A stretch of DNA of 64,000 nt from an archaeon (GTDB taxonomy: Archaea > Thermoproteota > Nitrososphaeria > Nitrososphaerales > Gagatemarchaeaceae), in contig JAKAOG010000001.1 of the NCBI GenBank assembly GCA_021823325.1, forward strand, positions 186,001 to 250,000, written 5' to 3'. The position numbers and the translations under genes are program-made. The notes beneath the pieces were generated by a model that worked only from the letters and a program-made list of their open reading frames with translations, was not told the DNA's origin and made no database searches. Shown here piece by piece: positions 1 to 64,000 of this stretch; positions within the stretch are counted from its first letter, which is position 1; each line of letters starts with the position of its first letter.

Positions 1-104
1 CTGGCGAGAAGACTAGGCCCTGTCCGTTCCGCGGACCTCGCATCCTGATGAAGAACCGTGACGCCCCTCGCTTTTTGAAGACGGCCGGGATCCTGTCCTG
101 TAGG
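1..104. other. No gene recognised at the window edge
   Basis: The first hundred bases hold no reading frame or RNA that I can support. They lie downstream of the leftward membrane-protein gene that ends at 105, so they may be its 3' region or the edge of a gene outside the window. Confidence 0.4.
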
Positions 105-482
105 CTAAGCGTCTCCAGATCCGAGGCCGTACTTCTCGGCGGCCCTCGCCTGCATGGCTCTGATCTCTCTGATACGCTTCGACATCTTCCTTCCGAACAT
201 GATGTCTCTGATCCCAGCGTAGAGCCAGAGCAAGGACACCGCAAGGCTCAGCGCTCCGACGGCGACCAGGCCCGGATCGACCAGGTTCACCCTCTGGCTC
301 GTTATCCCAAGCACATAGGGGAAGACGACCAATTGGGCGAAGTAGTTTACAGCGAAGTAGGCTCCCGCGACGGTCGCGATTACTGCGAGGAGAGTGATCT
401 TCCTCCCCCCGCTTTCCACGTGCTGGATGAACTCCTCGTGCATCTCTATCGTCGACACGCCTGGGTCATCGTCTTCGGGCAT
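105..482 (-). CDS. Small two-helix membrane protein, unknown function
   Basis: This 125-residue protein has an acidic N-terminus, two hydrophobic segments (about residues 28-50 and 68-90), a short loop between them and a basic C-terminal tail, so it should be an integral membrane protein. I do not recognise a family. A TATA-like element at 505-512 lies 23-30 bases upstream of the ATG, which fits a leaderless transcript. A near-palindrome at 521-531, matching sites upstream of the neighbouring winged-helix gene, sits just beyond this TATA box. The protein is therefore a likely regulatory target of that neighbour. Function unknown. Confidence 0.65.
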   Translation of the reverse strand: MPEDDDPGVSTIEMHEEFIQHVESGGRKITLLAVIATVAGAYFAVNYFAQLVVFPYVLGITSQRVNLVDPGLVAVGALSLAVSLLWLYAGIRDIMFGRKMSKRIREIRAMQARAAEKYGLGSGDA

Positions 483-504
483 GGCGGTCCTCAGACCTCC
501 TTTT

Positions 505-531
505 CCTTATAACAGATGCTCACAACTTGTT
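505..531 (-). promoter_or_regulatory. TATA box and candidate operator of the small membrane-protein gene
   Basis: On the minus strand a TATA-like element lies at 505-512. Next to it at 521-531 is CACAACTTGTT, a near-perfect inverted repeat (ACAA-N-TTGT). It overlaps the stop codon of the winged-helix gene and resembles the two copies at 823-847. Operator function is inferred from position and recurrence. Confidence 0.45.
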
Positions 532-794
532 CACCGCGTCGCCGAGAAAAGCATCTTCAACCCCGTGTCAAGGTGATGCAGCGCTTCCATCCCCTGGGGG
601 GTGATGGCGTACCGCTCGTGCTCTTCCGAAGAGTCGACCTTCACGAGGCCGCCCGACGTGAGGACCTGCACATAATCTCCGAACCTGTCATACGGGACGT
701 TGACCACCCGCGACAACCTTGTTGGAAGCTGGGGGCCGCCGGCGAGCGCCCGCAGGATCTCCCAACAGATCACGGTCGTGTCGCGGTGCTTCAA
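531..794 (-). CDS. Winged-helix DNA-binding regulator
   Basis: The 87-residue product looks like a single winged-helix domain: a helical start (TVICWEILRALAGG), a recognition-helix region (RLSRVVNVPYDRFGDYVQVL), a wing (GLVKVDSSEEHERYAITPQG) and a final helix. It resembles the small archaeal regulators of the HTH_45 type. The start is a TTG at 794, placed about 26 bases downstream of a TATA-like box at 816-823. Two copies of a CAAGTTG-containing motif lie immediately upstream of that box and a third lies upstream of the next gene. This suggests autoregulation and control of the downstream membrane protein. The ligand is unknown. Confidence 0.7.
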   Translation of the reverse strand: MKHRDTTVICWEILRALAGGPQLPTRLSRVVNVPYDRFGDYVQVLTSGGLVKVDSSEEHERYAITPQGMEALHHLDTGLKMLFSATR

Positions 795-815
795 CCCCCT
801 TCTTCATGGAAGGGG

Positions 816-876
816 ATGATATGAACAAGTTGAGCTCACAAGTTGTGTGCTCAAGATGTGCGTCAGTGACTTAAGC
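816..876. promoter_or_regulatory. Divergent promoter region with two operator-like repeats
   Basis: This stretch separates the leftward winged-helix gene from the rightward pseudo-ATPase operon. It holds a minus-strand TATA-like element (816-823), a motif GAACAAGTTGAG (823-834), the perfect 11-base palindrome CACAAGTTGTG (837-847), and a plus-strand TATA-like ACTTAAGC (869-876) about 26 bases before the TTG at 899. The repeats could place both divergent units under the winged-helix regulator. That role is inference. Confidence 0.5.
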
Positions 877-898
877 GAACAGAGCGCACTTTCTCTCG

Positions 899-2122
899 TT
901 GATTTCAAACGCCAGAGACTGGCTCGGATATCCTCTGGACAGGTCTCGGACGCCAGTCGGGGTCCGCGGGCTGGGAGACAGGGTCCTCCTACTTGGAAGA
1001 CAGGCTGGGGCCCTGGCGTCTCTGTTCGCGTTCGCCAGCGCTCAGGCCGGGTTGAACCTCGCCATCCTAGACCTCGATGGCTCGATAGCGCCTCAGTTGC
1101 ACGGATACTTCGAAGCATTCGACTACCGGTCCATGCTCTATGAGGCGTTCCACCTCGAAGGAGACGACGCTATACACGGGCAGCTCGTCGCTTCGGCCTA
1201 CGCAGCCGCCTTAGACCTTACCCCAGAGGAGGAGGCGATACTCTCGGCAGCGCTGCAGAAGCTGTCCGAGCAGAACGACGTGGCCGCTCCCGCGGCGCTT
1301 TACGATGTAGTCGGGGCGACCGAAGGTTTCAGAGGCTTCTATGTGGACAAGCTGAAGGGAAGGATAGGCGCTCTCAAACATCTCGATTCCACGCGCGTCG
1401 AAGACTTCGCCCCGCTGATGCGCGGGGGTGCCCTCGTGAGCTTCGCTTCGGCCCCATACCCACAGGCCGCCGACCTGGCGGCAGGCCTGTACGTGGCGAA
1501 GATCCTCCATCTCCTCTCGGCTCCGGGACCACGTCCATACGCAATGATGGTCACCGGGGCCCATCGGCTGTTCAGGAATCTTTCCAGGTACCAGCACGCC
1601 GGGAGGCTGATGTCTCATCTCCTGGAGGCTAGCGCCCCTCTCGTCCTCTCCACCCCTCTCCCGGCCCTCCTGAACGACAAGCTGACGGAGTCGATGGCTG
1701 TCCGGGTCTACTCTAGCGAGGCCTGGAACGCCAGGAGGAGTTGGAGGCAGGAGGCCGCCCTCGCGTGCTCTTTCACAGTCTGCGACGACAGGTCGGGTTC
1801 TTCGACCGCGTTCGTCCCCCGCTTCATCAGGCCGAGAAGTCCCTCTTCGCGCCTACCATCCGCGCCCCAGCGCAGCGCCGACCCCAGACTGACAAGGACC
1901 ATACTGGAGGAGATATCGAGCTACGACTCCGCGAACCGGCAGTCGATAGTCTCGTTCCTCTCCCCTCAGTTTCTTTCCGCCGACGTCGGGGCCGAAGTAG
2001 ACAGGCTCCACTCCGAAGGGTTCCTCGTCCTAGAGCCCAAAGGGAGCGGAGGAGGACAAAAGGTCCTTTCGTACACCGTGACCGAGTCCGGGATGCGCCT
2101 GCTGCAGGAGCTGAGCAAGTGA
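899..2122 (+). CDS. HerA/FtsK-like pseudo-ATPase with C-terminal winged helix
   Basis: The 407-residue protein has the layout of a HerA/FtsK-type motor without its catalytic residues. At 31-41, where a Walker A loop is expected, it reads LLGRQAGALAS, with no GKS/T. LAILDLDGS at about 54-62 resembles the conserved strand after the HerA P-loop. YAMMVTGAHRLF at about 214-225 resembles a Walker B strand (usually DEAH) with TG in place of DE. A helical insertion occupies about 95-165, and residues 330-407 look like a winged helix. The TTG start fits a leaderless promoter. The stop overlaps the next ATG by one base (TGATG), so the genes are probably translationally coupled. Family assignment is by pattern and is moderate; loss of ATPase motifs is visible directly. 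Confidence 0.5.
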   Translation: MISNARDWLGYPLDRSRTPVGVRGLGDRVLLLGRQAGALASLFAFASAQAGLNLAILDLDGSIAPQLHGYFEAFDYRSMLYEAFHLEGDDAIHGQLVASAYAAALDLTPEEEAILSAALQKLSEQNDVAAPAALYDVVGATEGFRGFYVDKLKGRIGALKHLDSTRVEDFAPLMRGGALVSFASAPYPQAADLAAGLYVAKILHLLSAPGPRPYAMMVTGAHRLFRNLSRYQHAGRLMSHLLEASAPLVLSTPLPALLNDKLTESMAVRVYSSEAWNARRSWRQEAALACSFTVCDDRSGSSTAFVPRFIRPRSPSSRLPSAPQRSADPRLTRTILEEISSYDSANRQSIVSFLSPQFLSADVGAEVDRLHSEGFLVLEPKGSGGGQKVLSYTVTESGMRLLQELSK

Positions 2123-3129
2123 TGGACCACCTGCGAACCAACTGCGCGGCCGTAGACGCGCTTACCGATGGGGGCCTCGCCACAGGTACGATTACTCAAA
2201 TCTTCGGCGAGAAGGCCCTCGGGAAGAGCATCATCTCCTTCCAGGCGGCGTGCTCGGTCGCCGCGGCTGGTGGGAGCACCGTAATCCTCGACACGGAACA
2301 GTCCTACTCGAGCTATCTGGTCCCATATTGGAAGGACAGGATGACCAAGCGGTTCGAAAAGGAATTCAACGTAGCGGAAGTAAAGCTGGACCGGGCGCCG
2401 AAGACCTCTCCCCGCAGGAAGCCTGTCACCCGCGGCCAGCTGATTAACGCGATTGATTCGGCCCTAAACCACCTGGGAGTGTCATATACCGACGCCCATC
2501 TTGGCGCGGCCGCTGACATCTTCTCCCCAGATTATTCGGTCGAGCTCCCACCCAAGGGGCCATCGGTGCTGATCTTCCAGACCCCGGAGGTGGTAGATCT
2601 GCTCAACCTCCATGGCGTCGATGCCGCGAGGGAGGTGTCGAGCGGGGGGAGGGTCGAGCTCAAGATGAGGCAGACCCCGACGTACCAGTCTGCCCTCCAC
2701 CACATCATACGCGAGACAGGGGCGCGGCTCTTGGTCTACGACTCCATCTCGGCTCCCTTCAAATCGGCGTTCCCCAGCACTCAGGACCTCCCCGCCAGGA
2801 GCTCGGGCCTGGCCATGATCCTCGCCCACGCCCAGCGTCTCTGCGTGGAGTTCGGCATAGCCGTCCTTGTGACCAGCCACGTCTCCATCGACCCGATCAA
2901 CCCATGGGACAGGGTCCCCTACGGCGGGGTCATCTTGGGTCACGACGCCAAGTTCTCGCTGGAGTTGACCAAGGCCGCTGCGTCCAGGAACAAGGACAGG
3001 GACCCAGAGGCGGTCAACCCCGAAGAGAGGGAGAGGAGCACCAAGGCGTTCTGGGCCGCCCGTCACCCTGCCCTCGAGGAGTACACCAGGTTCGCTTATG
3101 CGTGCCAAGACGGGGAAGGGTTCCACTGA
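2122..3129 (+). CDS. RecA/RadB-like ATPase
   Basis: This 335-residue protein belongs to the RecA/RadA/KaiC fold. It has an intact Walker A (GEKALGKS, about 29-36), a Walker B-like strand (ARLLVYDS, about 201-208) and a C-terminal core (VLVTSHV, then YGGVILGHDAKFSLELTK) that matches the L2 and final-strand region of RadA/RadB. About 100 residues between the first and later core strands (roughly 75-185) are extra compared with a minimal RadB. There is no N-terminal helix-hairpin-helix domain. The ATG overlaps the previous stop by one base, and its own stop overlaps the next ATG. A DNA-dependent or filament-type ATPase working with its two neighbours is inference. Confidence 0.7.
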   Translation: MDHLRTNCAAVDALTDGGLATGTITQIFGEKALGKSIISFQAACSVAAAGGSTVILDTEQSYSSYLVPYWKDRMTKRFEKEFNVAEVKLDRAPKTSPRRKPVTRGQLINAIDSALNHLGVSYTDAHLGAAADIFSPDYSVELPPKGPSVLIFQTPEVVDLLNLHGVDAAREVSSGGRVELKMRQTPTYQSALHHIIRETGARLLVYDSISAPFKSAFPSTQDLPARSSGLAMILAHAQRLCVEFGIAVLVTSHVSIDPINPWDRVPYGGVILGHDAKFSLELTKAAASRNKDRDPEAVNPEERERSTKAFWAARHPALEEYTRFAYACQDGEGFH

Positions 3130-4160
3130 TGGGATGGGCGACGAAAGCCGCAGCAGCTGTCTTAGGGGTCGGGGCACTGGGAGCTGGCGTCTGGCCTGTC
3201 TCCCTGCTGGCGTTCGGATACCTAGCCTTCTGTTTCTTGAGGCCCGGGAGAGCGACGCCGGAGGCTGACGCTCGCTCCAAGACGAGGCTCCCATCGGGCC
3301 GCCTTGTCCTAGGTGGCGTTCTGCTCCTCCTCTCCGTCGTAGCGTTCAGAGAGGGTGGGGTCGTCTCTCCAGCTGTCTTCCTGCTGGCTGGACTCGGCAT
3401 GGTCGCATACCCTTCTGCAAGGGCCAGAGCGGCGGCGAACCGTGTGGTCCCCATGAGGGATTCGATCCTGCTCAGGGAAAGAGCGTTCCCGTTCCGCTGG
3501 CACGCTTTGGCAGAGGTCAAGCTCGAGGCCCAGGACCGGGCGAGAGGGCTCAGCCTGGTAGACGGGCGCCTCCTGCTGTTCATCGGGAAGTCTCCACGCG
3601 CCTTTCAGGTGGTGACGGTGCTGGCTTTGAACCACCGCGGGGCCGAGCGAAGAGTCATCGAAGCGCTAAGACGAGAGACAAAGGCCATGTCTCAAAGAGG
3701 GGTTCATCTCCTTCCGCTCGACAGCATGGAGGCTTCTAGAATGCTCTCGCTGAAGCTCAAGCGTCTTAGGTCGGGGTCCGTGGACTGGAACGTCGTCCCG
3801 ACAGACTCCTTTGACGTCCTCGCGCTGCAGGCGAGCGACGGAATCTTACTCCGAAAAAGGGCGTTTAGGGCAGGCGTGAAAGGGGGGCCCGCATTCATCC
3901 CACCCGTCGACGCAACCCCCATGAGAGAGCCTCTCCTGGCGGAGGTCGTCGAGGCGATATCAGAGCGCCACGGCTGGGCCAACCCTGACGAATTCTCGCC
4001 GTTCCTGGCGTCCCTCGATGCATCACGGGCGGAGCCGCTCGCCGAAAGGCTGACAGTGACCGACGGCGCCGACGGCACGGTGTCTGCGGTCTCCCTGGGA
4101 GGGGCCCAGGTGAAGCTCACGAGGTCGCAGCTAAGGGCGGTCGCAAGGGTCTACGCGTGA
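3129..4160 (+). CDS. Membrane-anchored protein with two repeated soluble modules
   Basis: The 343-residue product starts with hydrophobic segments at about 5-37 and 58-95, which are probably four helices or two hairpins. A soluble region of about 240 residues follows. That region carries a duplicated motif: DSILLRERAF near residue 107 and DGILLRKRAF near 239. This suggests two related modules. I do not recognise the family. The gene is coupled to the RecA-like gene by a one-base stop/start overlap and ends the operon. It could anchor the pseudo-ATPase/RecA pair at the membrane; this is inferred from gene order alone. Confidence 0.55.
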   Translation: MGWATKAAAAVLGVGALGAGVWPVSLLAFGYLAFCFLRPGRATPEADARSKTRLPSGRLVLGGVLLLLSVVAFREGGVVSPAVFLLAGLGMVAYPSARARAAANRVVPMRDSILLRERAFPFRWHALAEVKLEAQDRARGLSLVDGRLLLFIGKSPRAFQVVTVLALNHRGAERRVIEALRRETKAMSQRGVHLLPLDSMEASRMLSLKLKRLRSGSVDWNVVPTDSFDVLALQASDGILLRKRAFRAGVKGGPAFIPPVDATPMREPLLAEVVEAISERHGWANPDEFSPFLASLDASRAEPLAERLTVTDGADGTVSAVSLGGAQVKLTRSQLRAVARVYA

Positions 4161-4231
4161 GCGGCCCGGACTCCCAGAAGGGCCGCATCCACGTTAAAAT
4201 CTCCCTGAATTCAGCCGAACGATAGAACGAA

Positions 4232-6079
4232 TTGAGCGGAGCTGGAATCGACGATTCACTGGAGGTCGCTGTCCCCGAAGAGGGCGCGGAGTCGCCCTTC
4301 AAAGTGCGGCCGTCGCCTCCGCCGGACCTGCCCATCTTCTCCATCTTGGGGTCGATCGACTTCCATGAGCACTTCGTGCTCATGGGCGAAGTCGGGACCG
4401 GAAAGAGCACCGTGGTGCCCATCCACGAGTTCGAGAAGTCGGGGCGGACCAGGCAGATCCTAATCCGTGAACCTTCCAGGGCTTCATGCAACGCCCTCTA
4501 CTATTCCCTTGAGGCGCTGCACCCCGAAGTCAAGGAACACCTCGCCATCATAACCAAGGACACCAAGGTCAACGTAGAAGGCAAGATCAAGATCGTGACC
4601 GACGGCGTCCTCATCAGGATGCTGGCCGACCGTTCCGTCAACGACTCATCGATCTACTTCGACGAAAGCCACCAGATGTCGTCGCAGCTGGAGCTCTGCA
4701 TGTCGCTCGCGAAGAACGACGAGGCCGAGACGAGGAACCTGTTCAGAGTGATGAGCGCCACCATCGACCCCAAAGAGTTCCTCAGCTTCCTGGGGATCTC
4801 GAACCTCCACTCCGTGAGCGGAAGGAGGTTCCCGGTCAAGGTCGAGGTGGAGCTGGCGCGCAACCTGGACGGGATGTTCGACACCATGTCGAGGTATCTC
4901 TACACCCAGCCCAAGGACGAGTCATGGCTGGTCTTCCTTCCAACCAGGCGGCTCGTAGAGAAGTATGCCGGAACTTACGGAGGGGTCTACATCCACGGCG
5001 GGCTTGAGGGGACCGAGGTCAACAGGATCCAGCGGAAGGCAGAGAAGGACAGGAACCTGAAGATCTTTGCCACCAACGTCATAGCCTCTTCCGTCAACAT
5101 CTACGTCGACAACGTCCTGGTCTTCAACGACGTCATCAATAGCAGGGACAGGCTGGGTCAGAAGACCCTAAGGTACGGCAAGCTGGACAACAACTCTCTC
5201 TTACAGATGATGGGAAGGGTGGGGAGGTTCAAGCCGGGACGGGCGGTGATCCTCACCGACTCTCCCGTTCCGGTCAGGATCGACCCGGTCCCGGTCCGAA
5301 AGGCCCTGGAGACCGAGACCCCGTTCGACCTGGTGCTCCTGATGTCGAAGTACGGCCTCGACCTTTCGAGCCTGGAATTCATGTCCAGGGTGAACCACAA
5401 GGAGGTGGCTTTCGCAGCGGGGTGGCTCACCGATATCGGGGCTATCGAGCACATGCCTCGCAGGATAACCCGGAAGGGCCTGCTGATGAGCGAGATACCA
5501 TACGACCCCGATTTTTCGCACATGATCGCGAACGCCCTGCTGTCTGACGACTACGCCATCGGGAGATTCCTTCTGGCCTGCGGCGCCTTCGGCGACTCCC
5601 TCAACCATGCCTACAAGACGGAGTTCGAGCCTCTGGCTAGGGAATTCCTGTACAAGACAGACAGGTCCAACGAGCTCAACATCAAGGCGCACCTGCTGAA
5701 GCGGTACTCCGAAGACGACTCCGGCGCTTTCAAGGAGAGGATGGCGGCTAACGGGATCTTCCCCCGTTTCGTGGAAGAGGCATGGAAGAACTATCAGTCT
5801 GCCGTCGACTCCTTGAATGACGTCCTAGCCGAATGGAAGTCCGAGCCTATCCCGAAGGGGGTCGTCGTCGACCCTGACCTCTACCGCCTTGAGTCGTATC
5901 TTTCTGACTGTCTGTCCTTCGAAAGGTACGAGTTCCATGAGAAGGGGAACTATGACCTTAGAAACATACGCATCGAGGACAGGTTCTTCGCCAGGAGCGT
6001 GACGGTCAACCTGAGGAAGATACTGTTCGACGTGGTGGCCATGGAGCCCAGGAGGCACCGGCCGCACGGGCGTCGGTGA
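4232..6079 (+). CDS. DEAH/RHA-like superfamily 2 helicase
   Basis: This 615-residue protein carries Walker A GEVGTGKS (52-59), a Walker B box of DESH instead of DEAH (144-147), SAT (175-177), and a motif VI of QMMGRVGR (325-332). These identify an SF2 helicase closest to the DEAH/RHA group. The C-terminal third resembles the helical regions after RecA2 in that group but is not clearly assignable. The start is taken as TTG at 4232; no ATG precedes the P-loop in a better position. An RNA substrate is likely from the family but is not shown. Confidence 0.75.
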   Translation: MSGAGIDDSLEVAVPEEGAESPFKVRPSPPPDLPIFSILGSIDFHEHFVLMGEVGTGKSTVVPIHEFEKSGRTRQILIREPSRASCNALYYSLEALHPEVKEHLAIITKDTKVNVEGKIKIVTDGVLIRMLADRSVNDSSIYFDESHQMSSQLELCMSLAKNDEAETRNLFRVMSATIDPKEFLSFLGISNLHSVSGRRFPVKVEVELARNLDGMFDTMSRYLYTQPKDESWLVFLPTRRLVEKYAGTYGGVYIHGGLEGTEVNRIQRKAEKDRNLKIFATNVIASSVNIYVDNVLVFNDVINSRDRLGQKTLRYGKLDNNSLLQMMGRVGRFKPGRAVILTDSPVPVRIDPVPVRKALETETPFDLVLLMSKYGLDLSSLEFMSRVNHKEVAFAAGWLTDIGAIEHMPRRITRKGLLMSEIPYDPDFSHMIANALLSDDYAIGRFLLACGAFGDSLNHAYKTEFEPLAREFLYKTDRSNELNIKAHLLKRYSEDDSGAFKERMAANGIFPRFVEEAWKNYQSAVDSLNDVLAEWKSEPIPKGVVVDPDLYRLESYLSDCLSFERYEFHEKGNYDLRNIRIEDRFFARSVTVNLRKILFDVVAMEPRRHRPHGRR

Positions 6080-6155
6080 GACCCTCCGGGCGCCCTGAAA
6101 ACGCTTCATCAGAAGAAAAGCTTCTTAACCCGTTCCGGATGGCTCGTTCCAACTC

Positions 6156-8348
6156 ATGCCGCGCTTCAAGACGACCGCAGAGGCTCTCAAGATCGTCCAC
6201 AACAGGGACCAGATCCGCAACCTCGGCATCATAGCCCACGTCGACCACGGGAAGACGACTACGTCGGACAGCCTGTTGGCCGCTACCGGCATGCTTTCGC
6301 CCTCAGTTGCAGGCCAGGCGCTCGCCCTGGACTACATGGAGCTCGAGCAGCAGCGCCAGATGACGATCAAGGCCGCGAACGTGACACTCTACTATGAGAA
6401 GGACGGAAAGCCCTACGTCATCAACCTCATCGACACGCCTGGCCACATCGACTTCACCGGCAAGGTGACCAGGTCTCTCAGGGCGGTAGACGGAGCCATA
6501 GTCGTCGTGGACGCAGTGGAGGGGATAATGACCCAGACCGAGACCGTGACCCGTCAGGCGCTGGAGGAGAGGGTCCGGCCGGTGGTGTACATCAACAAGA
6601 TTGACCGCCTGATCAAGGAGCTCCGTCTCACCCCGGAGAAGATGCAGGAATGGCTCTTCAACATCGTCAAGGACTTCAACCGGCTCGTAGAGACCTACGC
6701 AGAACCGGAATACAAGCAGAAGTGGAAGGTGTCCGTCCAGGACGCCCAAGTCGCCTTCGGCTCCTCCAAGGACAAGTGGGGGTTCAACTTCGACATGGCG
6801 AAGGCCGCGGGGATGTCGTTCAAGGACATCATCAACGCTTACACGAGCTCGACGCCTGAGGAGCTCGGCAAGAAGCTCCCTCTCCACGAGGCGCTTCTCG
6901 GGATGGTCGTAAGGCACCATCCGCCCCCCCACGTGGCGCAGGCGTACCGCATCCCCAAGATCTGGCCCCAGGGGGACTTGAACAGCGACATCGGCAAGGC
7001 CCTCCTCGCCTGCGACGAGAACGGCCCTGCGGTCATGATGGTCACCAACGTTGTCGTCGACCCTGCGGCGGGGCTCGTGGCCACGGGGAGGCTCTTCTCA
7101 GGGAGCGTCAGCAACGGAGACTCGATTTACCTCATCAACTCGAAGAGGGAGGGCAAGATACAGTCAGTACAGATATTCATGGGGTTCCAGAGGGAGATCG
7201 TAGACTCTCTTCCAGCAGGGAACATACCCGCACTGCTCGGGCTTGACATCCGCTCCGGTGAGACCATATCCAGCAGGAAGGACGTCGCGCCGTTCGAGTC
7301 AATTCACTACGTCAGCGAGCCCGTGGTCACCGTCGCGGTAGAGGCGAAGCACCCGAGGGACCTCCCTAAGCTGGTCGAGGTCATGCGCAGGCTGAACATC
7401 GAGGACCCTAACCTCGTGATCACTATCAACCAGGAGTCAGGAGAGACCTTAATGGCCGGGATGGGGGTCCTTCATCTCGAGATCGCCACCACCCAGATCC
7501 AGCAGGCCGGGCTCGAGATAATCACCTCCCCGCCCATCATCAACTACAGAGAGACGATCCGCGCCCGCGCGGGACCGATCATGGCCAGGTCCCCCAACAG
7601 GCACAATAAGATCTTCATCGAGGTCGAGCCGCTCGAGCCTGAAGTCATCGAGTTGATCCGCAACGGCACCATCGGTGAGAACGTGGAGAAGAAGACAGTG
7701 ATCAAGACTCTCCGCGACCACGGATGGGACCCCGACCAGGCCCGCAACTTCCAGGGGATCGACGAGAGAGGGGACGTCCTCACGGAAGTCACCAAGGGTG
7801 TCCAGTTCCTCCAGGAGTCCATGGACTCGATACGCGCGGGGTTCGATGACATCATGAAGAACGGCCCTCTGGCGTACGAGTTCACCAGGGGAGTGAAGGT
7901 CGCGCTGACGAACTTCGTCCCACACGAGGACCCGGCGCACAGGACCTACGCCCAGCTGATGCCTGCTTCGAGGCGGGCCATATTGGGCGCGCTGCTCTCG
8001 GCCAACCCGACGCTGCTCGAGCCGATCCTTGGCATAGAGGTGAAAGGGCCGTCTGACCTCATAGGAGCGGTGACGGGGGTCATCAGCGCGAAGAGAGGGA
8101 AGCTCGTCAAGATAGACCAGAAGGAGGTCATGACCGTGGTGGAAGGGGAGATCCCGGCATCCGAGACATTCGACCTGAGCGAGAAGATGAGAGGCGCCAC
8201 CGCCGGCAAGGCGGTCTGGAACACCCACTTCAAGACCTGGCAGGCAGTGCCTCAGAACATGCTTTGGGGCCTGGTCACGGAGATACGCAAGAGGAAGGGG
8301 TTGCCTCCAGACCCACCGAAGGCAGAAGAGTTCATCGACAAAGAGTAG
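6156..8348 (+). CDS. fusA: Translation elongation factor 2
   Basis: The protein of 730 residues is archaeal EF-2, the GTPase that drives ribosomal translocation. G1 AHVDHGKTT is near residues 28-36, DTPGH near 100, and NKID near 148. Domains II-V follow, including the histidine-bearing loop that diphthamide modification targets (SPNRHNK, about 481-487). Length matches archaeal EF-2. The ATG at 6156 lies about 27-34 bases downstream of a TATA-like CTTCTTAACC (6121-6130). It stands as a single gene between the helicase and the aminopeptidase. Confidence 0.97.
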   Translation: MPRFKTTAEALKIVHNRDQIRNLGIIAHVDHGKTTTSDSLLAATGMLSPSVAGQALALDYMELEQQRQMTIKAANVTLYYEKDGKPYVINLIDTPGHIDFTGKVTRSLRAVDGAIVVVDAVEGIMTQTETVTRQALEERVRPVVYINKIDRLIKELRLTPEKMQEWLFNIVKDFNRLVETYAEPEYKQKWKVSVQDAQVAFGSSKDKWGFNFDMAKAAGMSFKDIINAYTSSTPEELGKKLPLHEALLGMVVRHHPPPHVAQAYRIPKIWPQGDLNSDIGKALLACDENGPAVMMVTNVVVDPAAGLVATGRLFSGSVSNGDSIYLINSKREGKIQSVQIFMGFQREIVDSLPAGNIPALLGLDIRSGETISSRKDVAPFESIHYVSEPVVTVAVEAKHPRDLPKLVEVMRRLNIEDPNLVITINQESGETLMAGMGVLHLEIATTQIQQAGLEIITSPPIINYRETIRARAGPIMARSPNRHNKIFIEVEPLEPEVIELIRNGTIGENVEKKTVIKTLRDHGWDPDQARNFQGIDERGDVLTEVTKGVQFLQESMDSIRAGFDDIMKNGPLAYEFTRGVKVALTNFVPHEDPAHRTYAQLMPASRRAILGALLSANPTLLEPILGIEVKGPSDLIGAVTGVISAKRGKLVKIDQKEVMTVVEGEIPASETFDLSEKMRGATAGKAVWNTHFKTWQAVPQNMLWGLVTEIRKRKGLPPDPPKAEEFIDKE

Positions 8349-8386
8349 TGCCGTAAACTACCTCTTTAAGCCGCCATCACAGGGCT

Positions 8387-10813
8387 TTGGCTGGCGAAGC
8401 GCTCCTGGAGATCATTTCCTACGATCTGAGCCTAGACGTGGACTTCGGCAAGGCGTTCGTCAAGGGGCATGAGACGGTCACGGTCAAGGGAGCGAGCAGG
8501 CCTTTCGCCCTCGACTGCTCTTCGCTGAACATAGCGTCGGCGAAGGTCAACGGCAGGCCCGCGAAATTCAGACTGGACGAGAAGCGGGCGAAGCTCCTCG
8601 TCGCGGGGGTGCCCAAGAAGAAATCGTCGGTCGAGATCGAGTACACGAAACAGGTCTCAGACGACGTCATCTTCGGCCTCTACAAGTCGAAGTACGGGAA
8701 GGACTACATCCTTTGCACCGACCTCGAACCAGCGGAGGCGAGGACGGTCTTCCCCTGTGTTGACGAGCCTTCCTACAAGGCAGTCTTCAGGGTGCAGATA
8801 ACCACCGATTCCGCCCAGAAGGTCATATTCAACACCCCGGTCGCTTCATCGGAAGACGTCGGCGGCGGACGCACCCGCCACTCCTTCCTCCAGACTCCCA
8901 GGATGTCGACCTACCTCTTCTTCTTCGCGATAGGCAACATGGAGGAGACCAGGTTGATGGCTGGAGACGTCGAAGTCATCACAGCCACCCGCCCGGGGCA
9001 GGCCAAGAACTCCGAGCTCGCCCTGAGGATGATAGCCGGCTCGGTGAAGGACTTCTCGGACTACTACGGCGTCCCCTATCCACTGAAGAAGCTCCACATG
9101 GTGGCCCTCCCCGAATATCACACCGGTGCGATGGAGAACTGGGGGGCAATCTCGTCCAGAGAGAGCTACGCGCTGGTGACTGAGGCGAGCGCCTTCGGGC
9201 AGAGGAACAGAGGAGCCATGTCCATGGTCCACGAGGTGGCCCACCAATGGTTCGGCGACCTCGTGACGATGAAGTGGTGGGACGACCTCTGGCTCAACGA
9301 GAGCTTCGCCACCTTCATGGGGTACAAGATGACAGGGCGGATCAGGCCGGAATGGGACATGCCCAGCGTGTTCCTCAGGGACGAGACGTTCGCCGCGCTC
9401 AACCTGGACGCTGTCAAGAACACCCATCCTGTCCAGGCGCACGTCAAAAAGGTCGAAGACGTCATGCACAATTTTGACGCGATAAGCTACAACAAAGGAG
9501 GGAGCATCCTCAGGATGCTCGAGAACTATGTAGGAGAAGATGCGTTCAGGGAGGGCGTGTCCAACTATCTAAAGAAGTTCAGCTACTCAAACGCCTCGGG
9601 CGAGGACCTCTGGAAATCGCTCGGCGCCGCGTCCAGGCTCCCTGTGACCAAGGTCGCGAAGCAGTGGCTCACGCGGCCGGGCTTCCCGGTGGTCCGGGTG
9701 AAGAGTTCAGGAAAGAAGGTCCTGCTGAGCCAGAAGAGGTTCATGGTCACCGGTAGCGTCCCTGCCGCTCCATGGCCGCTGCCCACCACGGTGACCAGCG
9801 GAGGAAAGACGAAACAGCTGTTCTTCGACAAGAGATCCCTGGCCGTCGAAGCGGACCCGGATGCCGGGGTCCTGCTCAACACAGGGAGGAGCGCCTTCCA
9901 TGTGACGCTCTACGACAAAAAGGGGTACGACGTGCTGGCCAAGCAGTTCAAGCTCCTGACGCCCCAGGACAGGGCCGGGCTGGTCAACGACCTCTATCTC
10001 TTCCTACAGTCTGGAGAGGTAGACGTGTCAACGTATCTCAGTTTCATCGGGCTCTGCGGCGGGACTCCTGACTCGATAACCACGGAGACCGCGGCGGGCC
10101 AGCTCTTCCTGCTTAGTTCGATCGCCTGGGACTCGCCCAGGCTCCAGGAGGTATATCCAAAGTTCTTCCCTCCGCTGCTGGCCAAGATCGGGGAGGACCC
10201 GCGTCCAGGCGAGCCCGTCTACATCGGGGCCGCAAGGGAGGACCTGACCTCTCAGTACGTCCAGCTCGACGACGCTTACGCGGCGAAGCTCGCCCCGAGG
10301 TTCGAACACTACACGGAGGTCAATCCAGACCTCAGAGGGGCCGTCGCAGTGGCATACGCGAGGGTAAACGGGGAGAAGGCCAAGGGCCCGCTCCTTGAAA
10401 TGGTCAAGACGCTCCAGGGAGAGGTCGACAGGGCGAAGATCTGGGGCGCGCTCTGCTCATTTGACGAGCCCGCCCTCGTCCAGGACGCGCTGGACCTGGG
10501 GCTCAGCGGAGAGGTGAGCCGCTCTGACTCGGCATATCCGATGATGTACGCTGCCTACAATCCGAAGGCGAGGGGGGTGTACTGGAAGTGGTTGTCGCAC
10601 AACTACGACGGCATGCTGGAGATGTACGCCGGCTCACAGCAGTTCTACCTGTACATGGGGAGGGCGCTCCCGGTGTGCGGGGTCGCGCGCGAGTCACAGG
10701 TGAAGAGCTTTTTGTCCGGAAGGCGCATGAAGCTGGGGGGCTCGAGCCTCACGAGAGCCATGGAGCACCTCGAGATCAATTCGAAACTCAGGCGCCGCAT
10801 GCTGGCGAAGTAG
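8387..10813 (+). CDS. M1 family aminopeptidase (tricorn-interacting factor F2/F3 type)
   Basis: The 808-residue zinc aminopeptidase has the exopeptidase motif GAMENWG (about residue 247), the zinc site HEVAHQW (about 282-288) and the third ligand in NESFATF (about 304), all intact. A beta-sheet N-terminal domain precedes the catalytic domain and a large C-terminal helical domain follows, as in tricorn-interacting factors. It should trim peptides released by the proteasome in the cytoplasm. The start is TTG at 8387, with a TATA-like CTCTTTAAG just upstream. No signal peptide is seen. Confidence 0.93.
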   Translation: MAGEALLEIISYDLSLDVDFGKAFVKGHETVTVKGASRPFALDCSSLNIASAKVNGRPAKFRLDEKRAKLLVAGVPKKKSSVEIEYTKQVSDDVIFGLYKSKYGKDYILCTDLEPAEARTVFPCVDEPSYKAVFRVQITTDSAQKVIFNTPVASSEDVGGGRTRHSFLQTPRMSTYLFFFAIGNMEETRLMAGDVEVITATRPGQAKNSELALRMIAGSVKDFSDYYGVPYPLKKLHMVALPEYHTGAMENWGAISSRESYALVTEASAFGQRNRGAMSMVHEVAHQWFGDLVTMKWWDDLWLNESFATFMGYKMTGRIRPEWDMPSVFLRDETFAALNLDAVKNTHPVQAHVKKVEDVMHNFDAISYNKGGSILRMLENYVGEDAFREGVSNYLKKFSYSNASGEDLWKSLGAASRLPVTKVAKQWLTRPGFPVVRVKSSGKKVLLSQKRFMVTGSVPAAPWPLPTTVTSGGKTKQLFFDKRSLAVEADPDAGVLLNTGRSAFHVTLYDKKGYDVLAKQFKLLTPQDRAGLVNDLYLFLQSGEVDVSTYLSFIGLCGGTPDSITTETAAGQLFLLSSIAWDSPRLQEVYPKFFPPLLAKIGEDPRPGEPVYIGAAREDLTSQYVQLDDAYAAKLAPRFEHYTEVNPDLRGAVAVAYARVNGEKAKGPLLEMVKTLQGEVDRAKIWGALCSFDEPALVQDALDLGLSGEVSRSDSAYPMMYAAYNPKARGVYWKWLSHNYDGMLEMYAGSQQFYLYMGRALPVCGVARESQVKSFLSGRRMKLGGSSLTRAMEHLEINSKLRRRMLAK

Positions 10814-10858
10814 CCGCCCGACTAACGTTAAGTGTCAGGATGGATTGGTGTTCATCGG

Positions 10859-11488
10859 TTGGACCCAGACGATGTTGCCTACAAGAAGAGCGTCAGGAAC
10901 ATGTCCCTGGTGCTCGCCGCGATCGTGATAACCGTCTTCGTTGCCCTTGCGGTGTCCCCCGTCCTCTTCCCGGCTACCAGCACCTTCCAGACCTCAACTT
11001 CGCTCGACTCCACCTTCGGCTTCTCGCTCCATCTGGACGTCAATACCACGGCGCCCCTGGCGGGAGGAGGCGTCGAGGTCACGGGCTGGCTCAACAGCAC
11101 ATCGGGAAGCATCATAAACGTCACGGCCGCAAACTCCTGGGGAATCGGGCCGACGGCGGACCTGTGGGGAGAAGCATGCACCACGGGCTGGCCGCTCGGT
11201 CTCGGGATAATCCAGGGGCACTACACGCAGGACAACGTCTCTTTCGCCAGCCTCTATCCCATCCCGCTCCCTGCACACCAGTGTTCGACCGCATCGCCCT
11301 CTCCTGGGTCGTTCTTGCTCGAGCCTCAGTCTACCAAGGCGCTGGTCACCCTGGACGGGGTCCCTCAATACTGGGTGCTCCGCTCGAGCTACCCCCTTAA
11401 CACGGCCGGGCTCTCGCCAGGGACCTACACCGCCGTCCTGGCTGACGAGTGGGGAGACGTGGTCACCACGAACTTTGTCGTCTCCTAA
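10859..11488 (+). CDS. Membrane-anchored extracellular protein, unknown
   Basis: The product has a single N-terminal hydrophobic helix (roughly residues 16-38 from the chosen start) followed by about 170 residues rich in Ser, Thr, Gly and Asn-X-Ser/Thr sites. This pattern fits a surface-anchored, possibly glycosylated protein. I chose the TTG at 10859 because a TATA-like CGTTAAGT lies about 27-34 bases upstream; an in-frame start at 10832 is possible. No family recognised. Confidence 0.55.
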   Translation: MDPDDVAYKKSVRNMSLVLAAIVITVFVALAVSPVLFPATSTFQTSTSLDSTFGFSLHLDVNTTAPLAGGGVEVTGWLNSTSGSIINVTAANSWGIGPTADLWGEACTTGWPLGLGIIQGHYTQDNVSFASLYPIPLPAHQCSTASPSPGSFLLEPQSTKALVTLDGVPQYWVLRSSYPLNTAGLSPGTYTAVLADEWGDVVTTNFVVS

Positions 11489-11512
11489 GACATCTTAACT
11501 ATCAGGTTCGCC

Positions 11513-12064
11513 GTGTCGTCGCCATTGAAAGTGGACCCAGACCTCGTTCATCGCCTCTTCTATCCTCAGGTTCCGCTCGTGATGGCCGCCCGGTCTGGGA
11601 AGAGGGTGTCCGCGATGCCTGTGGTCTCCTACCTTTCAACCTCCGGCACCCCCCCTTTGGTCGGAGTAGCCTGCAAACCTGAAAGTTTCACCTGCAAACT
11701 CGCCCTCAAAGCGAGGGCGTTCTCCCTCTCGGTGCTTGACCGAAAGCACTTGGCGGAGATGTCGCGCCTGGCGACGCTGAGCGGCGCGGAAGTCAAGGAC
11801 AAACTCGCCGCTGCCGGTCTTGCGCACTCGGCCGGAACGGATGCGAGGGTGCCCGTCCTGGACGAGGCTGTGGCCACGCTCGAATGCAGACTCTTGTCTG
11901 CCCCCAAGTCAGGAGACCACCTGATCCTCATCGGGAGCGTCGCCGCCGCCTACGCTTCAGAAGCGTTCTCTGGGTTCTGGGACTACCAGAAGTACAGTCC
12001 CATACTGTACACCGGGTGGAAAGGCGGATTCTCGCTCTACGAGGGTCCTAGGCGTAAGACCTGA
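11513..12064 (+). CDS. Flavin reductase-like split-barrel protein
   Basis: The 183-residue protein matches the flavin reductase-like/FMN-binding split-barrel family. It has an early strand RVSAMPVVSYLSTSGTPPLVGVAC, a cysteine-bearing segment, FSLSVLD, and the central GDHLILIGSVAA strand with WDYQKYSPILYTG near the end. Members bind FMN and reduce flavins or act as flavoenzyme subunits. The GTG at 11513 sits soon after a TATA-like CTTAACTAT. Its 3' end overlaps the convergent LLM-type oxidoreductase gene by 17 bases. Substrate unknown. Confidence 0.78.
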   Translation: MSSPLKVDPDLVHRLFYPQVPLVMAARSGKRVSAMPVVSYLSTSGTPPLVGVACKPESFTCKLALKARAFSLSVLDRKHLAEMSRLATLSGAEVKDKLAAAGLAHSAGTDARVPVLDEAVATLECRLLSAPKSGDHLILIGSVAAAYASEAFSGFWDYQKYSPILYTGWKGGFSLYEGPRRKT

Positions 12065-12926
12065 TCACATCAGCCGAGAACTTGCGCAGGTCTTTCACGA
12101 TCTCCCCTGCTTCAGGGTGGTTGATGGAAGCGCAATAGTATTGCAGCCCGGCTTCGGCATACGCATCGATGTCCTTCCTGATCTGGGACGCGGTCCCAGA
12201 CACCGCGACCCTCTTCTCGTTGTCTGCCCCGATGTAGGTCTCCCTCCTCTTCCTGACGTCAGTGGTCATCCTCATGGACATGGTCGCCTCCTTCTTCACC
12301 CCGCGGATTTTTGCAACCCCGGCAGAGAACGTCTCGAGGTCGGGCCCAACCGGGTGCCATCCGTCTCCGAGGTTCACCACCCTCCTAATCGACGTCGGCC
12401 CGTTCCCCCCCACCCAGACGGGTATGTCGCGATTTACCGGCTTTGGGAGGAATAGCGCATCTCTCACGTCGAAGTATTTCCCTTCGAATCTGATGACATC
12501 ATCCTTCCAGAGGCTCTTCATCAGAGCTATGCTCTCATCCATCACCTTCCCCCTGTTCCTGAAGTCTGCGTTGAGGTACCCGAACTCCTTCTCCGCCCAG
12601 CCTGCCCCGAGCCCGAGCGTCAGCCTCCCTTTGGAGAGCACGTCGAGGGCCGCCGACTGCTTGGCCAGAAGGATAGGGTTCCGCTGAGGAAGGACTATGC
12701 ACGACGTTCCCAGTCTCAGCTTCTCGCACTTCGATCCAATGAAAGACAGGAGCGTGAGAGGCTCGAGGAGCTGGCCATAGGGCTCCTTCAGCTCCGCGGG
12801 CATTATGACGTGGTCGGTGGCCCAGACCGAGTCGAACCCCGACTCTTCACACACCGATGAAATCTCTAACAGCTCCTGGGGAGCGACTTTGTCCCCGTAG
12901 TTCGGGAGGATGTACCCGAACTTCAC
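12048..12926 (-). CDS. LLM-class (luciferase-like) F420-dependent oxidoreductase
   Basis: The 292-residue TIM-barrel protein follows the luciferase-like/F420-dependent family: MKFGYILPNYG at the start, FDSVWATDHVIMP, RLGTSCIVLPQRNPILLAKQ, LTLGLGAGW, and PVWVGGNG near 172-178. It is the last gene of the leftward seven-gene operon and overlaps npdG by four bases. NpdG makes or uses reduced F420, so the pairing supports F420 as cofactor. The substrate cannot be told from sequence. Confidence 0.85.
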   Translation of the reverse strand: MKFGYILPNYGDKVAPQELLEISSVCEESGFDSVWATDHVIMPAELKEPYGQLLEPLTLLSFIGSKCEKLRLGTSCIVLPQRNPILLAKQSAALDVLSKGRLTLGLGAGWAEKEFGYLNADFRNRGKVMDESIALMKSLWKDDVIRFEGKYFDVRDALFLPKPVNRDIPVWVGGNGPTSIRRVVNLGDGWHPVGPDLETFSAGVAKIRGVKKEATMSMRMTTDVRKRRETYIGADNEKRVAVSGTASQIRKDIDAYAEAGLQYYCASINHPEAGEIVKDLRKFSADVIRSYA

Positions 12927-13558
12927 TTGCCGTTCCCCTCTGTCGCGACGAACTTTGTTGCCAGGCTCTTGGTCTTGTTCAGCCGCGAAAGGTTCAGGAT
13001 GAGAGGGGTTATGCGCTCGACTATGCGTGCCTCAGAGAGAGGCCCAGCATAGAGGGGCCTGAGGTTCGGGATCCCCCGGACCAGGTTTGCCGCTTCTTCA
13101 TACGTCTCCTTGGAATCTGCCGCCACAAGGATGTCCATCGGGACGACTTCGTCCGTCTTGAAGAACAGGGCGGAGACGTTGTTGAACGCCGTGGCTACCC
13201 TCGAACCAGGTAGGAGCGACGCGAGCTCCTCGGCCGCAGACCCGTCTGCCTTTGCGAACTTCAGGAGCCCGCCTTCCAACTTCAGCGGGTTGACCGCCGA
13301 GATGACCAGCTTCCCTGTCGCCGGACCAGAGAGGCGAGCGGCTTCGCCGAGCGCGGAGTATGGTATGGCGAAAACTACCACGTCAGCTTTCTGGACTGCC
13401 TCAAGGTAGCCGAGTCCCTCCGCACCGGCAATGGAACGGGCGGCTTCACTTGCCCTGGCTGGGTCCCGTGAGCCGATTATCACCTGGTTCGACCTCGAAA
13501 GCTGTTTCGCGATGGCGCTCCCCATCTCTCCCGTCCCTCCGAGCACCGCCACTTTCAT
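12923..13558 (-). CDS. npdG: F420-dependent NADP oxidoreductase (NADPH:F420 reductase family)
   Basis: The 211-residue protein starts with the Rossmann motif GGTGEMGSAIA and continues with VIIGSRD, VVFAIPY and the NPL segment typical of the NpdG/Fno family. This family passes hydride between NADP(H) and coenzyme F420. Length fits. It lies between an XPF nuclease gene and an F420-type oxidoreductase gene, with four-base overlaps on both sides. Confidence 0.85.
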   Translation of the reverse strand: MKVAVLGGTGEMGSAIAKQLSRSNQVIIGSRDPARASEAARSIAGAEGLGYLEAVQKADVVVFAIPYSALGEAARLSGPATGKLVISAVNPLKLEGGLLKFAKADGSAAEELASLLPGSRVATAFNNVSALFFKTDEVVPMDILVAADSKETYEEAANLVRGIPNLRPLYAGPLSEARIVERITPLILNLSRLNKTKSLATKFVATEGNGK

Positions 13559-14244
13559 TCCGACTCGAGCCTCGACTGCGGCGACTTCTCCTGGTACCTG
13601 GCGTATTTCGTGTCCAGAACGTTCTTGATCTTCTCAGCCCTCTTCCACCCTATCCCCTGGACCTGCGCGATCTCCCCTGAGGTCAACCCCAAGACCCTCC
13701 GGGGGCTCCCGTATCTCGAAAGCAGCCGCTCTGCAAGCTTTCTCCCCACCCCTGGAAGCGAAGAGACCAGATAGAGCTGCTGCTGCGGGACACTCTTCGC
13801 CTTCGGCGGAATCTCCGAGGGCATCCTCGCAAGCGGCTTCGCCCTGGCGTGGTTCAGCAGTTCCGCTATCGCGAGGGCGGTCTCCCTCTGATTGGCCGTA
13901 TAGAGTACTCTCAGCCCGTAGGCGAGGGTGACGTTGGCTATGGCTCCGTAGAATGACTTCAGGTTCTTGGCCAGGGACTCGACCTCCTTCGAATCCCCTT
14001 CCACCAGGAGGTATGGCTTCGAATATGCGGCGGAGATCTTTGCCGCCTGGTAGAAGAGCCGGGAATCGTAGACAGATGAGACCAGGTCTCTTATCGACTT
14101 CCTTTCGACCGCGATCTCCGGATTGAGCACGTAGTCGGCGACAGGAAGCTTACTGAAGTACACCCTTACGTTGAGCCTGGCCAACTCATCGGGGACCCCA
14201 CTCGCCTTCTCCCTTTCATCGGCGACCACCCTAGTGGGTATCAC
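13555..14244 (-). CDS. xpf: XPF/ERCC4-type structure-specific nuclease
   Basis: The 229-residue protein has the ERCC4 nuclease motif split as VVADEREK (about 6-13) and VERKSIRDLV (about 49-58), followed by YDSRLFYQ. The C-terminus has tandem helix-hairpin-helix motifs (LPGVGRKLAERLL and VQGIGWKRAEKI). It lacks the helicase domain of euryarchaeal Hef, so it resembles the short crenarchaeal/thaumarchaeal XPF, which cuts branched DNA. It lies inside a transport and F420 operon with four-base overlaps both ways, an odd place for a repair nuclease. Confidence 0.92.
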   Translation of the reverse strand: MIPTRVVADEREKASGVPDELARLNVRVYFSKLPVADYVLNPEIAVERKSIRDLVSSVYDSRLFYQAAKISAAYSKPYLLVEGDSKEVESLAKNLKSFYGAIANVTLAYGLRVLYTANQRETALAIAELLNHARAKPLARMPSEIPPKAKSVPQQQLYLVSSLPGVGRKLAERLLSRYGSPRRVLGLTSGEIAQVQGIGWKRAEKIKNVLDTKYARYQEKSPQSRLESE

Positions 14245-14987
14245 GGGAACTGGACAGGCAGGACGTAATAAAAGGAATAGGCGGCCAACGCGAACAGCAG
14301 GATCGCAGCCACGGTGACCGCCTTGTCGGCGGCGCTCGCTCTGTACTGCACCAGGCTGGTAGGCCGGGGGACCACGCCGTATGCCCGCGACTCCATCGCT
14401 TCAGCCAGCTCTCCGCTCCTTACCACAGAGTTGACGACCAGCGGAATCAGGACCGGCACCATGTTCCTGACCCTTCGAAAGACGTTCCCCTTGTCGAGCT
14501 CGAGGCCCCTGGACTTCTGGGCGTCCATTATCTGGATGGTGTCCAGCATCATCACGGGGATGAAACGGACCGCGGTCACAAAGGCGAAGACCACGTCCCT
14601 TGGCAGCCTGAACGTCTTCATGACCTGCTCCAGTTCGTCTGGGGACGTGGTTATGAAAAACAGGCTTGTCGACACCACTATGGCGACGAACCTGGCCGCA
14701 TAGAGGACCGATGACTCTAGGTTCCTGGTGAAAAGGAAGTTGATGAGGAATATGAACACCGAGAAAGTCCCGGTCAGGAGCATGGTCCTAGCGACCCTCC
14801 TGAGCACCGTCGCCACCGCCGCCACCGCCACCAAGAAAACGATCACCCCCAGGAGCTCGTAGACGGAGCGCACCATGAGCGTCGACGCGAACATGAGGAC
14901 GGAGTTGAGGAGCTTGACCCGCGGGTCCAGCCTGTGATACACCGAGTTGCCTCTGCGGAAGATGAAGCCTCCGCTAAGCCACATCAA
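14241..14987 (-). CDS. ecfT: ECF transporter transmembrane component EcfT
   Basis: This 248-residue protein has several hydrophobic helices and the EcfT coupling motif near ESRAYG (EAMESRAYGV, about 198-207). An earlier segment, DAQKSRGLELD, carries the first coupling helix signature. EcfT links the substrate-binding S component to the two ATPases. The gene overlaps the ATPase gene upstream and xpf downstream by four bases each. Confidence 0.9.
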   Translation of the reverse strand: MMWLSGGFIFRRGNSVYHRLDPRVKLLNSVLMFASTLMVRSVYELLGVIVFLVAVAAVATVLRRVARTMLLTGTFSVFIFLINFLFTRNLESSVLYAARFVAIVVSTSLFFITTSPDELEQVMKTFRLPRDVVFAFVTAVRFIPVMMLDTIQIMDAQKSRGLELDKGNVFRRVRNMVPVLIPLVVNSVVRSGELAEAMESRAYGVVPRPTSLVQYRASAADKAVTVAAILLFALAAYSFYYVLPVQFP

Positions 14988-15793
14988 AGCTCCGATCCCT
15001 CCACCCAGCGCCGTGCTTCGAGGGGGTCGATGAAAGGCCCGGCCGGCCTGCGCTTCAGCCCTTGGTAGAACTCGACCATCTCAGGCTGTACGACCCTGGC
15101 AGAGGCGAGGAGCCTCTCGTCCTGCATTATGGCGGCAGCGGGCCCATCTCCTACCACCCTCCCTCCCTTCATCACGACCACCCGCGGCTGAACCGGCCAG
15201 AGGAACTCGATGTCGTGGGAGACGACCACCACCGTCTTCCCTGTGGACCTGAGCATTCCGATGGTCCCCGCGAGCTTCTCCTTCTGTATCGAATCCTGGC
15301 CGACCGTCGGCTCGTCGAGAATCACAACGTCCGGGTCCCAGGCGAGGATGCACGCGAGAGTGAGCCTCTTCTTCTCTCCACCGCTCAGCACGAGGGGCGA
15401 GGACTTCCGATATTCCTCCAGCTCGAAGAGCTCGAGCCCCCAGGACACCCTGTTCGCGATGAGCTCCTGGGTGAACCCGAAGTTGCGGAGCGCGAATGAC
15501 ATCTCTTCCTCGACGCTCTCTGAGAAGAGCTGGTGGTCAGGGTTCTGGAACGCCACTCCCACGCGCCTTGAAAGCTGGGCGGTGCTCGTGGACTTCGTGT
15601 CCTCGCCGTCCACGAGGACTCTGCCGGAGCTCGGCTTCAGCAGGCCCGTGACATGCTTGACCAGGGTCGTCTTCCCCGCTCCGTTCTCGCCGACTAGCGC
15701 CACGATCTCCCCGGACCCTATTGTCAGGCTGACCTCGTCAAGCGCCTTCACCCCGCTCTGGTGCACGAAAGAGACGTCTTCGAACTCGATCAT
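14984..15793 (-). CDS. ecfA: ECF transporter ATPase subunit
   Basis: The 269-residue ABC ATPase has Walker A GENGAGKTT (about 35-43), a Q-loop VAFQNPDHQLF, the signature LSGGEKKR (about 138-145), Walker B VVILDEPT and a switch histidine in VVVSHD. The Q-loop form NPDxQ is characteristic of ECF ATPases. It pairs with the second ATPase encoded upstream, overlapping by four bases. Confidence 0.92.
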   Translation of the reverse strand: MIEFEDVSFVHQSGVKALDEVSLTIGSGEIVALVGENGAGKTTLVKHVTGLLKPSSGRVLVDGEDTKSTSTAQLSRRVGVAFQNPDHQLFSESVEEEMSFALRNFGFTQELIANRVSWGLELFELEEYRKSSPLVLSGGEKKRLTLACILAWDPDVVILDEPTVGQDSIQKEKLAGTIGMLRSTGKTVVVVSHDIEFLWPVQPRVVVMKGGRVVGDGPAAAIMQDERLLASARVVQPEMVEFYQGLKRRPAGPFIDPLEARRWVEGSEL

Positions 15794-16635
15794 CGCGCCC
15801 TCTTCTCCGAAAGGGCCGCGAGGTCGGCCGGCCTCATCAGCCCATCTGCCGTCGCCAGCCCATCGCGCGCAAGCATCTTCTGCAGCCTGGTGACGGCGGG
15901 GGTGGCGACGCCATACTTCTCTGACCCTTCGCCGAGCAGGACGTCCTTGGGTGCCCCCTCCATGACCTTCCTCCCTTCGCTCATCACCACGAGCCTGTCC
16001 GCGACCCTCACCAGGAGGTCCAGCCTGTGCTCGACGATGACGAAAGTCGTCCCCAGTTCTCTTCTCAGCTTCGCGACCAGGTCCACCAGCTCCCCCGCCG
16101 TCTTCGGGTCCAGAAGCGAGGTGGGTTCGTCGAGTATCACGAGCCTCGGTCTCATGGCCAAAACCCCCGCGAGCGCCACTCTCTGCTTCTGCCCGTCCGA
16201 AAGCTCGTGCGGCGCCCTCAGAGCGAGGTCCCCTATCCCGAGGAGACGGAGAGCGTCATCGACGCGTTCGCGCATCTCCTCACGCGGGGTCCCTATGTTC
16301 TCGAGCCCGAAGGCGACGTCCCTTTCGACGCTGAACATGAATATCTGGTTCTCAGGGTTCTGGAAGAGGAATCCGACCTTCTGCGCCAGCTCGCGCATGT
16401 CAGAGCCCTTCACGCTGGCTCCGGCGACCAAGACGTCCCCTGAATACTCCCCTCCGTACATGTGAGGGATGAGGCCGTTTACCGCCCTCAGCAGCGTGCT
16501 CTTGCCGCATCCAGAAGGGCCAGCGAGGACAACTATCTCCCCCTCCGGGATGGCGAGGTCGAATCCGGAGACCGCCATGCGGGGGGCCTCGGGGTATCTG
16601 AAACTCAGGCCCCGTATCTCCAGGATGTCTGACAA
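15790..16635 (-). CDS. ecfA: ECF transporter ATPase subunit (second)
   Basis: This second ABC ATPase of 281 residues has Walker A GPSGCGKST (about 38-46), Q-loop NPENQIF, signature LSDGQKQR, Walker B LVILDEPTSLLD and switch histidine VIVEHR. The signature has D at the third position, a common variant in the partner ATPase. It starts 14 bases after the S-component gene and overlaps the next ATPase by four bases. Confidence 0.92.
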   Translation of the reverse strand: MSDILEIRGLSFRYPEAPRMAVSGFDLAIPEGEIVVLAGPSGCGKSTLLRAVNGLIPHMYGGEYSGDVLVAGASVKGSDMRELAQKVGFLFQNPENQIFMFSVERDVAFGLENIGTPREEMRERVDDALRLLGIGDLALRAPHELSDGQKQRVALAGVLAMRPRLVILDEPTSLLDPKTAGELVDLVAKLRRELGTTFVIVEHRLDLLVRVADRLVVMSEGRKVMEGAPKDVLLGEGSEKYGVATPAVTRLQKMLARDGLATADGLMRPADLAALSEKRAR

Positions 16636-16649
16636 TCGCTTCCCCTGGG

Positions 16650-17216
16650 TCAGGACCGCGCAGCGACGCTCTCAGGGGGCGCGATCCTCGATTCTACCGC
16701 CCTGCGGATCCCGAGAGCGACTGGCACCACATACAGCGCCACTGACGCGTTGAAGAGCGCGATCGGTACCAGGAACCCTAGTACCGCACCCTGGGGGATG
16801 CTGAACCCGATGGGATATGGTTGCGGGAGGACAAGGTAGTTCACGACCGTCATGACCACGGTCCTAGCGACAGCTCCCAGGACGACCGCCGCGACGCCCA
16901 GCACGGCTGTTCCTCTTCCTTTGGCCAGCTTCATGGCCGCGAGCACGCCGGCGAACATCGAAAGTTCTGCGATAACGTTGTAGACCGGCCCGGTGGGAAG
17001 CGGGCCTGGATTGATCGCCTCAAGGGCGAGGGCGTTCAGCAGTGCGACCGCCGTCCCCCCGCTCAACCCCAAGAGCAGGAGCGCCAGGAGTATGGGAATC
17101 TCCCATACCCCATACAACAGGAACGTGGCGTATGGAGCGGGGACCGTGACGCCACCCAGCACTACCGCGAGCGCGGTCAGCAGGGCTACAAGGCTGACCC
17201 ACCTCGACCGGTGCAT
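16650..17216 (-). CDS. ECF substrate-binding (S) component, probably for riboflavin
   Basis: The 188-residue protein consists of about five or six hydrophobic helices with no other domain, as in ECF S components. Its partners EcfA, EcfA and EcfT follow directly. Substrate cannot be read reliably from the sequence, but the gene is divergent from, and shares a promoter region with, a riboflavin kinase/regulator. That makes riboflavin the best guess. It is not plainly a RibU by motif. A TATA-like element lies 24-31 bases upstream of the ATG at 17216. Confidence 0.7.
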   Translation of the reverse strand: MHRSRWVSLVALLTALAVVLGGVTVPAPYATFLLYGVWEIPILLALLLLGLSGGTAVALLNALALEAINPGPLPTGPVYNVIAELSMFAGVLAAMKLAKGRGTAVLGVAAVVLGAVARTVVMTVVNYLVLPQPYPIGFSIPQGAVLGFLVPIALFNASVALYVVPVALGIRRAVESRIAPPESVAARS

Positions 17217-17239
17217 GTTTCGCCGAAGCCGGGGATATG

Positions 17240-17275
17240 TTTATAATATTTTAGTAACTACAAATCAGATTGTAG
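17240..17275. promoter_or_regulatory. Shared divergent promoter and RbkR operator candidate
   Basis: An AT-rich block at 17240-17253 sits 24-37 bases from the ecfS start on the left and 23-36 bases from the rbkR start on the right, so one block could give TATA boxes to both leaderless genes. A perfect inverted repeat, CTACAA-6 bases-TTGTAG, fills 17258-17275 and touches the rbkR ATG. RbkR proteins are known to be DNA-binding regulators, so this is a plausible autoregulatory operator. Confidence 0.65.
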
Positions 17276-17962
17276 ATGCCTGCCAAGGCCCAAGCCGAAA
17301 GGACTCGCTTCCTGGAGACTCTGGTTGAGTTGGTGAAGCACGGTGCTGCTGGCGCCTACGCCGACGTGTCCTCTTCCCGGCTCGGCGACGCCCTGGGGCT
17401 CACGCAGCAGGCAGCTTCCAGGAGGCTTGTCGAACTCGAAGACGCCGGCTATGTCGCGCGCGTGCATTCGGGACGCTCCCTCAAGGTCCGCATCACCCCG
17501 TCCGGGATGAAGGCGCTGTCGTCGTTCTACGGGGAGCTCAAGTCGGCTTTCGAGAGCCAGCCCACCCGGCTCACCTTCACAGGTACGGTCTTCAGCGGAA
17601 TGGGCAAAGGAAAGTATTACGTCGGCCTCCCTGAGTACCAGAGGAGGTTCAAGGCTGCCCTGGGGTACAAGCCTTTCCCCGGCACCCTCAACGTGAAGTT
17701 CGAAGACGAGAAGCAAGTCTCACAGCTTCGAACTCTCAGAGGGATGGGCGGAGTCAGGATCGGCGGATTCAGCGAGGGCGAGGAGACGTTCAGCGCACTG
17801 ACGTGCTTTGACGGGACCCTGGCCGACTTGAAGGTGACCCTCCTTCTCATCGACGTCACGCATTACAACGAGAGCGTGGCGGAGCTCATCTCCCCTGACT
17901 TCCTCAGAGGGAAGTTGAAGATCAGAGACGGAGACTCCATCACGTTCTTCATCGAAGCATGA
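17276..17962 (+). CDS. rbkR: RbkR: winged-helix regulator fused to CTP-dependent riboflavin kinase
   Basis: The first 85 or so residues form a MarR-like winged helix (SRLGDALGLTQQAASRRLVELEDAGYVARVHSG). The rest is the archaeal CTP-dependent riboflavin kinase domain: FTGTVFSGMGKGKYYVGLPEY, then PGTLNVKF and IRDGDSITF at the end. The family makes FMN using CTP and regulates riboflavin genes. Here it is divergent from an ECF transport operon, with an inverted repeat directly before the ATG. Length of 228 residues fits the two-domain form. Confidence 0.93.
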   Translation: MPAKAQAERTRFLETLVELVKHGAAGAYADVSSSRLGDALGLTQQAASRRLVELEDAGYVARVHSGRSLKVRITPSGMKALSSFYGELKSAFESQPTRLTFTGTVFSGMGKGKYYVGLPEYQRRFKAALGYKPFPGTLNVKFEDEKQVSQLRTLRGMGGVRIGGFSEGEETFSALTCFDGTLADLKVTLLLIDVTHYNESVAELISPDFLRGKLKIRDGDSITFFIEA

Positions 17963-18030
17963 CCGGGTGGTCCCTGCGCCGAACGAAGTCCGATTGGCTT
18001 ATCTAGAATCACCCGTCCGAGAGGGCCGAC

Positions 18031-18561
18031 ATGCCAAAGCAAGAGACCCTGATTCTCGTCGACGACGACGACAACCAGATAGGCACGGACACCAGGGAGA
18101 ACTGCCACGCGGGAAGGGGGAAAAGGCACAGGGCGTACACCGCCCTAATCTTCCATGACGGGAAGCTGCTCCTCCAGCGTAGAAGCTCGAAGAAGCTGCT
18201 CTGGCCGGGTGCTTGGGATGTTTCATTCACCAGCCACGTCTATCCTGGCGAGACATACCAGGGGGCCGCCTCGAGGAGAGCGGTCGAAGAGCTGAACGCG
18301 AAGGTCGGAGCGCTGACTGACGTCCATTCATTCGTCTATTTCGCCCCGCAAGGCGCGAACGCGGAGAACGAGTTTTGCCGCGTCCTGGTCGGGGACTTTG
18401 ATGGGAAGATCACACCCAACAGAGAAGAGATGATGGAGGTGAAGTGGGCTAAAGTCGGCGATGTCGCGTCCGACCTGAAGGCTCACCCAGACTCCTACAC
18501 GCCCTGGTTCATCCTCTCGTTCGAGGGGTTTCTGAAGAGCCCGGTCTCGAAGCGCTACTAG
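18031..18561 (+). CDS. IDI-like Nudix protein lacking the catalytic cysteine
   Basis: The 176-residue protein aligns with type I isopentenyl-diphosphate isomerases: KRHRAYTALIF, LLLQRRSSKKLLWPGAWD, YPGETYQGAASRRAVEEL (Nudix box) and ENEFCRVL. In type I IDI the segment after the tryptophan carries a catalytic cysteine (NSVCGHP in the bacterial enzyme). Here the matching stretch is SFTSHVYP, with Thr67 instead. The glutamates of ENE are kept. It may be an isomerase with altered chemistry or an IDI-like Nudix hydrolase such as the YfcD group. It converges on the DHH gene, overlapping by four bases. Confidence 0.75.
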   Translation: MPKQETLILVDDDDNQIGTDTRENCHAGRGKRHRAYTALIFHDGKLLLQRRSSKKLLWPGAWDVSFTSHVYPGETYQGAASRRAVEELNAKVGALTDVHSFVYFAPQGANAENEFCRVLVGDFDGKITPNREEMMEVKWAKVGDVASDLKAHPDSYTPWFILSFEGFLKSPVSKRY

Positions 18562-19565
18562 TCTAGCTTCTTCAGCGCGCCGACGAGTTCCCCCAGCCTG
18601 ACAAGGGTGGCTTCCATCGCTTCCTCTTCGCCGACGCCGGTTGAGAACGAGGCGGCTGTCGAATGTCCCCCGCCATGACCGCCGAGCTTTCGTGCCATCT
18701 CCTCCGCGACCTGTGTCCCGAGCTTTACCCCCGTCGTTTCAAGGAACCTTTGGGTCGCCCTGAGACTTACCCTCGTCTCGCCGTCAGACTCGCCTGATAC
18801 CACGGCGACGTCAGCGCCCAGATAGATCAAGGACCTGGCCACGTGGGCCTGGAACGACCCCACGAGCGTGGAAGCGACCAACCAGTCTCCCGCTTTGTAG
18901 ATCACCGTCCTCTGAGCACCTTTCAGCTTCGCCAGAACCTCCCCGTAATCTGGTTCGCTCCGCAGCTCTTTCCTTGCTGCCGGCAGGTCTGCCCCGAGGT
19001 CCAGCAGGGCGGCTGCGGCGCGGACCCCTCCCGGGCTCGCTATGGCGAGGTGAGAAGAGTCGAAAAGCAGTGCCTCGAGGAGCGCCTGGGAAGCCTGCGC
19101 GTCAGGGACCATCCCCTTCGCCCTGTAAAGCGCGTAGACCACTTCGGCGGCCGATGTCGCCGATTCGTCGACTATCGCTCTGTCGTATATCTTGACGTCC
19201 CTCATAGGGTGGTGGTCGACCAGGACCCTGAACCCTTCCGCCTTCTCAAGCCTCCCCTTCCACTCGTTGAGGAGCTCTATGTCACCGACATCTACCGCCA
19301 CGAAAAGGTCGTACTTCTCCCCGGTGTCCCCTTCACTCGTCTCTTGTGGGAACTTGGAGCTGAGCTTCTTGGTAAGCACCGTCATGCCGCCTGGGGTTAT
19401 CACGTCGACCTTGCATCCGGGAGCGAGACTCCTCAGAAGCTTGGAGACGGCATAAGCCGACAGATAGGTGTCGGCATCCGCGTTCCTGTGACAGATTACT
19501 GCGACCCTGCCAAGCTTCCGCGTCTCTATGAACGGGAATTCCTTCAGGTCTTTTTCAAAGGACAA
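18558..19565 (-). CDS. DHH-family phosphoesterase
   Basis: The 335-residue protein has the DHH motif set: CHRNADADTYLSAY (about 25-38), a metal-binding aspartate in AVDVGD, DHHPM (about 117-121) and the C-terminal DHHA1 motif GGHGGGHSTAAS (about 296-307). Members hydrolyse phosphodiesters such as nanoRNA or cyclic dinucleotides, or act as RecJ-like nucleases. It lies upstream-to-downstream next to prefoldin beta but is on the same strand at the end of the exosome superoperon. Exact substrate unknown. Confidence 0.85.
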   Translation of the reverse strand: MSFEKDLKEFPFIETRKLGRVAVICHRNADADTYLSAYAVSKLLRSLAPGCKVDVITPGGMTVLTKKLSSKFPQETSEGDTGEKYDLFVAVDVGDIELLNEWKGRLEKAEGFRVLVDHHPMRDVKIYDRAIVDESATSAAEVVYALYRAKGMVPDAQASQALLEALLFDSSHLAIASPGGVRAAAALLDLGADLPAARKELRSEPDYGEVLAKLKGAQRTVIYKAGDWLVASTLVGSFQAHVARSLIYLGADVAVVSGESDGETRVSLRATQRFLETTGVKLGTQVAEEMARKLGGHGGGHSTAASFSTGVGEEEAMEATLVRLGELVGALKKLD

Positions 19566-19578
19566 CGGTCGCCACGGG

Positions 19579-19965
19579 CTACGCGTCGCCTGGAGGCTGC
19601 ACCTGAGGCTGGGCCGGTCTGGCCTTCACCGACTCGTCGATCTTAGTCTGCAGGTCCTTCAGCGTCTCCTTGAACCTCGTCTCCTGCTTTGCCAGGACCA
19701 TCTTCCTGGTGTTTGCCAGTTCCTTCTTCTCCCCCAGCTCCTTGACTACGTCTTCCTTCTTCACCTTCACCAAGAGGTTCCCCGCGAACTTGTACACGGC
19801 TTCCGAATCAGAAGCCTTGCCGAGCTCTTCGAGCGCCTTCTCGGTCTCGCCGAGCTCCATCTCCACCTGCTGTTTCTGAGCGAGCACCGCCTGCAGGTTC
19901 TGCTGAGTCTGCTCGTATCTGGCGAGCTGTTCCCGGAGTATCGGAGGTAGCTCAGGCTGGCTCAT
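19579..19965 (-). CDS. pfdB: Prefoldin beta subunit
   Basis: The 128-residue protein is two long coiled-coil helices (about 8-45 and 75-112) joined by a short beta region, with the family pattern ALEELGKASDSEAVYKFAGNLLVKVKKEDVVKEL. Prefoldin delivers unfolded proteins to the thermosome. The Pro/Gln-rich tail (PAQPQVQPPGDA) is longer than usual. It lies in the conserved archaeal exosome superoperon, 23 bases after the small Pcc1-like gene. Confidence 0.93.
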   Translation of the reverse strand: MSQPELPPILREQLARYEQTQQNLQAVLAQKQQVEMELGETEKALEELGKASDSEAVYKFAGNLLVKVKKEDVVKELGEKKELANTRKMVLAKQETRFKETLKDLQTKIDESVKARPAQPQVQPPGDA

Positions 19966-19988
19966 TTTCGACTTCGCGACCTCGGTCT

Positions 19989-20186
19989 CTACTTAAAGCC
20001 TTTCGACGTCCACGTCATCTTACGAATCGTTTCCAGCAAGTCCCTCGCCTTTGCGTCGACTTCCGCCGGCAGCTCGCCTCCTATCCGCACTTCGCAGACC
20101 CCTTCCCTGAACTTGGTCGACGGGAAACCCTTCTTGATCTTCGCCGCGGTGTCCTCGTCTGCCCTGAAGGATATCTTCAGCGCCAC
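19989..20186 (-). CDS. Small Pcc1-like or DUF3194-like protein
   Basis: The short protein (65 residues from a GTG at 20186) has a beta-alpha-beta-beta-alpha pattern: ALKISFRADEDTAAKIKKGF, VCEVRIGGELP, then the helix AEVDAKARDLLETIRKM. This layout fits KEOPS Pcc1-like or DUF3194 proteins, which occur beside prefoldin beta in many archaea. I cannot separate the two. A longer form from 20237 would overlap L37Ae, so the GTG 13 bases after the L37Ae stop is preferred. Confidence 0.55.
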   Translation of the reverse strand: MALKISFRADEDTAAKIKKGFPSTKFREGVCEVRIGGELPAEVDAKARDLLETIRKMTWTSKGFK

Positions 20187-20199
20187 TGACTCGATGGGC

Positions 20200-20427
20200 C
20201 TATCTTGACTTCGCCTGGGCGAGGTCAAACGCTCCACCAGCGACGGTGTAGCCGCACGACTTGCACTTCCATATGCCGGATGACGTCCTGCTCAGCCTCT
20301 TGCTTGAACAAGATGGGCACTCTCTCGCCTGCTTCAGCGTCCTGAACACCCTGGCGTAGCGCTTCCTGAGGGTGCCGCCGTATTTGGCGCCCAGCCCCTT
20401 GATGTTCTCCCTCGCCTTTGGCGTTAC
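20200..20427 (-). CDS. rpl37ae: Ribosomal protein L37Ae (eL43) with apparent non-standard start
   Basis: The reading frame encodes a zinc-ribbon ribosomal protein: KGLGAKYGGTLRKRYARV, then CPSC...GIWKCKSCGYTVAGGA, which is the L37Ae signature with four cysteines. No ATG, GTG, TTG or CTG stands before KGLG in this frame. The frame runs back into rrp42 without one. The likely start is GTA at 20425-20427, where GTAACG overlaps the rrp42 stop TAA. One base change (GTG in place of GTA) would give the usual GTGA stop/start overlap. The gene lies between rrp42 and the Pcc1-like gene, as in other archaeal exosome operons. Confidence 0.9.
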   Translation of the reverse strand, partial: VTPKARENIKGLGAKYGGTLRKRYARVFRTLKQARECPSCSSKRLSRTSSGIWKCKSCGYTVAGGAFDLAQAKSR

Positions 20428-21236
20428 TTCGTCGCCTCGATTATCTTGGCGCGTATCGCCTTGCCGACCCTGATCGAGGTGTCGGCGGCCTGCAGGACCT
20501 GGGCCGGGGTGATGGTGCTCGCTTCGCCCTTCTGGCTAGCGCAGACGTTCCCCCCGTCCTCGGTGGTTATGGTTATCCTCATGTCCATGGAGGCTTCCTC
20601 CTCTGCGCCCGGATCGACGACGACCTTGTCGCCTATCCTAGCGAACGTAAGGGAGACAGGAGTCTTCTCGACCGGGACTTGTATCAGCTCGTTGGTCGCC
20701 TCGGCTTTCTCGTCCTTGATGACATACTTCTTCATCTTGGCGGTCCTGAGCGCGGCGACTACGGCATAGCTCGTGGCGTCGAATAGGTTCCCGTCGACGT
20801 TCATGACGTTGCAGTCGACGAAAATCGCTATGACCGACTTGCCTGAAACAAGGTTGAGCTTCCCGAGGTCGACCATCTTGGACTCGCGAATGCCCCTGTC
20901 CACCACCCTCGCCAGCTCGATTGCGTCCTCGCTTGGAGGTCCCGCCTCAGCGTAAGGTGACGACAACGGCAGTATCTCCGCGTTGACCATCAGTATCCCT
21001 TTGTCGGGGGTGTCGGGGAATGGGGTTCCCGTAGCTATCTTTACGCCAGCTATCACCTGGGTGTTCCCGAGGAACACTCTCGCCGAACCGTTCGCCTTCG
21101 GGATGACACCTGTCTCGATCTTCAGCTCACGGTGCTGGTCCAGCGACCTTCCGTCGACGCGTTTCCCGCTTGCGAGCAGCTGCACCATCTGCGCCTTGCG
21201 GATGGTCTCTACGACGTAATTCTTCTTCATCGACAT
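20424..21236 (-). CDS. rrp42: Exosome core subunit Rrp42
   Basis: The 270-residue RNase PH-fold protein is the non-catalytic partner of Rrp41 in the hexameric archaeal exosome ring. Family segments are seen: RVDGRSLDQHRELKIETGVI, GSARVFLGNTQVIAGVK, NAEILPLSSPYAE and VSGKSVIAIFVDCNVMNVDGNLFDA. The Rrp41-type catalytic aspartates are not in the same context. It starts one base after the rrp41 stop region and its stop overlaps the L37Ae start. Confidence 0.95.
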   Translation of the reverse strand: MSMKKNYVVETIRKAQMVQLLASGKRVDGRSLDQHRELKIETGVIPKANGSARVFLGNTQVIAGVKIATGTPFPDTPDKGILMVNAEILPLSSPYAEAGPPSEDAIELARVVDRGIRESKMVDLGKLNLVSGKSVIAIFVDCNVMNVDGNLFDATSYAVVAALRTAKMKKYVIKDEKAEATNELIQVPVEKTPVSLTFARIGDKVVVDPGAEEEASMDMRITITTEDGGNVCASQKGEASTITPAQVLQAADTSIRVGKAIRAKIIEATK

Positions 21237-22007
21237 CTACTCTGCAACCTCCTCTACTTGGGTGGTCTTCGCTTCGCCTCCGAAGAACCTGGTGTTCAGC
21301 GCCGCCCTCTGCAACGCGTTTACCTGCTTCCCCTTCGCTATCGCGAGTTCGAACGCCTTCTGGAACTGCTCCCTCGAGTAGATTCCGTCGACCTGCAGCA
21401 GGCTCACCAGCCCAAGGTTCGGCATGATCGCTACTGGCATGTCGCCGCTCCCTTCCTTGTCTTCGGTGTCGTCAAGGTCGGCCACCACTTGGTTGTTGAT
21501 GATGCCGCACGAACACCCGACCACCAGGTCCCTCATGTTGATTCCCGCGTCCGCGAGAGCCAGGGAGGCAGCCGTGATGCCTGCTACCCTTGACCCACCG
21601 TCCGACTGCAAGACCTCCACCCAGACTTCGATTGCGGTCCTAGGGTAGTCTTCTACGATGACAGCAGGCACAAGCGCCTCTCGTATCACCTTGGAAATCT
21701 CGATCTCTCTCCTTGAGGGCGCCGGATTCTTCCTCTCATCCACGGAGAAGGGGGCCATGTGGTACCTGCACCTCAAGAGGGCCCTGTCCGGGAGGACCTG
21801 GTGCTTCGGGTGAACTTCCTTCGGGCCGTAGACCGCGGCCATTATCTTGTTCTTCCCCCACTCAATGTAAGCCGAGCCGTCCGCGTTCTTCATGAGCCCT
21901 ACCTGGATGCTGATCGGCCTAAGCTCGTCCCACTTGCGGCCGTCGAGCCTCTTACCAGACTCGTCGATCAGCTTGGTCTTCCCTTCACCCACTTCCTGTC
22001 CCTCCAA
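21237..22007 (-). CDS. rrp41: Exosome catalytic subunit Rrp41
   Basis: This 256-residue RNase PH-fold subunit degrades RNA phosphorolytically. It shows RLDGRKWDELRPISIQVG, GSAYIEWGKNKIMAAVYGP, LLRCRYHMAPFSVDERKNP and the active-site stretch LQSDGGSRVAGITAASLALADAGI, followed by a strand with DLDDTEDKEGSGDMPVAIMP. Its 5' end overlaps rrp4 by 23 bases. Translational coupling with Rrp4 and Rrp42 fits assembly of one complex. Confidence 0.96.
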   Translation of the reverse strand: MEGQEVGEGKTKLIDESGKRLDGRKWDELRPISIQVGLMKNADGSAYIEWGKNKIMAAVYGPKEVHPKHQVLPDRALLRCRYHMAPFSVDERKNPAPSRREIEISKVIREALVPAVIVEDYPRTAIEVWVEVLQSDGGSRVAGITAASLALADAGINMRDLVVGCSCGIINNQVVADLDDTEDKEGSGDMPVAIMPNLGLVSLLQVDGIYSREQFQKAFELAIAKGKQVNALQRAALNTRFFGGEAKTTQVEEVAE

Positions 22008-22665
22008 CCAGCGCTTCCACGCGCGTCATAAGGTCAGGCGCCTGCGTCTCTTCTTCTATCATCTTGATGGCGTTCGCCGACTTCGATATCCCCTCGGGAC
22101 TGCCATTGATGACGACCACACCGTTCTGGCCCACCCTGATGTCACATCCTGTCTTCTCACTGATCAAGTTGATCATCGCACCTCTTTTCCCGATTAATCG
22201 GGGCACCTTTGTTGGCGATATCTTAACGATTTCCCCCGAGTCGACCCTTCCATAGCCTTCCCCCCTGATGCTCAGCTGGGGGTCCCTGGACCTCTCATAA
22301 GATTCGATTCTGCACCCTATGATGTCGCCCACCGCGAACTTGCTCGACAGGTCGTGGGTCGAAGGGGAGAACTCCCTCCCGAACACGAACGAGGCGGGGA
22401 GGAATCCGTCGAAGCAGGAGTTGATGTCTATGACCCACCCGAAACCGTTGATGTCCACCACCTTCCCGATGACTTCGTCTTCCGCCCTCGGGAGGTACGG
22501 ACCTGTGAGGGGGTTAAGCTTGACCCCGTCTCCCCCCACTTCGGCCAGCCCCACTCTCAGGGCGACGTACTCGTCTCCGCGCTTCTCGATGTAAGGGCCA
22601 TACCTATGGTTCCCCTTCGCAATCACGTCCCCCGGTATCACCTGCTTCCTTTCTATCATTGGCAA
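21985..22665 (-). CDS. rrp4: Exosome RNA-binding cap subunit Rrp4
   Basis: The 226-residue protein has an N-terminal domain (VIPGDVIAKGNHRYGPYIEK), an S1 domain (VIGKVVDINGFGWVIDINSCFDGFLPAS) and a KH domain (VPRLIGKRGAMINLISEKTGCDIRVGQNGVVVINGS). This is the Rrp4 cap architecture that binds RNA and feeds the exosome ring. It overlaps rrp41 and follows the SBDS gene by two bases. Confidence 0.96.
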   Translation of the reverse strand: MPMIERKQVIPGDVIAKGNHRYGPYIEKRGDEYVALRVGLAEVGGDGVKLNPLTGPYLPRAEDEVIGKVVDINGFGWVIDINSCFDGFLPASFVFGREFSPSTHDLSSKFAVGDIIGCRIESYERSRDPQLSIRGEGYGRVDSGEIVKISPTKVPRLIGKRGAMINLISEKTGCDIRVGQNGVVVINGSPEGISKSANAIKMIEEETQAPDLMTRVEALVGGTGSG

Positions 22666-22667
22666 TT

Positions 22668-23408
22668 CTATTTCACCACTGTGACCTGAGCGGCCCCTCT
22701 CGTCGTTGAGCCGAGTCGGTCCAGCAGGCCGGGCTGTCCGCCAGCCGGTATTTCTACTATTGCGGAGAGCGTCCCGTCAGCCAGCCAGTCCTCCTTCACT
22801 ATCTGGCCGAAGTTCTTCAGCACGCCTATCGTCTGACCCGTGTACTGCGCAGAGACCTTTACCTGCAGTCTGATCCTTTCTGACTTCATGGGGAGTATGA
22901 TCCTCAGCGCCTCCACCACGGTCTTCATCTGTTCGTTCGAGTCCTGGAACGGGTCCACGGACACCCTCGCCTCCTGCATCGCCTGGTCTATCCTGAGCGG
23001 CGGGTGGGGCAGAAGGGTCCTCGGGTCTACGAAATTCTTGGAGATCGCGGCTATTATCGCCTTCCTCTTCTCATCGGTGAGCTTCTTCCTTTGTTCCTGC
23101 GTGAGGTTCAGCTCGCCCTTCTTCAGTATCTCCAGGGCGGCTTTCGCGTGGTCGTCGGTCCCGAAGTGCAACTTCAGCTTCTCGCTGCTGGCCCTGAGGC
23201 CTTTCCTCGAGTCCGAAAACACTTCGTCGACTGCGATGACGGCTGATGGTTCAACGTTCCTTCCCTGCTTGTACGCCAGAGCGGAGTCAGGGTTGACAAG
23301 TATCTCGAAGTGCTCTCCTGAAATCGCAAGCTTCACAGTCGTGAACTTCGAAGACTCATGGGTCCTGGGCTTAAAATCGCCGCCCCCGTGTCCGAATGAC
23401 CCGCTCAT
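22668..23408 (-). CDS. sbds: SBDS ribosome maturation protein
   Basis: The 246-residue protein is the archaeal Shwachman-Bodian-Diamond protein, which acts in large-subunit maturation by releasing anti-association factor aIF6. It shows the N-terminal FYSH-like domain (SKFTTVKLAISGEHFEILVNPDSALAYKQG) and LTQEQRKKLTDEKRKAIIAAISKNFVDPRTLLPHPP. I chose the ATG at 23408 (MSGSFGHG); a longer frame to 23510 would run into psmA. Confidence 0.95.
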   Translation of the reverse strand: MSGSFGHGGGDFKPRTHESSKFTTVKLAISGEHFEILVNPDSALAYKQGRNVEPSAVIAVDEVFSDSRKGLRASSEKLKLHFGTDDHAKAALEILKKGELNLTQEQRKKLTDEKRKAIIAAISKNFVDPRTLLPHPPLRIDQAMQEARVSVDPFQDSNEQMKTVVEALRIILPMKSERIRLQVKVSAQYTGQTIGVLKNFGQIVKEDWLADGTLSAIVEIPAGGQPGLLDRLGSTTRGAAQVTVVK

Positions 23409-23422
23409 GCGAGCTTTCGCTT

Positions 23423-24169
23423 CTAGGAGCTCTTGGCCGGCGGTTTGTCGGTCTTGGTCTTGGCACCGGACGCGCCCTTGCTTATCTCTTGGTCTGCCAG
23501 GCGCCTCCACTTCTTTGTCTCGGCTTCAACCACCGCGACCTTGATGTGGGCGGTCCCGGTCTTGTCCTCGCTGACCAGATAGATGCATTCGATGGCAAGC
23601 GTGACGGCGTCATTCAGGCTGAGGTCTGCTGAGTAGTTCTTCTCCAGGTAGTCGTTGACCTGGTCGCTCCCTTGCCCTATCGCGATCGCATGGAAGCCAG
23701 AGTATGTCCCTGTCGGGTCCGCCAGGTACACCACAGGACCTGCGTCGTCTACTCCTGCTATGATGAGGGACACTCCGAAGGGCCTTACGCCTGCATACTG
23801 GGTGTATTGCTGGTTCATGTCGGCGATGCGCTTCGCGATGGCTTCGACGTCGACCGGCTCGTCGTAGATGAGCCTGTTGCTCTGCGCCAGCACTCTGGCG
23901 CTGTCGACCTGAATTCTCGCGTCTGGGATGTACCCAGCGCCGACCGCTCCAACGTGGTCGTCTATCTGGAACATCTTGACGACCGACTCGGTGCTCTGGA
24001 GCTTCTTCTGCTTCTCCTCCACGGCCAATACCACTCCTTCGTTGGTCCTTATGCCGACCGCAAGGTTCCCCCTTCTCACTGTCTCAAGGGCGTACTCAAC
24101 CTGATACAACCTGCCGTCGGGCGAAAATATGGTGATCGCCCTGTCGTATCCTGCCGAAGGTGCAAACAT
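23423..24169 (-). CDS. psmA: Proteasome alpha subunit
   Basis: The 248-residue protein begins with the alpha-subunit signature YDRAITIFSPDGRLYQVEYALE, then RRGNLAVGIRTNEGVVLAVEEK and the Ntn fold segments VGAVGAGYIPDARIQVDSAR. It has no N-terminal threonine, as expected for alpha subunits forming the 20S gate. A Lys/Ala-rich tail follows. It is the first gene of the leftward superoperon with SBDS and the exosome. Confidence 0.96.
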   Translation of the reverse strand: MFAPSAGYDRAITIFSPDGRLYQVEYALETVRRGNLAVGIRTNEGVVLAVEEKQKKLQSTESVVKMFQIDDHVGAVGAGYIPDARIQVDSARVLAQSNRLIYDEPVDVEAIAKRIADMNQQYTQYAGVRPFGVSLIIAGVDDAGPVVYLADPTGTYSGFHAIAIGQGSDQVNDYLEKNYSADLSLNDAVTLAIECIYLVSEDKTGTAHIKVAVVEAETKKWRRLADQEISKGASGAKTKTDKPPAKSS

Positions 24170-24281
24170 TTTCTTTGCCTTGCTCCTTTTTCGCCAACGA
24201 ATTCCTTAGGCATTTAAACTGTTCTGACGGTCAGCGACTCTCCGCGAAAGTTCTTATCACGAAAGCGAAGGCGATTCGCCA

Positions 24282-24869
24282 TTGCCCAAGGTCTTGGTGG
24301 TGAACAACTACCCGACGCAGGAGCGGGTCACCCGGCTCGAGGGTTCCATCGAAGGAAACGGAGCTGCAGTGAAGTCGATGGACTGGTCAGAGGTCTCTGC
24401 TTCGAAGTTCGACTCGTTTGACGGCGTCGCGCTGAGCGGCTCTCCTGACATGATGACTGAAGAGAAGACCCGGTCCAAATTCGCCAAAGAGTCCCAGGCG
24501 ATACTGGACGCTCACGTCCCCATCCTCGGGGTCTGCTTCGGCCACCAGCTGATGGCCCACGCTTTCGGCGCTCCTGTCGTGAGGGACAAACGGCACGTCC
24601 AGGAGATGGTCAAGACCAGCGTCCTCGGGGAGGACCCGCTTTTCGAAGACCTGCCCAAGTCCCTGACCCTGTTGGAGTCAAGGTATGAAGTGGTGGGGGC
24701 CATCCCTGAAGGGTTCTCGCTGCTTGCCAGGAGCGCTACTACAGAGATAGCCGCCATGAAGCACGGAAACCGTCCACTCTATGGTGTCCAGTTCCACCCC
24801 GAGAGGTTCACCATCGCGAACCCAGAAGGGAACAAGATCATCGGCAACTTCGTCAGTCTGCTGAGGTAG
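24282..24869 (+). CDS. Class I glutamine amidotransferase (GMP synthase GATase-like)
   Basis: The 195-residue single-domain protein has the nucleophile motif ILGVCFGHQLMAHAFG (cysteine about residue 85) and the catalytic FHPE near the end (about 170-173). This matches the archaeal GuaA amidotransferase subunit and related GATase proteins. It starts with TTG at 24282 soon after TATA-like AAAGTTCTTATCA. The second GMP synthase subunit is not nearby, so GuaA identity is not certain. The JAMM protein gene follows seven bases later. Confidence 0.8.
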   Translation: MPKVLVVNNYPTQERVTRLEGSIEGNGAAVKSMDWSEVSASKFDSFDGVALSGSPDMMTEEKTRSKFAKESQAILDAHVPILGVCFGHQLMAHAFGAPVVRDKRHVQEMVKTSVLGEDPLFEDLPKSLTLLESRYEVVGAIPEGFSLLARSATTEIAAMKHGNRPLYGVQFHPERFTIANPEGNKIIGNFVSLLR

Positions 24870-24876
24870 ATGTCTC

Positions 24877-25260
24877 ATGCCGGTCCAGAAAGTGATATTC
24901 CACAAGCAAGTCGTGGACAGCCTGTTCAGCTACTCCGCTATGGCCTACCCCAACGAGGGGATCCTCCTCATGAGAGGGAAGTCGAAGAAGGGAGTGGTCG
25001 AGGTCACCGGAGTGGTCATCCCGCCGCTCGCCAGCCACGGGGCTGCCTTCTCGTCATTCAGCTGGTGGATGCTCCCGGTCGACTTCTCGTACGTGGGGGT
25101 GGCGCACTCCCATCCATCGGGGAACAACAGCCCCTCCCACCAAGACCTCCTTCATGCGACAGGGAGGCTCATGGTCATCATGGGGTACCCGTACGCCACG
25201 GTTGACAACCTGGGGGTCTACGATCACAACGGGAACAGGATACCCTTCGAAGTGAAGTGA
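24877..25260 (+). CDS. JAMM/MPN+ metalloprotease
   Basis: This 127-residue protein is a minimal JAMM domain. The metal and catalytic residues are in place: Glu27 in YPNEGILL, His77 and His79 in AHSHP, Ser87 and Asp90 in SPSHQD. Archaeal JAMM proteins can remove ubiquitin-like SAMP modifiers. No SAMP or E1-like gene is in the window, so that role is by family. It follows the amidotransferase gene closely and is probably cotranscribed with it. Confidence 0.87.
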   Translation: MPVQKVIFHKQVVDSLFSYSAMAYPNEGILLMRGKSKKGVVEVTGVVIPPLASHGAAFSSFSWWMLPVDFSYVGVAHSHPSGNNSPSHQDLLHATGRLMVIMGYPYATVDNLGVYDHNGNRIPFEVK

Positions 25261-25287
25261 AAGGCCCGTTTCACATGAGACGTTAAG

Positions 25288-25294
25288 GCTTATA
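25288..25294 (+). promoter_or_regulatory. TATA box for the 59-residue gene
   Basis: CTTATAT at 25288-25294 lies 26-32 bases upstream of the ATG at 25320, the spacing expected of a leaderless archaeal transcript. Confidence 0.6.
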
Positions 25295-25319
25295 TCGTCT
25301 CACTGAGTGGTCTTGTCTC

Positions 25320-25499
25320 ATGTCACAATACACGAAAGGGCAAAGCTGGGGAGCCCTGAAGAAGGCGTGGCGTGGCTACAAGGTGGCCAAGGTCCAGAAG
25401 AACGCAGAGGACATGAAGAAGTACGCCGAACGCATCCGGACCCTTCAGAGCGAGCTCGGGCTCGTACAGGCGAAGTTCCCTGAGCTAGGTCTCAACTAG
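25320..25499 (+). CDS. Small basic helical protein, 59 residues
   Basis: A short frame with its own TATA box encodes a Lys/Arg-rich protein that looks fully helical: KKAWRGYKVAKVQKNAEDMK in the middle and a heptad-like end, ERIRTLQSELGLVQ. A coiled coil or nucleic-acid contact is possible. I recognise no family. It has its own promoter and a clean ATG, and it is followed by a convergent gene, which supports it being real. Confidence 0.6.
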   Translation: MSQYTKGQSWGALKKAWRGYKVAKVQKNAEDMKKYAERIRTLQSELGLVQAKFPELGLN

Positions 25500-25518
25500 A
25501 CCCAGCTCTCCCTCCCTT

Positions 25519-25896
25519 TTACCTCACGAGATCAGCGTGGTTAGTGATTATCTGGTTCCTGAGGTCCTGTGCCTGTTGGAGCGTGAAATCTGGCTCTGCT
25601 GAGACGAGCACCAGTTTGTCGCCGAGGTAGAACGTCATGATGTTCAGCCTCTCTCTCTTGTTGAAAGTGAACTGGTTCTTGCCGAAATAACGGTCCCAAG
25701 TCTTGTCGTTGTTGATCTGGATTGTTATCCCGGCAATGAGCCTGATGTCCTCGCTCTGAGGCTCAAGGGATGGTATCCCCTTCTTCATCCCTCCGGCTAT
25801 CTGCCTCCCCGAACCGTCGAGGATCTGCGCGGAACGAACCCTCCTGTCGAACTTGAACATCTCGGTGATGATCTTGTCCCATTGGACTGCTAGCAT
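25519..25896 (-). CDS. DUF6659-like thaumarchaeal protein
   Basis: The 125-residue protein resembles the small thaumarchaeal DUF6659 family, with WDKIITEMFKFDRRVRSAQILDGSGRQIAGGMKKGI, IRLIAGITIQINNDKTWDRYFGK and MTFYLGDKLVLVSAEP. The alternating strands and helices suggest a roadblock/PAS-like sensor fold, but this is inference. Function unknown. An AT-rich stretch around 25980-26000 probably carries its promoter and that of the divergent DoxX gene. Confidence 0.6.
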   Translation of the reverse strand: MLAVQWDKIITEMFKFDRRVRSAQILDGSGRQIAGGMKKGIPSLEPQSEDIRLIAGITIQINNDKTWDRYFGKNQFTFNKRERLNIMTFYLGDKLVLVSAEPDFTLQQAQDLRNQIITNHADLVR

Positions 25897-26019
25897 TACG
25901 ACCTGCCCAGTGGGAGGCGGTGAGATATAAGTGACACCCCCACCGGCCGGAACTTCGTCCCTGGCGACGGTGATCTTCAGTAAGTTTTTTGTACCAGTAA
26001 ATTTCGGCTACCTCTGGAA

Positions 26020-26430
26020 TTGGCAATCGTCAGCGCTGACCTGGTCTCCCTGATCCTGAGGGTGGCGGTAGGAGCAGCTCTCATCGCTCACGGTGTCCCT
26101 AAGGTGAAAGGTGGATGGGGCGCTCAGTCTGGCCAGTGGGTAGGGACAATGGGGGTCCCGCCGTTCGCCGCGAGGCTTGTGACCCTTCTGGAGTTCTTCG
26201 GAGGCATCTTCCTCATCGTTGGCTTTCTGGTGCCGCTTGTCGCGGCTCTATTCGTCATCCAGTTCGCCGCCATCATCTTGATGAAGTCGTCCAAGATGAA
26301 AGCGAACTTCATGGGGGCAGGAGGGAAGCCCGGGTTCGAGATCGACTTCACCTATCTCTTGCTGGCACTGGCGATACTCCTCATCGGGTCCGGTGCGTTC
26401 TCGGTCGACGCGCTAATCGGCATCGTATAG
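26020..26430 (+). CDS. DoxX family membrane protein
   Basis: The 136-residue protein has four predicted helices and the DoxX pattern: LILRVAVGAALIAHGVPKVKGGWG, then MGVPPFAARLVTLLEFFGGIFLIVGF and MGAGGKPGFEIDFTYLLLALAILLIG. DoxX proteins are quinone-interacting or redox-associated membrane proteins of uncertain role. It starts at TTG 26020 after the AT-rich promoter shared with the divergent gene. Confidence 0.85.
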   Translation: MAIVSADLVSLILRVAVGAALIAHGVPKVKGGWGAQSGQWVGTMGVPPFAARLVTLLEFFGGIFLIVGFLVPLVAALFVIQFAAIILMKSSKMKANFMGAGGKPGFEIDFTYLLLALAILLIGSGAFSVDALIGIV

Positions 26431-26473
26431 CGCCGTCGGCGAACGCCGATTTTGTCGAATCATCGTTACGGAC

Positions 26474-26962
26474 TTGTTGACAGTGTTTGACTCAGCCTCT
26501 GAAGTGGCGCATCGCCCCGTATCAAAGACAACTATGGTCCTAGAAGTAGCAACCATCCTGCTTGGCGCGTGCGTGGGCGCGGTAGTCGTGATCTACGCTG
26601 CGGCAAGTGGCTATTTCGGACACAGGAACACGAAGGCCGCCGCTCCAGTGACTTCCATAGAGACTTACCCGTCGACGACTGAGCGGGCATCTGATGTCTC
26701 TGCCGCGGAAACGTCTGCCGTGGCTGCGCCTGCTGCATCATCTGCACCAGAGCCAGCACCTGCACCTCAAGCAGCACCTTCGGGGCTGTACGAAACAGTC
26801 CAGCCCGCACCTGCGCCCGTAACCTTCTCGGCGCCGTCGTCCGTCTCCATCGGGGCACCCACGTTGGCGAAGAAGCCGACGCGGACCTACAGAAGGAGAA
26901 CCGCTCCGGTGAGGAGCGCAACCGGCGTGAAGAAGACCCTGGCCAAGCCCAAGAAGCGCTAA
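26474..26962 (+). CDS. Single-helix membrane protein with Ala/Pro-rich region and basic tail
   Basis: One hydrophobic helix (about residues 23-45) is followed by about 85 residues rich in Ala, Pro, Ser and Thr, and then a strongly basic C-terminus (KKPTRTYRRR and KKTLAKPKKR). It resembles a membrane anchor with a disordered linker and a nucleic-acid- or wall-binding tail. I chose TTG 26474; ATG 26534 just before the helix is also possible. A hairpin follows 18 bases after the stop. Confidence 0.55.
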   Translation: MLTVFDSASEVAHRPVSKTTMVLEVATILLGACVGAVVVIYAAASGYFGHRNTKAAAPVTSIETYPSTTERASDVSAAETSAVAAPAASSAPEPAPAPQAAPSGLYETVQPAPAPVTFSAPSSVSIGAPTLAKKPTRTYRRRTAPVRSATGVKKTLAKPKKR

Positions 26963-26980
26963 GCGAGAAGACGAAAAGAA

Positions 26981-27006
26981 GAGCGTGGGTTCATAAACCC
27001 ACACTC
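26981..27006 (+). terminator. Hairpin between the Ala/Pro-rich gene and endonuclease IV
   Basis: GTGGGTT-CATA-AACCCAC forms a perfect seven-base stem at 26985-27002, and GAG/CTC extends it to 26981-27006 with one mismatch. T-rich TCTTTT follows. It could end or process the upstream transcript. Archaeal termination usually needs only T-runs, so the role of the hairpin is not certain. Confidence 0.45.
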
Positions 27007-27024
27007 TGCCTCTTTTGACGCATT

Positions 27025-27876
27025 TTGACTGAAGAACCTATGGTCGGGCTGCACGTATCAGCCGCAGGTTCCCCTGAGTTCGCTTTCGACAGAGCCAAGG
27101 AGATAGGCGCCAACACGTTCCAGATCTTCACGAGGAACCCTAACCAGTGGAAGTTCAAACCGATCCCCGACGAGACGGTCGCCGCCTTCAGGGAGAAGAG
27201 AAAGGAAGCAGGTTTCAGGCGCATCGTGGACCATATGCCCTATCTCCCCAACCTCGCATCCTCTGAGAAGGCAACCATGAAAATCAGCAGATTCACCCTC
27301 GAGGAAGAGCTCAAGCGGTGCGACGCCCTGGGGATCGACTATCTCGTGGTGCACCTCGGGAGCCACCTCGGCAAAGGGGCAGCCGTGGGTATCGCCAACA
27401 TCGCCGCAGCGTGCAACCAGGCGATCGCAGCCAGCCAGGGGAACGCGTCTATCCTCCTCGAAAACATGGCGGGACAGAAGAACTGCGTCGGAGCGAGGTT
27501 CGAGGAGATACGGGCCATACTTGACAAGGTAGCCGACAGCAAGCGCGTCGGCGTGTGCCTTGACTCTTGTCATGTCTACGCCGCGGGGTTCGACCTGGCT
27601 AGCGAGGAAGCCGTAGACGACACGATGGGCCTGTTCGACCAGCTTGTCGGACTGGAAAGTCTGAAGGTCGTGCACCTGAACGACTCAAAGGGGCCCCTGG
27701 GGGGGAGGCTTGACAGGCACGAGAACATTGGAGAGGGGAAGATCGGACGCAAGGGCATCAGGGCCTTTCTTCACTATCGGGGGGTTGACGAGAGGCCGGT
27801 CATCATGGAGACCCCCTATGAAGACTACAAGACCATGGAAAAGAGCATCAGGCTCGTCCGCACCCTGATGCAATAG
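27025..27876 (+). CDS. nfo: Endonuclease IV (AP endonuclease)
   Basis: The 283-residue TIM-barrel enzyme has the zinc-ligand segments of Nfo: VGLHVSAAGS, FQIFTRNPNQW, VVHLGSHLG, LLENMAGQ, VGVCLDSCHVYAAGFD and VVHLNDSKGPLGGRLDRHENIGEG. It cuts the backbone at abasic sites in DNA. The start is TTG at 27025. Length is normal for the family. Confidence 0.95.
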   Translation: MTEEPMVGLHVSAAGSPEFAFDRAKEIGANTFQIFTRNPNQWKFKPIPDETVAAFREKRKEAGFRRIVDHMPYLPNLASSEKATMKISRFTLEEELKRCDALGIDYLVVHLGSHLGKGAAVGIANIAAACNQAIAASQGNASILLENMAGQKNCVGARFEEIRAILDKVADSKRVGVCLDSCHVYAAGFDLASEEAVDDTMGLFDQLVGLESLKVVHLNDSKGPLGGRLDRHENIGEGKIGRKGIRAFLHYRGVDERPVIMETPYEDYKTMEKSIRLVRTLMQ

Positions 27877-27918
27877 CGCGATTCGGTCAAATACGGGAGT
27901 AAACCCGATGGCTGGCGC

Positions 27919-28026
27919 GGGCCCGTAGCTTAGATCCAGATGCGGAGAGAAATCAGGTAGAGCATCGGGCTTTTAACCCGAGGGTCAGCGAATGCCCCTA
28001 AACGGGTTCGATTCCCGTCGGGCCCG
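27919..28026 (+). tRNA. tRNA-Lys (TTT) with variable-region intron and D-loop insertion
   Basis: Acceptor GGGCCCG/CGGGCCC (27919-27925, 28019-28025), anticodon stem TCGGG/CCCGA with loop CTTTTAA (anticodon TTT at 27972-27974), and T-arm ACGGG-TTCGATT-CCCGT all fold. Between the anticodon and T stems there are 20 bases instead of five. A 15-base intron (27987-28001) fits a bulge-helix-bulge: CCCG/CGGG outer, AGGG/CCCT central, bulges TCA and AAA, GC/GC inner. The D loop (27932-27959) has 28 bases, about 18 too many; ATC is repeated at both ends of that excess, but I could not find a clean splice motif. CCA is not encoded. A TATA-like TCAAATAC lies at 27887-27894. Confidence 0.9.
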
Positions 28027-28289
28027 CGGACTTGAGCCAACCTTCGGCGTTAATGGAGAACCCGTGATGGTGTGCGGAATGTTCAAAACACTGAACCGTC
28101 TCGACATCAAGCCGTGATGCGCCAGGCGCGGATTTCCTCGGCCCGAATGGCGCGCGCAACCGGCAACGTTGAAGATAGCACTAGCAATGTCTTCCCGATC
28201 ATGCGCCGCACGGTACTGGATGGCGTGCTGGATCTCGGGCCATCGAATGGTGGGGGCGACATTGGCTTCGGAACGAACGGGGCGTCCCC
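28027..28289. other. No gene recognised downstream of tRNA-Lys
   Basis: This 263-base stretch has overlapping frames on both strands but none with a recognisable product or clear start signal. Base usage looks less GC-biased at third positions than in the flanking housekeeping genes. No repeat of the tRNA 3' end was spotted nearby. Confidence 0.4.
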
Positions 28290-28790
28290 GTGACTGCGAG
28301 AAGGGTACGTCCTCCACGCCGCGTTCGACCAGAGTTCCCAGCCGAATGGCACGTGCCAAATGACCCGAAGAAGTGGATCACCTGGGACCATGCTAACGGA
28401 AAGCTGGAGAAGGAGGAGGTCTACTGGGTGTCAACCACGCGCCCGGATGGAAGGCCCCACGCCGCGCCGGTCTGGGGGGCATGGACGGACTGCACCTTCC
28501 ACTTCGAAACCGATCCACGGTCGGTCAAAGGCGTCAATCTCTCTAGGAACCCGAACGTTATCATACACTTACAGGACGGAAGCGATACAGTGATTGTTGA
28601 GGGAATCGCCTCGATTGAGCGGTCTGCTTCGGTGCTGAAGAAACTGCAGACGGTCTACTTACAGAAGTATGAGTATACGCCCTCTTGGTCCGAAGGGTCT
28701 GGCCAGGTTGTGTATCGGGTTGTCCCTAAGGTGGCTCACGCATGGAAGAACCCACGGATGCATAGAAGCCTGGTCAAGTTCGTTTTCTGA
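28290..28790 (+). CDS. Pyridoxamine 5'-phosphate oxidase-like split-barrel protein
   Basis: The product belongs to the PPOX/split-barrel group: VYWVSTTRPDGRPHAAPVWGAW, TDPRSVKGVNLSRNPNVIIHLQDGSDTVIVEG and a tryptophan-rich end. Some members use F420, others FMN or heme. The first 22 residues are Arg/Pro-rich and unlike the family, so the real start may be the GTG in WHVPNDPKKW rather than the GTG at 28290. Codon use seems less biased than in neighbours. Confidence 0.75.
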   Translation: MTARRVRPPRRVRPEFPAEWHVPNDPKKWITWDHANGKLEKEEVYWVSTTRPDGRPHAAPVWGAWTDCTFHFETDPRSVKGVNLSRNPNVIIHLQDGSDTVIVEGIASIERSASVLKKLQTVYLQKYEYTPSWSEGSGQVVYRVVPKVAHAWKNPRMHRSLVKFVF

Positions 28791-28896
28791 GCCTCCGGTC
28801 TATCCTTCCGTCTAGGAGGATGGAGTCCTTCCTGCCCCCACTGTCATCCTCCCGTTGGAGCGGAAAGATGCGACGGTCGCGGAGGTTGGCTGCCTG

Positions 28897-29316
28897 TCAG
28901 GGCGCCGAGCGATCGACAGCGGCGTCTGCCCTTACGACCCACGCCACCAACCCTTCGACCTTGACGACCCGGATCTTCTCTCCGACTCGGATGAGCCCTT
29001 CGCTCTTCGCAGACCACAGCTCCGACCTCACCAGAACTACCCCCTTGGTATCCCTGTCGACATCTTCCACTACCTCACCGACTTCCCCGTCTATTCCCCA
29101 TTTCGCCGTTACCGGATGGATCTCCTCTCCTATCTTGACAGCGAACGTCACTATCCCTCCTCCCAAGCAGATAGCACCAAGGACTTCGAAGAAGATGGAT
29201 CCCCTGAGCGCCCCTTCGGCCATGCCGACCAGCCCCAGAACGAAGAACGCCCCTATGACCACGATTCCCCCGGGACCCCACCTCCGAAAATCGAACGCCG
29301 GGACCTCCTTCGACAT
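28897..29316 (-). CDS. NfeD-like membrane protein with OB-type domain
   Basis: From the ATG at 29316 the protein has two hydrophobic helices and then a beta-rich domain: IDGEVGEVVEDVDRDTKGVVLVRSELWSAKS followed by IRVGEKIRVVKVEGLVAWV. That matches the C-terminal OB domain of NfeD proteins, which partner with SPFH/stomatin membrane proteins. No stomatin gene is in the window. Assignment is moderate. Confidence 0.65.
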   Translation of the reverse strand: MSKEVPAFDFRRWGPGGIVVIGAFFVLGLVGMAEGALRGSIFFEVLGAICLGGGIVTFAVKIGEEIHPVTAKWGIDGEVGEVVEDVDRDTKGVVLVRSELWSAKSEGLIRVGEKIRVVKVEGLVAWVVRADAAVDRSAP

Positions 29317-29376
29317 GTGCTTGTCTCGCCGTGGAGTCACTACTAAGCTGTTTTCAGTTCTTACCTGCAGTATGCT

Positions 29377-29877
29377 TCAGGACATGATCGCGTCACGCAT
29401 GTCTTCTGACTCGGCGACCAGCTTACCATAGTCCCACGAGGTGAAATATGCGGGGGTGATTTCGAACACGACGTACCCGCCTTTCTTCACCTTGTCAAGC
29501 GCGAACTCGATGAGCGGTTTGTCCTTCTTCACGTACCTTCGTAATATCTTCGAAGCAATCGAATACGATTTCGCTTTTGAAACGACAAGCTTCGCCGTTC
29601 CCTTCCCCTTCACCCCCTTGTAGGGCCATCTGTCGCTGTCCACGTCAAAATAGACAGACTTGTTCCTCCTGATGTTGGCGGCCTTCTTCAAGGCCGGCTC
29701 CGTGTAGAAGTACAGCTTGGTCGTCGCCGAGTCGAAATGATACCAAACCGGATGGATCATCGGGCTCCCGTCGGAGTTCAGGGTCCCCAGGAGGAGCGTA
29801 GACCTGCTGCTTTCAAGGAACCTCCTGGCGTCATGCTCTGACATGCCGATGCCTTCTTGTCCTTCGTAGCTCTTCAT
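29377..29877 (-). CDS. PPOX-class split-barrel protein
   Basis: The protein has the PPOX pattern: EHDARRFLESSRSTLLLGTLNSDGSPMIHPVWYHFD, LYFYTEPALKKAANIRRNKSVYFDVD and RWPYKGVKGKGTAKLV. These proteins bind flavin or F420 and reduce varied substrates. I chose the ATG at 29877 (MKSYEG); a longer frame to 29943 is Arg/Trp-rich and unlike the family. It is divergent from the broken VOC gene. Confidence 0.78.
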   Translation of the reverse strand: MKSYEGQEGIGMSEHDARRFLESSRSTLLLGTLNSDGSPMIHPVWYHFDSATTKLYFYTEPALKKAANIRRNKSVYFDVDSDRWPYKGVKGKGTAKLVVSKAKSYSIASKILRRYVKKDKPLIEFALDKVKKGGYVVFEITPAYFTSWDYGKLVAESEDMRDAIMS

Positions 29878-29975
29878 GTCCCACCGCCCGGCCAACGGCG
29901 ATACTTCAACTCGACCGCCCCACCATCGCGTCGCCACGTTCACGTATCGTAGCCGTCGCTTGCCGCCTGACCCCT

Positions 29976-30361
29976 GTGACCACGAGCGCCATCGACGTCC
30001 GTGAGACGATCGCAGAAATCACTGTCAGCGACCTGACGACCTCCGGGGACTGGTACCCCGCCTGTTCGGCAAAGGGCCCGACCTCGAACCCTTCGAAGGG
30101 AACGCTGAGTACAAAATCGGCGGGCGCTGGGTCCAGATAGTCAAGGGGGCTGTCCGACCGTCTAGCTGGACCATCCTGTTCGAGGTCTGGGACCTCGCTC
30201 ATGAGAGATCGCGCCTGATGAAGGGGGATATCCGTGCTCCAGAAGTCAAGACCGTCCCGAACGTGATCTCCTGGTTTGACATCAGTGACCCCGAGGGGAA
30301 AGCGATGCGCTGGTTACAGGTCCTCACGACAGACAAGAAGGTCGTGGGCGACAGAGCCTAG
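29976..30361 (+). pseudogene. VOC/glyoxalase family gene with a one-base frameshift
   Basis: A GTG at 29976 opens a frame reading ...TVSDLTTSGDWYP, after which the frame must shift to give RLFGKGPDLEPFEGNAEYKI, then GGRWVQ, SWTILFEVWD, VISWFDISDPEGKAMRW and a stop at 30361. Together these are a normal VOC protein of about 128 residues. The shift falls at the C-run TACCCCG near 30054-30060, where one more C would restore the frame. It is either a recent mutation or a base-call error. Function of the intact protein is unknown. Confidence 0.75.
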
Positions 30362-30431
30362 CCGCGCAAAGAAGCTCAACGGCAATGGCACTCCCATCAT
30401 GCATAAGTCGCCCCGCCCCGGACCCCGAACG

Positions 30432-31322
30432 ATGACGGGACGAAGCGCGCCGAATGTCAGAGGGCTGTTCACCGCGCTGATCACCCCCTTTGACTCGAAG
30501 GGGAGGGTAGACGAAGGGCAGCTCGCCCGACTCGTGAAGTTCCAGGTCTCGAAAGGGGTTGACGGCATCTATCCTTGCGGAAGTACGGGCCTTGGGCCGA
30601 TGCTGAACACGGATGAAAGGAAACAGGTCGCTGAAACCGTCATCGACGCCGCAGGAGGGAAGGTCCCCGTGGTGGTGCAGGTAGGAAGCGCCGACACGGC
30701 GTCTACGGTAAAGCTGGCCAAGCACGCGGAGGCTCACGGCGCGTACGCCGTCGCCAGCCTGACGCCCTACTATTACAAGCCAGGCGAGAGCGCCACGATC
30801 AAGCACTTCCAGGCTCTCTCTGAGGCTGTCGACGTGCCCGTGTTCGCCTACAACATACCGCATCTCACCGGAAACAACCTCACCCCGAGCGCCGTGGCAG
30901 AGCTTTCGAAGGTCGGTGTTTCAGGGATAAAGGAATCATCCCGCGACTTCCTCCAACTTCTGGATCTGATCTCAGCCGCCCCGGACGGCTTCGTGGTGAT
31001 GAACGGGGTCGAGGAATACGGCCTCTTCGCCCTGCTGTCCGGCGCCGACGGCCTCGTCAGCGGGGGGGCCAGCGCGTTCCCTGAGATAATGGAGAATCTG
31101 GTGTCAGCAGGCGAGAAGGCAGACCGGGCAGCCGCGCTGTCGGCCCAGAAGAGGGCTCAGCAGGCGAAGGCGCTGGTCAGATCGAGCCCGATCCCGTACT
31201 ACTACGCGATACTGAAAGCCAGGGGCATCGACTGTGGGGACCCTAGGCCTCCCTTCCAGCCGGTGGGCAAGGCAGACGCGGCGAAGGCCCACTCTGCTCT
31301 CCGACGGCTAGGCATGGGCTAG
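30432..31322 (+). CDS. DapA/NAL-family class I aldolase
   Basis: The protein follows the dihydrodipicolinate synthase/N-acetylneuraminate lyase fold: GLFTALITPFDSKGRVDEGQL, YPCGSTGLGPML, VPVVVQVGSADTAST, the catalytic tyrosine in FAYNIPHLTGNNL and the Schiff-base lysine in SGIKESSRDF. The usual GTTGE signature reads GSTGL, so the glutamate is missing. It could be a 2-keto-3-deoxy sugar-acid aldolase or another retro-aldolase; DapA itself is less likely. A TATA-like GCATAAGT (30400-30407) precedes the ATG at 30432 by 25-32 bases, favouring this start over 30276 or 30399. Confidence 0.8.
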   Translation: MTGRSAPNVRGLFTALITPFDSKGRVDEGQLARLVKFQVSKGVDGIYPCGSTGLGPMLNTDERKQVAETVIDAAGGKVPVVVQVGSADTASTVKLAKHAEAHGAYAVASLTPYYYKPGESATIKHFQALSEAVDVPVFAYNIPHLTGNNLTPSAVAELSKVGVSGIKESSRDFLQLLDLISAAPDGFVVMNGVEEYGLFALLSGADGLVSGGASAFPEIMENLVSAGEKADRAAALSAQKRAQQAKALVRSSPIPYYYAILKARGIDCGDPRPPFQPVGKADAAKAHSALRRLGMG

Positions 31323-31900
31323 CTTCTGGCGGCCAGCTCTTTGTGCCGGAAACACCCGGTCACATGGTCGTTGACCATCCCGGTCGCCTGCATGTGGGCG
31401 TAGCAGATTGTGGGCCCCACGAACCGAAACCCGCGCTCTATCAGGTCCCTGCTCATCGCCTCCGCGACAGGCGTGACCGCGGGTATCTCCTTCAGCGTGC
31501 GCCAGCGGTTGACCTTGGGCTTCCCGCCTACGAACTTCCAGATGTAAGAATCGAAGCTGCCGAACTCTCTCTGTACGGCGAGAAAGGATTTTGCGTTCTG
31601 GATGGCGGAGTTGATCTTCAGCCTGTTCCTGATTATCCCAGCGTCGCCAAGCAGGCTTTCCACCTTCTTCTGGTCGAACCTTGCGACCCTGGCTGGGTCG
31701 AACCCGGAGAAGGCAGCCCTGAAATTCTCTCTCTTCCGAAGGATCGTCCACCAGCTCAGCCCTGCCTGCGCCCCCTCGAGGACGAGGAACTCGAAGAGGG
31801 TCCGGTCGTCATGGACGGGGACTCCCCACTCCTTGTCGTGGTAGTCCCGGAAGAGCGGGACGTCCAGCGACGACCAGCCGCACCGCGTGACCTCCTTCAC
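31319..31900 (-). CDS. tag: DNA-3-methyladenine glycosylase I
   Basis: The 193-residue protein matches Tag: RCGWSSLDVPLFRDYHDKEWGVPVHDDRTLFEFLVLEGAQAGLSW at the start, then ILRKRENFRAAFSGFDP and the zinc-associated end GPTICYAHMQATGMVNDHVTGCFRH. Tag removes 3-methyladenine from DNA. It is mainly a bacterial family, so transfer is possible. It overlaps the convergent aldolase gene by four bases. Confidence 0.95.
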   Translation of the reverse strand: MKEVTRCGWSSLDVPLFRDYHDKEWGVPVHDDRTLFEFLVLEGAQAGLSWWTILRKRENFRAAFSGFDPARVARFDQKKVESLLGDAGIIRNRLKINSAIQNAKSFLAVQREFGSFDSYIWKFVGGKPKVNRWRTLKEIPAVTPVAEAMSRDLIERGFRFVGPTICYAHMQATGMVNDHVTGCFRHKELAARS

Positions 31901-31983
31901 GCCTCATGTCCCGCGACGATGGTAAATCAACTGTATCTTGGACGTCCTAACGCGTAAGTAGACCGTTCCTTCCCCTTCACCTA

Positions 31984-32121
31984 ATGCCAGTCTGCCCAAA
32001 GTGCGGCAAGCTCATCAGTTCGAAGAAGTACAAGCGGCACATCGAACGATGTGGTGAGACCCACAAACACGCAGCGGGCCCCCTCCCGGCGAGCGGGGAC
32101 AACTTCTTCTCGCGTGTTTGA
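31984..32121 (+). CDS. Tiny zinc-finger protein, 45 residues
   Basis: An ATG at 31984 opens a 45-residue frame with CPKCGKLISSKKYKRHIERC, a Cys-X2-Cys...His-X3-Cys zinc-finger pattern near the N-terminus, then a Pro/Ser-rich tail. A TATA-like CGTAAGTA lies about 25-32 bases upstream. Small zinc fingers like this are common in Nitrososphaeria and may bind nucleic acid. Function unknown. Confidence 0.7.
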   Translation: MPVCPKCGKLISSKKYKRHIERCGETHKHAAGPLPASGDNFFSRV

Positions 32122-32156
32122 AACTTAAAACCACCCCCAGGCTTGGGCCGCCAAGC

Positions 32157-32262
32157 GCCCTGGTCGTATAGAGGTCAGTATGCTGCCCTGTCATCGGCTA
32201 CGCCGACAGAGCGGCAGCGACCCGGGTTCGAAATCGCTGTGACGAAAGTCCCGGCCAGGGCG
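32157..32262 (+). tRNA. tRNA-Asp (GTC) with two introns
   Basis: Acceptor GCCCTGG/CCAGGGC (32157-32163, 32255-32261), D-stem GTAT/GTAT, anticodon stem CTGCC/GGCAG and anticodon GTC (32190-32192) fold well. An 18-base intron at 32194-32211 sits at the usual 37/38 site: central helix CTGT/ACAG, bulges CAT and AGC, inner helix CGGC/GCCG. A second 16-base intron at 32233-32248 sits in the T loop: outer CCGGG/CCCGG, central TTCG/CGAA, bulges AAA and AGT, inner TC/GA. Removing both gives the standard T loop TTCGAAT. A TATA-like CTTAAAA is at 32124-32130. CCA is not encoded as CCA directly after the discriminator G. Confidence 0.93.
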
Positions 32263-32478
32263 CCATCTCTGCCCGCTTCTCGACGAGGTTACGATGGCGG
32301 AAGTCGGCATCAGTCTACTGCGCATAGCGGTACCGCTGCCGAACTTGGCGGCCGACCCTCGTCTCGTGTCCTTGACGCCATCGACCCTCTGACTACCCTG
32401 CTGAACGCCCAGAGCTCCCCCGTCGCGAGCCTCCGCCTGCCGCACAAGCCCGACCTCCTCCAGTACGGCTGACGTGGG

Positions 32479-33741
32479 TCAGCTTTGCCCGGGCGAGCTT
32501 GTAGCGTACCCTTCCGAGCGCGCTATCTCGTCATAGTCTTTCTGAATCCGCGGGCCGAGTAGGAACAAACCCACGAACACACATGAGGTGAATGCCGCGA
32601 TGGCATACCACCCCAGCGCAGGGGCGAACGCCAGGGCTTCGAAGCTTGCAGGGCCAAGGAAAGCCGCTGTCGACCTCCCGGTGTTCGAGGCGGCATAGAA
32701 GTATCCCTGGTATGTCCCCCTGTTCCCTGCCTTGGAAAACAGGGCAGCGATGGTCTGGGACGGGACGGTCAACAGGATCTCCCCGAGGGTGATGACCACC
32801 ATCACCCCTTCGTACTCGAGGAAGCTGGTAGAGATGCCCGCCATTATGAAGCTCAGGACCAAAAGCACAGGCGAGATGAGAAGTGGGAGCATCAGGCTCT
32901 TCGACCTCTTGAAGAGGCCTATGACCGGGAGCTGGAGCAGCACGATGACGAGTCCGTTCGTCGCGAAAAGATATCCGATCTGGGTGTTTGTGAACTTGAG
33001 GAAGTCGCTCACGTAAAGGGACACCGGCTGTATCTCGTACCCAACCGAGACATAGAGGCAAGCTGTGAGTGCCAGGAACGTTATGAAGTTCCTGTCAGCG
33101 CTCCACTTCAGGGCCCTCTTCACCTGCCCCCGGACGCCTCCCTTATGCCTGATGCCTCCCTTGATCATGAACACGGTCAGGACGATGACCGGTATCACCA
33201 TGGCCGCGCTGAGGAAGAACACGGTCGAATAGCCGAAGACATCGGTGATCGGTCCTCCGACGGCTGGGCCGATCGCGAACCCTAGGTTCCCTCCGATGGT
33301 CAGCAGATTGTACCCCGGTCTGAGCTGGCTTTGCGGTTGCTCGGCTATGATAGAGCCGGTCGCTGGGTTGGAGAACCCTCTGAGGAAACTGAACAAGGGA
33401 TAGGCGACGAAAAAGAGCGCGACTCCCGCGCTATCGAGGACCATGTAGCCCAGGACCGCGGACGTGAAGATCGAAGTGGCGTATCCTGCGAGCATCACTC
33501 TTTTGGGGCCCACGGCGTCTGTCAGCCTCCCTCCTACCAGCTGGCTCCCAAGGTTCAGGGCCCCCGATGCGAAGTAGACCGTCCCTATCGTCGCCAGGCT
33601 CACTCCCCTCGAATCCAGAAGGTAGATCGCAAAGAAAGGCATGGCCATGGAGAAGCCGAACGAGTTGAGCGTCCGGATTACGAAGAGCACCCACGACTCT
33701 TTAGAGAGGCCGTCGAGCCCGTATCTGCTTAGAATTCCCAA
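32479..33741 (-). CDS. Major facilitator superfamily transporter
   Basis: The protein of about 420 residues has twelve hydrophobic segments and MFS features: the A-motif-like region GSQLVGGRLTDAVGPKRVML and a central cytoplasmic loop (KGGIRHKGGVRGQVKRALKW). I chose TTG at 33741, which leaves a short N-terminus before the first helix; the frame runs further upstream but overlaps a zinc-ribbon gene. Substrate unknown; a drug or metabolite exporter is likely. Confidence 0.8.
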   Translation of the reverse strand: MGILSRYGLDGLSKESWVLFVIRTLNSFGFSMAMPFFAIYLLDSRGVSLATIGTVYFASGALNLGSQLVGGRLTDAVGPKRVMLAGYATSIFTSAVLGYMVLDSAGVALFFVAYPLFSFLRGFSNPATGSIIAEQPQSQLRPGYNLLTIGGNLGFAIGPAVGGPITDVFGYSTVFFLSAAMVIPVIVLTVFMIKGGIRHKGGVRGQVKRALKWSADRNFITFLALTACLYVSVGYEIQPVSLYVSDFLKFTNTQIGYLFATNGLVIVLLQLPVIGLFKRSKSLMLPLLISPVLLVLSFIMAGISTSFLEYEGVMVVITLGEILLTVPSQTIAALFSKAGNRGTYQGYFYAASNTGRSTAAFLGPASFEALAFAPALGWYAIAAFTSCVFVGLFLLGPRIQKDYDEIARSEGYATSSPGQS

Positions 33742-33776
33742 GGATTTCTTTCTCGAAAGACAGTTCGCGGCCGGGA

Positions 33777-33923
33777 CTACCTGAAGCCCAAGCCAGCCGA
33801 ATCCATCAATTTCACGCATTCGGCGCACTTGAGTCCCCTCGGGGTCCTGTACAGCCTGGTCTTGGCGCCGCACTGGGGACACTCGGCGGTCTGAGCTCGG
33901 GCCTGCACGGGGGTCTCTGGCAT
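33777..33923 (-). CDS. Small zinc-ribbon protein, 48 residues
   Basis: The ATG at 33923 encodes ...ECPQCGAKTRLYRTPRGLKCAEC..., with two Cys-X2-Cys pairs, a zinc ribbon. It lies 35 bases upstream of the MFS gene on the same strand. Function unknown. Confidence 0.6.
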   Translation of the reverse strand: MPETPVQARAQTAECPQCGAKTRLYRTPRGLKCAECVKLMDSAGLGFR

Positions 33924-34050
33924 TACCCAAACCCTCCTTTCCGGGGGCTTCTTATCTCTGCTGAGGGCGGGCGGGGAAGCTCGTGGCCGACCTCCCAGTC
34001 TTAAATACAGGGAGGCAGGTCCGAACGTAGTTTTCTTCCGTGGCCGGTTC

Positions 34051-35295
34051 TTGCATGAAAGTGATTTCAGATTGAGCAGTTTCGAAGAGTTCCGTCTCAA
34101 CCCCGCGGTGAAGAAAGGGGTAATGGCGGCGGGTTTCATCCGCCCCTTTCCCATCCAGTCGGAGGCGATCGGTCCGCTGCTGGAGGGGAAGAACCTCATC
34201 GGGCAGGCGAAAGCAGGTTCTGGGAAGACGCTCGCCTTCGGGATTCCCATCGTGCAGGCAGTGAACGACCGAGAGCCACGGGTCCAGGGCCTCATCCTCG
34301 CCCCCACAAGAGAACTCGCCGTCCAGATAACCCTCGAGCTCCAGAAGATAGGGTCTTACACATCCGTAAGGGTAGTCACAATCTACGGCGGCCAGTCCAT
34401 GAACGTCCAGCTCGACGCCCTGAGGCGCGGGGCTCACATCGTCGTCGGCACCCCCGGGAGGACCATCGACCACATCAAACGCGGGACGCTCAGGCTCGAC
34501 TCGGTGAGGTTCGTGGTATTAGACGAGGCCGACGTGATGCTCGACATGGGGTTCATCGACGACGTGGACTACATCCTCGACAAGACCCCTGGCACGAGAC
34601 AGATGGCGCTCTTCTCGGCCACGATGCCCCGCTCGATAGTGCAACTTGCCCAGAGGTACATGGCGGAACCGGTCAGGGTGATGGTGGACGCGAACGAGCC
34701 CTCCGCCGAGACGCTCGAACAGTTCTATGCGCGCGTAGAGCGCGACGAGAAGCTCCCTCTCCTGCTCGACATCCTCGCGAAGGAGAATAGGAAGAGCGCT
34801 GTGGTCTTCTGCAGGACCAGGTACGGCACCATCAGGCTCGCAAGGGAGCTGGAGAGGAGATTCCACAACGTCGTCTCCCTGCACGGAGACCTCTCTCAGA
34901 ATCAAAGAGACCACTCGATGGGGCTGTTCCGTTCAGGGCGGGCAGATGTCCTCGTTGCCACCGACGTCGCCAGCAGGGGGATAGACGTCAGGCAGGTGGA
35001 TTGCGTGATAAACTTCGACGTCCCCGAAGACCCGACCGTCTACTTCCACAGGGTTGGGAGGACTGCGCGCGCCGGCGACCTCGGCAGGTCGTATACATTC
35101 GTCAGCCCGGACGAAAACCACGACTTCACCAGGATAGTGGCGCTTGCGAAGGCGCCGATCAATCCGCTCAGGGAGCAGGACACGAAAGAGCCGCGGCGCT
35201 CTTCGACGCTCTCCTCAAGAGGTCCCCGGCCATGGCGGCACGGTGGCAGGGATGACCGCCGTGGGAACCCCAGGCGCTGGCGCCGATATCGTTAA
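34051..35295 (+). CDS. DEAD-box RNA helicase
   Basis: The 414-residue protein has the DEAD-box motif set: Q-motif GFIRPFPIQSEAI, GQAKAGSGKT (motif I), PTRELA, TPGR, DEAD (about 160-163), SAT, a second RecA domain with VATDVASRGIDV and HRVGRTARAG (motif VI). The Arg/Gly-rich tail (PRPWRHGGRDDRRGNPRRWRRYR region) probably adds RNA contacts. The start is TTG at 34051. It precedes aIF1A, so a role in translation or RNA unfolding fits. Confidence 0.95.
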   Translation: MHESDFRLSSFEEFRLNPAVKKGVMAAGFIRPFPIQSEAIGPLLEGKNLIGQAKAGSGKTLAFGIPIVQAVNDREPRVQGLILAPTRELAVQITLELQKIGSYTSVRVVTIYGGQSMNVQLDALRRGAHIVVGTPGRTIDHIKRGTLRLDSVRFVVLDEADVMLDMGFIDDVDYILDKTPGTRQMALFSATMPRSIVQLAQRYMAEPVRVMVDANEPSAETLEQFYARVERDEKLPLLLDILAKENRKSAVVFCRTRYGTIRLARELERRFHNVVSLHGDLSQNQRDHSMGLFRSGRADVLVATDVASRGIDVRQVDCVINFDVPEDPTVYFHRVGRTARAGDLGRSYTFVSPDENHDFTRIVALAKAPINPLREQDTKEPRRSSTLSSRGPRPWRHGGRDDRRGNPRRWRRYR

Positions 35296-35328
35296 TATCA
35301 TCAAAAGGTCGGCGTCCACTGAATCCGG

Positions 35329-35634
35329 ATGGGAAAGCGCAAGGTACTCAGCGAGTCCAATCTGAAGGAACTCGTGATGCCCCAGCAGGGGGAGATACTC
35401 GGCAGGGCCATCAAGATGACTGGAGGAGACCAGGTGATCGTGAAGTGCGCAGACGGGAACACCAGAAACTGCAGGATCCGCGGCAAACTGAAGCGGAGGA
35501 TGTGGATCAGGGAAGGGGACGTCGTCCTCGTCGCCCCCTGGGACTTCGACAACAGCAAGGCCGACATAATCTGGAGATACATAGCCGCCCACGCGGAGTG
35601 GCTCGAGTCCAACGGGTACCTGAAGGGAATCTAG
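35329..35634 (+). CDS. eif1a: Translation initiation factor aIF1A
   Basis: The 101-residue protein is the single OB-fold factor that helps place the initiator tRNA: LVMPQQGEILGRAIKMTGGDQVIVKCADGNTRNCRIRGKLKRRMWIREGDVVLVAPWDFDNSKADIIWRY. Length and core motifs match archaeal aIF1A. A TATA-like ATATCGTTAATATC lies some 30-45 bases upstream. Confidence 0.96.
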   Translation: MGKRKVLSESNLKELVMPQQGEILGRAIKMTGGDQVIVKCADGNTRNCRIRGKLKRRMWIREGDVVLVAPWDFDNSKADIIWRYIAAHAEWLESNGYLKGI

Positions 35635-35670
35635 GCAAGAGACATAACGCGCTCCGGCGGCCGAGGCCCC

Positions 35671-36990
35671 ATGGGCGAACAGTCTGACGTCGACATCCTC
35701 ATCGTCGGGGCTGGCGTCCTCGGCCTGAACGTGGCTTACTGGCTCTCCACACGGTTCGAGTGCACAATCGCCGTCGCCGACCTCGCCGACGGCGCGGCGA
35801 GGCACACTTCTTCGCGAAACACAGGCGTGGTCCACAGGCCATACTACTTGGACCCGCAGAAGAAGCGGGTGTTCGCGCAGACTTCGCTAGTCTCACATGC
35901 GCTTTGGGAGAGCCTGGCGAAGGCTGCCGGGCTCCCCTGGAAGAGGGCCGGGACGCTGAACATCGGCGTCGAGGAATCTGAGGTCAAGGTCCTAGAACAG
36001 TATCGGAAATGGGGGCTACGGAACGGGATGGAAGAGTCAGAGCTCGAGCTCATGGACGGGAGCGGTGTGCGAAATAGGGAGCCTGAAGTGAGGGCGATGG
36101 CGGGGCTGCTCTCCAGGACCGACGTCTCGGTCGACTTCGGCGCCTATTCCCGCCACATCTGGAGCCGCCTCGCGGCCATGACGAGGTTCCTGGGCGGTCG
36201 GAGGGTCGTCTCGGTGACAAGGAGGAAAGAAAGCACCGCGGTCAGTCTTGTCAGCAGCGAGGGAAGGGAGTCTGTCACGTGCGGGTATCTCATCAACGCG
36301 GCCGGGGGCGGGGCTCTCCGGCTGGCACAGAGCCTAGGCTTCGCCAGGGAGCACGCGACGCTGAACTTTCGAGGCGAGTATTGGGCGGTCGACGAGCCTT
36401 TCGCTTCAAGGGTGAACACCAACATCTACAGGCCCCCGAAGTTCCCTCAATACCCGTTCCTCGATCCTCACTTCGTAGTCAGGGCGGACGGGTCAAGGCA
36501 GATCGGTCCCAACGCAGTGGTCGTTCCCGGTCCCTACGTCTACCGGGGGTTCGGTCTCTCCCAGGCCGCTTCATTCTTCGACAGGCCCGTGCTGCCGAAG
36601 GCCAGGCTCTTCGCCAACAGGGACTTCGTGACGATGGCAGCTGCAGAGTGGAGGAGCTCCGTCTCGAAGGGCGCCATGTGCCAGAGGGTGAGGAGCTTCG
36701 TTCCAGGGCTGAACCCGGGGATGCTGACCCGGCGGGGAATCTTCGGGGTGAGGAGCTCTGTAGTCGACCGGAGAGGCTTCGTCCCTGAGGCGCTGATCTT
36801 TAGGGACGAAGCGTCAGCGCACATCACTAACTTCAACTCCCCGGGCGCCACTGGAGCGCCTGCATTCTCTGCCTTCGTCATCGAAGGGCTGATTCGTGAC
36901 GGCCTTCTGCCGCGGTTCCGAGAGCGGACTGGCGGCCAGAAAATCCCCGGATGGGACTATCGCTCGGTGATAAGCCGCCTGGACATCTGA
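35671..36990 (+). CDS. FAD-dependent oxidoreductase, LhgO-like (2-hydroxyglutarate oxidase family)
   Basis: The 439-residue protein starts with the dinucleotide motif ILIVGAGVLGLNVAYWLS and has SSRNTGVVHRPYY, the LhgO/DAO-family signature near the flavin. The end has NFNSPGATGAPAFSAFVIEGLI. Members oxidise L-2-hydroxyglutarate or similar hydroxyacids. The exact substrate is not fixed by sequence. Confidence 0.8.
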   Translation: MGEQSDVDILIVGAGVLGLNVAYWLSTRFECTIAVADLADGAARHTSSRNTGVVHRPYYLDPQKKRVFAQTSLVSHALWESLAKAAGLPWKRAGTLNIGVEESEVKVLEQYRKWGLRNGMEESELELMDGSGVRNREPEVRAMAGLLSRTDVSVDFGAYSRHIWSRLAAMTRFLGGRRVVSVTRRKESTAVSLVSSEGRESVTCGYLINAAGGGALRLAQSLGFAREHATLNFRGEYWAVDEPFASRVNTNIYRPPKFPQYPFLDPHFVVRADGSRQIGPNAVVVPGPYVYRGFGLSQAASFFDRPVLPKARLFANRDFVTMAAAEWRSSVSKGAMCQRVRSFVPGLNPGMLTRRGIFGVRSSVVDRRGFVPEALIFRDEASAHITNFNSPGATGAPAFSAFVIEGLIRDGLLPRFRERTGGQKIPGWDYRSVISRLDI

Positions 36991-37076
36991 CGCGCCCTCC
37001 CGGGTCGGACGCTTCGCTGCCCACGCCTCATCCGTCCAGGGCGCTTGTCTACGCCTGCGCCAGATCCAGATATGTT

Positions 37077-38261
37077 TCAGCGGTATCTCTTCCGGAACGA
37101 GAAGTAGGTCGCCAGGTCATAGATGACCTTCACCCCTCCTCCGGCGAAGGGTATCGCCGATATCGCGCCCAGCCCAAGGATTCCTGCGGCCACAGGTCCC
37201 GCGAAGAACGAGCCTGTGCTTCTCAGGGTGTTGGTCACGGCGTAGGCCTGGACCCTCTCTTCTTTCTGGAACATCTCGGTCATCAGGGCCTGCCTTGTCG
37301 GCACGTCCATCTGTGACAGGCTCTGGCGGAGGAAAAGAAGGGAAACGGCTGGAAGCAGAGCCCCCGCCAGCCCCATCATGATCAGGAGCGCGTTGGAAAC
37401 GAGGTGGGTGTAGACCATCGTCCTGAGATTCCCGAGCCTCCGCGCGATGCTGGCCGCCGCGTAAACAGAACCGGCGGAGATGAGCGCGGCCACAAAGAAG
37501 ATTGATCCCAGCGCCTCCAGCTGGAGGCCATATGTGACGTTGAACCAGATCGACAGGAGGTAGGTCGTGACGAAGACTCCGCCGAAGGCGTCCATCAGGA
37601 AGAGCCCCGACAGCCTCGCCGTGTCCTTCCTCGCCTGAGGGCTGAGGTTCGCCAGGCCCGGTCTTGTCGACCTCCCCGACTCGATGGCGTCAAGCCGACT
37701 GTAGATCAAGAAAAGGGCAGCTCCGACCAGGGCGAAGCCGACGAACACTACACGGAATGAGTCCAGGCTGTTCCCAAGGAGCCCGGGTCCGGCCGAAGCG
37801 AGCTGTCCGACTGCCGCCGCCGAATAGCCGATGAAGTTGTACCTTGCGAACGCGTTCACAGAAGTCTGAGTCCCTGCCAGCTCTGGGAGCGTGCCTGCTT
37901 CTATTGACTGGAACGGCCCCGCTTCCGTCCCAGTGCTGCTTATGTTGCCGATGAAGCACGCGGCAAGTATCAGCGCCGGGGACGCGTTGGATGCGAGGAT
38001 GACCCCTGAAGCAACCATGAGGAGGCTGAACCCCTGGAGGAGCCTCTTCCTCCCCGACCAGTCCAGGTATGTGACGGCGATGTTGGACGCGGCGTTCCCA
38101 GCGAGTATCGCCACCAGAGCCAGGCCCTGGAAGAAGATCCCGTATCCGGCGATCCTCAGATAGAACGGGATGACGATGCTCAGGAGCCCGGATACGAAGA
38201 CGCGTATCCCCTTCGCGACGTAGACTGGGGTCGGCCCTCGGCTGACCCGGCCCGCGCTCAA
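37077..38261 (-). CDS. Major facilitator superfamily transporter
   Basis: The 394-residue protein has about eleven or twelve hydrophobic segments in two halves, with LSQMDVPTRQALMTEMFQKEERVQAYAVTNTLRS in the second half, an MFS feature. It overlaps the ChrB-domain gene by four bases. ChrB domains usually sit with the ChrA chromate transporter; here an MFS protein takes that place. Substrate unknown. Confidence 0.8.
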   Translation of the reverse strand: MSAGRVSRGPTPVYVAKGIRVFVSGLLSIVIPFYLRIAGYGIFFQGLALVAILAGNAASNIAVTYLDWSGRKRLLQGFSLLMVASGVILASNASPALILAACFIGNISSTGTEAGPFQSIEAGTLPELAGTQTSVNAFARYNFIGYSAAAVGQLASAGPGLLGNSLDSFRVVFVGFALVGAALFLIYSRLDAIESGRSTRPGLANLSPQARKDTARLSGLFLMDAFGGVFVTTYLLSIWFNVTYGLQLEALGSIFFVAALISAGSVYAAASIARRLGNLRTMVYTHLVSNALLIMMGLAGALLPAVSLLFLRQSLSQMDVPTRQALMTEMFQKEERVQAYAVTNTLRSTGSFFAGPVAAGILGLGAISAIPFAGGGVKVIYDLATYFSFRKRYR

Positions 38262-38731
38262 ATCCCTGGCTTTGCGTGCTCCAGCTTCACGGTACCGTCA
38301 AGGCGCCCCTTGCAATACCTGTAGAGGGCGTCATAGAAGGGGAACTGCAGCCGCATGTTCTCATGGTCGTCCTTCGCCAGAGCCCTGAAGCCAGCCGCTG
38401 CCGCTTCCAGGCCGACAGACTCCGGCGGCGAGTCCGGTATCTTGGCGTCTGCCCCTCTCACTATCTTGGCCAGCTCAAGCAGCGCGGGGTCAGTGAGCTT
38501 GTACTTCCTGACGACCGCGTCGAAGCTGACGAACTCCTTCCCCGCCTCCCTGTAGTGCGTCAGTTCCGTTCCAGAAACGTCGAACGGCGTCGCCCCTGTC
38601 TCCTTTGCCACCCCGGCAACTTTCTCCAACGGTACGAAAATGAACTCGGCGTCCGGGTCGACGAACCTCTTGATGAGCCAAGGGCACGCTATCCTGTCCA
38701 CCTTCGCCCTTTCGCGCGTTACCCACTTCAT
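38258..38731 (-). CDS. ChrB C-terminal domain protein (chromate resistance-related)
   Basis: The 157-residue protein matches the ChrB C-terminal domain: MKWVTRERAKVDRIACPWLIKRFVDPDAEFIFVP, FDVSGTELTHYREAGKEFVSFDAVVRKY, and HENMRLQFPFYDALYRYCKG. The family is tied to chromate resistance regulation. It is coupled to an MFS gene downstream and a methyltransferase gene upstream by four-base overlaps. Whether it senses chromate here is unknown. Confidence 0.85.
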   Translation of the reverse strand: MKWVTRERAKVDRIACPWLIKRFVDPDAEFIFVPLEKVAGVAKETGATPFDVSGTELTHYREAGKEFVSFDAVVRKYKLTDPALLELAKIVRGADAKIPDSPPESVGLEAAAAGFRALAKDDHENMRLQFPFYDALYRYCKGRLDGTVKLEHAKPGI

Positions 38732-39471
38732 CGCGCCGAATCCTCCAGGGACGGGCCTGATAAACTGACACCGCCCCTCTTCCTTCCCCAGTATGCGAAC
38801 GCCACCCCGGCCGTGAGCCTCGCGGTCTCGACGGTCTCGAACCCGTTCCGCTCCATCGCGAGGGGGACCTCCTCATCCCATCGCGTCTCCTCGATCACCC
38901 AGGGGAGGTTCCTGAACGTGGACGCTTCCTCCCTCCGAGCCGCCGCGAGCGCCCACCCTACCGCCCGAAGCCCCCCTCGCATGTATGCCTGGAGGAAGGG
39001 CGAGGCGACACCCCGGGGCATGGCAAAGTCGTAGAGAACGGCGTTCGCGCCTGGCTTGGACACCCTCGCTACCTCTCGGGCGAACTTCCAGGGGTCGATG
39101 TACTTCGGCACGTAGCAGCTGACCACGTCGTCGAACGACTCGTCAGCGAAGGGGAGCGACTCTGCGTCAGCGTTGGCGAGGAGGTCCACGTTCGAACTGC
39201 GTTTCCCCGCTCCGACCTTCGTCATCTCGGGTGACAGGTCGATCCCTACGAACCTGTGCCTCGTCCTTGCCATCATGTCTTCGAGGACGAGGGTCCCACA
39301 CCCCAGGTCGAGGACCGACTTCCGGCGGCCGTCTCCTAACCTCCGTGCCACCCACATCTTCCACCGCCTGTCCTGATACATCGTCGCAAGGTCGAGCGTC
39401 CGCTCGTACGACTTCGCCAGTCCCGCGAAGATCTCGATCGAGGTGCCTTTCAGCCGCCCTTGAACGGCCAT
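38728..39471 (-). CDS. Class I SAM-dependent methyltransferase
   Basis: This 247-residue protein has the SAM motif VLDLGCGTLVLEDMM, the acidic strand FVGIDLSPEMTKVG, NADAESLPFADESFDDVVSCYV and a UbiE/Methyltransf_11-type layout. It is the first gene of a three-gene operon with ChrB-domain and MFS genes. Substrate unknown. Confidence 0.85.
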   Translation of the reverse strand: MAVQGRLKGTSIEIFAGLAKSYERTLDLATMYQDRRWKMWVARRLGDGRRKSVLDLGCGTLVLEDMMARTRHRFVGIDLSPEMTKVGAGKRSSNVDLLANADAESLPFADESFDDVVSCYVPKYIDPWKFAREVARVSKPGANAVLYDFAMPRGVASPFLQAYMRGGLRAVGWALAAARREEASTFRNLPWVIEETRWDEEVPLAMERNGFETVETARLTAGVAFAYWGRKRGGVSLSGPSLEDSAR

Positions 39472-39560
39472 CGGTCCGGGCGTGCTCCTGCCGACTTATC
39501 TCTTTGATTCCCGCGCGCGCTCGTCGGGAAACGGTCATTAGACGAAGGGGTCTGGTGGTC

Positions 39561-40271
39561 ATGCCGATGTCAGGCGAGGTTTCAGAGACCCGTGAACGCG
39601 AGTGGTGGGTCCCACCATTCGGCCCTAGGAGGTTCAGGCTTCTTGTCGGCCTCAGCTTCTATCCGTACTCCCTGATGAACGCCAGCTATGTCGTGATAGG
39701 CTCCCTCCTTGCGGCGGCGGTCAACTACGACAGGATGGCCGGGATGGCGTTGGCGTACCTCCTCGCGGTCGGGGTGTCCGCGCATTCCCTCGACGCCATG
39801 GCGCCGAACAAGCCGTGGGGGGACTTCCTGACGCGCAGGCAGCTCGGAGGACTGGCTGCAGTCGCCCTTGTCCTCGCGCTGGGTATCGGCCTCTACTATG
39901 CGCTACTCTTCGCTCCCCTGATGCTCCCGCTGGGGGCGGCAGAGCTTTTCTTCCTCCTGGCCTACAACCTAGAACTCTTCGGCGGGAGGTTCCACACGGA
40001 TTTCTGGTTCGCGACTTCCTGGGGCTTTCTTCCTGTGCTCGTAGGCTACGTTCTTCAGACCGACTCGCTCTCGCTTGCCTCCCTCTGCGGCGGTCTCTTC
40101 GGCTTCTTCACGGCATACGTCGAGATCAGCGCGTCAAGGCCGTACAAGGCGTTGAAGAGGGAAGGGCGGGACCTGCAAGCTGCGTCCCGTTTTGAGAGCG
40201 TCCTGAAGGCCGTGGTCGCGACGGTCCTGGCGACGGCCCTGATGCTCCTCTTGCTTTCGTTCCAGAAGTGA
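39561..40271 (+). CDS. Polytopic membrane protein, unknown
   Basis: The 236-residue protein has about six to eight hydrophobic segments. Polar motifs between them are AHSLDAMAPNKPWGDFLTRRQL and YNLELFGGRFHTDFWFATSWG. The charged loops recall UbiA-like membrane enzymes but the DxxxD pairs are not clear. I do not assign a function. Confidence 0.6.
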   Translation: MPMSGEVSETREREWWVPPFGPRRFRLLVGLSFYPYSLMNASYVVIGSLLAAAVNYDRMAGMALAYLLAVGVSAHSLDAMAPNKPWGDFLTRRQLGGLAAVALVLALGIGLYYALLFAPLMLPLGAAELFFLLAYNLELFGGRFHTDFWFATSWGFLPVLVGYVLQTDSLSLASLCGGLFGFFTAYVEISASRPYKALKREGRDLQAASRFESVLKAVVATVLATALMLLLLSFQK

Positions 40272-40281
40272 GTCTTCGCCG

Positions 40282-41766
40282 TCAGGCGACCTGGAGAAAC
40301 GCGTATGCCGACTGCTGGACCCCTCCTTCCGTCAGCGTTACAGCTACGACATAGCTCCCAGGCTTGATCGATTGTGCGAGGGTCAGGTGCACCGTCAGGA
40401 CGTAGGGCGTCCCCCCCGGAGGAACCTCGGCCACGCTCGGAACGAGCTGGATGAGCTTCGGGACCGAGGTGAAAGACTCAGTGTCGGACATGTTCACTTC
40501 CAACGCAGATGACCACGTCCCGGTGACCCTGAACTGCAATGTCGCGTTCTGCCCCGGCGACATCGTAAGGGAACCGCTCTCCTCCGAGGCGATCTGGAAT
40601 GCGGGCCTGTAGTTCGCGCTGATGAAGCCGAGGTAGTTCCCCGAAAGGGAGGTGAACCAGACCCCCCCGCTCCCGAGCGCGATGGACTCGTCGTTCTGAA
40701 TGCCGGCGGCGGTAGCTGCGGGAGGGTTCGACTCGCTTATCTCGGTCAGCGTCCAGCTGGCGCTGTCGATGAACGCTATCTTGTTGGCGTAGTGCTCGTT
40801 GAACCAGACGCGGCTGCCGTTCGCCAGGATCTCGAGAGGGAGCGTCGTCGACCACGGGACGGTAGACGTCGGATAAGACGTCCACTGACCGGTCGCGAAG
40901 TCGTAGCTCAGGACGTTCGAAGGCAGGTGCTGGGCGACCCACATCCTGCCGTCGACGAAAGTGACCATCGTAGGCAGGGTCAGCGCGTAGTTCCCTCCGA
41001 CTATCTCGGGGGTGATGCTCGAAGTCACGTTGGAAGGGTCGAATGAATAGATGTGCCCTGAGCAGATGCACCCCTTGGTGGTCGTGTTCTCGGCCTGATT
41101 GATGGTGTCGAGGAGCGCGTAGGACGAGTTCACGAAAGTGAGCTGGATGGGCTGGTCGTTGCCGAGCCCCTTCAGCTGGATGATGGATAGCGTGAGGTTC
41201 GGAGATATCCTCCCTAGCGCCGCCGGCGTGTTCTCTGAGGTGAACCACAGGTTCCCGTCGGGGCCGACGGCGAGCCAGTACGGGAACCGCGCGTTGGACG
41301 TCGTGTTGACCCTAACGGTTGACCCGTCAGCCGGGTTTACTCCGAAGATGGCGTTGTTGTATTCGTCTGCGGCCCAGACTCGCCCCTGCCACAGTGCGAT
41401 GCCGGACGTCGTCGCCCCGGGTATGCAGTCTGGGGGCTTGGGGGTGGCGTATCCTGGCCACGCGTACTCTACCAGCGTCCCATTCCCCGGGAAGAAATGG
41501 GCGACGCCAGGGACCTCTTCCTCCGCAAACCAGACTGACCCGTCGGGGGCCGTCGTCACCGCGCTTGGCCACCTGTCTTGGCTCGGGAGCCTGTACTCGG
41601 TCACCCCTCCGAATGACGTTCCCGAGAGGGTGGTCCGGGACATGGCGCCTGGCGTTACGGACGCGCATCCAGGCGACGGAGCGGAGAAGAACTCGTAGTA
41701 TGACGCCCCAGCGACCACCACCAGGGCTATCACGACAACAGCTGCGACTACCTTTGACGTCACCAT
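40282..41766 (-). CDS. Secreted Vgb-like beta-propeller protein
   Basis: An N-terminal hydrophobic helix (about 5-22) leads into repeated blades with WPSAVTTAPDGSVWFAEEEV, IALWQGRVWAADEYNNAIFGVNP and PYWLAVGPDGNLWFTSENTPAALGRI, as in Vgb/streptogramin-lyase-like propellers. A C-terminal beta domain of about 100 residues follows (ATLQFRVTGTWSSALEVN). It is probably anchored outside the cell. Lyase activity is not implied; many relatives are of unknown function. Confidence 0.75.
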   Translation of the reverse strand: MVTSKVVAAVVVIALVVVAGASYYEFFSAPSPGCASVTPGAMSRTTLSGTSFGGVTEYRLPSQDRWPSAVTTAPDGSVWFAEEEVPGVAHFFPGNGTLVEYAWPGYATPKPPDCIPGATTSGIALWQGRVWAADEYNNAIFGVNPADGSTVRVNTTSNARFPYWLAVGPDGNLWFTSENTPAALGRISPNLTLSIIQLKGLGNDQPIQLTFVNSSYALLDTINQAENTTTKGCICSGHIYSFDPSNVTSSITPEIVGGNYALTLPTMVTFVDGRMWVAQHLPSNVLSYDFATGQWTSYPTSTVPWSTTLPLEILANGSRVWFNEHYANKIAFIDSASWTLTEISESNPPAATAAGIQNDESIALGSGGVWFTSLSGNYLGFISANYRPAFQIASEESGSLTMSPGQNATLQFRVTGTWSSALEVNMSDTESFTSVPKLIQLVPSVAEVPPGGTPYVLTVHLTLAQSIKPGSYVVAVTLTEGGVQQSAYAFLQVA

Positions 41767-41782
41767 GGGCATGCGGCTCCGC

Positions 41783-43003
41783 TCAGGAGTACGCTTCGAA
41801 GCCCTTTCCCAGGACGCCCAGGGCGAGCTTCTGTTCCATGATCTCGTTAGCCCCTTCGTAGATCATGGTGACCCTGGTGTCGGCAAGGTGCCTGCCCGGC
41901 CTGTTCTCAAGAGAATAGCCGTTCGCCCCGAATATCTGGACCGCCCTGTTCGCCGCGTCGAACGACGCGTTGGCAGCGAAGTATTTCGCGCGCGAGCATG
42001 CGAGGTCAGTGACGTCCCGCAGCTCGTTGTTCTTCGGGTCCTCTTCATACTTCTGCTTGATGAACGCCGCCTTCAGCAGGAGGAGCTTTGCGGCTTCTAG
42101 GTTGGTCGACATGAGCCCGATGTGCCTCTGGATCAATTGGTGCCTTCCGATCTGCTTCCCGTGCTGCACCCTCACTCCGGCATATCTCACCGACTCGTCA
42201 AGACAGTCCTGGATGACCCCGACGCACCCCGCGGCGACGCTCAGCCTCCCGTTCATCAGCCCAGAGAGCGCCACGGACATCCCCTTCCCCTGCGGCCCTA
42301 GGACGTCTTCCTTGTTGACTTCCACTTTGTCCAGGTAGAGCGTGGAAGTGTCCGCGGTCGGCAGACCCAGCTTGTGCTGGATGAGCTCGGCTTTGAACCC
42401 CGGCGTCTGCGTGTCCACGATGAACCCGCACATGCCTTCCCTCTTCCCTTTCGGGTAGGCAAACACGAGCACATACCTCGCCGTGGAGCCGAGCGAGATC
42501 CACATCTTCTGCCCTGTGATGTAGTACTTCCCACCCTTCTCTTCGAAATACGTCTTGAGAGAAGCAGGGTCGCTCCCTGCGCTAGGTTCCGTGAGCCCGA
42601 AGGCGAGGAGGGCGTCCCCTCTCGTCGCCGGCGGGAGTATCCTCTCTTTCTGCTCTTCGTTCCCCCAGTGCTGTACCGTCATCTCGCCGAGCGCGAGATG
42701 GACAGAGAAGAACGTCCTGAGCCCCGTCCCTTCCCTCCCGATCCTCTCGACGGCTAGCGCATATGTGACCATGTCGGCGCCCTGACCGTCGCCGTACTTC
42801 CTGGAGACCGGGAGCCCGAGGAGGTGCGCCCCGGCGAAAAAGGGCTTGACCTGGTCGTTTATCTTATGGTCCAGATAGAATCTGTCTTCGATCGGCCGGA
42901 ACGCTTTGCATGCCCTGTCCACCTGTTCCAGGATGAGGGTCTGCTCCTCCGACACGTCGAAGTTCATCTTGGACAGGTTCATGAATTCGTCCTGCTCCGG
43001 CAT
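41783..43003 (-). CDS. Acyl-CoA dehydrogenase
   Basis: The protein matches acyl-CoA dehydrogenases: LAFGLTEPSAGSDPASLKTYFEEKGGKYYITGQKMWISLGS, the FAD-binding centre, and IFGANGYSLENRPGRHLADTRVTMIYEGANEIMEQKLA with the catalytic-site glutamate of the YEG motif. The ATG at 43003 is two bases from the mcmB stop. Its neighbours are the methylmalonyl-CoA mutase genes, so branched-chain or short acyl-CoA oxidation leading to propionyl-CoA is a fair guess. Confidence 0.92.
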   Translation of the reverse strand: MPEQDEFMNLSKMNFDVSEEQTLILEQVDRACKAFRPIEDRFYLDHKINDQVKPFFAGAHLLGLPVSRKYGDGQGADMVTYALAVERIGREGTGLRTFFSVHLALGEMTVQHWGNEEQKERILPPATRGDALLAFGLTEPSAGSDPASLKTYFEEKGGKYYITGQKMWISLGSTARYVLVFAYPKGKREGMCGFIVDTQTPGFKAELIQHKLGLPTADTSTLYLDKVEVNKEDVLGPQGKGMSVALSGLMNGRLSVAAGCVGVIQDCLDESVRYAGVRVQHGKQIGRHQLIQRHIGLMSTNLEAAKLLLLKAAFIKQKYEEDPKNNELRDVTDLACSRAKYFAANASFDAANRAVQIFGANGYSLENRPGRHLADTRVTMIYEGANEIMEQKLALGVLGKGFEAYS

Positions 43004-43005
43004 GG

Positions 43006-43431
43006 TTACGCCTTCCACCTCTCCTTGCTGACGCGGGCTCTTACGTGTTCCACGATCTCTTCGAACGAGCTCCCTGGACCGTATAAGCCGGTTATCCCTA
43101 ACTTCAGGAGCTTGGGCTTGTCCTCCTCAGGGATGATCCCGCCTCCGACGACGACAATGTCGTTTCCGCCCAGCTTGTCAAGGAGCCTCTTCACCCGTGG
43201 GAACGCTGTCATGTGTGCCCCGTTGAGGAGTGAAAGAGCTACGACGTCAACGTCCTCGTCTATGGCCATCTGGGCGACCTGGTCAGGCGAAGGGAGGAGC
43301 CCGCTATAGATCACTTCCATCCCTGAGTCTCTGAACGCCCTTGCGAGGACAAGCACGCCCCTGTCATGGCCGTCGAGCCCTGGCTTGGCGACCAGCACCC
43401 TGATCCTCCTCTGGACTGCCTCTTTCTTCAA
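43006..43431 (-). CDS. mcmB: Methylmalonyl-CoA mutase, cobalamin-binding subunit
   Basis: The protein has the base-off B12 motif KPGLDGHDRG (about 18-27) and the fold segments VVALSLLNGAHM and DIVVVGGGIIPEED. It is the small subunit that carries adenosylcobalamin for McmA. I chose a TTG at 43431 (MKKEAVQRR). It lies between acyl-CoA dehydrogenase and mcmA. Confidence 0.94.
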   Translation of the reverse strand: MKKEAVQRRIRVLVAKPGLDGHDRGVLVLARAFRDSGMEVIYSGLLPSPDQVAQMAIDEDVDVVALSLLNGAHMTAFPRVKRLLDKLGGNDIVVVGGGIIPEEDKPKLLKLGITGLYGPGSSFEEIVEHVRARVSKERWKA

Positions 43432-43507
43432 GCTCGAACGAGAGCGAGCCCGGGCGGCTTCAAAACCTTTGCTGGCTGGAGACGGCCGGTGCCGCAAGAA
43501 GCGCCTT

Positions 43508-45265
43508 CTACAGGAGCATGGGCTCTTTGTAGCCCCCCCAGACCTTTCGGCCGACGCCCATTATCTCGCCGAGCGTCGCGTACTGGGCGACCGCGTCCAG
43601 CATGGGGTAGATCGAGTTCGCGTCCTCGCTTTCGAATGCCTTCTCCATCTTGGCCAGGGCGGACTTCACTTTTGTTCCGTCTCTCGCCTTCTTCACTGCG
43701 GCGAGCCGCTTTAGCTGGCTTTTCTGAGCCCTGAAGTCTATCTTCAGGGTCTCGATCGGCTCTTTCTCGACCTTCGCATACTTGTTCACCCCCACCACCG
43801 AGTCTTCGTCCTCCTCGACCCGCTTGGAGAGCCGGTAGGAGTTCTCCGCGATCTCCCTCTGAAGGTATCCGGACTTTATCGCCTTCAGCAGACCGCCGGA
43901 CGACTCGATTCTGTCGAAGTACTTGTATGCCTCTTCTTCCATCTGGTCGGTCAGCCACTCGACGTAGTAAGATCCGCCGAGCGGGTCGATGACGTTGGCT
44001 GTCCCCGTCTCCTCGGCGATTATCTGCTGGGTCCTCAGAGCGACCTCGACCGCCTGTTCCGTGGGCAGGGCCCAGGCTTCGTCGTACGAATTCGTGTGCA
44101 GGGACTGGGTTCCTCCCAAGACCGCGGCGAGGGCTTCGATCGCTGTCCTCACCACGTTGTTCAACGGCTGCTGCCACGTGAGAGATGCCCCCGAGGTCTG
44201 GGTGTGGAACCGCATGAGGAGGCTCCTCTTGTCTTTCACCCCGTACTTCTCTCTGAGGACCGTTGCCCATATCCTCCTCGCCGCCCTGAACTTCGCTATC
44301 TCTTCGAAGAAGTCCATAGTGGAGTTGAAGAAGAAGCTGAGCCTCGGCGCGAACTGTTCTGCCTTCAGTCCCGCTTCCATGCCGAGCTCCACGTATCCGA
44401 AGCCGTCGGCGAGCGTGAAAGCGAGCTCCTGTATGGCGCTCGACCCTGCCTCTCTGATGTGGTATCCGCTTATGCTGATGTAGTTCCACAGCGGCATCTC
44501 CTTGGTCGAGAACACCATGAGGTCCCTGACGAGCCTGAGGTGCGCCTCTGGCGGGTATGCCCATTCCTTCTGGGCTATGTACTCCTTCAGCATGTCGGCC
44601 TGGACCGTCCCCCTGAGCTTCGAGATGGGGATCCCCCGCCTCTTCGCGACTCCGGCGTACATGCACGTCAGTACGGTCGCCGGCGCGTTGATTGTCATCG
44701 AGGTGCTCACTTTGTCAAGCGGGATGCCGTCGAAGATCACTTCCATGTCCTTCAAGGAAGATACGTTAACCCCGCACCTCCCGACCTCTCCGTGAGCCCG
44801 CTCGTGGTCGCAGTCGTAGCCGTACAGGGTGGGCATGTCGAAGGCCACGCTGAGCCCCGTCTCTCCGTGCTCCAGGAGGAGCTTCAGCCTCCTGTTGGTG
44901 TCCTCGGGGGTCCCGAACCCTGAGAACATCCTCATTGTCCACTTCCTCCCCCTGTACATGTCCGGGTAGACCCCCCTGAGATAGGGGAAGACCCCGGGAT
45001 ACCCCTGAGCCGAATACTCTGCGTTGGAGACGTCCTCGGGGGTGTAGATCTGCTTCAGCGGGATCCCAGAGGCGGTCTGATAGTCTCTCTCTTCCTCAGA
45101 AGACAGAGCCCTCCAGTCTCTGTAGACGGTGTCCTGCCACTGTTTGAGGCCCCTTCTCACCTGTTCCAGAGCCCTGCCATCATAGAGCGTCCCTTTCTTC
45201 GCCCTCGACTCGACGGTCGACTTCGCCTTCTTCTTCCAGTAGGGATCGCGGCCCGTCCTCAGCAT
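43508..45265 (-). CDS. mcmA: Methylmalonyl-CoA mutase, catalytic subunit
   Basis: The 585-residue protein is the TIM-barrel subunit that converts methylmalonyl-CoA and succinyl-CoA. It shows QIYTPEDVSNAEYSAQGYPGVFPYLRGVYPDMY, RMFSGFGTPEDTNRRL, GLSVAFDMPTLYGYD, and RFHTQTSGASLTWQQPLNNVVRTA. The cobalamin domain is split off into mcmB, the common archaeal arrangement. The chaperone MeaB gene is divergent just upstream. Confidence 0.96.
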   Translation of the reverse strand: MLRTGRDPYWKKKAKSTVESRAKKGTLYDGRALEQVRRGLKQWQDTVYRDWRALSSEEERDYQTASGIPLKQIYTPEDVSNAEYSAQGYPGVFPYLRGVYPDMYRGRKWTMRMFSGFGTPEDTNRRLKLLLEHGETGLSVAFDMPTLYGYDCDHERAHGEVGRCGVNVSSLKDMEVIFDGIPLDKVSTSMTINAPATVLTCMYAGVAKRRGIPISKLRGTVQADMLKEYIAQKEWAYPPEAHLRLVRDLMVFSTKEMPLWNYISISGYHIREAGSSAIQELAFTLADGFGYVELGMEAGLKAEQFAPRLSFFFNSTMDFFEEIAKFRAARRIWATVLREKYGVKDKRSLLMRFHTQTSGASLTWQQPLNNVVRTAIEALAAVLGGTQSLHTNSYDEAWALPTEQAVEVALRTQQIIAEETGTANVIDPLGGSYYVEWLTDQMEEEAYKYFDRIESSGGLLKAIKSGYLQREIAENSYRLSKRVEEDEDSVVGVNKYAKVEKEPIETLKIDFRAQKSQLKRLAAVKKARDGTKVKSALAKMEKAFESEDANSIYPMLDAVAQYATLGEIMGVGRKVWGGYKEPMLL

Positions 45266-45339
45266 TGGAGCCCGGCTGCTTCCCCTGAAAGATAAAGAAT
45301 CCCTTCCAACCGATAAAAGGGGCGCCCCTGACGCCTCTC

Positions 45340-46254
45340 ATGGCATTGCAGCTCGCGAAGCTCGCGTCAGGCATCAGGAAGGGAGACAGGGCAGCGCTCG
45401 CCAAAGGGATCACGCTCGCGGAGAACGACCCGGGGAGGGCCGCTGCGCTCCTCAGACGCTTCGGTCCGCCCGGGAGGGCCTTCGTCCTCGGCGTGACGGG
45501 CCCACCCGGGACAGGAAAGAGCAGCCTCGTGGACGCGCTCATCGGCTCCTACAGGAAGGAAGGGCTGAAGGTCGGCGTGATCGCCGTCGACCCGACCAGC
45601 CCTCTGACAGGGGGCGCGCTGCTCGGAGACCGCGTCCGCATGATGTCCCACTCCGCTGACAGGAAGGTCTTCATCAGGAGCATGGCTTCCAGAGGATGGT
45701 CTGGAGGACTCTCCAGAGCGGCGACTCAGACGATAAGGCTCATGGACGCCGCGGGTTTCGACATGGTCATACTCGAGACCGTCGGGATCGGGCAGTCAGA
45801 CATAGAGGTCGTGGGGGTTTCGCACGCCGTCTTGGTGGTGCTCATGCCGGGGCTCGGGGACGACATCCAGGTGTCCAAGGCGGGGCTCATGGAGATAGGA
45901 GACGTCTACGTCGTGAACAAGTCAGATCTCGAAGGAGCCGACCCGATGGTGGTCAGCATACTGTCGCTCTTCAGGGGCGCGAAGCGCTCGCCCCCGGTCC
46001 TGAAGGCCTCTGCCCTTACTGGGGAAGGGATCGAAAAGCTCGTGGGCGCGGTCGACGCCGTCAGGGCCAAGCTAGGCTCAGGAGACAGGTCTGTGAAGCT
46101 GAGGAGCGTCCGCGGCATGATAGTCGAAACGGCGAGGGGGGCGGCCATGGCGAGGTTCGCATCGGTCTCTGAGAAGGGGGCCGACAGGCTCGCGGAAAGG
46201 GTCCTCGACGGAGACATGACGGTCGAGGCCGCGGCTGCGAAGCTCTCGTCTTAG
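45340..46254 (+). CDS. meaB: MeaB/ArgK-type GTPase, mutase chaperone
   Basis: The 304-residue G3E-type GTPase has Walker A GPPGTGKSS (about 51-59), VDPTSPLTGGALLGDRVRM, ETVGIGQSD (switch) and NKSD. MeaB guards and reloads methylmalonyl-CoA mutase. A TATA-like GATAAAAG lies about 25 bases before the ATG at 45340, divergent from mcmA. It overlaps the convergent citrate synthase gene by four bases. Confidence 0.94.
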   Translation: MALQLAKLASGIRKGDRAALAKGITLAENDPGRAAALLRRFGPPGRAFVLGVTGPPGTGKSSLVDALIGSYRKEGLKVGVIAVDPTSPLTGGALLGDRVRMMSHSADRKVFIRSMASRGWSGGLSRAATQTIRLMDAAGFDMVILETVGIGQSDIEVVGVSHAVLVVLMPGLGDDIQVSKAGLMEIGDVYVVNKSDLEGADPMVVSILSLFRGAKRSPPVLKASALTGEGIEKLVGAVDAVRAKLGSGDRSVKLRSVRGMIVETARGAAMARFASVSEKGADRLAERVLDGDMTVEAAAAKLSS

Positions 46255-47375
46255 CCGCTTCTCTTCCCGAGGGGCTGGTACTTCAGCCCGGATGGGCCGA
46301 TGTAGACCGAGTCCGGTCTGATGAGCTTGTTCTCCTCCGTCTGTTCGTTGTAGTGCGCCATCCAACCGAAGATCCTGCTCGCCGCGAATATCGGGGTGTA
46401 AAGCGGGACTTCGATGCCGAGCAGATAGAAGATGGGCGCGGCGTAATAGTCGAGGTTGGGCGGGATCTTCTTCTTCTCCCACATCTCCCTTTCCACGGCG
46501 TCGCAAAGCTCGTAGAGCCGCGGGTCTCCGCTTTCGTCTGCCATCTGTTTCAGATACACCTTGCAGAGCCTCGCCCTGGGGTCGAACGCCTTGTACACTC
46601 TGTGCCCGAAGCCCATGAGCTTCTTGCCTTCCCTGAACTTCCTGTCAAGGTATGCTCCCGCGTTCGCGGCGTCTTTGACCTCCAGCAGCATCTCCATCGC
46701 CGCTTCGTTTGCCCCGCCGTGCAGAGGGCCCTTCAGCGACGAAAGCCCGGCCGAGGCAGCTGCGTAGGGATCGGCCAGAGTCGACGCCACCACCCTCACC
46801 GTGAACGACGACGCGTTCAGGTCGTGCTCCATGTAGAAGATCAGAACCCGCTCGAACACCCATCTCTCGAAGTCGCTCGCCTCTCTCTTCGTCAGCATCT
46901 GGAGCAGGTTCGACGCGAAACCCCGCTCGTCCCTCGGCAGCCTCGGCCTCTCACCGAGCGGGACCCTGTGGCTGTTGGCCGCGAGCACTGACATCTTCGC
47001 CTCTATTGACGCCTCCTCGTCGCCAGGCGCTTCCTCCCTGTCGATGCTCCCAAGGGAAGACACTGCCGTCCTGATGACGTCGATGGGATGGGCGCGCCTG
47101 CCCAGTCCCTTCATTATGGCGAACACCCTCGCGTCCACTCTCGCCCGGCTGGCGAGACCCTCGGAGAACTCCCCGAGCTGTCCCCTGGTCGGGAGGCGTC
47201 CGTTCAGGACGAGATACGCTGTCTCCTCGAAAGTGGCATTCGCCGCGAGTTCTGAGATGGGATACCCGCGGTAGACGAGGGACCCGTCTGACCCGCTCTT
47301 CGATATCTTGGTGTCCGCGACGGACAACCCGGCCAGTCCCTTGGGGGCGCGTAGGATCCCCTGCCCTTCGCTCAT
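46251..47375 (-). CDS. Citrate synthase or 2-methylcitrate synthase
   Basis: The 374-residue enzyme has the citrate-synthase triad regions: the first histidine in GPLHGGANEAAMEML, the second in MGFGHRVYKAFDPRAR, and aspartate in NLDYYAAPIFYLLGI. It cannot be assigned to oxaloacetate with acetyl-CoA rather than propionyl-CoA from motifs alone. The four-base overlap with a methylisocitrate-lyase-like gene and the propionyl-related neighbours favour methylcitrate synthesis or dual use. Confidence 0.88.
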   Translation of the reverse strand: MSEGQGILRAPKGLAGLSVADTKISKSGSDGSLVYRGYPISELAANATFEETAYLVLNGRLPTRGQLGEFSEGLASRARVDARVFAIMKGLGRRAHPIDVIRTAVSSLGSIDREEAPGDEEASIEAKMSVLAANSHRVPLGERPRLPRDERGFASNLLQMLTKREASDFERWVFERVLIFYMEHDLNASSFTVRVVASTLADPYAAASAGLSSLKGPLHGGANEAAMEMLLEVKDAANAGAYLDRKFREGKKLMGFGHRVYKAFDPRARLCKVYLKQMADESGDPRLYELCDAVEREMWEKKKIPPNLDYYAAPIFYLLGIEVPLYTPIFAASRIFGWMAHYNEQTEENKLIRPDSVYIGPSGLKYQPLGKRSG

Positions 47376-48262
47376 CCGGTCCCCTCCAGCAGTTTCTTTG
47401 CCGCTTTCAACGCCTTCCCATCCGCTTCTTCATACTTGTAATAGTCGATAAGGTCGTAGAACTCCTTCCGCGTCATCAGGGAGCCGACCATCCCCTTCTG
47501 GGTTCCTTCCTCCTTCAACCTCTTGAACGTCTCCTTGACGGTCTTCATCATGGCCCTGAAAGCGGTGACCGGGAAGATGACGAGGTTGTATCCCATCTCC
47601 TCGAACTCCCCAGCGGAGATGTAAGGGGTCTTCCCGAATTCCGTCATGTTCGCCATCAGGGGGAGCTTTACCTTCTTCCTGAACTCGACGAACTCTTCGC
47701 GGCTCTCCAGCGCCTCCGGGAACAAGACATCCGCTCCGGCCCGGGCGTACGACTTCGCCCTTTCGAGCGCCCCGTCCAGCCCTTCCACCGACCTCGCGTC
47801 GGTCCTGGCGATGACGAGCAGCTCCTTCTTCGCCGCTTCCTTGGCGGATACAAGCTTCTTCACCATCTCGTCGGGTCCGACCAGCTCCTTCCCCTCCAGG
47901 TGCCCGCACTTCTTCGGGAGGACCTGGTCTTCGATGTGCAGGGCTGCGGCTCCGGAAGCCTTCAACTCATGGACCGTCCTGGCGACGTTGAGCGCCTCAC
48001 CGAAGCCTGTGTCTGCGTCTACGATCAGCGGGACGTCTACCTGCGAGGTGATCTGCCTGGTCGCCTCTGATACCTCTCCCAGGGTCGTGATACCCAAGTC
48101 AGGGAGCGCGAGCAGGCTAGAAAACCCTGCGCCAGAAAAATAGAGTGCCTTGAACCCGGCCTTCTCCGCGAGCTTGGCTACCGCCGGACTGAACACTCCG
48201 GGGGCGACCAGTATCTCCTTTCCTCCGAGCATCTTCCTAAGGGCGTCAGCCTTACCAGACAA
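47372..48262 (-). CDS. prpB: Isocitrate lyase/PEP mutase family; probable 2-methylisocitrate lyase
   Basis: The 296-residue protein has the family signatures VPLIVDADTGFGEALNV, EDQVLPKKCGHLEGKELV with the catalytic KKCGH motif, and VIARTDARSVEGLDGALERAKSYARAGADVLFPE. Size and motif match PrpB, which splits 2-methylisocitrate to pyruvate and succinate. It is coupled to the citrate-synthase gene. 2-Methylcitrate dehydratase is not in the window, so a complete cycle is unproven. Confidence 0.88.
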   Translation of the reverse strand: MSGKADALRKMLGGKEILVAPGVFSPAVAKLAEKAGFKALYFSGAGFSSLLALPDLGITTLGEVSEATRQITSQVDVPLIVDADTGFGEALNVARTVHELKASGAAALHIEDQVLPKKCGHLEGKELVGPDEMVKKLVSAKEAAKKELLVIARTDARSVEGLDGALERAKSYARAGADVLFPEALESREEFVEFRKKVKLPLMANMTEFGKTPYISAGEFEEMGYNLVIFPVTAFRAMMKTVKETFKRLKEEGTQKGMVGSLMTRKEFYDLIDYYKYEEADGKALKAAKKLLEGTG

Positions 48263-48344
48263 GTCTGCCCATGTCCGCCGCCAGGGGCTCGTGTTTTAGG
48301 TTTGTCCCCATCAGCGTTAAATCGCCCACCCGGGCCGTCCGCCC

Positions 48345-49070
48345 GTGCTCGGCAGCGTCACCCACGGGGCACCGCATGACGTCGTCTTCGTCCACGGCGC
48401 CGGGGGAAACAGCCTGCTCTGGGGCCGGACCCTTCATTTCCTATCGGGGGACTCTACGGCAGTGGCCGTCAACCTGCCGGGACACCCTGAGGGGGAGATC
48501 ACATGCAAGACCGTCGTGGAATACGCGGAAGCGCTCCGTTCGCTGATAGCCGAAAGCGGTCTCCGCTCTCCTGCGGTCTGCGGCCACTCGATGGGAGGCG
48601 CGGTGGCGCTGACCTTGGCCATACGCCACCCCGACGCGCTGGGGGGGCTGATACTCGCAAGCACCGGTGCCAGGCTTGGGGTGGACACGAAGCTCATAGA
48701 GGGGCTCTCTGACAATCCCATGCGGGCCATCGAGAACATCATTACCCCCTGGAGCTTCAACTCCATCGACCTTGGTCTGGGGCGCGAAGCCAGGACGGCC
48801 CTCTCGGTCTCCAACCTCCCTGTCTTCCTGAACGACTATCTCGCTTGCCAGGGTTTCGATGTCAGGGGCGACCTGGCGTCGATTGCCGCCAAGACGCTCG
48901 TGGTGTGCGGTGACAAGGACAGGATGACACCTCCGAAGTGGTCCCACTATCTCGCCGCCAACATCCCGGGTTCGGAGCTGTATTTTGTGAAGGACTCCGG
49001 GCACATGCTCCCCCTGGAGAAGCCGGAGGCGCTGGCGAGGGTCGTCCAGGCGTTCCTTGCTGGTCTCTGA
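48345..49070 (+). CDS. Alpha/beta hydrolase
   Basis: The 241-residue protein has the oxyanion region FVHGAGGNSLLWG, nucleophile elbow VCGHSMGGAVAL (serine about residue 82), an acid in VCGDKDRMTPP and the catalytic histidine in DSGHMLPLEKPE. The start is a GTG at 48345, about 27 bases after a TATA-like CGTTAAATC. Substrate unknown. Confidence 0.88.
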   Translation: MLGSVTHGAPHDVVFVHGAGGNSLLWGRTLHFLSGDSTAVAVNLPGHPEGEITCKTVVEYAEALRSLIAESGLRSPAVCGHSMGGAVALTLAIRHPDALGGLILASTGARLGVDTKLIEGLSDNPMRAIENIITPWSFNSIDLGLGREARTALSVSNLPVFLNDYLACQGFDVRGDLASIAAKTLVVCGDKDRMTPPKWSHYLAANIPGSELYFVKDSGHMLPLEKPEALARVVQAFLAGL

Positions 49071-49072
49071 CG

Positions 49073-49831
49073 CTAGTCGGTGAACTCTTCGCCACCCCGC
49101 GCTATGCGGGTCATCTCTCCGATGAGGGCTATCATCCCCTCCTGGGTGGTGGAAGAGACCGGGTAGAGGTCCGCGCCGAAGGAGAGCCTTCGGATGCTCC
49201 TGAACAGCTCCGAATACAGAGAATACTGTTCCCCGTCCTTTGTCCCAGCGAGGGCGTCTTCGAAGAGCTTGGTGTCTCTGCTCCACTCGGATATCCGTTT
49301 GACCCCGTCCCTGGCTATGTCTCTCTTCGTGAGCACGGTGATCTTCGGCACGTTGAGCCGCAGCCCCACCGAAGCCGACAGCAGAGCGAGCGAAAGGAAG
49401 TTGGACGGGGTATTGGCAAGGAGCGGGTCGAGGAGGAAGAGTAGCAGCTTCGAATCGGCCTTCGTCTCCCTTACGATGAACTCGCCGCTCTCCCTGAACG
49501 CGAACAGCTCGGTCTGCCCCGGCGTGTCAACGATAACGTTCTCCGCCTTGTAGGAGTCGATCTCGTCCTGAACCTCGCCTATCTTAGTCGCCGTGAGGTC
49601 AGCTGCGAGGATCAGAGCGCCGTTCGGACCTAGGCCGTAGTCCTCCATGACGTCTTGAAGCTGGATCTTTTCCCTGATGTCAACGTCAGGCTCGTAAGGG
49701 AGGTCCACCACGCCGGGGTCGAGGTTGACGGCTATCGCGTCCTCCCCCCTGTTGACGTACCAGTTCTTCAGCGCGTTCGTAAGGAGGGACTTCCCCGACC
49801 CGGCTGTCCCGGTGACGAATGTCAAGTCCAT
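49073..49831 (-). CDS. GPN-loop GTPase
   Basis: The 252-residue protein has Walker A GTAGSGKS (about 8-15), the GPN motif in YGLGPNGALI, DTPGQTELF and TKRD. Archaeal GPN GTPases are dimeric and linked to RNA polymerase assembly in eukaryotes. It overlaps the CinA-like gene by one base. Confidence 0.93.
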   Translation of the reverse strand: MDLTFVTGTAGSGKSLLTNALKNWYVNRGEDAIAVNLDPGVVDLPYEPDVDIREKIQLQDVMEDYGLGPNGALILAADLTATKIGEVQDEIDSYKAENVIVDTPGQTELFAFRESGEFIVRETKADSKLLLFLLDPLLANTPSNFLSLALLSASVGLRLNVPKITVLTKRDIARDGVKRISEWSRDTKLFEDALAGTKDGEQYSLYSELFRSIRRLSFGADLYPVSSTTQEGMIALIGEMTRIARGGEEFTD

Positions 49832-50655
49832 CAGATGTCTTCCCCCTTCAATCCGCTAACCACTGCTGCTCTCCCGCCCATCCCCGCCACCGCGTATGAC
49901 ATCTCTCTTGCTATCGCCATCCCCTCGGCGTCCACTTTCTCCCGATCCGTCCCGGCCACAGCGACGTCGAGCTCAATCCTTGAGACCCCGCCTCTCATCC
50001 CTCTAGGGTGTGACTTGATGTATGCCTCGGGGTGCCTTTTGAGCTCGCTAGAGAGCGTCGGGGCCAGGGATGATTCGAGGACCCCTTCGAGCTTCATCCT
50101 GACATAACACCTGTGAACGTCGCCTACCTTCGACCTTATCTCTGGCTCTACCGACTCTCTGAACATCCTCCGCATCTCAGATGGGACCCCGGGGAGGCAG
50201 AAGATCACGGTCCCCCTGACGCTAAGCCTCACCCCAGGCGCCGTCCCTGTTTCGTTTCTGAGCGGAGTGGCGCCCGAAGGGAGAATGGACATCTTGAGCC
50301 TGGCTTTGGTGAGCTCCACAGCGGCCATCCCACGCTTCGCGTAATACTCTTTGATCAAAGCAAGAGCGAGTTTGTTCCTCCGCAGCCCCAGGCCGAGCGC
50401 GCCCCCGATCCCTCGGAGCGTCATATCGTCAGGTGTAGGTCCTAGCCCCCCGACGACCACGAGGAATTCAGGGGACCGCTTCAGCACACCCTGGAGGGCT
50501 CCGCCGATCTCGCCCAGGTCGTCGTCCACGGTCGTGATCTCTTTGATCATCGAGCCCATGAGGGCGAGCCTCTTACCTACCCAGAAGGCATTCGAGTTCA
50601 TCGTCCTCCCGATCAGGAGCTCTTTGCCGACAGTCAGCATTTCGACCCTTACCAA
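49831..50655 (-). CDS. CinA-like molybdopterin-binding-fold protein
   Basis: The 274-residue protein has a MoaB/CinA-type domain: MLTVGKELLIGRTMNSNAFWVGKRLALMG, VVVGGLGPTPDDMTLRGIGGALG, and LPGVPSEMRRMF. CinA proteins act in nicotinamide mononucleotide deamidation, though this archaeal form has only the N-terminal CinA domain. Molybdopterin binding is not implied. Confidence 0.88.
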   Translation of the reverse strand: MVRVEMLTVGKELLIGRTMNSNAFWVGKRLALMGSMIKEITTVDDDLGEIGGALQGVLKRSPEFLVVVGGLGPTPDDMTLRGIGGALGLGLRRNKLALALIKEYYAKRGMAAVELTKARLKMSILPSGATPLRNETGTAPGVRLSVRGTVIFCLPGVPSEMRRMFRESVEPEIRSKVGDVHRCYVRMKLEGVLESSLAPTLSSELKRHPEAYIKSHPRGMRGGVSRIELDVAVAGTDREKVDAEGMAIAREMSYAVAGMGGRAAVVSGLKGEDI

Positions 50656-50707
50656 CGTCCTAGGCTTTTCAGACAGGCCTTAAAACGAGTCTCGGGCTCG
50701 CGACCAT

Positions 50708-51145
50708 GTGCCAGGATACCAGGGCATCGTGCTGGGCGCGGGGACCGTAGTTCACAGGCGAGGGAAGATGCTCGTGGTGAAGAGGGCGAGGGACCCGAAC
50801 GTGGGGATGTGGGCGTTCCCCGGCGGGAGGGTCGAAGTGGGGGAGTCCCCCATGGATGCCGCTCTCAGAGAGACGAGAGAAGAGGTGGGGCTGGTGGTGG
50901 AGAGCGAAGGGCTGTTCGACGTCGTGACCTACTTCGGCAGGGGACGAAAGAAGCTCCCGGGTCTCCCCCATGGGAGCCAGGTGGTGGTCGTTGACTACCT
51001 TGCAAAACCTACCCGCGGAAGGGTGGTCTTGAACGAGGAGTCCTCAGACTATCGGTGGGTCACGCCGAGTGAGCTCGAGACTCTCTACACGACCCCTCAG
51101 ATGCGGGCGTGCGCGAGAAAGTTCGCAGAAATGAAGATCTACTGA
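50708..51145 (+). CDS. Nudix hydrolase
   Basis: The 145-residue protein has the Nudix box GRVEVGESPMDAALRETREEVGL (about 39-61), with the RExxEE core. It could hydrolyse nucleoside diphosphate derivatives. The start is a GTG at 50708, about 27 bases after a TATA-like CCTTAAAAC. Substrate unknown. Confidence 0.9.
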   Translation: MPGYQGIVLGAGTVVHRRGKMLVVKRARDPNVGMWAFPGGRVEVGESPMDAALRETREEVGLVVESEGLFDVVTYFGRGRKKLPGLPHGSQVVVVDYLAKPTRGRVVLNEESSDYRWVTPSELETLYTTPQMRACARKFAEMKIY

Positions 51146-51191
51146 CATTCGTAGGCTCCGCTGGGCGTTCGGCCCACGAGCTCTGACCCGT

Positions 51192-51425
51192 CTACTTCTC
51201 TTTGTTACCGCTGAGCCACCATTCGAGGTAGTCTGCCTGCTGGCGCGACCGCTTTCGCCTCTCGTCGTCCTCGGGCGTCTTGGACTTCCACCTCGCGTCG
51301 GAGAGCTGGTCTCTTGTGAGAAAGGCTCCGCAGCTCTTGCAACCGAACCTCTTGGTCGGAGCGTCGTACAGCATTATCCCAGTGTGACATTCGGGGCACA
51401 TCTGATCCAAAGGTTTCGGACCCAC
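51192..51425 (-). CDS. Zinc-ribbon protein of the Sjogren-antigen p27-like type
   Basis: The 77-residue protein has two Cys-X2-Cys pairs, CPECHTGIM and GCKSCGAFL, then a charged helix (PEDDERRKRSRQQADYLEWW). The pattern is like the archaeal autoantigen p27 zinc ribbons. Start is taken as GTG at 51425; an ATG at 51401 is possible. Function unknown. Confidence 0.6.
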   Translation of the reverse strand: MGPKPLDQMCPECHTGIMLYDAPTKRFGCKSCGAFLTRDQLSDARWKSKTPEDDERRKRSRQQADYLEWWLSGNKEK

Positions 51426-51518
51426 CGTCCGCGGCGTCCCCTTAACGGTTTCTGTCCACTGGCCGCCGGCCGCAACTCGTTATATACCGTTGAGAGCGGA
51501 GCAAAACTCGAGCATCAA

Positions 51519-52409
51519 GTGGCCGAAAAGCTGGTCCTGGCGGGCCCGGCTTCTGAGGAGCTGGGACGGTCTGTCGCTGAAAAGCTCGGCCTCCCAATGC
51601 TCAACGGAGAGTTCAGGGTCTTCCCCGATGGGGAGTCGAAGTTCACCCTCAATGACAAGGTCTCCGGCAGGAGCATCTATCTTGTACAGTCCACCTATCA
51701 GCCCGTAGACCAGCACCTGTTCCAGCTGCTTCTGGCGTCTCATCACCTGAGCGAGGAGGGTGCCAAGGTCACGGCCGTGGTCCCTTATCTCGCCTACGCA
51801 AGGCAGGACAAGGAATTCCTCCCTGGAGAGGGAGTCTCACTGGGCATCGTGGCCCACCTGATGAGATCTGTCGGAGTGAGGAGGCTGGTCACGGTGGACA
51901 TCCACTCTGCCGAGGGGCTGGCGCTCTTCTCGATCCCCACATACAGCGTCTCGGCCATCCCCAGCATCGTAGAATACGCCAGGGAGAACCTGCATCTGAA
52001 GGACGCCGTCGTGATCTCCCCTGACTTCGGGGGGTCCAAGAGGACTGAAGCGTTCGCCCAGCTTTACGGTGCTCCGTTCCTCAAACTTTCCAAGACCAGG
52101 GATCGGACAAGCGGCGAGGTGACCATCAAGGAGTCCAAGCTCGAGGTGGAGGGAAAGGAAGTCGTGATCGTGGACGACATCATCAGCACCGGCGGGACAG
52201 TGAAGGCCGCGGCAGAGACGGTCATGAAACAGGGCGCGCGACGGGCCATAGCGCTGTGCGTCCACGGCCTGTTCGTAGGCAATGCTCTCGACGCGATGGA
52301 AAGGGCGTCAGTGGATGCCGTAGTCTCTACCAACACCGTCCCGGGGAAGAACAGCCTCGTAGACGTGTCGGGGGCGATCGCTTCGCACCTTAGGACACTT
52401 GAAGAATAA
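51519..52409 (+). CDS. prs: Ribose-phosphate pyrophosphokinase
   Basis: The protein makes PRPP from ribose 5-phosphate and ATP. It shows PASEELGRSVAEKLG, FPDGESKFTL, YLAYARQDKEFLPGEGVSL, VTVDIHSAEGLALF and the PRPP motif VVIVDDIISTGGTVK. I chose GTG at 51519, downstream of TATA-like GTTATATAC. Length of 296 residues fits. It overlaps the next gene by 11 bases. Confidence 0.94.
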   Translation: MAEKLVLAGPASEELGRSVAEKLGLPMLNGEFRVFPDGESKFTLNDKVSGRSIYLVQSTYQPVDQHLFQLLLASHHLSEEGAKVTAVVPYLAYARQDKEFLPGEGVSLGIVAHLMRSVGVRRLVTVDIHSAEGLALFSIPTYSVSAIPSIVEYARENLHLKDAVVISPDFGGSKRTEAFAQLYGAPFLKLSKTRDRTSGEVTIKESKLEVEGKEVVIVDDIISTGGTVKAAAETVMKQGARRAIALCVHGLFVGNALDAMERASVDAVVSTNTVPGKNSLVDVSGAIASHLRTLEE

Positions 52410-53355
52410 AGCGCTCGCGCTGCTGTCAGGCGAAGGTACGACGATACCAGCGGCGGAGGCGCGATCTCTTTTCGCCGCCTACGACGAGGAGTCGAAGTTC
52501 AGCTCACCGGTGCCGAGGCTCCTTCTCGCCGACTCCCGCGCTGACCCATTCCTGATCGGAAGCAGGATCGCGTTCTCTCGAAGGGTAGGCGTGGCTGTCG
52601 CAGGTCCAGAAGAGGCGGCACCCATGATGGAGGGCAAGAGGGTCAGGTTCAGGGCGTTCGACCTCGTCGATGGCCTCCCTCCTCCTGACCCGGAGAAGTA
52701 CCTTAGAGGGATAGACGCGCAGGTCGACCTGAGGAACCCCGAGGTAGAGCTGACCCTCGTCCGGGCAGGCGAGGAGTACCTGGCGGTCACCTCTCCTGGG
52801 ACGATGGTGCAGGGGTGGTCTCTGAGGAGACCACGGAAGCGCGCCTTCTTCCATCCTGCCGCTATCTTCCCCAAGCTCTCCCGTGCGCTGGTGAACATGA
52901 CCGGGTGCAAGTCAGGAGAGGTGTTCCTGGACCCCTTCGCAGGGACCGGGAGCATCACCATCGAAGCTTCGATGGTGGGGGCGAGGGTGGTTGCGCTGGA
53001 CCAGGCCGGGTCGATGGTCAAAGGGTGCATCTCCAACATGAAGCACTTCGGTCAGGAGTGGCTCGGCGTAGTCCGCGGTGACTCGACGTACATGCCGTTG
53101 GCCCGTCTGGACGCCGTAGCCACCGACGTCCCATACGGGAGAGCTTCGAGCACCAGAGGACTGAAGACCAGGGAGCTCCTAGACCGCTTCCTCCCCGCGG
53201 TGAAAGCGTCCATGAGGCCGGGTTCAAGCCTTGTTCTCATGCATCAGAAGGAGGTCGGCGTAGACCAGGTCCGCGGCTTCGACCTGCTCGAAGAGCATCA
53301 CCTTCACGTTCATAAGCTCCTGACGAGGACAATATCGGTTCTCAGGAGAAAGTAG
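52399..53355 (+). CDS. tRNA (guanine-10, N2)-methyltransferase, Trm-G10 type
   Basis: The 318-residue protein has an N-terminal THUMP-like half and a methyltransferase half with FLDPFAGTGSITIEASMVGARVVALD (SAM site) and VATDVPYGRAS (the DPPYG-type catalytic motif). This is the archaeal Trm11/TrmG10 family that methylates G10 of tRNA. It overlaps prs and precedes RNase Z, another tRNA-maturation gene. Confidence 0.88.
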   Translation: MKNKALALLSGEGTTIPAAEARSLFAAYDEESKFSSPVPRLLLADSRADPFLIGSRIAFSRRVGVAVAGPEEAAPMMEGKRVRFRAFDLVDGLPPPDPEKYLRGIDAQVDLRNPEVELTLVRAGEEYLAVTSPGTMVQGWSLRRPRKRAFFHPAAIFPKLSRALVNMTGCKSGEVFLDPFAGTGSITIEASMVGARVVALDQAGSMVKGCISNMKHFGQEWLGVVRGDSTYMPLARLDAVATDVPYGRASSTRGLKTRELLDRFLPAVKASMRPGSSLVLMHQKEVGVDQVRGFDLLEEHHLHVHKLLTRTISVLRRK

Positions 53356-53357
53356 TC

Positions 53358-54281
53358 TTGGCTGCTAAGGTCAGAGTGACGTTCCTCGGCACGAGCTCGG
53401 CTGCTCCCACCAGAGACAGAGGTCTCCCGGCGATCGTCGTCAGGAGAGAGGGCCACGTCATACTGATGGACTGCGGCGAGGGAGTCCAGCGGCAGATACT
53501 GGAGGAGTCGGTGGGACTGGGGAAGGACCTGACAGTGCTCGTCACCCACCTTCACGGAGACCATGTCAGCGGCCTCCTCGGACTTCTGCAGACCATGAGC
53601 ATGGCGGGGCGGAAGAAGCCTGTGGACATGGTCGCCCCTGCAAAGCTCCTGAAGTGGCTGGACGTTACGTCTGATCTCCTCAACGTCGGCCTGACGTTCC
53701 CCATCAGGTTCGTCCCAGCCAGGCCCGGGGTGGTCCTCAGGTACCGTGACTTCAGGATAAGGGCGGCGAGGGCGACGCACTCCGTCGACGCCTTTTCGTA
53801 CGTCGTCGAAGAGGGCCCCCGGTCAGGGGTGTTCCATCCTGACCGCGCCCGGGCGCTGCGGGTACCCGAAGGAAAGCTGTGGTCGACCCTCCAGAAGGGT
53901 CGAAGCGTCAAAGTCGGCGACAGGAGGGTGTCGCCGTCAGAAGTGACCGGGCCGAGGCGCCGGGGCGTCAAGATAGGCTATTCGGGAGACACACGCCCCT
54001 CTCCGTCCCTCGTCCGGTTCTTCAGGGGGTGCGACCTCCTCATCTTCGACTCGACCTTCAGGGCTTCGGACGCCGCCAAGGCTAAGGAGCGTAAGCACAG
54101 CACGAGCGTCGAAGCAGCGGCGGTCGCGAAAAGGGCGAAGGTGAGAAAGCTCGCCCTGACCCACTTCAGCGCGCGTTACGTCGAGACGGGTCCTCTCGTC
54201 AGAGAAGCCCGCAAAGTCTTCCCTGAAACCGTGGCGGCGTTTGACGGGCTTACGCTCGAAGTCAGTCCTTCGCCTGGATAG
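53358..54281 (+). CDS. rnz: Ribonuclease Z
   Basis: The 307-residue metallo-beta-lactamase-fold protein has THLHGDHVSGLLG (about 60-72), GYSGDTRPSPSL and ALTHFSARY, giving the zinc ligands of RNase Z, which cuts tRNA 3' trailers. CCA is not encoded by the tRNA genes here, so RNase Z and CCA transferase would act in turn. Start is TTG at 53358. Confidence 0.93.
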   Translation: MAAKVRVTFLGTSSAAPTRDRGLPAIVVRREGHVILMDCGEGVQRQILEESVGLGKDLTVLVTHLHGDHVSGLLGLLQTMSMAGRKKPVDMVAPAKLLKWLDVTSDLLNVGLTFPIRFVPARPGVVLRYRDFRIRAARATHSVDAFSYVVEEGPRSGVFHPDRARALRVPEGKLWSTLQKGRSVKVGDRRVSPSEVTGPRRRGVKIGYSGDTRPSPSLVRFFRGCDLLIFDSTFRASDAAKAKERKHSTSVEAAAVAKRAKVRKLALTHFSARYVETGPLVREARKVFPETVAAFDGLTLEVSPSPG

Positions 54282-54675
54282 GAGTCAGCCAGTCGATGGC
54301 GGCGCTCAGTCTCCGCGAAGACAGCGTGAGATAGACAGGGCCCAGGGGGGACTCGCCTTCGGCCGAGCATACGGCCACCACTCCTGCCGCCGCAGCCTGC
54401 CTGTTGAGCATGAGCGAAGTGGAGAGCCCTGAGCTGTTGACAAGCAGCTGGCGCCGGGCGGCGGAGCGGACGCGCCTGTCTCTGAGCTGGTCTCTGACGT
54501 GCTCTACGGCCTTCATCTCGGTGGTCACGAGCCTCGCCGAGCGGCTTCCGATCGAGACCGCGCCTGCGTCCATCCCGGCGATGTTCCCGATCGCGGCCGC
54601 CACTTTGAGCGGGTCCTCTGAGGGGGACACCGTGGCTTCCAGTACCATCCTCACCTCAAGGTCAGGACGTGACAA
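54262..54675 (-). CDS. UPF0201 family RNA-binding-like protein
   Basis: The 137-residue protein resembles the archaeal UPF0201/RNA-binding family, with LEATVSPSEDPLKVAAAIGNIAG and the helix RDRRVRSAARRQL followed by SLMLNRQAAAAG. The family often neighbours a dephospho-CoA-kinase-like gene, as here. Function is unknown. It overlaps convergent rnz by 20 bases and the upstream kinase gene by 14. Confidence 0.8.
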   Translation of the reverse strand: MSRPDLEVRMVLEATVSPSEDPLKVAAAIGNIAGMDAGAVSIGSRSARLVTTEMKAVEHVRDQLRDRRVRSAARRQLLVNSSGLSTSLMLNRQAAAAGVVAVCSAEGESPLGPVYLTLSSRRLSAAIDWLTPIQAKD

Positions 54676-55219
54676 CGCTCTCCCAGTGCCCGACGACCTT
54701 CAGCAGATCTGAAGCGAGACCTTCTGGAGTGGCGCGCTGGTTCGAAACCGTCTCATCGGCGAGCGCGATCGATTCGCCTATTCCGACATCCAGTTCCCTC
54801 CTGTCCCTCGCCGCGAACATCTCGTAGCTCAGAGGGTCGTCGCTCCTCCCTCTCTCTTTGAGAAGCTCGAAGCGCCTGGAAGGCGATGCATGGACGGCGA
54901 CCAGAAGCACCTTGGCCTGTTTCCTGAACGCGCCGACCTCATCCATCGACCTGATTCCGTCCACTACGACCTTCTCCGCCCCGGTCCTCTTGATCTCGTC
55001 AAGGCAGAGCTCCGCCACCGCTGCTGGGCCACGCTCCTTTCTGAGGGCCCTCATGACGTCGCCTGTGTTCTTTGCGCTCGGCTCCAGTCCTCGCCTGGTG
55101 GTCTCCGCGCGGATCACGTCCCCCATGACCACCCGCTTCCACCCTACCTTCACGAGGGCAGAGGTGGCCGTCGACTTGCCGGCCCCGGGCATCCCCGTTA
55201 TGGCTACTATGAGGGTCAA
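54662..55219 (-). CDS. P-loop nucleotide kinase (dephospho-CoA kinase-like)
   Basis: The protein has Walker A TGMPGAGKST (about 8-17 from TTG 55219), GDVIRAETTRRGLEPS, VVDGIRSMDEV and RDRRELDVGI. This matches the archaeal dephospho-CoA/adenylate-kinase-like family found beside UPF0201. Real substrate is not certain. I chose TTG at 55219, just before the first beta-strand. Confidence 0.82.
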   Translation of the reverse strand: MTLIVAITGMPGAGKSTATSALVKVGWKRVVMGDVIRAETTRRGLEPSAKNTGDVMRALRKERGPAAVAELCLDEIKRTGAEKVVVDGIRSMDEVGAFRKQAKVLLVAVHASPSRRFELLKERGRSDDPLSYEMFAARDRRELDVGIGESIALADETVSNQRATPEGLASDLLKVVGHWESVVTS

Positions 55220-55274
55220 CCTGTTCACCCTTCGCCCGACCGATATCGAATTTAAAGCAACCATGGCCTACGGA

Positions 55275-55829
55275 ATGACGTTGCGCGCCTTTGTCGCTAT
55301 GGAACTCCCGCCTCTGGTCCTGGACTCGTTGTCGTCGTTCCTAGGCCAGGTCTCCTCCGTCGGAGCGGACCTGAAGGTAGTCGAGAGGGAGAACCTGCAC
55401 TTCACCGTGAAGTTCCTCGGAGAGATAACCGACGCCGAGGCTCGGGAGGCCGACTCGAGGCTCAGGCGGCTTCGCCTACCGGCAATCCGCGTGGAGGTCA
55501 AAGGTGTGGGGGCGTTCCCAGAACTCTCCCGCCCCAGGGTTGTCTGGGCGGGAGCGGCGCGGGGACGGGAGGGGCTCGTCGCGGCCGCACAGGCCATCGT
55601 AGATTCGCTCGCTGGAATCGGCGAACGTGACGAGAGGCCCTTCCAGCCCCATGTCACCGTGGCGCGGGTCCGCTCGGCAGCGAACATCAGAGGGTTGCAG
55701 GAGCTGGTCCGGGACAACTCTGACCGCGTTTTCGGGGAGGCAGGCATCAACGAGTTCAAGCTGAAGTCGAGCCGGCTCACCCCGTCCGGGCCCATATACA
55801 GCGACGCAGGAGCGTATCCGCTGACTTGA
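55275..55829 (+). CDS. thpR: RNA 2',3'-cyclic phosphodiesterase
   Basis: The protein of 184 residues has both HxT motifs of the 2H phosphoesterases: HFTVKFLG (about 43-50) and HVTVARV (about 127-133). ThpR/LigT opens 2',3'-cyclic phosphates on RNA and was first seen as a 2'-5' ligase. I chose ATG 55275 because a TATA-like ATTTAAAG lies 18-26 bases upstream and the family starts close to the first strand; ATG 55263 is possible. Its end overlaps cca by four bases. Confidence 0.88.
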   Translation: MTLRAFVAMELPPLVLDSLSSFLGQVSSVGADLKVVERENLHFTVKFLGEITDAEAREADSRLRRLRLPAIRVEVKGVGAFPELSRPRVVWAGAARGREGLVAAAQAIVDSLAGIGERDERPFQPHVTVARVRSAANIRGLQELVRDNSDRVFGEAGINEFKLKSSRLTPSGPIYSDAGAYPLT

Positions 55830-57145
55830 CGAACACAGAAGACGTGATCGCCAGAGCCGCGCGGCTGGTCACCCCGACGCCGGCAGAAACGGCGAAGGTC
55901 GTCGGGGTCGCGGAGTCGACTTTGGCTAAGACGATGAAAGCGGCTTCACGCTATCCAGAGACCAGGGGGGCTCTCCTAGGCGGGTCCTTCGCGAAAGGGA
56001 CCTGGGTCCCAAAGCACGTCGACCTGGACATATTCGTGAAGTTCGACCCGGCGACCCCTCCCGAAGTTTTCGAGAAGGCGGGCCTTCAGATAGGAGCGAA
56101 GGCGACCCGGGGGTTCCCCAGGGGGAAGATGTACGCCCAGCACCCATACACGGAAGCCACGGTGGACGGCATCAAGGTCAACATCGTCCCATGCTTCGAC
56201 GTAAAGAAAGGAGAGTGGAAGAGCGCGGCGGACAGGTCCCCGTTCCACGTGGACCTGGTGAGAAGGCTCCCGGAAGAGCAAAAGACTCAGGTGAGACTTC
56301 TGAAGACGTTCATGAACGCGGTCGGGGTATACGGGGCAGAGATCCAGAGAAGGGGGTTCAGCGGGTACGCGGCGGAGGTCCTTGTCATGAAACTTGGAGG
56401 GTTCCGCGAGGTCCTGGCGTGGTTCGCCGAATACAAGCTACCCGAGTCCAGGCCGTTCACCCTCCCCGATCCTGTCGATGAAGGCAGAGACCTCGGCATA
56501 GCCGTGTCCGGAGAGAGCCTCGGTCGGATGGTGTTCGCCTGCAGAGGGTTTCTAAGTGACCCGGCCCTGGCCTCCTTTCAGAAGATGACAGGGAAGACTC
56601 GGGTCGCTCTGATGGGGGACGTCATCGCGGTGGTGTTCTCGCATGTCACGCTCAGCGAAGACACGCTCTGGGGGGAGCTCAGGAGGACGACCAAGCACGT
56701 CGTCAGGAACCTGGAGTTGAGGGGGTTCGTCATCGCCAGGTCCATGGCCGCGTCAGACAACAGGGGGAAGAGCGCGATACTGATGATCCCCGAGTTCGAC
56801 TCCCTTCCCGCGCTGGAGCAGAGGATCGGACCGACCGTCGACAGGAAGAAAGACTTGGAGTCGTTCTTGTCCTCCAACGCCAAGGTGTCCCGCCTCGTAT
56901 GGGTAGACGACGACGCCCGCGCGAGGATGCTCGTGCCCAGAGAACATACGGAGCTTGCAGCCGCCATCTCGGACCTCGTCGGAGGGAGGGCTGGGTCTGT
57001 CGGCGCATCGAGGGAGCTCGAAGCTGGGATGAAGAAGAGCGCGAGAGTGCTGTCAGGAAAGCCGCTGAAGCGGGCCGCGGCGGCCTCGAGATGGTTGCAA
57101 GATGGAATCAGGGAGATCTCCACCGACGCCTTCGGAACGAGCTAG
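55826..57145 (+). CDS. cca: CCA-adding tRNA nucleotidyltransferase (class I)
   Basis: The 439-residue protein has the class I nucleotidyltransferase motif LLGGSFAKGTWVPKHVDLDIFVKF, with the GS and DxD residues, then NIVPCFDV. Length fits archaeal CCA enzymes. It adds CCA to tRNA ends; the tRNAs here lack encoded CCA. It starts with TTG overlapping the thpR stop and overlaps the next gene's ATG region by about 44 bases. Confidence 0.94.
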   Translation: MTNTEDVIARAARLVTPTPAETAKVVGVAESTLAKTMKAASRYPETRGALLGGSFAKGTWVPKHVDLDIFVKFDPATPPEVFEKAGLQIGAKATRGFPRGKMYAQHPYTEATVDGIKVNIVPCFDVKKGEWKSAADRSPFHVDLVRRLPEEQKTQVRLLKTFMNAVGVYGAEIQRRGFSGYAAEVLVMKLGGFREVLAWFAEYKLPESRPFTLPDPVDEGRDLGIAVSGESLGRMVFACRGFLSDPALASFQKMTGKTRVALMGDVIAVVFSHVTLSEDTLWGELRRTTKHVVRNLELRGFVIARSMAASDNRGKSAILMIPEFDSLPALEQRIGPTVDRKKDLESFLSSNAKVSRLVWVDDDARARMLVPREHTELAAAISDLVGGRAGSVGASRELEAGMKKSARVLSGKPLKRAAAASRWLQDGIREISTDAFGTS

Positions 57146-57896
57146 CCTAGGCCTGCTCACCAAGACGCCGTACATCCAGGTTCTGACCTACCCCAGGATA
57201 TCTTTGAAGGAGGCGAGGTCGAGGATCAAACAGCTCCGCCGCCTAGGCGTCGACGAGGTGGTCTTCGAAGGCAAGTCGAAACTTGGAAGGTTGGGCATCC
57301 TGGGCATAGGGACCGTAGGCGTCGTAGTGAAGGCAAGGAAAGGGGGCGAGATGTACGCACTGAAGGTCAGGAGGACGGATGCTAACCGCCCCAGCATGGA
57401 AGAAGAGTTCAAGCTCACCGGGTTGGTGAACAAGATGGGGGTAGGGCCCAGGGCCGTGGCCTGCACCAAAGACTTCATGCTGATGGAGTTGCTCGAGACT
57501 CAGGAGCTCGCCGACTGGCTGCGCGGCCTCGGCGGCCAAGGGAAAAGAGACGAAGTCCGATCGGTGGTCCATTCGCTGTTGAACCAGTGCAGGACGCTGG
57601 ACATAATGGGGGTAGACCACGGGCAGCTCAGCGACCTCAGGAAGCACGCGGTCATGGCCGGCGGACGGGTGTGGATAATCGACTTCGAGTCGGGAAGCCG
57701 AGCCAGAAGGCCGAAGAACGTGACCACGGCGGCCCAGCATATTCTCATCGGAGGCGCGCTCTCCCCTGCGCTTAGGAGGGCCCTGGGGGTGAGAGACACC
57801 GACGCCATCAAGGGGCTCCTTTCCAGGTACAAGGTCGGACTCGACGACTACTCCTATTCGAAGATCCTTGAACACCTGAAGATACCCGCTGGGTGA
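57102..57896 (+). CDS. Atypical protein kinase (RIO/Bud32-like) with altered catalytic loop
   Basis: The 264-residue protein has a glycine-rich loop GILGIGTVGVVVKARKG, a VAIK-like lysine in MYALKVRR, a catalytic-loop region GVDHGQLSDLRKH and the metal-binding aspartate in WIIDFESGS. In RIO/Bud32-type kinases the loop usually has HGDLxxxN. Here Q stands where D is expected, so activity is doubtful. The start is ATG 57102 inside cca; no ATG, GTG or TTG lies between it and the domain. It follows cca and precedes tRNA-Pro. Confidence 0.7.
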   Translation: MESGRSPPTPSERASLGLLTKTPYIQVLTYPRISLKEARSRIKQLRRLGVDEVVFEGKSKLGRLGILGIGTVGVVVKARKGGEMYALKVRRTDANRPSMEEEFKLTGLVNKMGVGPRAVACTKDFMLMELLETQELADWLRGLGGQGKRDEVRSVVHSLLNQCRTLDIMGVDHGQLSDLRKHAVMAGGRVWIIDFESGSRARRPKNVTTAAQHILIGGALSPALRRALGVRDTDAIKGLLSRYKVGLDDYSYSKILEHLKIPAG

Positions 57897-57950
57897 CCGG
57901 CATCGAGCCGACGAACCTTTAAACCGACTCCGGCGTCGGCCCGCACTTGC

Positions 57951-58048
57951 GGGGCCGTAGTGTAGCTTGGTCCAGCATACCAGTGTGAATAAGATTCACG
58001 GTGAGCCTGGGGCGCTGGCGATCGTGGGTTCAAATCCCACCGGCCCCA
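57951..58048 (+). tRNA. tRNA-Pro (GGG) with an intron in the anticodon stem
   Basis: Acceptor GGGGCCG/CGGCCCC (57951-57957, 58041-58047), discriminator A and T-arm GTGGG-TTCAAAT-CCCAC fold. A 22-base intron at 57984-58005 interrupts the 5' side of the anticodon stem after position 30. Removing it gives CCAGC/GCTGG with loop CTGGGGC and anticodon GGG. The central helix TACC/GGTG, bulges AGT and AGC, and an inner six-pair hairpin GTGAAT/ATTCAC support splicing, though the outer helix is less regular. A TATA-like CCTTTAAAC is at 57916-57924. Confidence 0.92.
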
Positions 58049-58123
58049 TTTCCTGTTGAGCTCTTCGAGGGCAGTTCGAGCCGCTCTCAATCAGTTAAAA
58101 GAGACCAGATAACTAAACCGGCC

Positions 58124-58612
58124 GTGGCGAAGAAGACCGTACATCACCTGGACTTTGACGCGCTCGTGCACGTCAACGAGGCCGTGGTAGCCTTGTCCAG
58201 TGAGGCCCACTCCTACTCCGAGTCCGACGGCAAGAAGATGTCGGCGCTCGTCAAGGAGGTCGAAGGCAGGGCGGACAACGCGGCCCCAGACGAGGCCATC
58301 CCAGACAAGGCGGCGCTCTTGATGTTCAAGGTGGCGAGCGGACAGTACTTCCACGCAGGGAACAAGAGGACGTCCCTCGTCTCAGGCGCGGCGTTCCTCG
58401 CGAAGAACGGCTATTCGTTGAAGCTTAACGACCTCGCGCTGGTAGACGTGGTCGACAGGGCAGGGATGGGCGCCGCCACTCTGGACGACGTCTACGCGGC
58501 GGTTCGAGGTCTCCTCACCAAAGGGAAGGCTGACCGGAAGGGGTGGGAGGGTGTGGTGGACTCCTTGATTTCGCAGAACCAGGACTTCCTTACCGGCCTC
58601 GCCGCCAAGTAG
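58124..58612 (+). CDS. Doc/Fic-like protein with degenerate active-site motif
   Basis: The 162-residue helical protein has QYFHAGNKRTSLVSGAAFLAKNGY (about 74-97), matching the Doc motif HxFxDxNKR. Its catalytic histidine position is Gln74 and the following aspartate position is Ala78; the NKR and following helix are kept. It lies 75 bases after tRNA-Pro, with a TATA-like GTTAAAAG about 25-30 bases before the GTG start. No partner antitoxin gene is seen. It may be inactive or have changed chemistry. Confidence 0.72.
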   Translation: MAKKTVHHLDFDALVHVNEAVVALSSEAHSYSESDGKKMSALVKEVEGRADNAAPDEAIPDKAALLMFKVASGQYFHAGNKRTSLVSGAAFLAKNGYSLKLNDLALVDVVDRAGMGAATLDDVYAAVRGLLTKGKADRKGWEGVVDSLISQNQDFLTGLAAK

Positions 58613-58743
58613 CCGCGGGCGATGGCCGCTCGTTTTATCGGCGCCGATGCCGGATCGGTCCGACGAATCCTGGAAGAATCCGCCCGATGAGAAGTTTCAT
58701 GCGGGCAGGGCGCCTGTCTGCCTTGGATTCCCTTCAAGAAGCG

Positions 58744-61392
58744 CTAAGCCGTAACCGACAGTGTCTTCTGCGTGAGGGCCGCGTGTGCGGCAGCGAGCCT
58801 CGCCACCGGGACCCTGAACGCGGAGCAGCTGACGTAGTTCAGCCCGGCTTCTGCGAAGAAGGAGATGCTCTTCGGGTCTCCACCGTGTTCCCCGCAGATG
58901 CCGATCTCGAGGCCCCCTTTGCTCTTCCTCCCCTCTACCACCGCCATCCTGACCAGCCTTCCTACGCCCTGGACGTCTACCGAGTCGAATGGGCTTTCGT
59001 GAAGAAGCCCGGTCTCGATGTACCAGGGGATGAACTTCGCTTCGACGTCGTCCCTGCTGAACCCGAATGTGGTCTGGGTAAGGTCGTTCGTCCCGAATGA
59101 GAAGAAGTCAGAATCCTTCGCGATCTCCCCCGCGGTCAGGGCCGCCCTCGGAGTCTCGATCATCGTCCCCACCTGATACTCGAAGGTAGCTCCTAGCTCC
59201 TTGAAGAGCGAGTCTGCCGCCGCGTCGACCACCCCCTTCAGGTATCGGAACTCCCCGGCAAGCGCGACCAGCGGTATCATGATCTTCACCTTCGCCCTTT
59301 CTTTCCCCTCCTCGCGCAACTCAATCGCCGCCTGAAGGATGGCCTTGGCCTGCATCTCATAGATCTCCGGATATGTGACCGCCAGCCTGCACCCCCTGTG
59401 CCCCAACATGGGGTTGTGCTCGGCGAGCTGTCTGACCCGTGCGAGGACCACTTCCGCCTTCTCGATCTCGGCCGGGGTCGCGCCCTGCTCTTTCATCGAC
59501 TGGATGTCGAGCATGAGCTCTTCGGGGGGCGGGAGGAACTCGTGGAGCGGAAGGTCGAGCAGCCTGACGACGACAGGCCTCCCTCCCATGGCTTCGAATA
59601 TGCCCTTGAAGTCAGAAAGCTGGAACGGGAAGAGCCTGTACAGGTGTTCTCTCCTGGCTGCGGCGTCCTTGCTCATGATCATTTCCCTCACTATGGGGAG
59701 CCTGTTCGGCGCGTTGAACATCCTCTCCGTCCTGCAGAGCCCGATGCCTTCAGCTCCGAACTCCCTCGCCTTCCGAGCCGCTTCGGGAGTGTCTGCGTTC
59801 GCCCAGACGCCGATCCTCCTTACCTCGTCCGCGGTCTTCAGGAGCGCGGTCAGCTCCGGGGTCGGCTCTGGCTCGACCATCTTCACCTCCCCCCTGTAGA
59901 TCTTTCCCGTGGTGCCGTCTATCGTCACCACCTCTCCTTTGGAGACCTTCTCTCCCGAGACCGTGGTGAACGTCTCCTTCTCCATGTCAATCTCGATCTC
60001 GCTGCAGCCCACCACCGCAGGCTTCCCCATGCCTCTGGCCACGACAGCGGCGTGCGACGTCATCCCTCCCCTCATCGTCAGCACCCCCTGGGCGGCGATC
60101 ATCCCCTTGATGTCCTCAGGCGTGGTCTCCGGGCGGACCAAGATGATCTTCTCGCTCTGGCCGACCTTCGCTGCCTCGTCTGTGTCGAAGACCACGGCAC
60201 CCGAAGCGGCTCCAGGCGAGGCGTCGAGGCCCTTCGCGAGAGGCTTGTCCCTGACGTCGGGGTCGAGCCTCCTGTGGAGAAGAGACTCGAGCGCCTCTGG
60301 TTCCACCCTCGCGATGGACTCCTCAGAAGTAATCAGCCCCTCCTTCGACATGTCTACGGCTATCTTGACGGCGGCCTGCGCCGTCCTCTTGCCGTTCCTA
60401 GTCTGGAGCATGAAGAGCTTGCCGTCTTCTACAGTGAACTCGAAGTCTTGCATGTCCTTGAAGTATGACTCGAGCTTCTTCGCGACATCTTCGAGCTGGC
60501 TCCTGACCTGCGGGTCCATCTTGTCGATCCCGATGGGGGTCCTCATCCCGGCGACCACGTCCTCCCCTTGCGAATTGGGAAGATACTCGCCGAACATCCC
60601 GTCCTCTCCCGTGGAAGGGTTCCTGGTGAAACCCACCCCCGACCCTGAGGTCCCGCCGAAGTTCCCGAAGACCATGGATTGTATGTTGACCGCAGTCCCC
60701 AGCGACTCGCTGATCTTGTAGAACTTCCTGTACTCCTTCGCCCTTTCGTTGTTCCACGAGTTCAGCACCGCTTCCACAGCCATCTCAAGCTGGAGGTACG
60801 GGTCTTGGGGGAAGTCCTTACCTGTCTCCGCCCTCACGATGTCCTTGAACTCCCTCACCACCCCTCTCAGGTCTTCCGGGGTCAGTTCGATGTCCATCTT
60901 CACCCCTGACTTGCGCTTCCTCTCTTCAAGCACCTTCTCGAAGGGACCGGGGTCGGCCCCCATCGCTATCTTCCCGAACATCTGTATCAGCCTCCTATAG
61001 GAGTCGTAGGCGAACCGCTCGTTCCTTGTGATGGCGGCCATGCGTTCCGTCGTCTCGTCGTTCAGCCCAAGGTTCAGGACGGTGTCCATCATCCCGGGCA
61101 TCGAGAAGGGGGCTCCAGACCTGACAGAGAAAAGGAGGGGTCGGTCTTGACCGCCGAACTTCTTGCCCGTTAGCCGCTCTACTTCGGCGATCTTGACACG
61201 GACCTGGTCCAGGACCCCGGCGGGGATCTTTCCCCCTGATGCATAGTATTGCTTACAGACCTCGGTGGTGATCACGAACCCAGGCGGGACAGGCAGACCG
61301 AGGGAAGTCATCTCCACCAGTCCGTACCCCTTCCCGCCAAGCAGGTACTTGTCCCCCCCGCGCGCCTCCTGGAAGAGCATGACACGTTCCAT
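58744..61392 (-). CDS. ppdK: Pyruvate, phosphate dikinase
   Basis: The 882-residue enzyme interconverts pyruvate and PEP. It has the ATP-grasp start LLGGKGYGLVEMTSLGLPVPPGF, the phosphohistidine segment GGMTSHAAVVARGMGKPAVVGC with catalytic His, and the C-terminal PEP/pyruvate domain ending in FSFGTNDLTQTTFGFSRDD and ICGEHGGDP. I chose ATG at 61392 (MERVMLFQEARG). A TATA-like ATATATC lies upstream near 61428-61436. It links to pyruvate made by the methylisocitrate lyase. Confidence 0.96.
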   Translation of the reverse strand: MERVMLFQEARGGDKYLLGGKGYGLVEMTSLGLPVPPGFVITTEVCKQYYASGGKIPAGVLDQVRVKIAEVERLTGKKFGGQDRPLLFSVRSGAPFSMPGMMDTVLNLGLNDETTERMAAITRNERFAYDSYRRLIQMFGKIAMGADPGPFEKVLEERKRKSGVKMDIELTPEDLRGVVREFKDIVRAETGKDFPQDPYLQLEMAVEAVLNSWNNERAKEYRKFYKISESLGTAVNIQSMVFGNFGGTSGSGVGFTRNPSTGEDGMFGEYLPNSQGEDVVAGMRTPIGIDKMDPQVRSQLEDVAKKLESYFKDMQDFEFTVEDGKLFMLQTRNGKRTAQAAVKIAVDMSKEGLITSEESIARVEPEALESLLHRRLDPDVRDKPLAKGLDASPGAASGAVVFDTDEAAKVGQSEKIILVRPETTPEDIKGMIAAQGVLTMRGGMTSHAAVVARGMGKPAVVGCSEIEIDMEKETFTTVSGEKVSKGEVVTIDGTTGKIYRGEVKMVEPEPTPELTALLKTADEVRRIGVWANADTPEAARKAREFGAEGIGLCRTERMFNAPNRLPIVREMIMSKDAAARREHLYRLFPFQLSDFKGIFEAMGGRPVVVRLLDLPLHEFLPPPEELMLDIQSMKEQGATPAEIEKAEVVLARVRQLAEHNPMLGHRGCRLAVTYPEIYEMQAKAILQAAIELREEGKERAKVKIMIPLVALAGEFRYLKGVVDAAADSLFKELGATFEYQVGTMIETPRAALTAGEIAKDSDFFSFGTNDLTQTTFGFSRDDVEAKFIPWYIETGLLHESPFDSVDVQGVGRLVRMAVVEGRKSKGGLEIGICGEHGGDPKSISFFAEAGLNYVSCSAFRVPVARLAAAHAALTQKTLSVTA

Positions 61393-61515
61393 GGTAGGTA
61401 CGAATCCCAAGACGAGCCTCGGCCTTGGTGATATATTTGCGAACAAGGGAACTTTTACACTAACATGAGAACCCGAGAAGGACGTCGCCGACCGGGGTTT
61501 GCCCGGAGATAGGCG

Positions 61516-61995
61516 CTATGACGCTCTTTTGGGAACCCGCTTCAGGGCCCTCTCATCGAGCCGATAGTAGTACCACTCAGAGAGCCTTCTTGCCCCGAGC
61601 CTCTCGTAGAACTCCAACGCCTTCTCGTTCCATGCGAGCACCGACCACTCCATGCGTCCGCATCCCTCGCTGACCGCTTCGTCTACGCACCGCCTGAAAA
61701 GGGCGAAGCCTACCCCTGATTTCCTGTGGTCCTCGAGCACAAACAGGTCCTCCAGGTAGAGAGTGGGCTTCGCGAGGAACGAAGAGTACGTGTAGAAGTA
61801 GAGAGCATACCCGACGAGCTTTCTCCCGTCCTCGGCGACGAACAGATTGACCCTCTTCTTCACGAAGACGTCTTCGAGGATCCGTTTCGTCCCGGCTTTG
61901 GACGGAGGCCGCAGCTTTTCGAACTTGGCCAGCGACCGCAGGAGCGAGACGAACTGTTCGGCGTCCGCCCTCCTGCCCTCCCTTATCTCGACCAT
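61516..61995 (-). CDS. GNAT-family N-acetyltransferase
   Basis: The 159-residue protein has the GNAT core: VEIREGRRADAEQFVSLLRSL, LVGYALYFYTYSSFLAKPTLYLEDLFVLEDHRKSGVGFALFRR with the acetyl-CoA loop, and WNEKALEFYERLGARRLSEW. The substrate is unknown; the layout is like spermidine/diamine or other small-amine acetyltransferases. Confidence 0.88.
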   Translation of the reverse strand: MVEIREGRRADAEQFVSLLRSLAKFEKLRPPSKAGTKRILEDVFVKKRVNLFVAEDGRKLVGYALYFYTYSSFLAKPTLYLEDLFVLEDHRKSGVGFALFRRCVDEAVSEGCGRMEWSVLAWNEKALEFYERLGARRLSEWYYYRLDERALKRVPKRAS

Positions 61996-62064
61996 CGTCG
62001 CGCGGCTATGCGTGCCTCTGGTTAAACGAATCGAGCGGACTGAAAACCGGGAAGAGCCCGGACA

Positions 62065-62445
62065 TCAGCTGTGCTGGTCCAGGTCTCTCATCATCTGGTC
62101 GAACTGTTCCTTCGTGATTTCTCCCCTGGCGTATCTCTGACGCAATATGTCCTTCGCGTCGCCGCCGTAGCCGTAGCGATAGGAGTACCGGTGCCCCCAT
62201 CCTCCTCCCCATCCCCAGAACGCCCATCTGAAGATGAAGAAGATGAACGCGATGAAGAAGATGAACCCGAACGGGAAGAATCCCCAACCGAAGTAGGGGT
62301 AGTATCCCATACCAGGCGTGTAGGTGTAGGGGTGAAAGAAGGCCATCGCGGCGAACATGAGCACCGCGAGCGCGGCCAGAGTGACGACCACCCACGCGAA
62401 GACGTTCCTTCCGTGCGAGCGGCCGTTGTCGTACGTTGTCTGCAT
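62065..62445 (-). CDS. SHOCT-domain membrane protein
   Basis: The 126-residue protein has one helix near residues 16-37 and a strongly aromatic hydrophobic region (about 46-82, rich in F, G, W), then a C-terminal SHOCT motif ILRQRYARGEITKEQFDQMMRDL. SHOCT motifs are thought to aid oligomerisation. It is divergent from the PadR regulator and may be its target. Confidence 0.82.
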   Translation of the reverse strand: MQTTYDNGRSHGRNVFAWVVVTLAALAVLMFAAMAFFHPYTYTPGMGYYPYFGWGFFPFGFIFFIAFIFFIFRWAFWGWGGGWGHRYSYRYGYGGDAKDILRQRYARGEITKEQFDQMMRDLDQHS

Positions 62446-62522
62446 GCGTTTCGTGCCTCCTTTCCACCCTCGCTTCCGGTCTTCTTAAGTATATTGTTTT
62501 TCCGATATGCATTCGCACAATT

Positions 62523-62531
62523 CCTATAAAC
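62523..62531 (+). promoter_or_regulatory. TATA box of the PadR-like regulator gene
   Basis: CCTATAAAC at 62523-62531 is 23-31 bases upstream of the ATG at 62554, fitting a leaderless transcript. A minus-strand TATA-like ATATAC (about 62488-62494) probably serves the divergent SHOCT gene. Confidence 0.6.
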
Positions 62532-62553
62532 CTCGTTCGGCCCTCTATGAGGC

Positions 62554-63006
62554 ATGTGGCCATTCAGGTTCGCAATGCGGAACAAGAGGGGTCTCCCCAA
62601 CCTGGTGGTCTACCAGCTCTCCTCGTCTCCCAAGAACGGAGTCGAGCTCATGGACGGGGTGGAAGCCATGACGCGCGGGTGGTGGCGTCCGACCCCTGGC
62701 TCGATCTATCCGCTCCTGAAGGAGATGTCAGAGCAGGGGATCGTGAAGAAGAGGGACGACGGGAAGTACGAGCTGACGGAGAAAGGAAGGTCGCAGTTCG
62801 GCGGCACCGCGGAACACCATCGTCCTCACTGGCCCAGAAACTCCGATGACATGATCACGCAGATGAACAGCTTCGTGTCTTACATGGAGGATCTCAAGAG
62901 CTCCGCGCCCGAGGACCTGAAGCAACACGCGGGCGCGCTGAGCGACCTTTCAAAGAGAATCTCCGCACTGACAGGCAAATCGGAGGAAGAAGAAGGAGAA
63001 AGCTAG
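62554..63006 (+). CDS. PadR-family transcriptional regulator
   Basis: The 150-residue protein has the PadR winged helix: LVVYQLSSSPKNGVELMDGVEAMTRGWWRPTPGSIYPLLKEMSEQGIVKKRDDGKYELTEKGRSQ, followed by a C-terminal helical region for dimer formation. It lies divergent from the SHOCT membrane gene and ends four bases into the convergent channel-like gene. Ligand unknown. Confidence 0.9.
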   Translation: MWPFRFAMRNKRGLPNLVVYQLSSSPKNGVELMDGVEAMTRGWWRPTPGSIYPLLKEMSEQGIVKKRDDGKYELTEKGRSQFGGTAEHHRPHWPRNSDDMITQMNSFVSYMEDLKSSAPEDLKQHAGALSDLSKRISALTGKSEEEEGES

Positions 63007-63395
63007 CCGCTCTCCCGTCTTCCCTCTCTCCTTTCGATCTCCTTCTCCAGCTCTCCGACCTTCTCCTCCCCCGCCCTGATCACCTGGCCGAGGAAGGGGC
63101 CGAACAGGAAAAGGAGCGCGGTGATCACCGTCCCTACCGACACGAACGCGAGAACAGACGAGAAGATCTTCCCTGCGGCGTCGTTGACTACGAGGTTGCT
63201 CGGAGGGCCCTGACCGGTAGCGATGAAGCTCGTGAAATAGAAGGCGTCGAGGTAGCTCCACCCTTCGATCTGGTGCATCCCGACCATCCCGGCGACCTCG
63301 ACGGCGACTATCAGGGCTAACGAGTAGACCGCTCTCTTCCAGAACGCCCTCGGCATCCGGCTCCTCTTCGGCTTGCCCTGTGGCGCCTGGCTCAT
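63003..63395 (-). CDS. Two-helix channel-like protein with unusual filter
   Basis: The 130-residue protein has a first helix (about 22-40), a pore-like loop YLDAFYFTSFIATGQGPPSN, a second helix (about 75-98) and a long charged coiled-coil tail. The layout is like a two-helix potassium channel (ion_trans_2), but the filter reads TGQGP rather than TVGYG. Ion selectivity therefore cannot be assumed. It may still conduct ions or have another role. Confidence 0.65.
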   Translation of the reverse strand: MSQAPQGKPKRSRMPRAFWKRAVYSLALIVAVEVAGMVGMHQIEGWSYLDAFYFTSFIATGQGPPSNLVVNDAAGKIFSSVLAFVSVGTVITALLFLFGPFLGQVIRAGEEKVGELEKEIERREGRRESG

Positions 63396-63468
63396 GCGTT
63401 CCCTCCCTTCTCTCTTCCGGGGAACGTTTTAAACGACTAACCAGCGCCGACTCAAGAGCTGCAGCAAG

Positions 63469-63987
63469 TTGGAAAGAGAGGTTCAGGACGGCCTCAAGCA
63501 GGCGATGAGGATCTACCCGCAGGGGGTCACGGTCGTAACAACAGACTCCCACGGACCGAAGGGGCTGACGGTGAGCTCGTTCACCAGCGTGTCGCTGGAC
63601 CCCCCACTGGTGCTCGTCTCGATAGCGAAGGGGTCCGCGATGCACGACGTGCTCAGGAACGCCGAGGCATACGCCGTAAACTTCCTTGCAGACGACCAGA
63701 AGTCGGTCTCTGACAGGTTTGCAGGGAGGACTCAGGCCACGGAGAGATTCGAGGGGATCAAGTTCGCGAAGGGGACCACGGGGTCTCCCGTTATCGCGGG
63801 GGCCAGAGCCGCTCTGGAGTGCAGGGCATGGGCAGCGTACGACGGGGGGGACCACTCGATACTCGTTGGGAATGTCGTCTCCGCCAAGACGATGAACTCG
63901 AAGAAACCGCTGGTCTACTACGCCCAGCAGTACACGACGACAGAGCAGATGGAGTACCCGGCGCCGCCTTCAGACATCGTCTGGTAG
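63469..63987 (+). CDS. Flavin reductase-family protein
   Basis: The 172-residue protein is a flavin reductase-like split barrel: MRIYPQGVTVVTTDSHGPKGLTVSSFTSVSLDPPLVLVSIAKGS, AYAVNFLADDQKSVSDRFAG and DGGDHSILVGNVVSA. It is a typical FMN/FAD reductase of two-component systems. Start is TTG at 63469. The gene is complete within the window. Confidence 0.92.
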   Translation: MEREVQDGLKQAMRIYPQGVTVVTTDSHGPKGLTVSSFTSVSLDPPLVLVSIAKGSAMHDVLRNAEAYAVNFLADDQKSVSDRFAGRTQATERFEGIKFAKGTTGSPVIAGARAALECRAWAAYDGGDHSILVGNVVSAKTMNSKKPLVYYAQQYTTTEQMEYPAPPSDIVW

Positions 63988-64000
63988 CTACTTGGCCGCC

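Follow-up and report, generated by a model that had tools for sequence, protein, structure and literature searches.

A conserved gene trio encoding a HerA/VirB4-fold pseudo-ATPase, a RadA-superfamily ATPase and a membrane protein in one archaeal class

What could three archaeal genes do together when the first encodes a protein of motor fold without an ATP site, the second an ATPase related to RadA and the third a membrane protein? This question was raised by a locus near the start of the window, that is, the whole 64,000-nt stretch of DNA analysed here, which comes from an assembly of 0.92 Mb and approximately 86% completeness. The three genes, designated A, B and C, were laid out as follows:

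899..2122, plus strand: gene A, 407 aa from a TTG start, pseudo-ATPase of HerA/VirB4 fold ending in a winged helix
2122..3129, plus strand: gene B, RadA-superfamily ATPase, 335 aa, without an N-terminal domain and with an insertion of ~90 residues
3129..4160, plus strand: gene C, membrane protein, 343 aa

Both the A/B and the B/C junctions read TGATG in the window sequence, with a one-base overlap, and these junctions recurred in nearly all orthologues of the same family (f1). Together with the gene order conserved in relatives, they bore out the coupling that the original prediction had read from the overlaps. At the position of the A start (TTG 899), the orthologues carried either ATG or TTG. 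The dN/dS values were about 0.03-0.5 across A, B and C, indicating purifying selection on all three genes, and B was the best conserved protein of the trio. Between the trio and EF-2, the window (4232-6079) encodes a 615-aa DEAH-type helicase with an HrpB-like core (NCBIfam HrpB 1e-32, far below the cut-off), which was found at the matching place in only some relatives.

Searches with the single sequence of gene A came back empty in Pfam and NCBIfam, and no PDB sequence match was significant. An AlphaFold model of A was built from 15 orthologues (pLDDT 83, pTM 0.74), and a Foldseek search of this model against the PDB placed HerA, VirB4 and TrwB first, at probability 1.00 and E values starting at 7e-7. 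Among the solved relatives, VirB4 had the best target-normalised TM-score (0.55-0.59). The relation to HerA appeared weak when a shallow profile was compared, and a deeper alignment turned the matches significant: in hhalign, the deep A profile matched the HerA paralogues of its own genome with E 7e-9 to 2e-8, and across the 273 aligned columns the Walker regions coincided. Judged from the model, A has the HerA/VirB4/TrwB motor fold. The structure search had been set beforehand as the refutation test of the HerA likeness, and A came out as HerA-type. The relevant parts of A were located at the following positions:

986..1015, plus strand: degenerate, shortened Walker A position (A residues 30-39, LLLGRQAGAL)
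1544..1573, plus strand: degenerate Walker B position (A residues 216-225, MMVTGAHRLF)
1883..2116, plus strand: C-terminal winged helix-turn-helix (A residues ~329-406; DSSP pattern of the model)

The loss of Walker A, claimed originally from the GRQAGAL of the window, extended to the whole family, as GK[ST] was found at this position in 0 of 27 distinct f1 orthologues. In the profile alignment, the P-loop region of A was also ~3 residues shorter than that of intact HerA, indicating that Walker A was lost by deletion and not by substitution alone. Walker A was missing as well from the A proteins of families f18 and f20 and from the ORFs at the A position in f19; the inactive state is thus ancient and maintained by selection. 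At Walker B, the claimed loss of both acidic residues was only partly borne out. It holds for the window (TG), and the first acidic residue (Asp) was gone in all 27 f1 sequences, but the second is still acidic in 9 of the 27 (five with Glu, four with Asp); the others, including the window, have Gly. The acidic pair was thus lost stepwise; the loss of both is a trait of the clade of the window, and some deeper orthologues retain the second. The purifying selection on A indicates a maintained pseudo-enzyme rather than a decaying pseudogene.

The DSSP pattern of the model and weak MarR/PadR-type matches agreed with the winged helix that had been proposed at the C-terminus of A. At the other end, A begins ~30 residues ahead of the P-loop position and has no HerA-type N-terminal domain; in the 599-aa HerA-type paralogue, the stretch matching A starts near residue 234. 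Thus, compared with HerA of the archaeal HerA-NurA resection helicase, A shares the motor fold and the profile match to HerA paralogues, whereas it lacks Walker A and the N-terminal domain, has no NurA match among its neighbours and carries an extra C-terminal winged helix. In the same genome, the P-loop is intact in three genes of HerA/DUF87 type (L097, L098 and L099), and the HerA-like gene on L099 adjoins a NurA-domain gene. Genome G023 carries the A-B pair in more than one copy (G023:C66:276628-278858). One of them has in-frame stops in A and B and is possibly a decaying copy or the product of a mixed assembly (6% contamination).

Gene B matched Pfam Rad51 (4e-17) and starts at the Rad51 core, without the N-terminal HhH domain. 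Its main features were the following:

2206..2229, plus strand: intact Walker A (B residues 29-36, GEKALGKS)
2308..2571, plus strand: conserved insertion relative to RadA/RadB, approximate limits (B residues ~63-150)
2725..2745, plus strand: Walker B (B residues 202-208, RLLVYDS)

The GKS of the P-loop was kept in all full-length f1 sequences, and the P-loop, catalytic Glu and Walker B were retained across all families with B. From these intact motifs, B is predicted to be an active RecA-superfamily ATPase, in keeping with the RecA fold and P-loop noticed at the outset. The catalytic Glu and the Walker B Asp are separated by ~148 residues in B versus ~59 in the RadA of this genome, which puts the insertion, first estimated at ~100 residues, at ~90 aa. 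In addition, the sensor Gln of RadA (TNQV) is replaced in B by His (TSHV).

The description of B as RadB-like did not hold. B scored 61.7 bits against the RadB NCBIfam equivalog, which has a cut-off of 172.4, and was also far under the cut-off of the RadA equivalog. It formed its own clade (support 100/99 and 99/98) apart from RadA and RadB-like proteins, and a canonical RadA and a RadB-like gene are present elsewhere in the same genome. Seven of eight KaiC-like sequences were separated from B by a split with 95/96 support in a tree that had no named aRadC reference; we are unsure of the exact sister group of the B clade given the long branches. A defence origin of A, B and C was considered and dropped, as PADLOC gave no match, and so was a phage origin, as the phage families matched only the core of B.

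The first distribution searches confined the module to one family, which was overturned by a deeper A profile. Strong B matches were found in 30 of 37 f1 genomes. In the five f1 genomes without A (G003, G024, G021, G364 and G384), four of which are at least 90% complete (two of these four with 6% contamination), B was also missing in 5/5, so A and B were lost together. The absence of the module from some near-complete f1 genomes (G003 and G024) indicates that it is not essential. With the deeper A profile, relatives came to light in two further families of the same class, f18 and f20, where A lies directly upstream of a B scoring 267-305 bits, with RadA and RadB-like proteins scoring far less, and where the third ORF after B has N-terminal membrane helices. 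Overall, B was found in 19 genomes of f18, f19, f20 and f24, and in f1, f18, f20 and f19, A immediately precedes B with an overlap or close to one. The order in f19 is an ORF of ~400-426 aa at the A position, lacking Walker A and having a C-terminal winged helix, followed by B, a ~120-aa ORF with four transmembrane helices (4-TM) and usually a soluble ORF; thus, C appears to be divided between two ORFs in this family, one 4-TM and one soluble (L183-L187 and L190-L192). In f24, represented by one genome and a short contig (L182), B adjoins a C-like gene with no A beside them.

Profile comparisons connected the families to different degrees. For A, f1 and f20 aligned over the full length (E 4e-14), and f1 aligned over the winged helix with f18 (E 1e-8) and f19 (E 6e-6). 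For C, f1 and f24 gave an E of 2e-5, and the other family pairs were marginal (0.007-0.012, over a C-terminal motif only), compared with ~0.5 in the control comparisons of A against C. On these figures, the case for homology of the f19 A, and of C between families, depends in part on position and architecture. Outside the class, no B was found in phylum searches of 398 sampled genomes each, a sampling in which rare cases may be missed. The flanks of the trio outside f1 are housekeeping genes that differ between families, indicating that the trio is the unit, and no gene for DNA processing, such as a nuclease, relaxase or pilin, consistently adjoined it. The A-B-C module is therefore old and conserved, and the gene-order conservation on which the original prediction depended holds even between families of the class.

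One alternative is that A and B form a recombination mediator on RadA filaments, as RadB, aRadC and Rad51 paralogues do, with A as the obligate partner and C providing only membrane retention. RadB is a recombination mediator (PMC5480776), aRadC is a further group of RadA paralogues (PMC4080772), and Rad51 paralogues commonly act with a partner protein (PMC5480776, PMC4080772). Like RadB and aRadC, B is a RadA-superfamily core without the N-terminal domain that is additional to the RadA of the genome, and its closest profile is Rad51/RadA. However, the trees put B outside RadB and the main KaiC-like group, B has ~90 extra conserved residues and a fixed linkage to A and C, and the order A-B-C persists despite great sequence change, whereas the described RadB needs neither a membrane protein nor a HerA-like partner. 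We consider a mediator role unlikely on this evidence.

In f1, the trio is accompanied throughout by two divergent genes, and short palindromes were located beside them in the window:

105..482, minus strand: gene for a protein with two transmembrane helices (2-TM), beside the trio in f1
522..530, no strand assigned: ACAACTTGT, operator-like palindrome, 40-48 nt ahead of the point where the 2-TM gene starts
531..794, minus strand: winged-helix gene, HTH_45/Sso10a-like, 87 aa, candidate regulator, divergent from the trio
825..833, no strand assigned: ACAAGTTGA, degenerate copy, 13 bp from the exact copy
838..846, no strand assigned: ACAAGTTGT, operator-like palindrome, upstream of A
870..876, plus strand: CTTAAGC, TATA-like, ~29 nt ahead of the A start, largely conserved in f1

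The winged-helix and 2-TM genes were absent when tested outside f1 and are thus f1 accessories. The trio as originally delimited stood, but in f1 the locus is larger, including the winged-helix gene, the 2-TM gene and a private palindrome. The palindrome ACAASTTGT occurs in exactly two copies in the whole assembly, both at this locus; as controls, the reversed pattern occurs 11 times per strand in the assembly, and the chance figure for the window was 0.11. Among f1 loci, 14 carried ACAASTTGT ahead of A (as copies spaced by 13 bp), ahead of the 2-TM gene or at both places, with no exact copy elsewhere in the locus. The exact site was not found in four deeper f1 loci that retain the trio. This pattern of ACAASTTGT marks a private regulon, and the 87-aa winged-helix protein is likely the regulator acting there. 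A parS-like role of the palindromes was set aside: on both sides they sit immediately ahead of TATA-like boxes, which is more simply explained by a transcription operator. The spacing of CTTAAGC to the A start suggests a leaderless A transcript.

These regulatory elements bear on another possibility, namely that the trio is a membrane signalling or transcription switch, in which a KaiC/ArlH-like ATPase (B) works with a promoter-regulating winged-helix pseudo-ATPase (A) and no DNA is moved. The MarR/PadR-like winged helix at the end of A, the operator-like palindrome of the f1 locus and the His of B in place of the RadA sensor Gln would fit such a switch, and B shares with ArlH/KaiC-like archaeal ATPases a single RecA-fold domain encoded next to a membrane protein gene. 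Nevertheless, the small separate winged-helix gene is a simpler candidate for binding the palindrome, the exact palindrome is missing from deep f1 loci that retain the trio, and the sequence of B is nearer to Rad51/RadA and groups closer to RadA/RadB than most KaiC-like proteins, which split off. A switch of this kind is thus quite improbable.

The third protein, C, has two recognizable parts:

3135..3425, plus strand: ~four membrane helices in two hairpins (C residues 3-99)
3441..4157, plus strand: soluble alpha/beta domain of ~240 residues (C residues 105-343)

The helices were predicted at residues 3-19, 22-37, 56-74 and 79-99, and a hydrophobic N-terminus was present in every C orthologue checked, in line with the N-terminal membrane helices assigned at first. 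No family or fold for C was found in Pfam, the PDB or Foldseek; the C model was weak (pLDDT 66), which leaves its fold search weightless. C showed no similarity to the 599-aa HerA/VirB4-like protein of this genome.

The Ced and Ted systems combine HerA/VirB4-clade ATPases with membrane channels (PMC9905601, PMC11868833). VirB4, CedB-CedD and TedB are of the same fold class as A, and in these systems, too, a HerA-clade protein is associated with membrane proteins. The module departs from Ced, Ted and type IV secretion systems in that A has no ATP site and a RadA paralogue is added. A reduced type IV secretion or Ced-like DNA transporter, in which A derives from VirB4/CedB, C provides the membrane parts and those resembling the VirB4 N-terminus and B replaces the motor, would suit the TM-score of VirB4 and the division of VirB4 functions among separate genes in archaeal Ced systems (PMC11868833), yet it is the least probable of these readings, as C has ~4 helices and not 6-7, none of the neighbouring genes was recognised as a VirB6/CedA-type channel or a pilin, and C resembles neither the 599-aa protein nor, in its low-confidence model, any known fold.

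We favour, tentatively and at somewhat less than even confidence, a reading in which A, B and C form one membrane-anchored DNA-handling complex with B as the sole ATPase, A as scaffold and C as anchor. It rests on the near-constant pairing of a dead A with a live B and on the membrane subunit beside them, and we infer the physical complex, its DNA substrate and the process alike. In such a complex only B would bind and hydrolyse ATP, acting as a switch or motor of the RadA kind. A, which retains the motor fold but is predicted to be unable to bind ATP phosphates, would serve as a scaffold for B and may bind DNA or a partner through its winged helix. C would fix the complex in the membrane through its ~four helices and present its cytoplasmic domain. 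ATP turnover in B could then serve to load DNA at the membrane, to move it or to hold it there, and the most likely task would be recombination-coupled entry or exchange of DNA, or its tethering for recombination. HerA, VirB4, TrwB and FtsK, the relatives of A, and RadA and RadB, the relatives of B, act on DNA; by analogy, DNA is probably the substrate. Counting against this reading are the weak homology of C between families, the occurrence of B-C without an adjoining A in f24, the lack of a constant DNA-processing neighbour, the dispensability of the module in some f1 genomes and the ability of winged helices to bind protein instead of DNA. A bolder proposal is that this one archaeal class has a categorically new membrane machine, with a RadA paralogue providing ATP-driven motion to a dead HerA/VirB4-type subunit so as to move or hold DNA at the membrane. 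It is doubtful on present evidence, though we give it more weight than the alternatives above.

The A-B-C gene set was found in none of the Ced, Ted, RadB or aRadC systems. As the original prediction had it, no described system with this set was found in a search of mostly open-access literature. We know of no HerA/VirB4-class protein that several families of one class maintain in a catalytically inactive form. Likewise, no RadA paralogue locked to a dead HerA/VirB4-class protein and a membrane protein has been described to our knowledge. If the complex is real, the trio would be a compact three-gene target for biochemistry and would tie ATPases of the recombination type to the membrane in poorly known archaea. 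Should the membrane-machine reading prove true, RecA-fold engines would have a further use, in addition to recombinase filaments and HerA/VirB4 rings.
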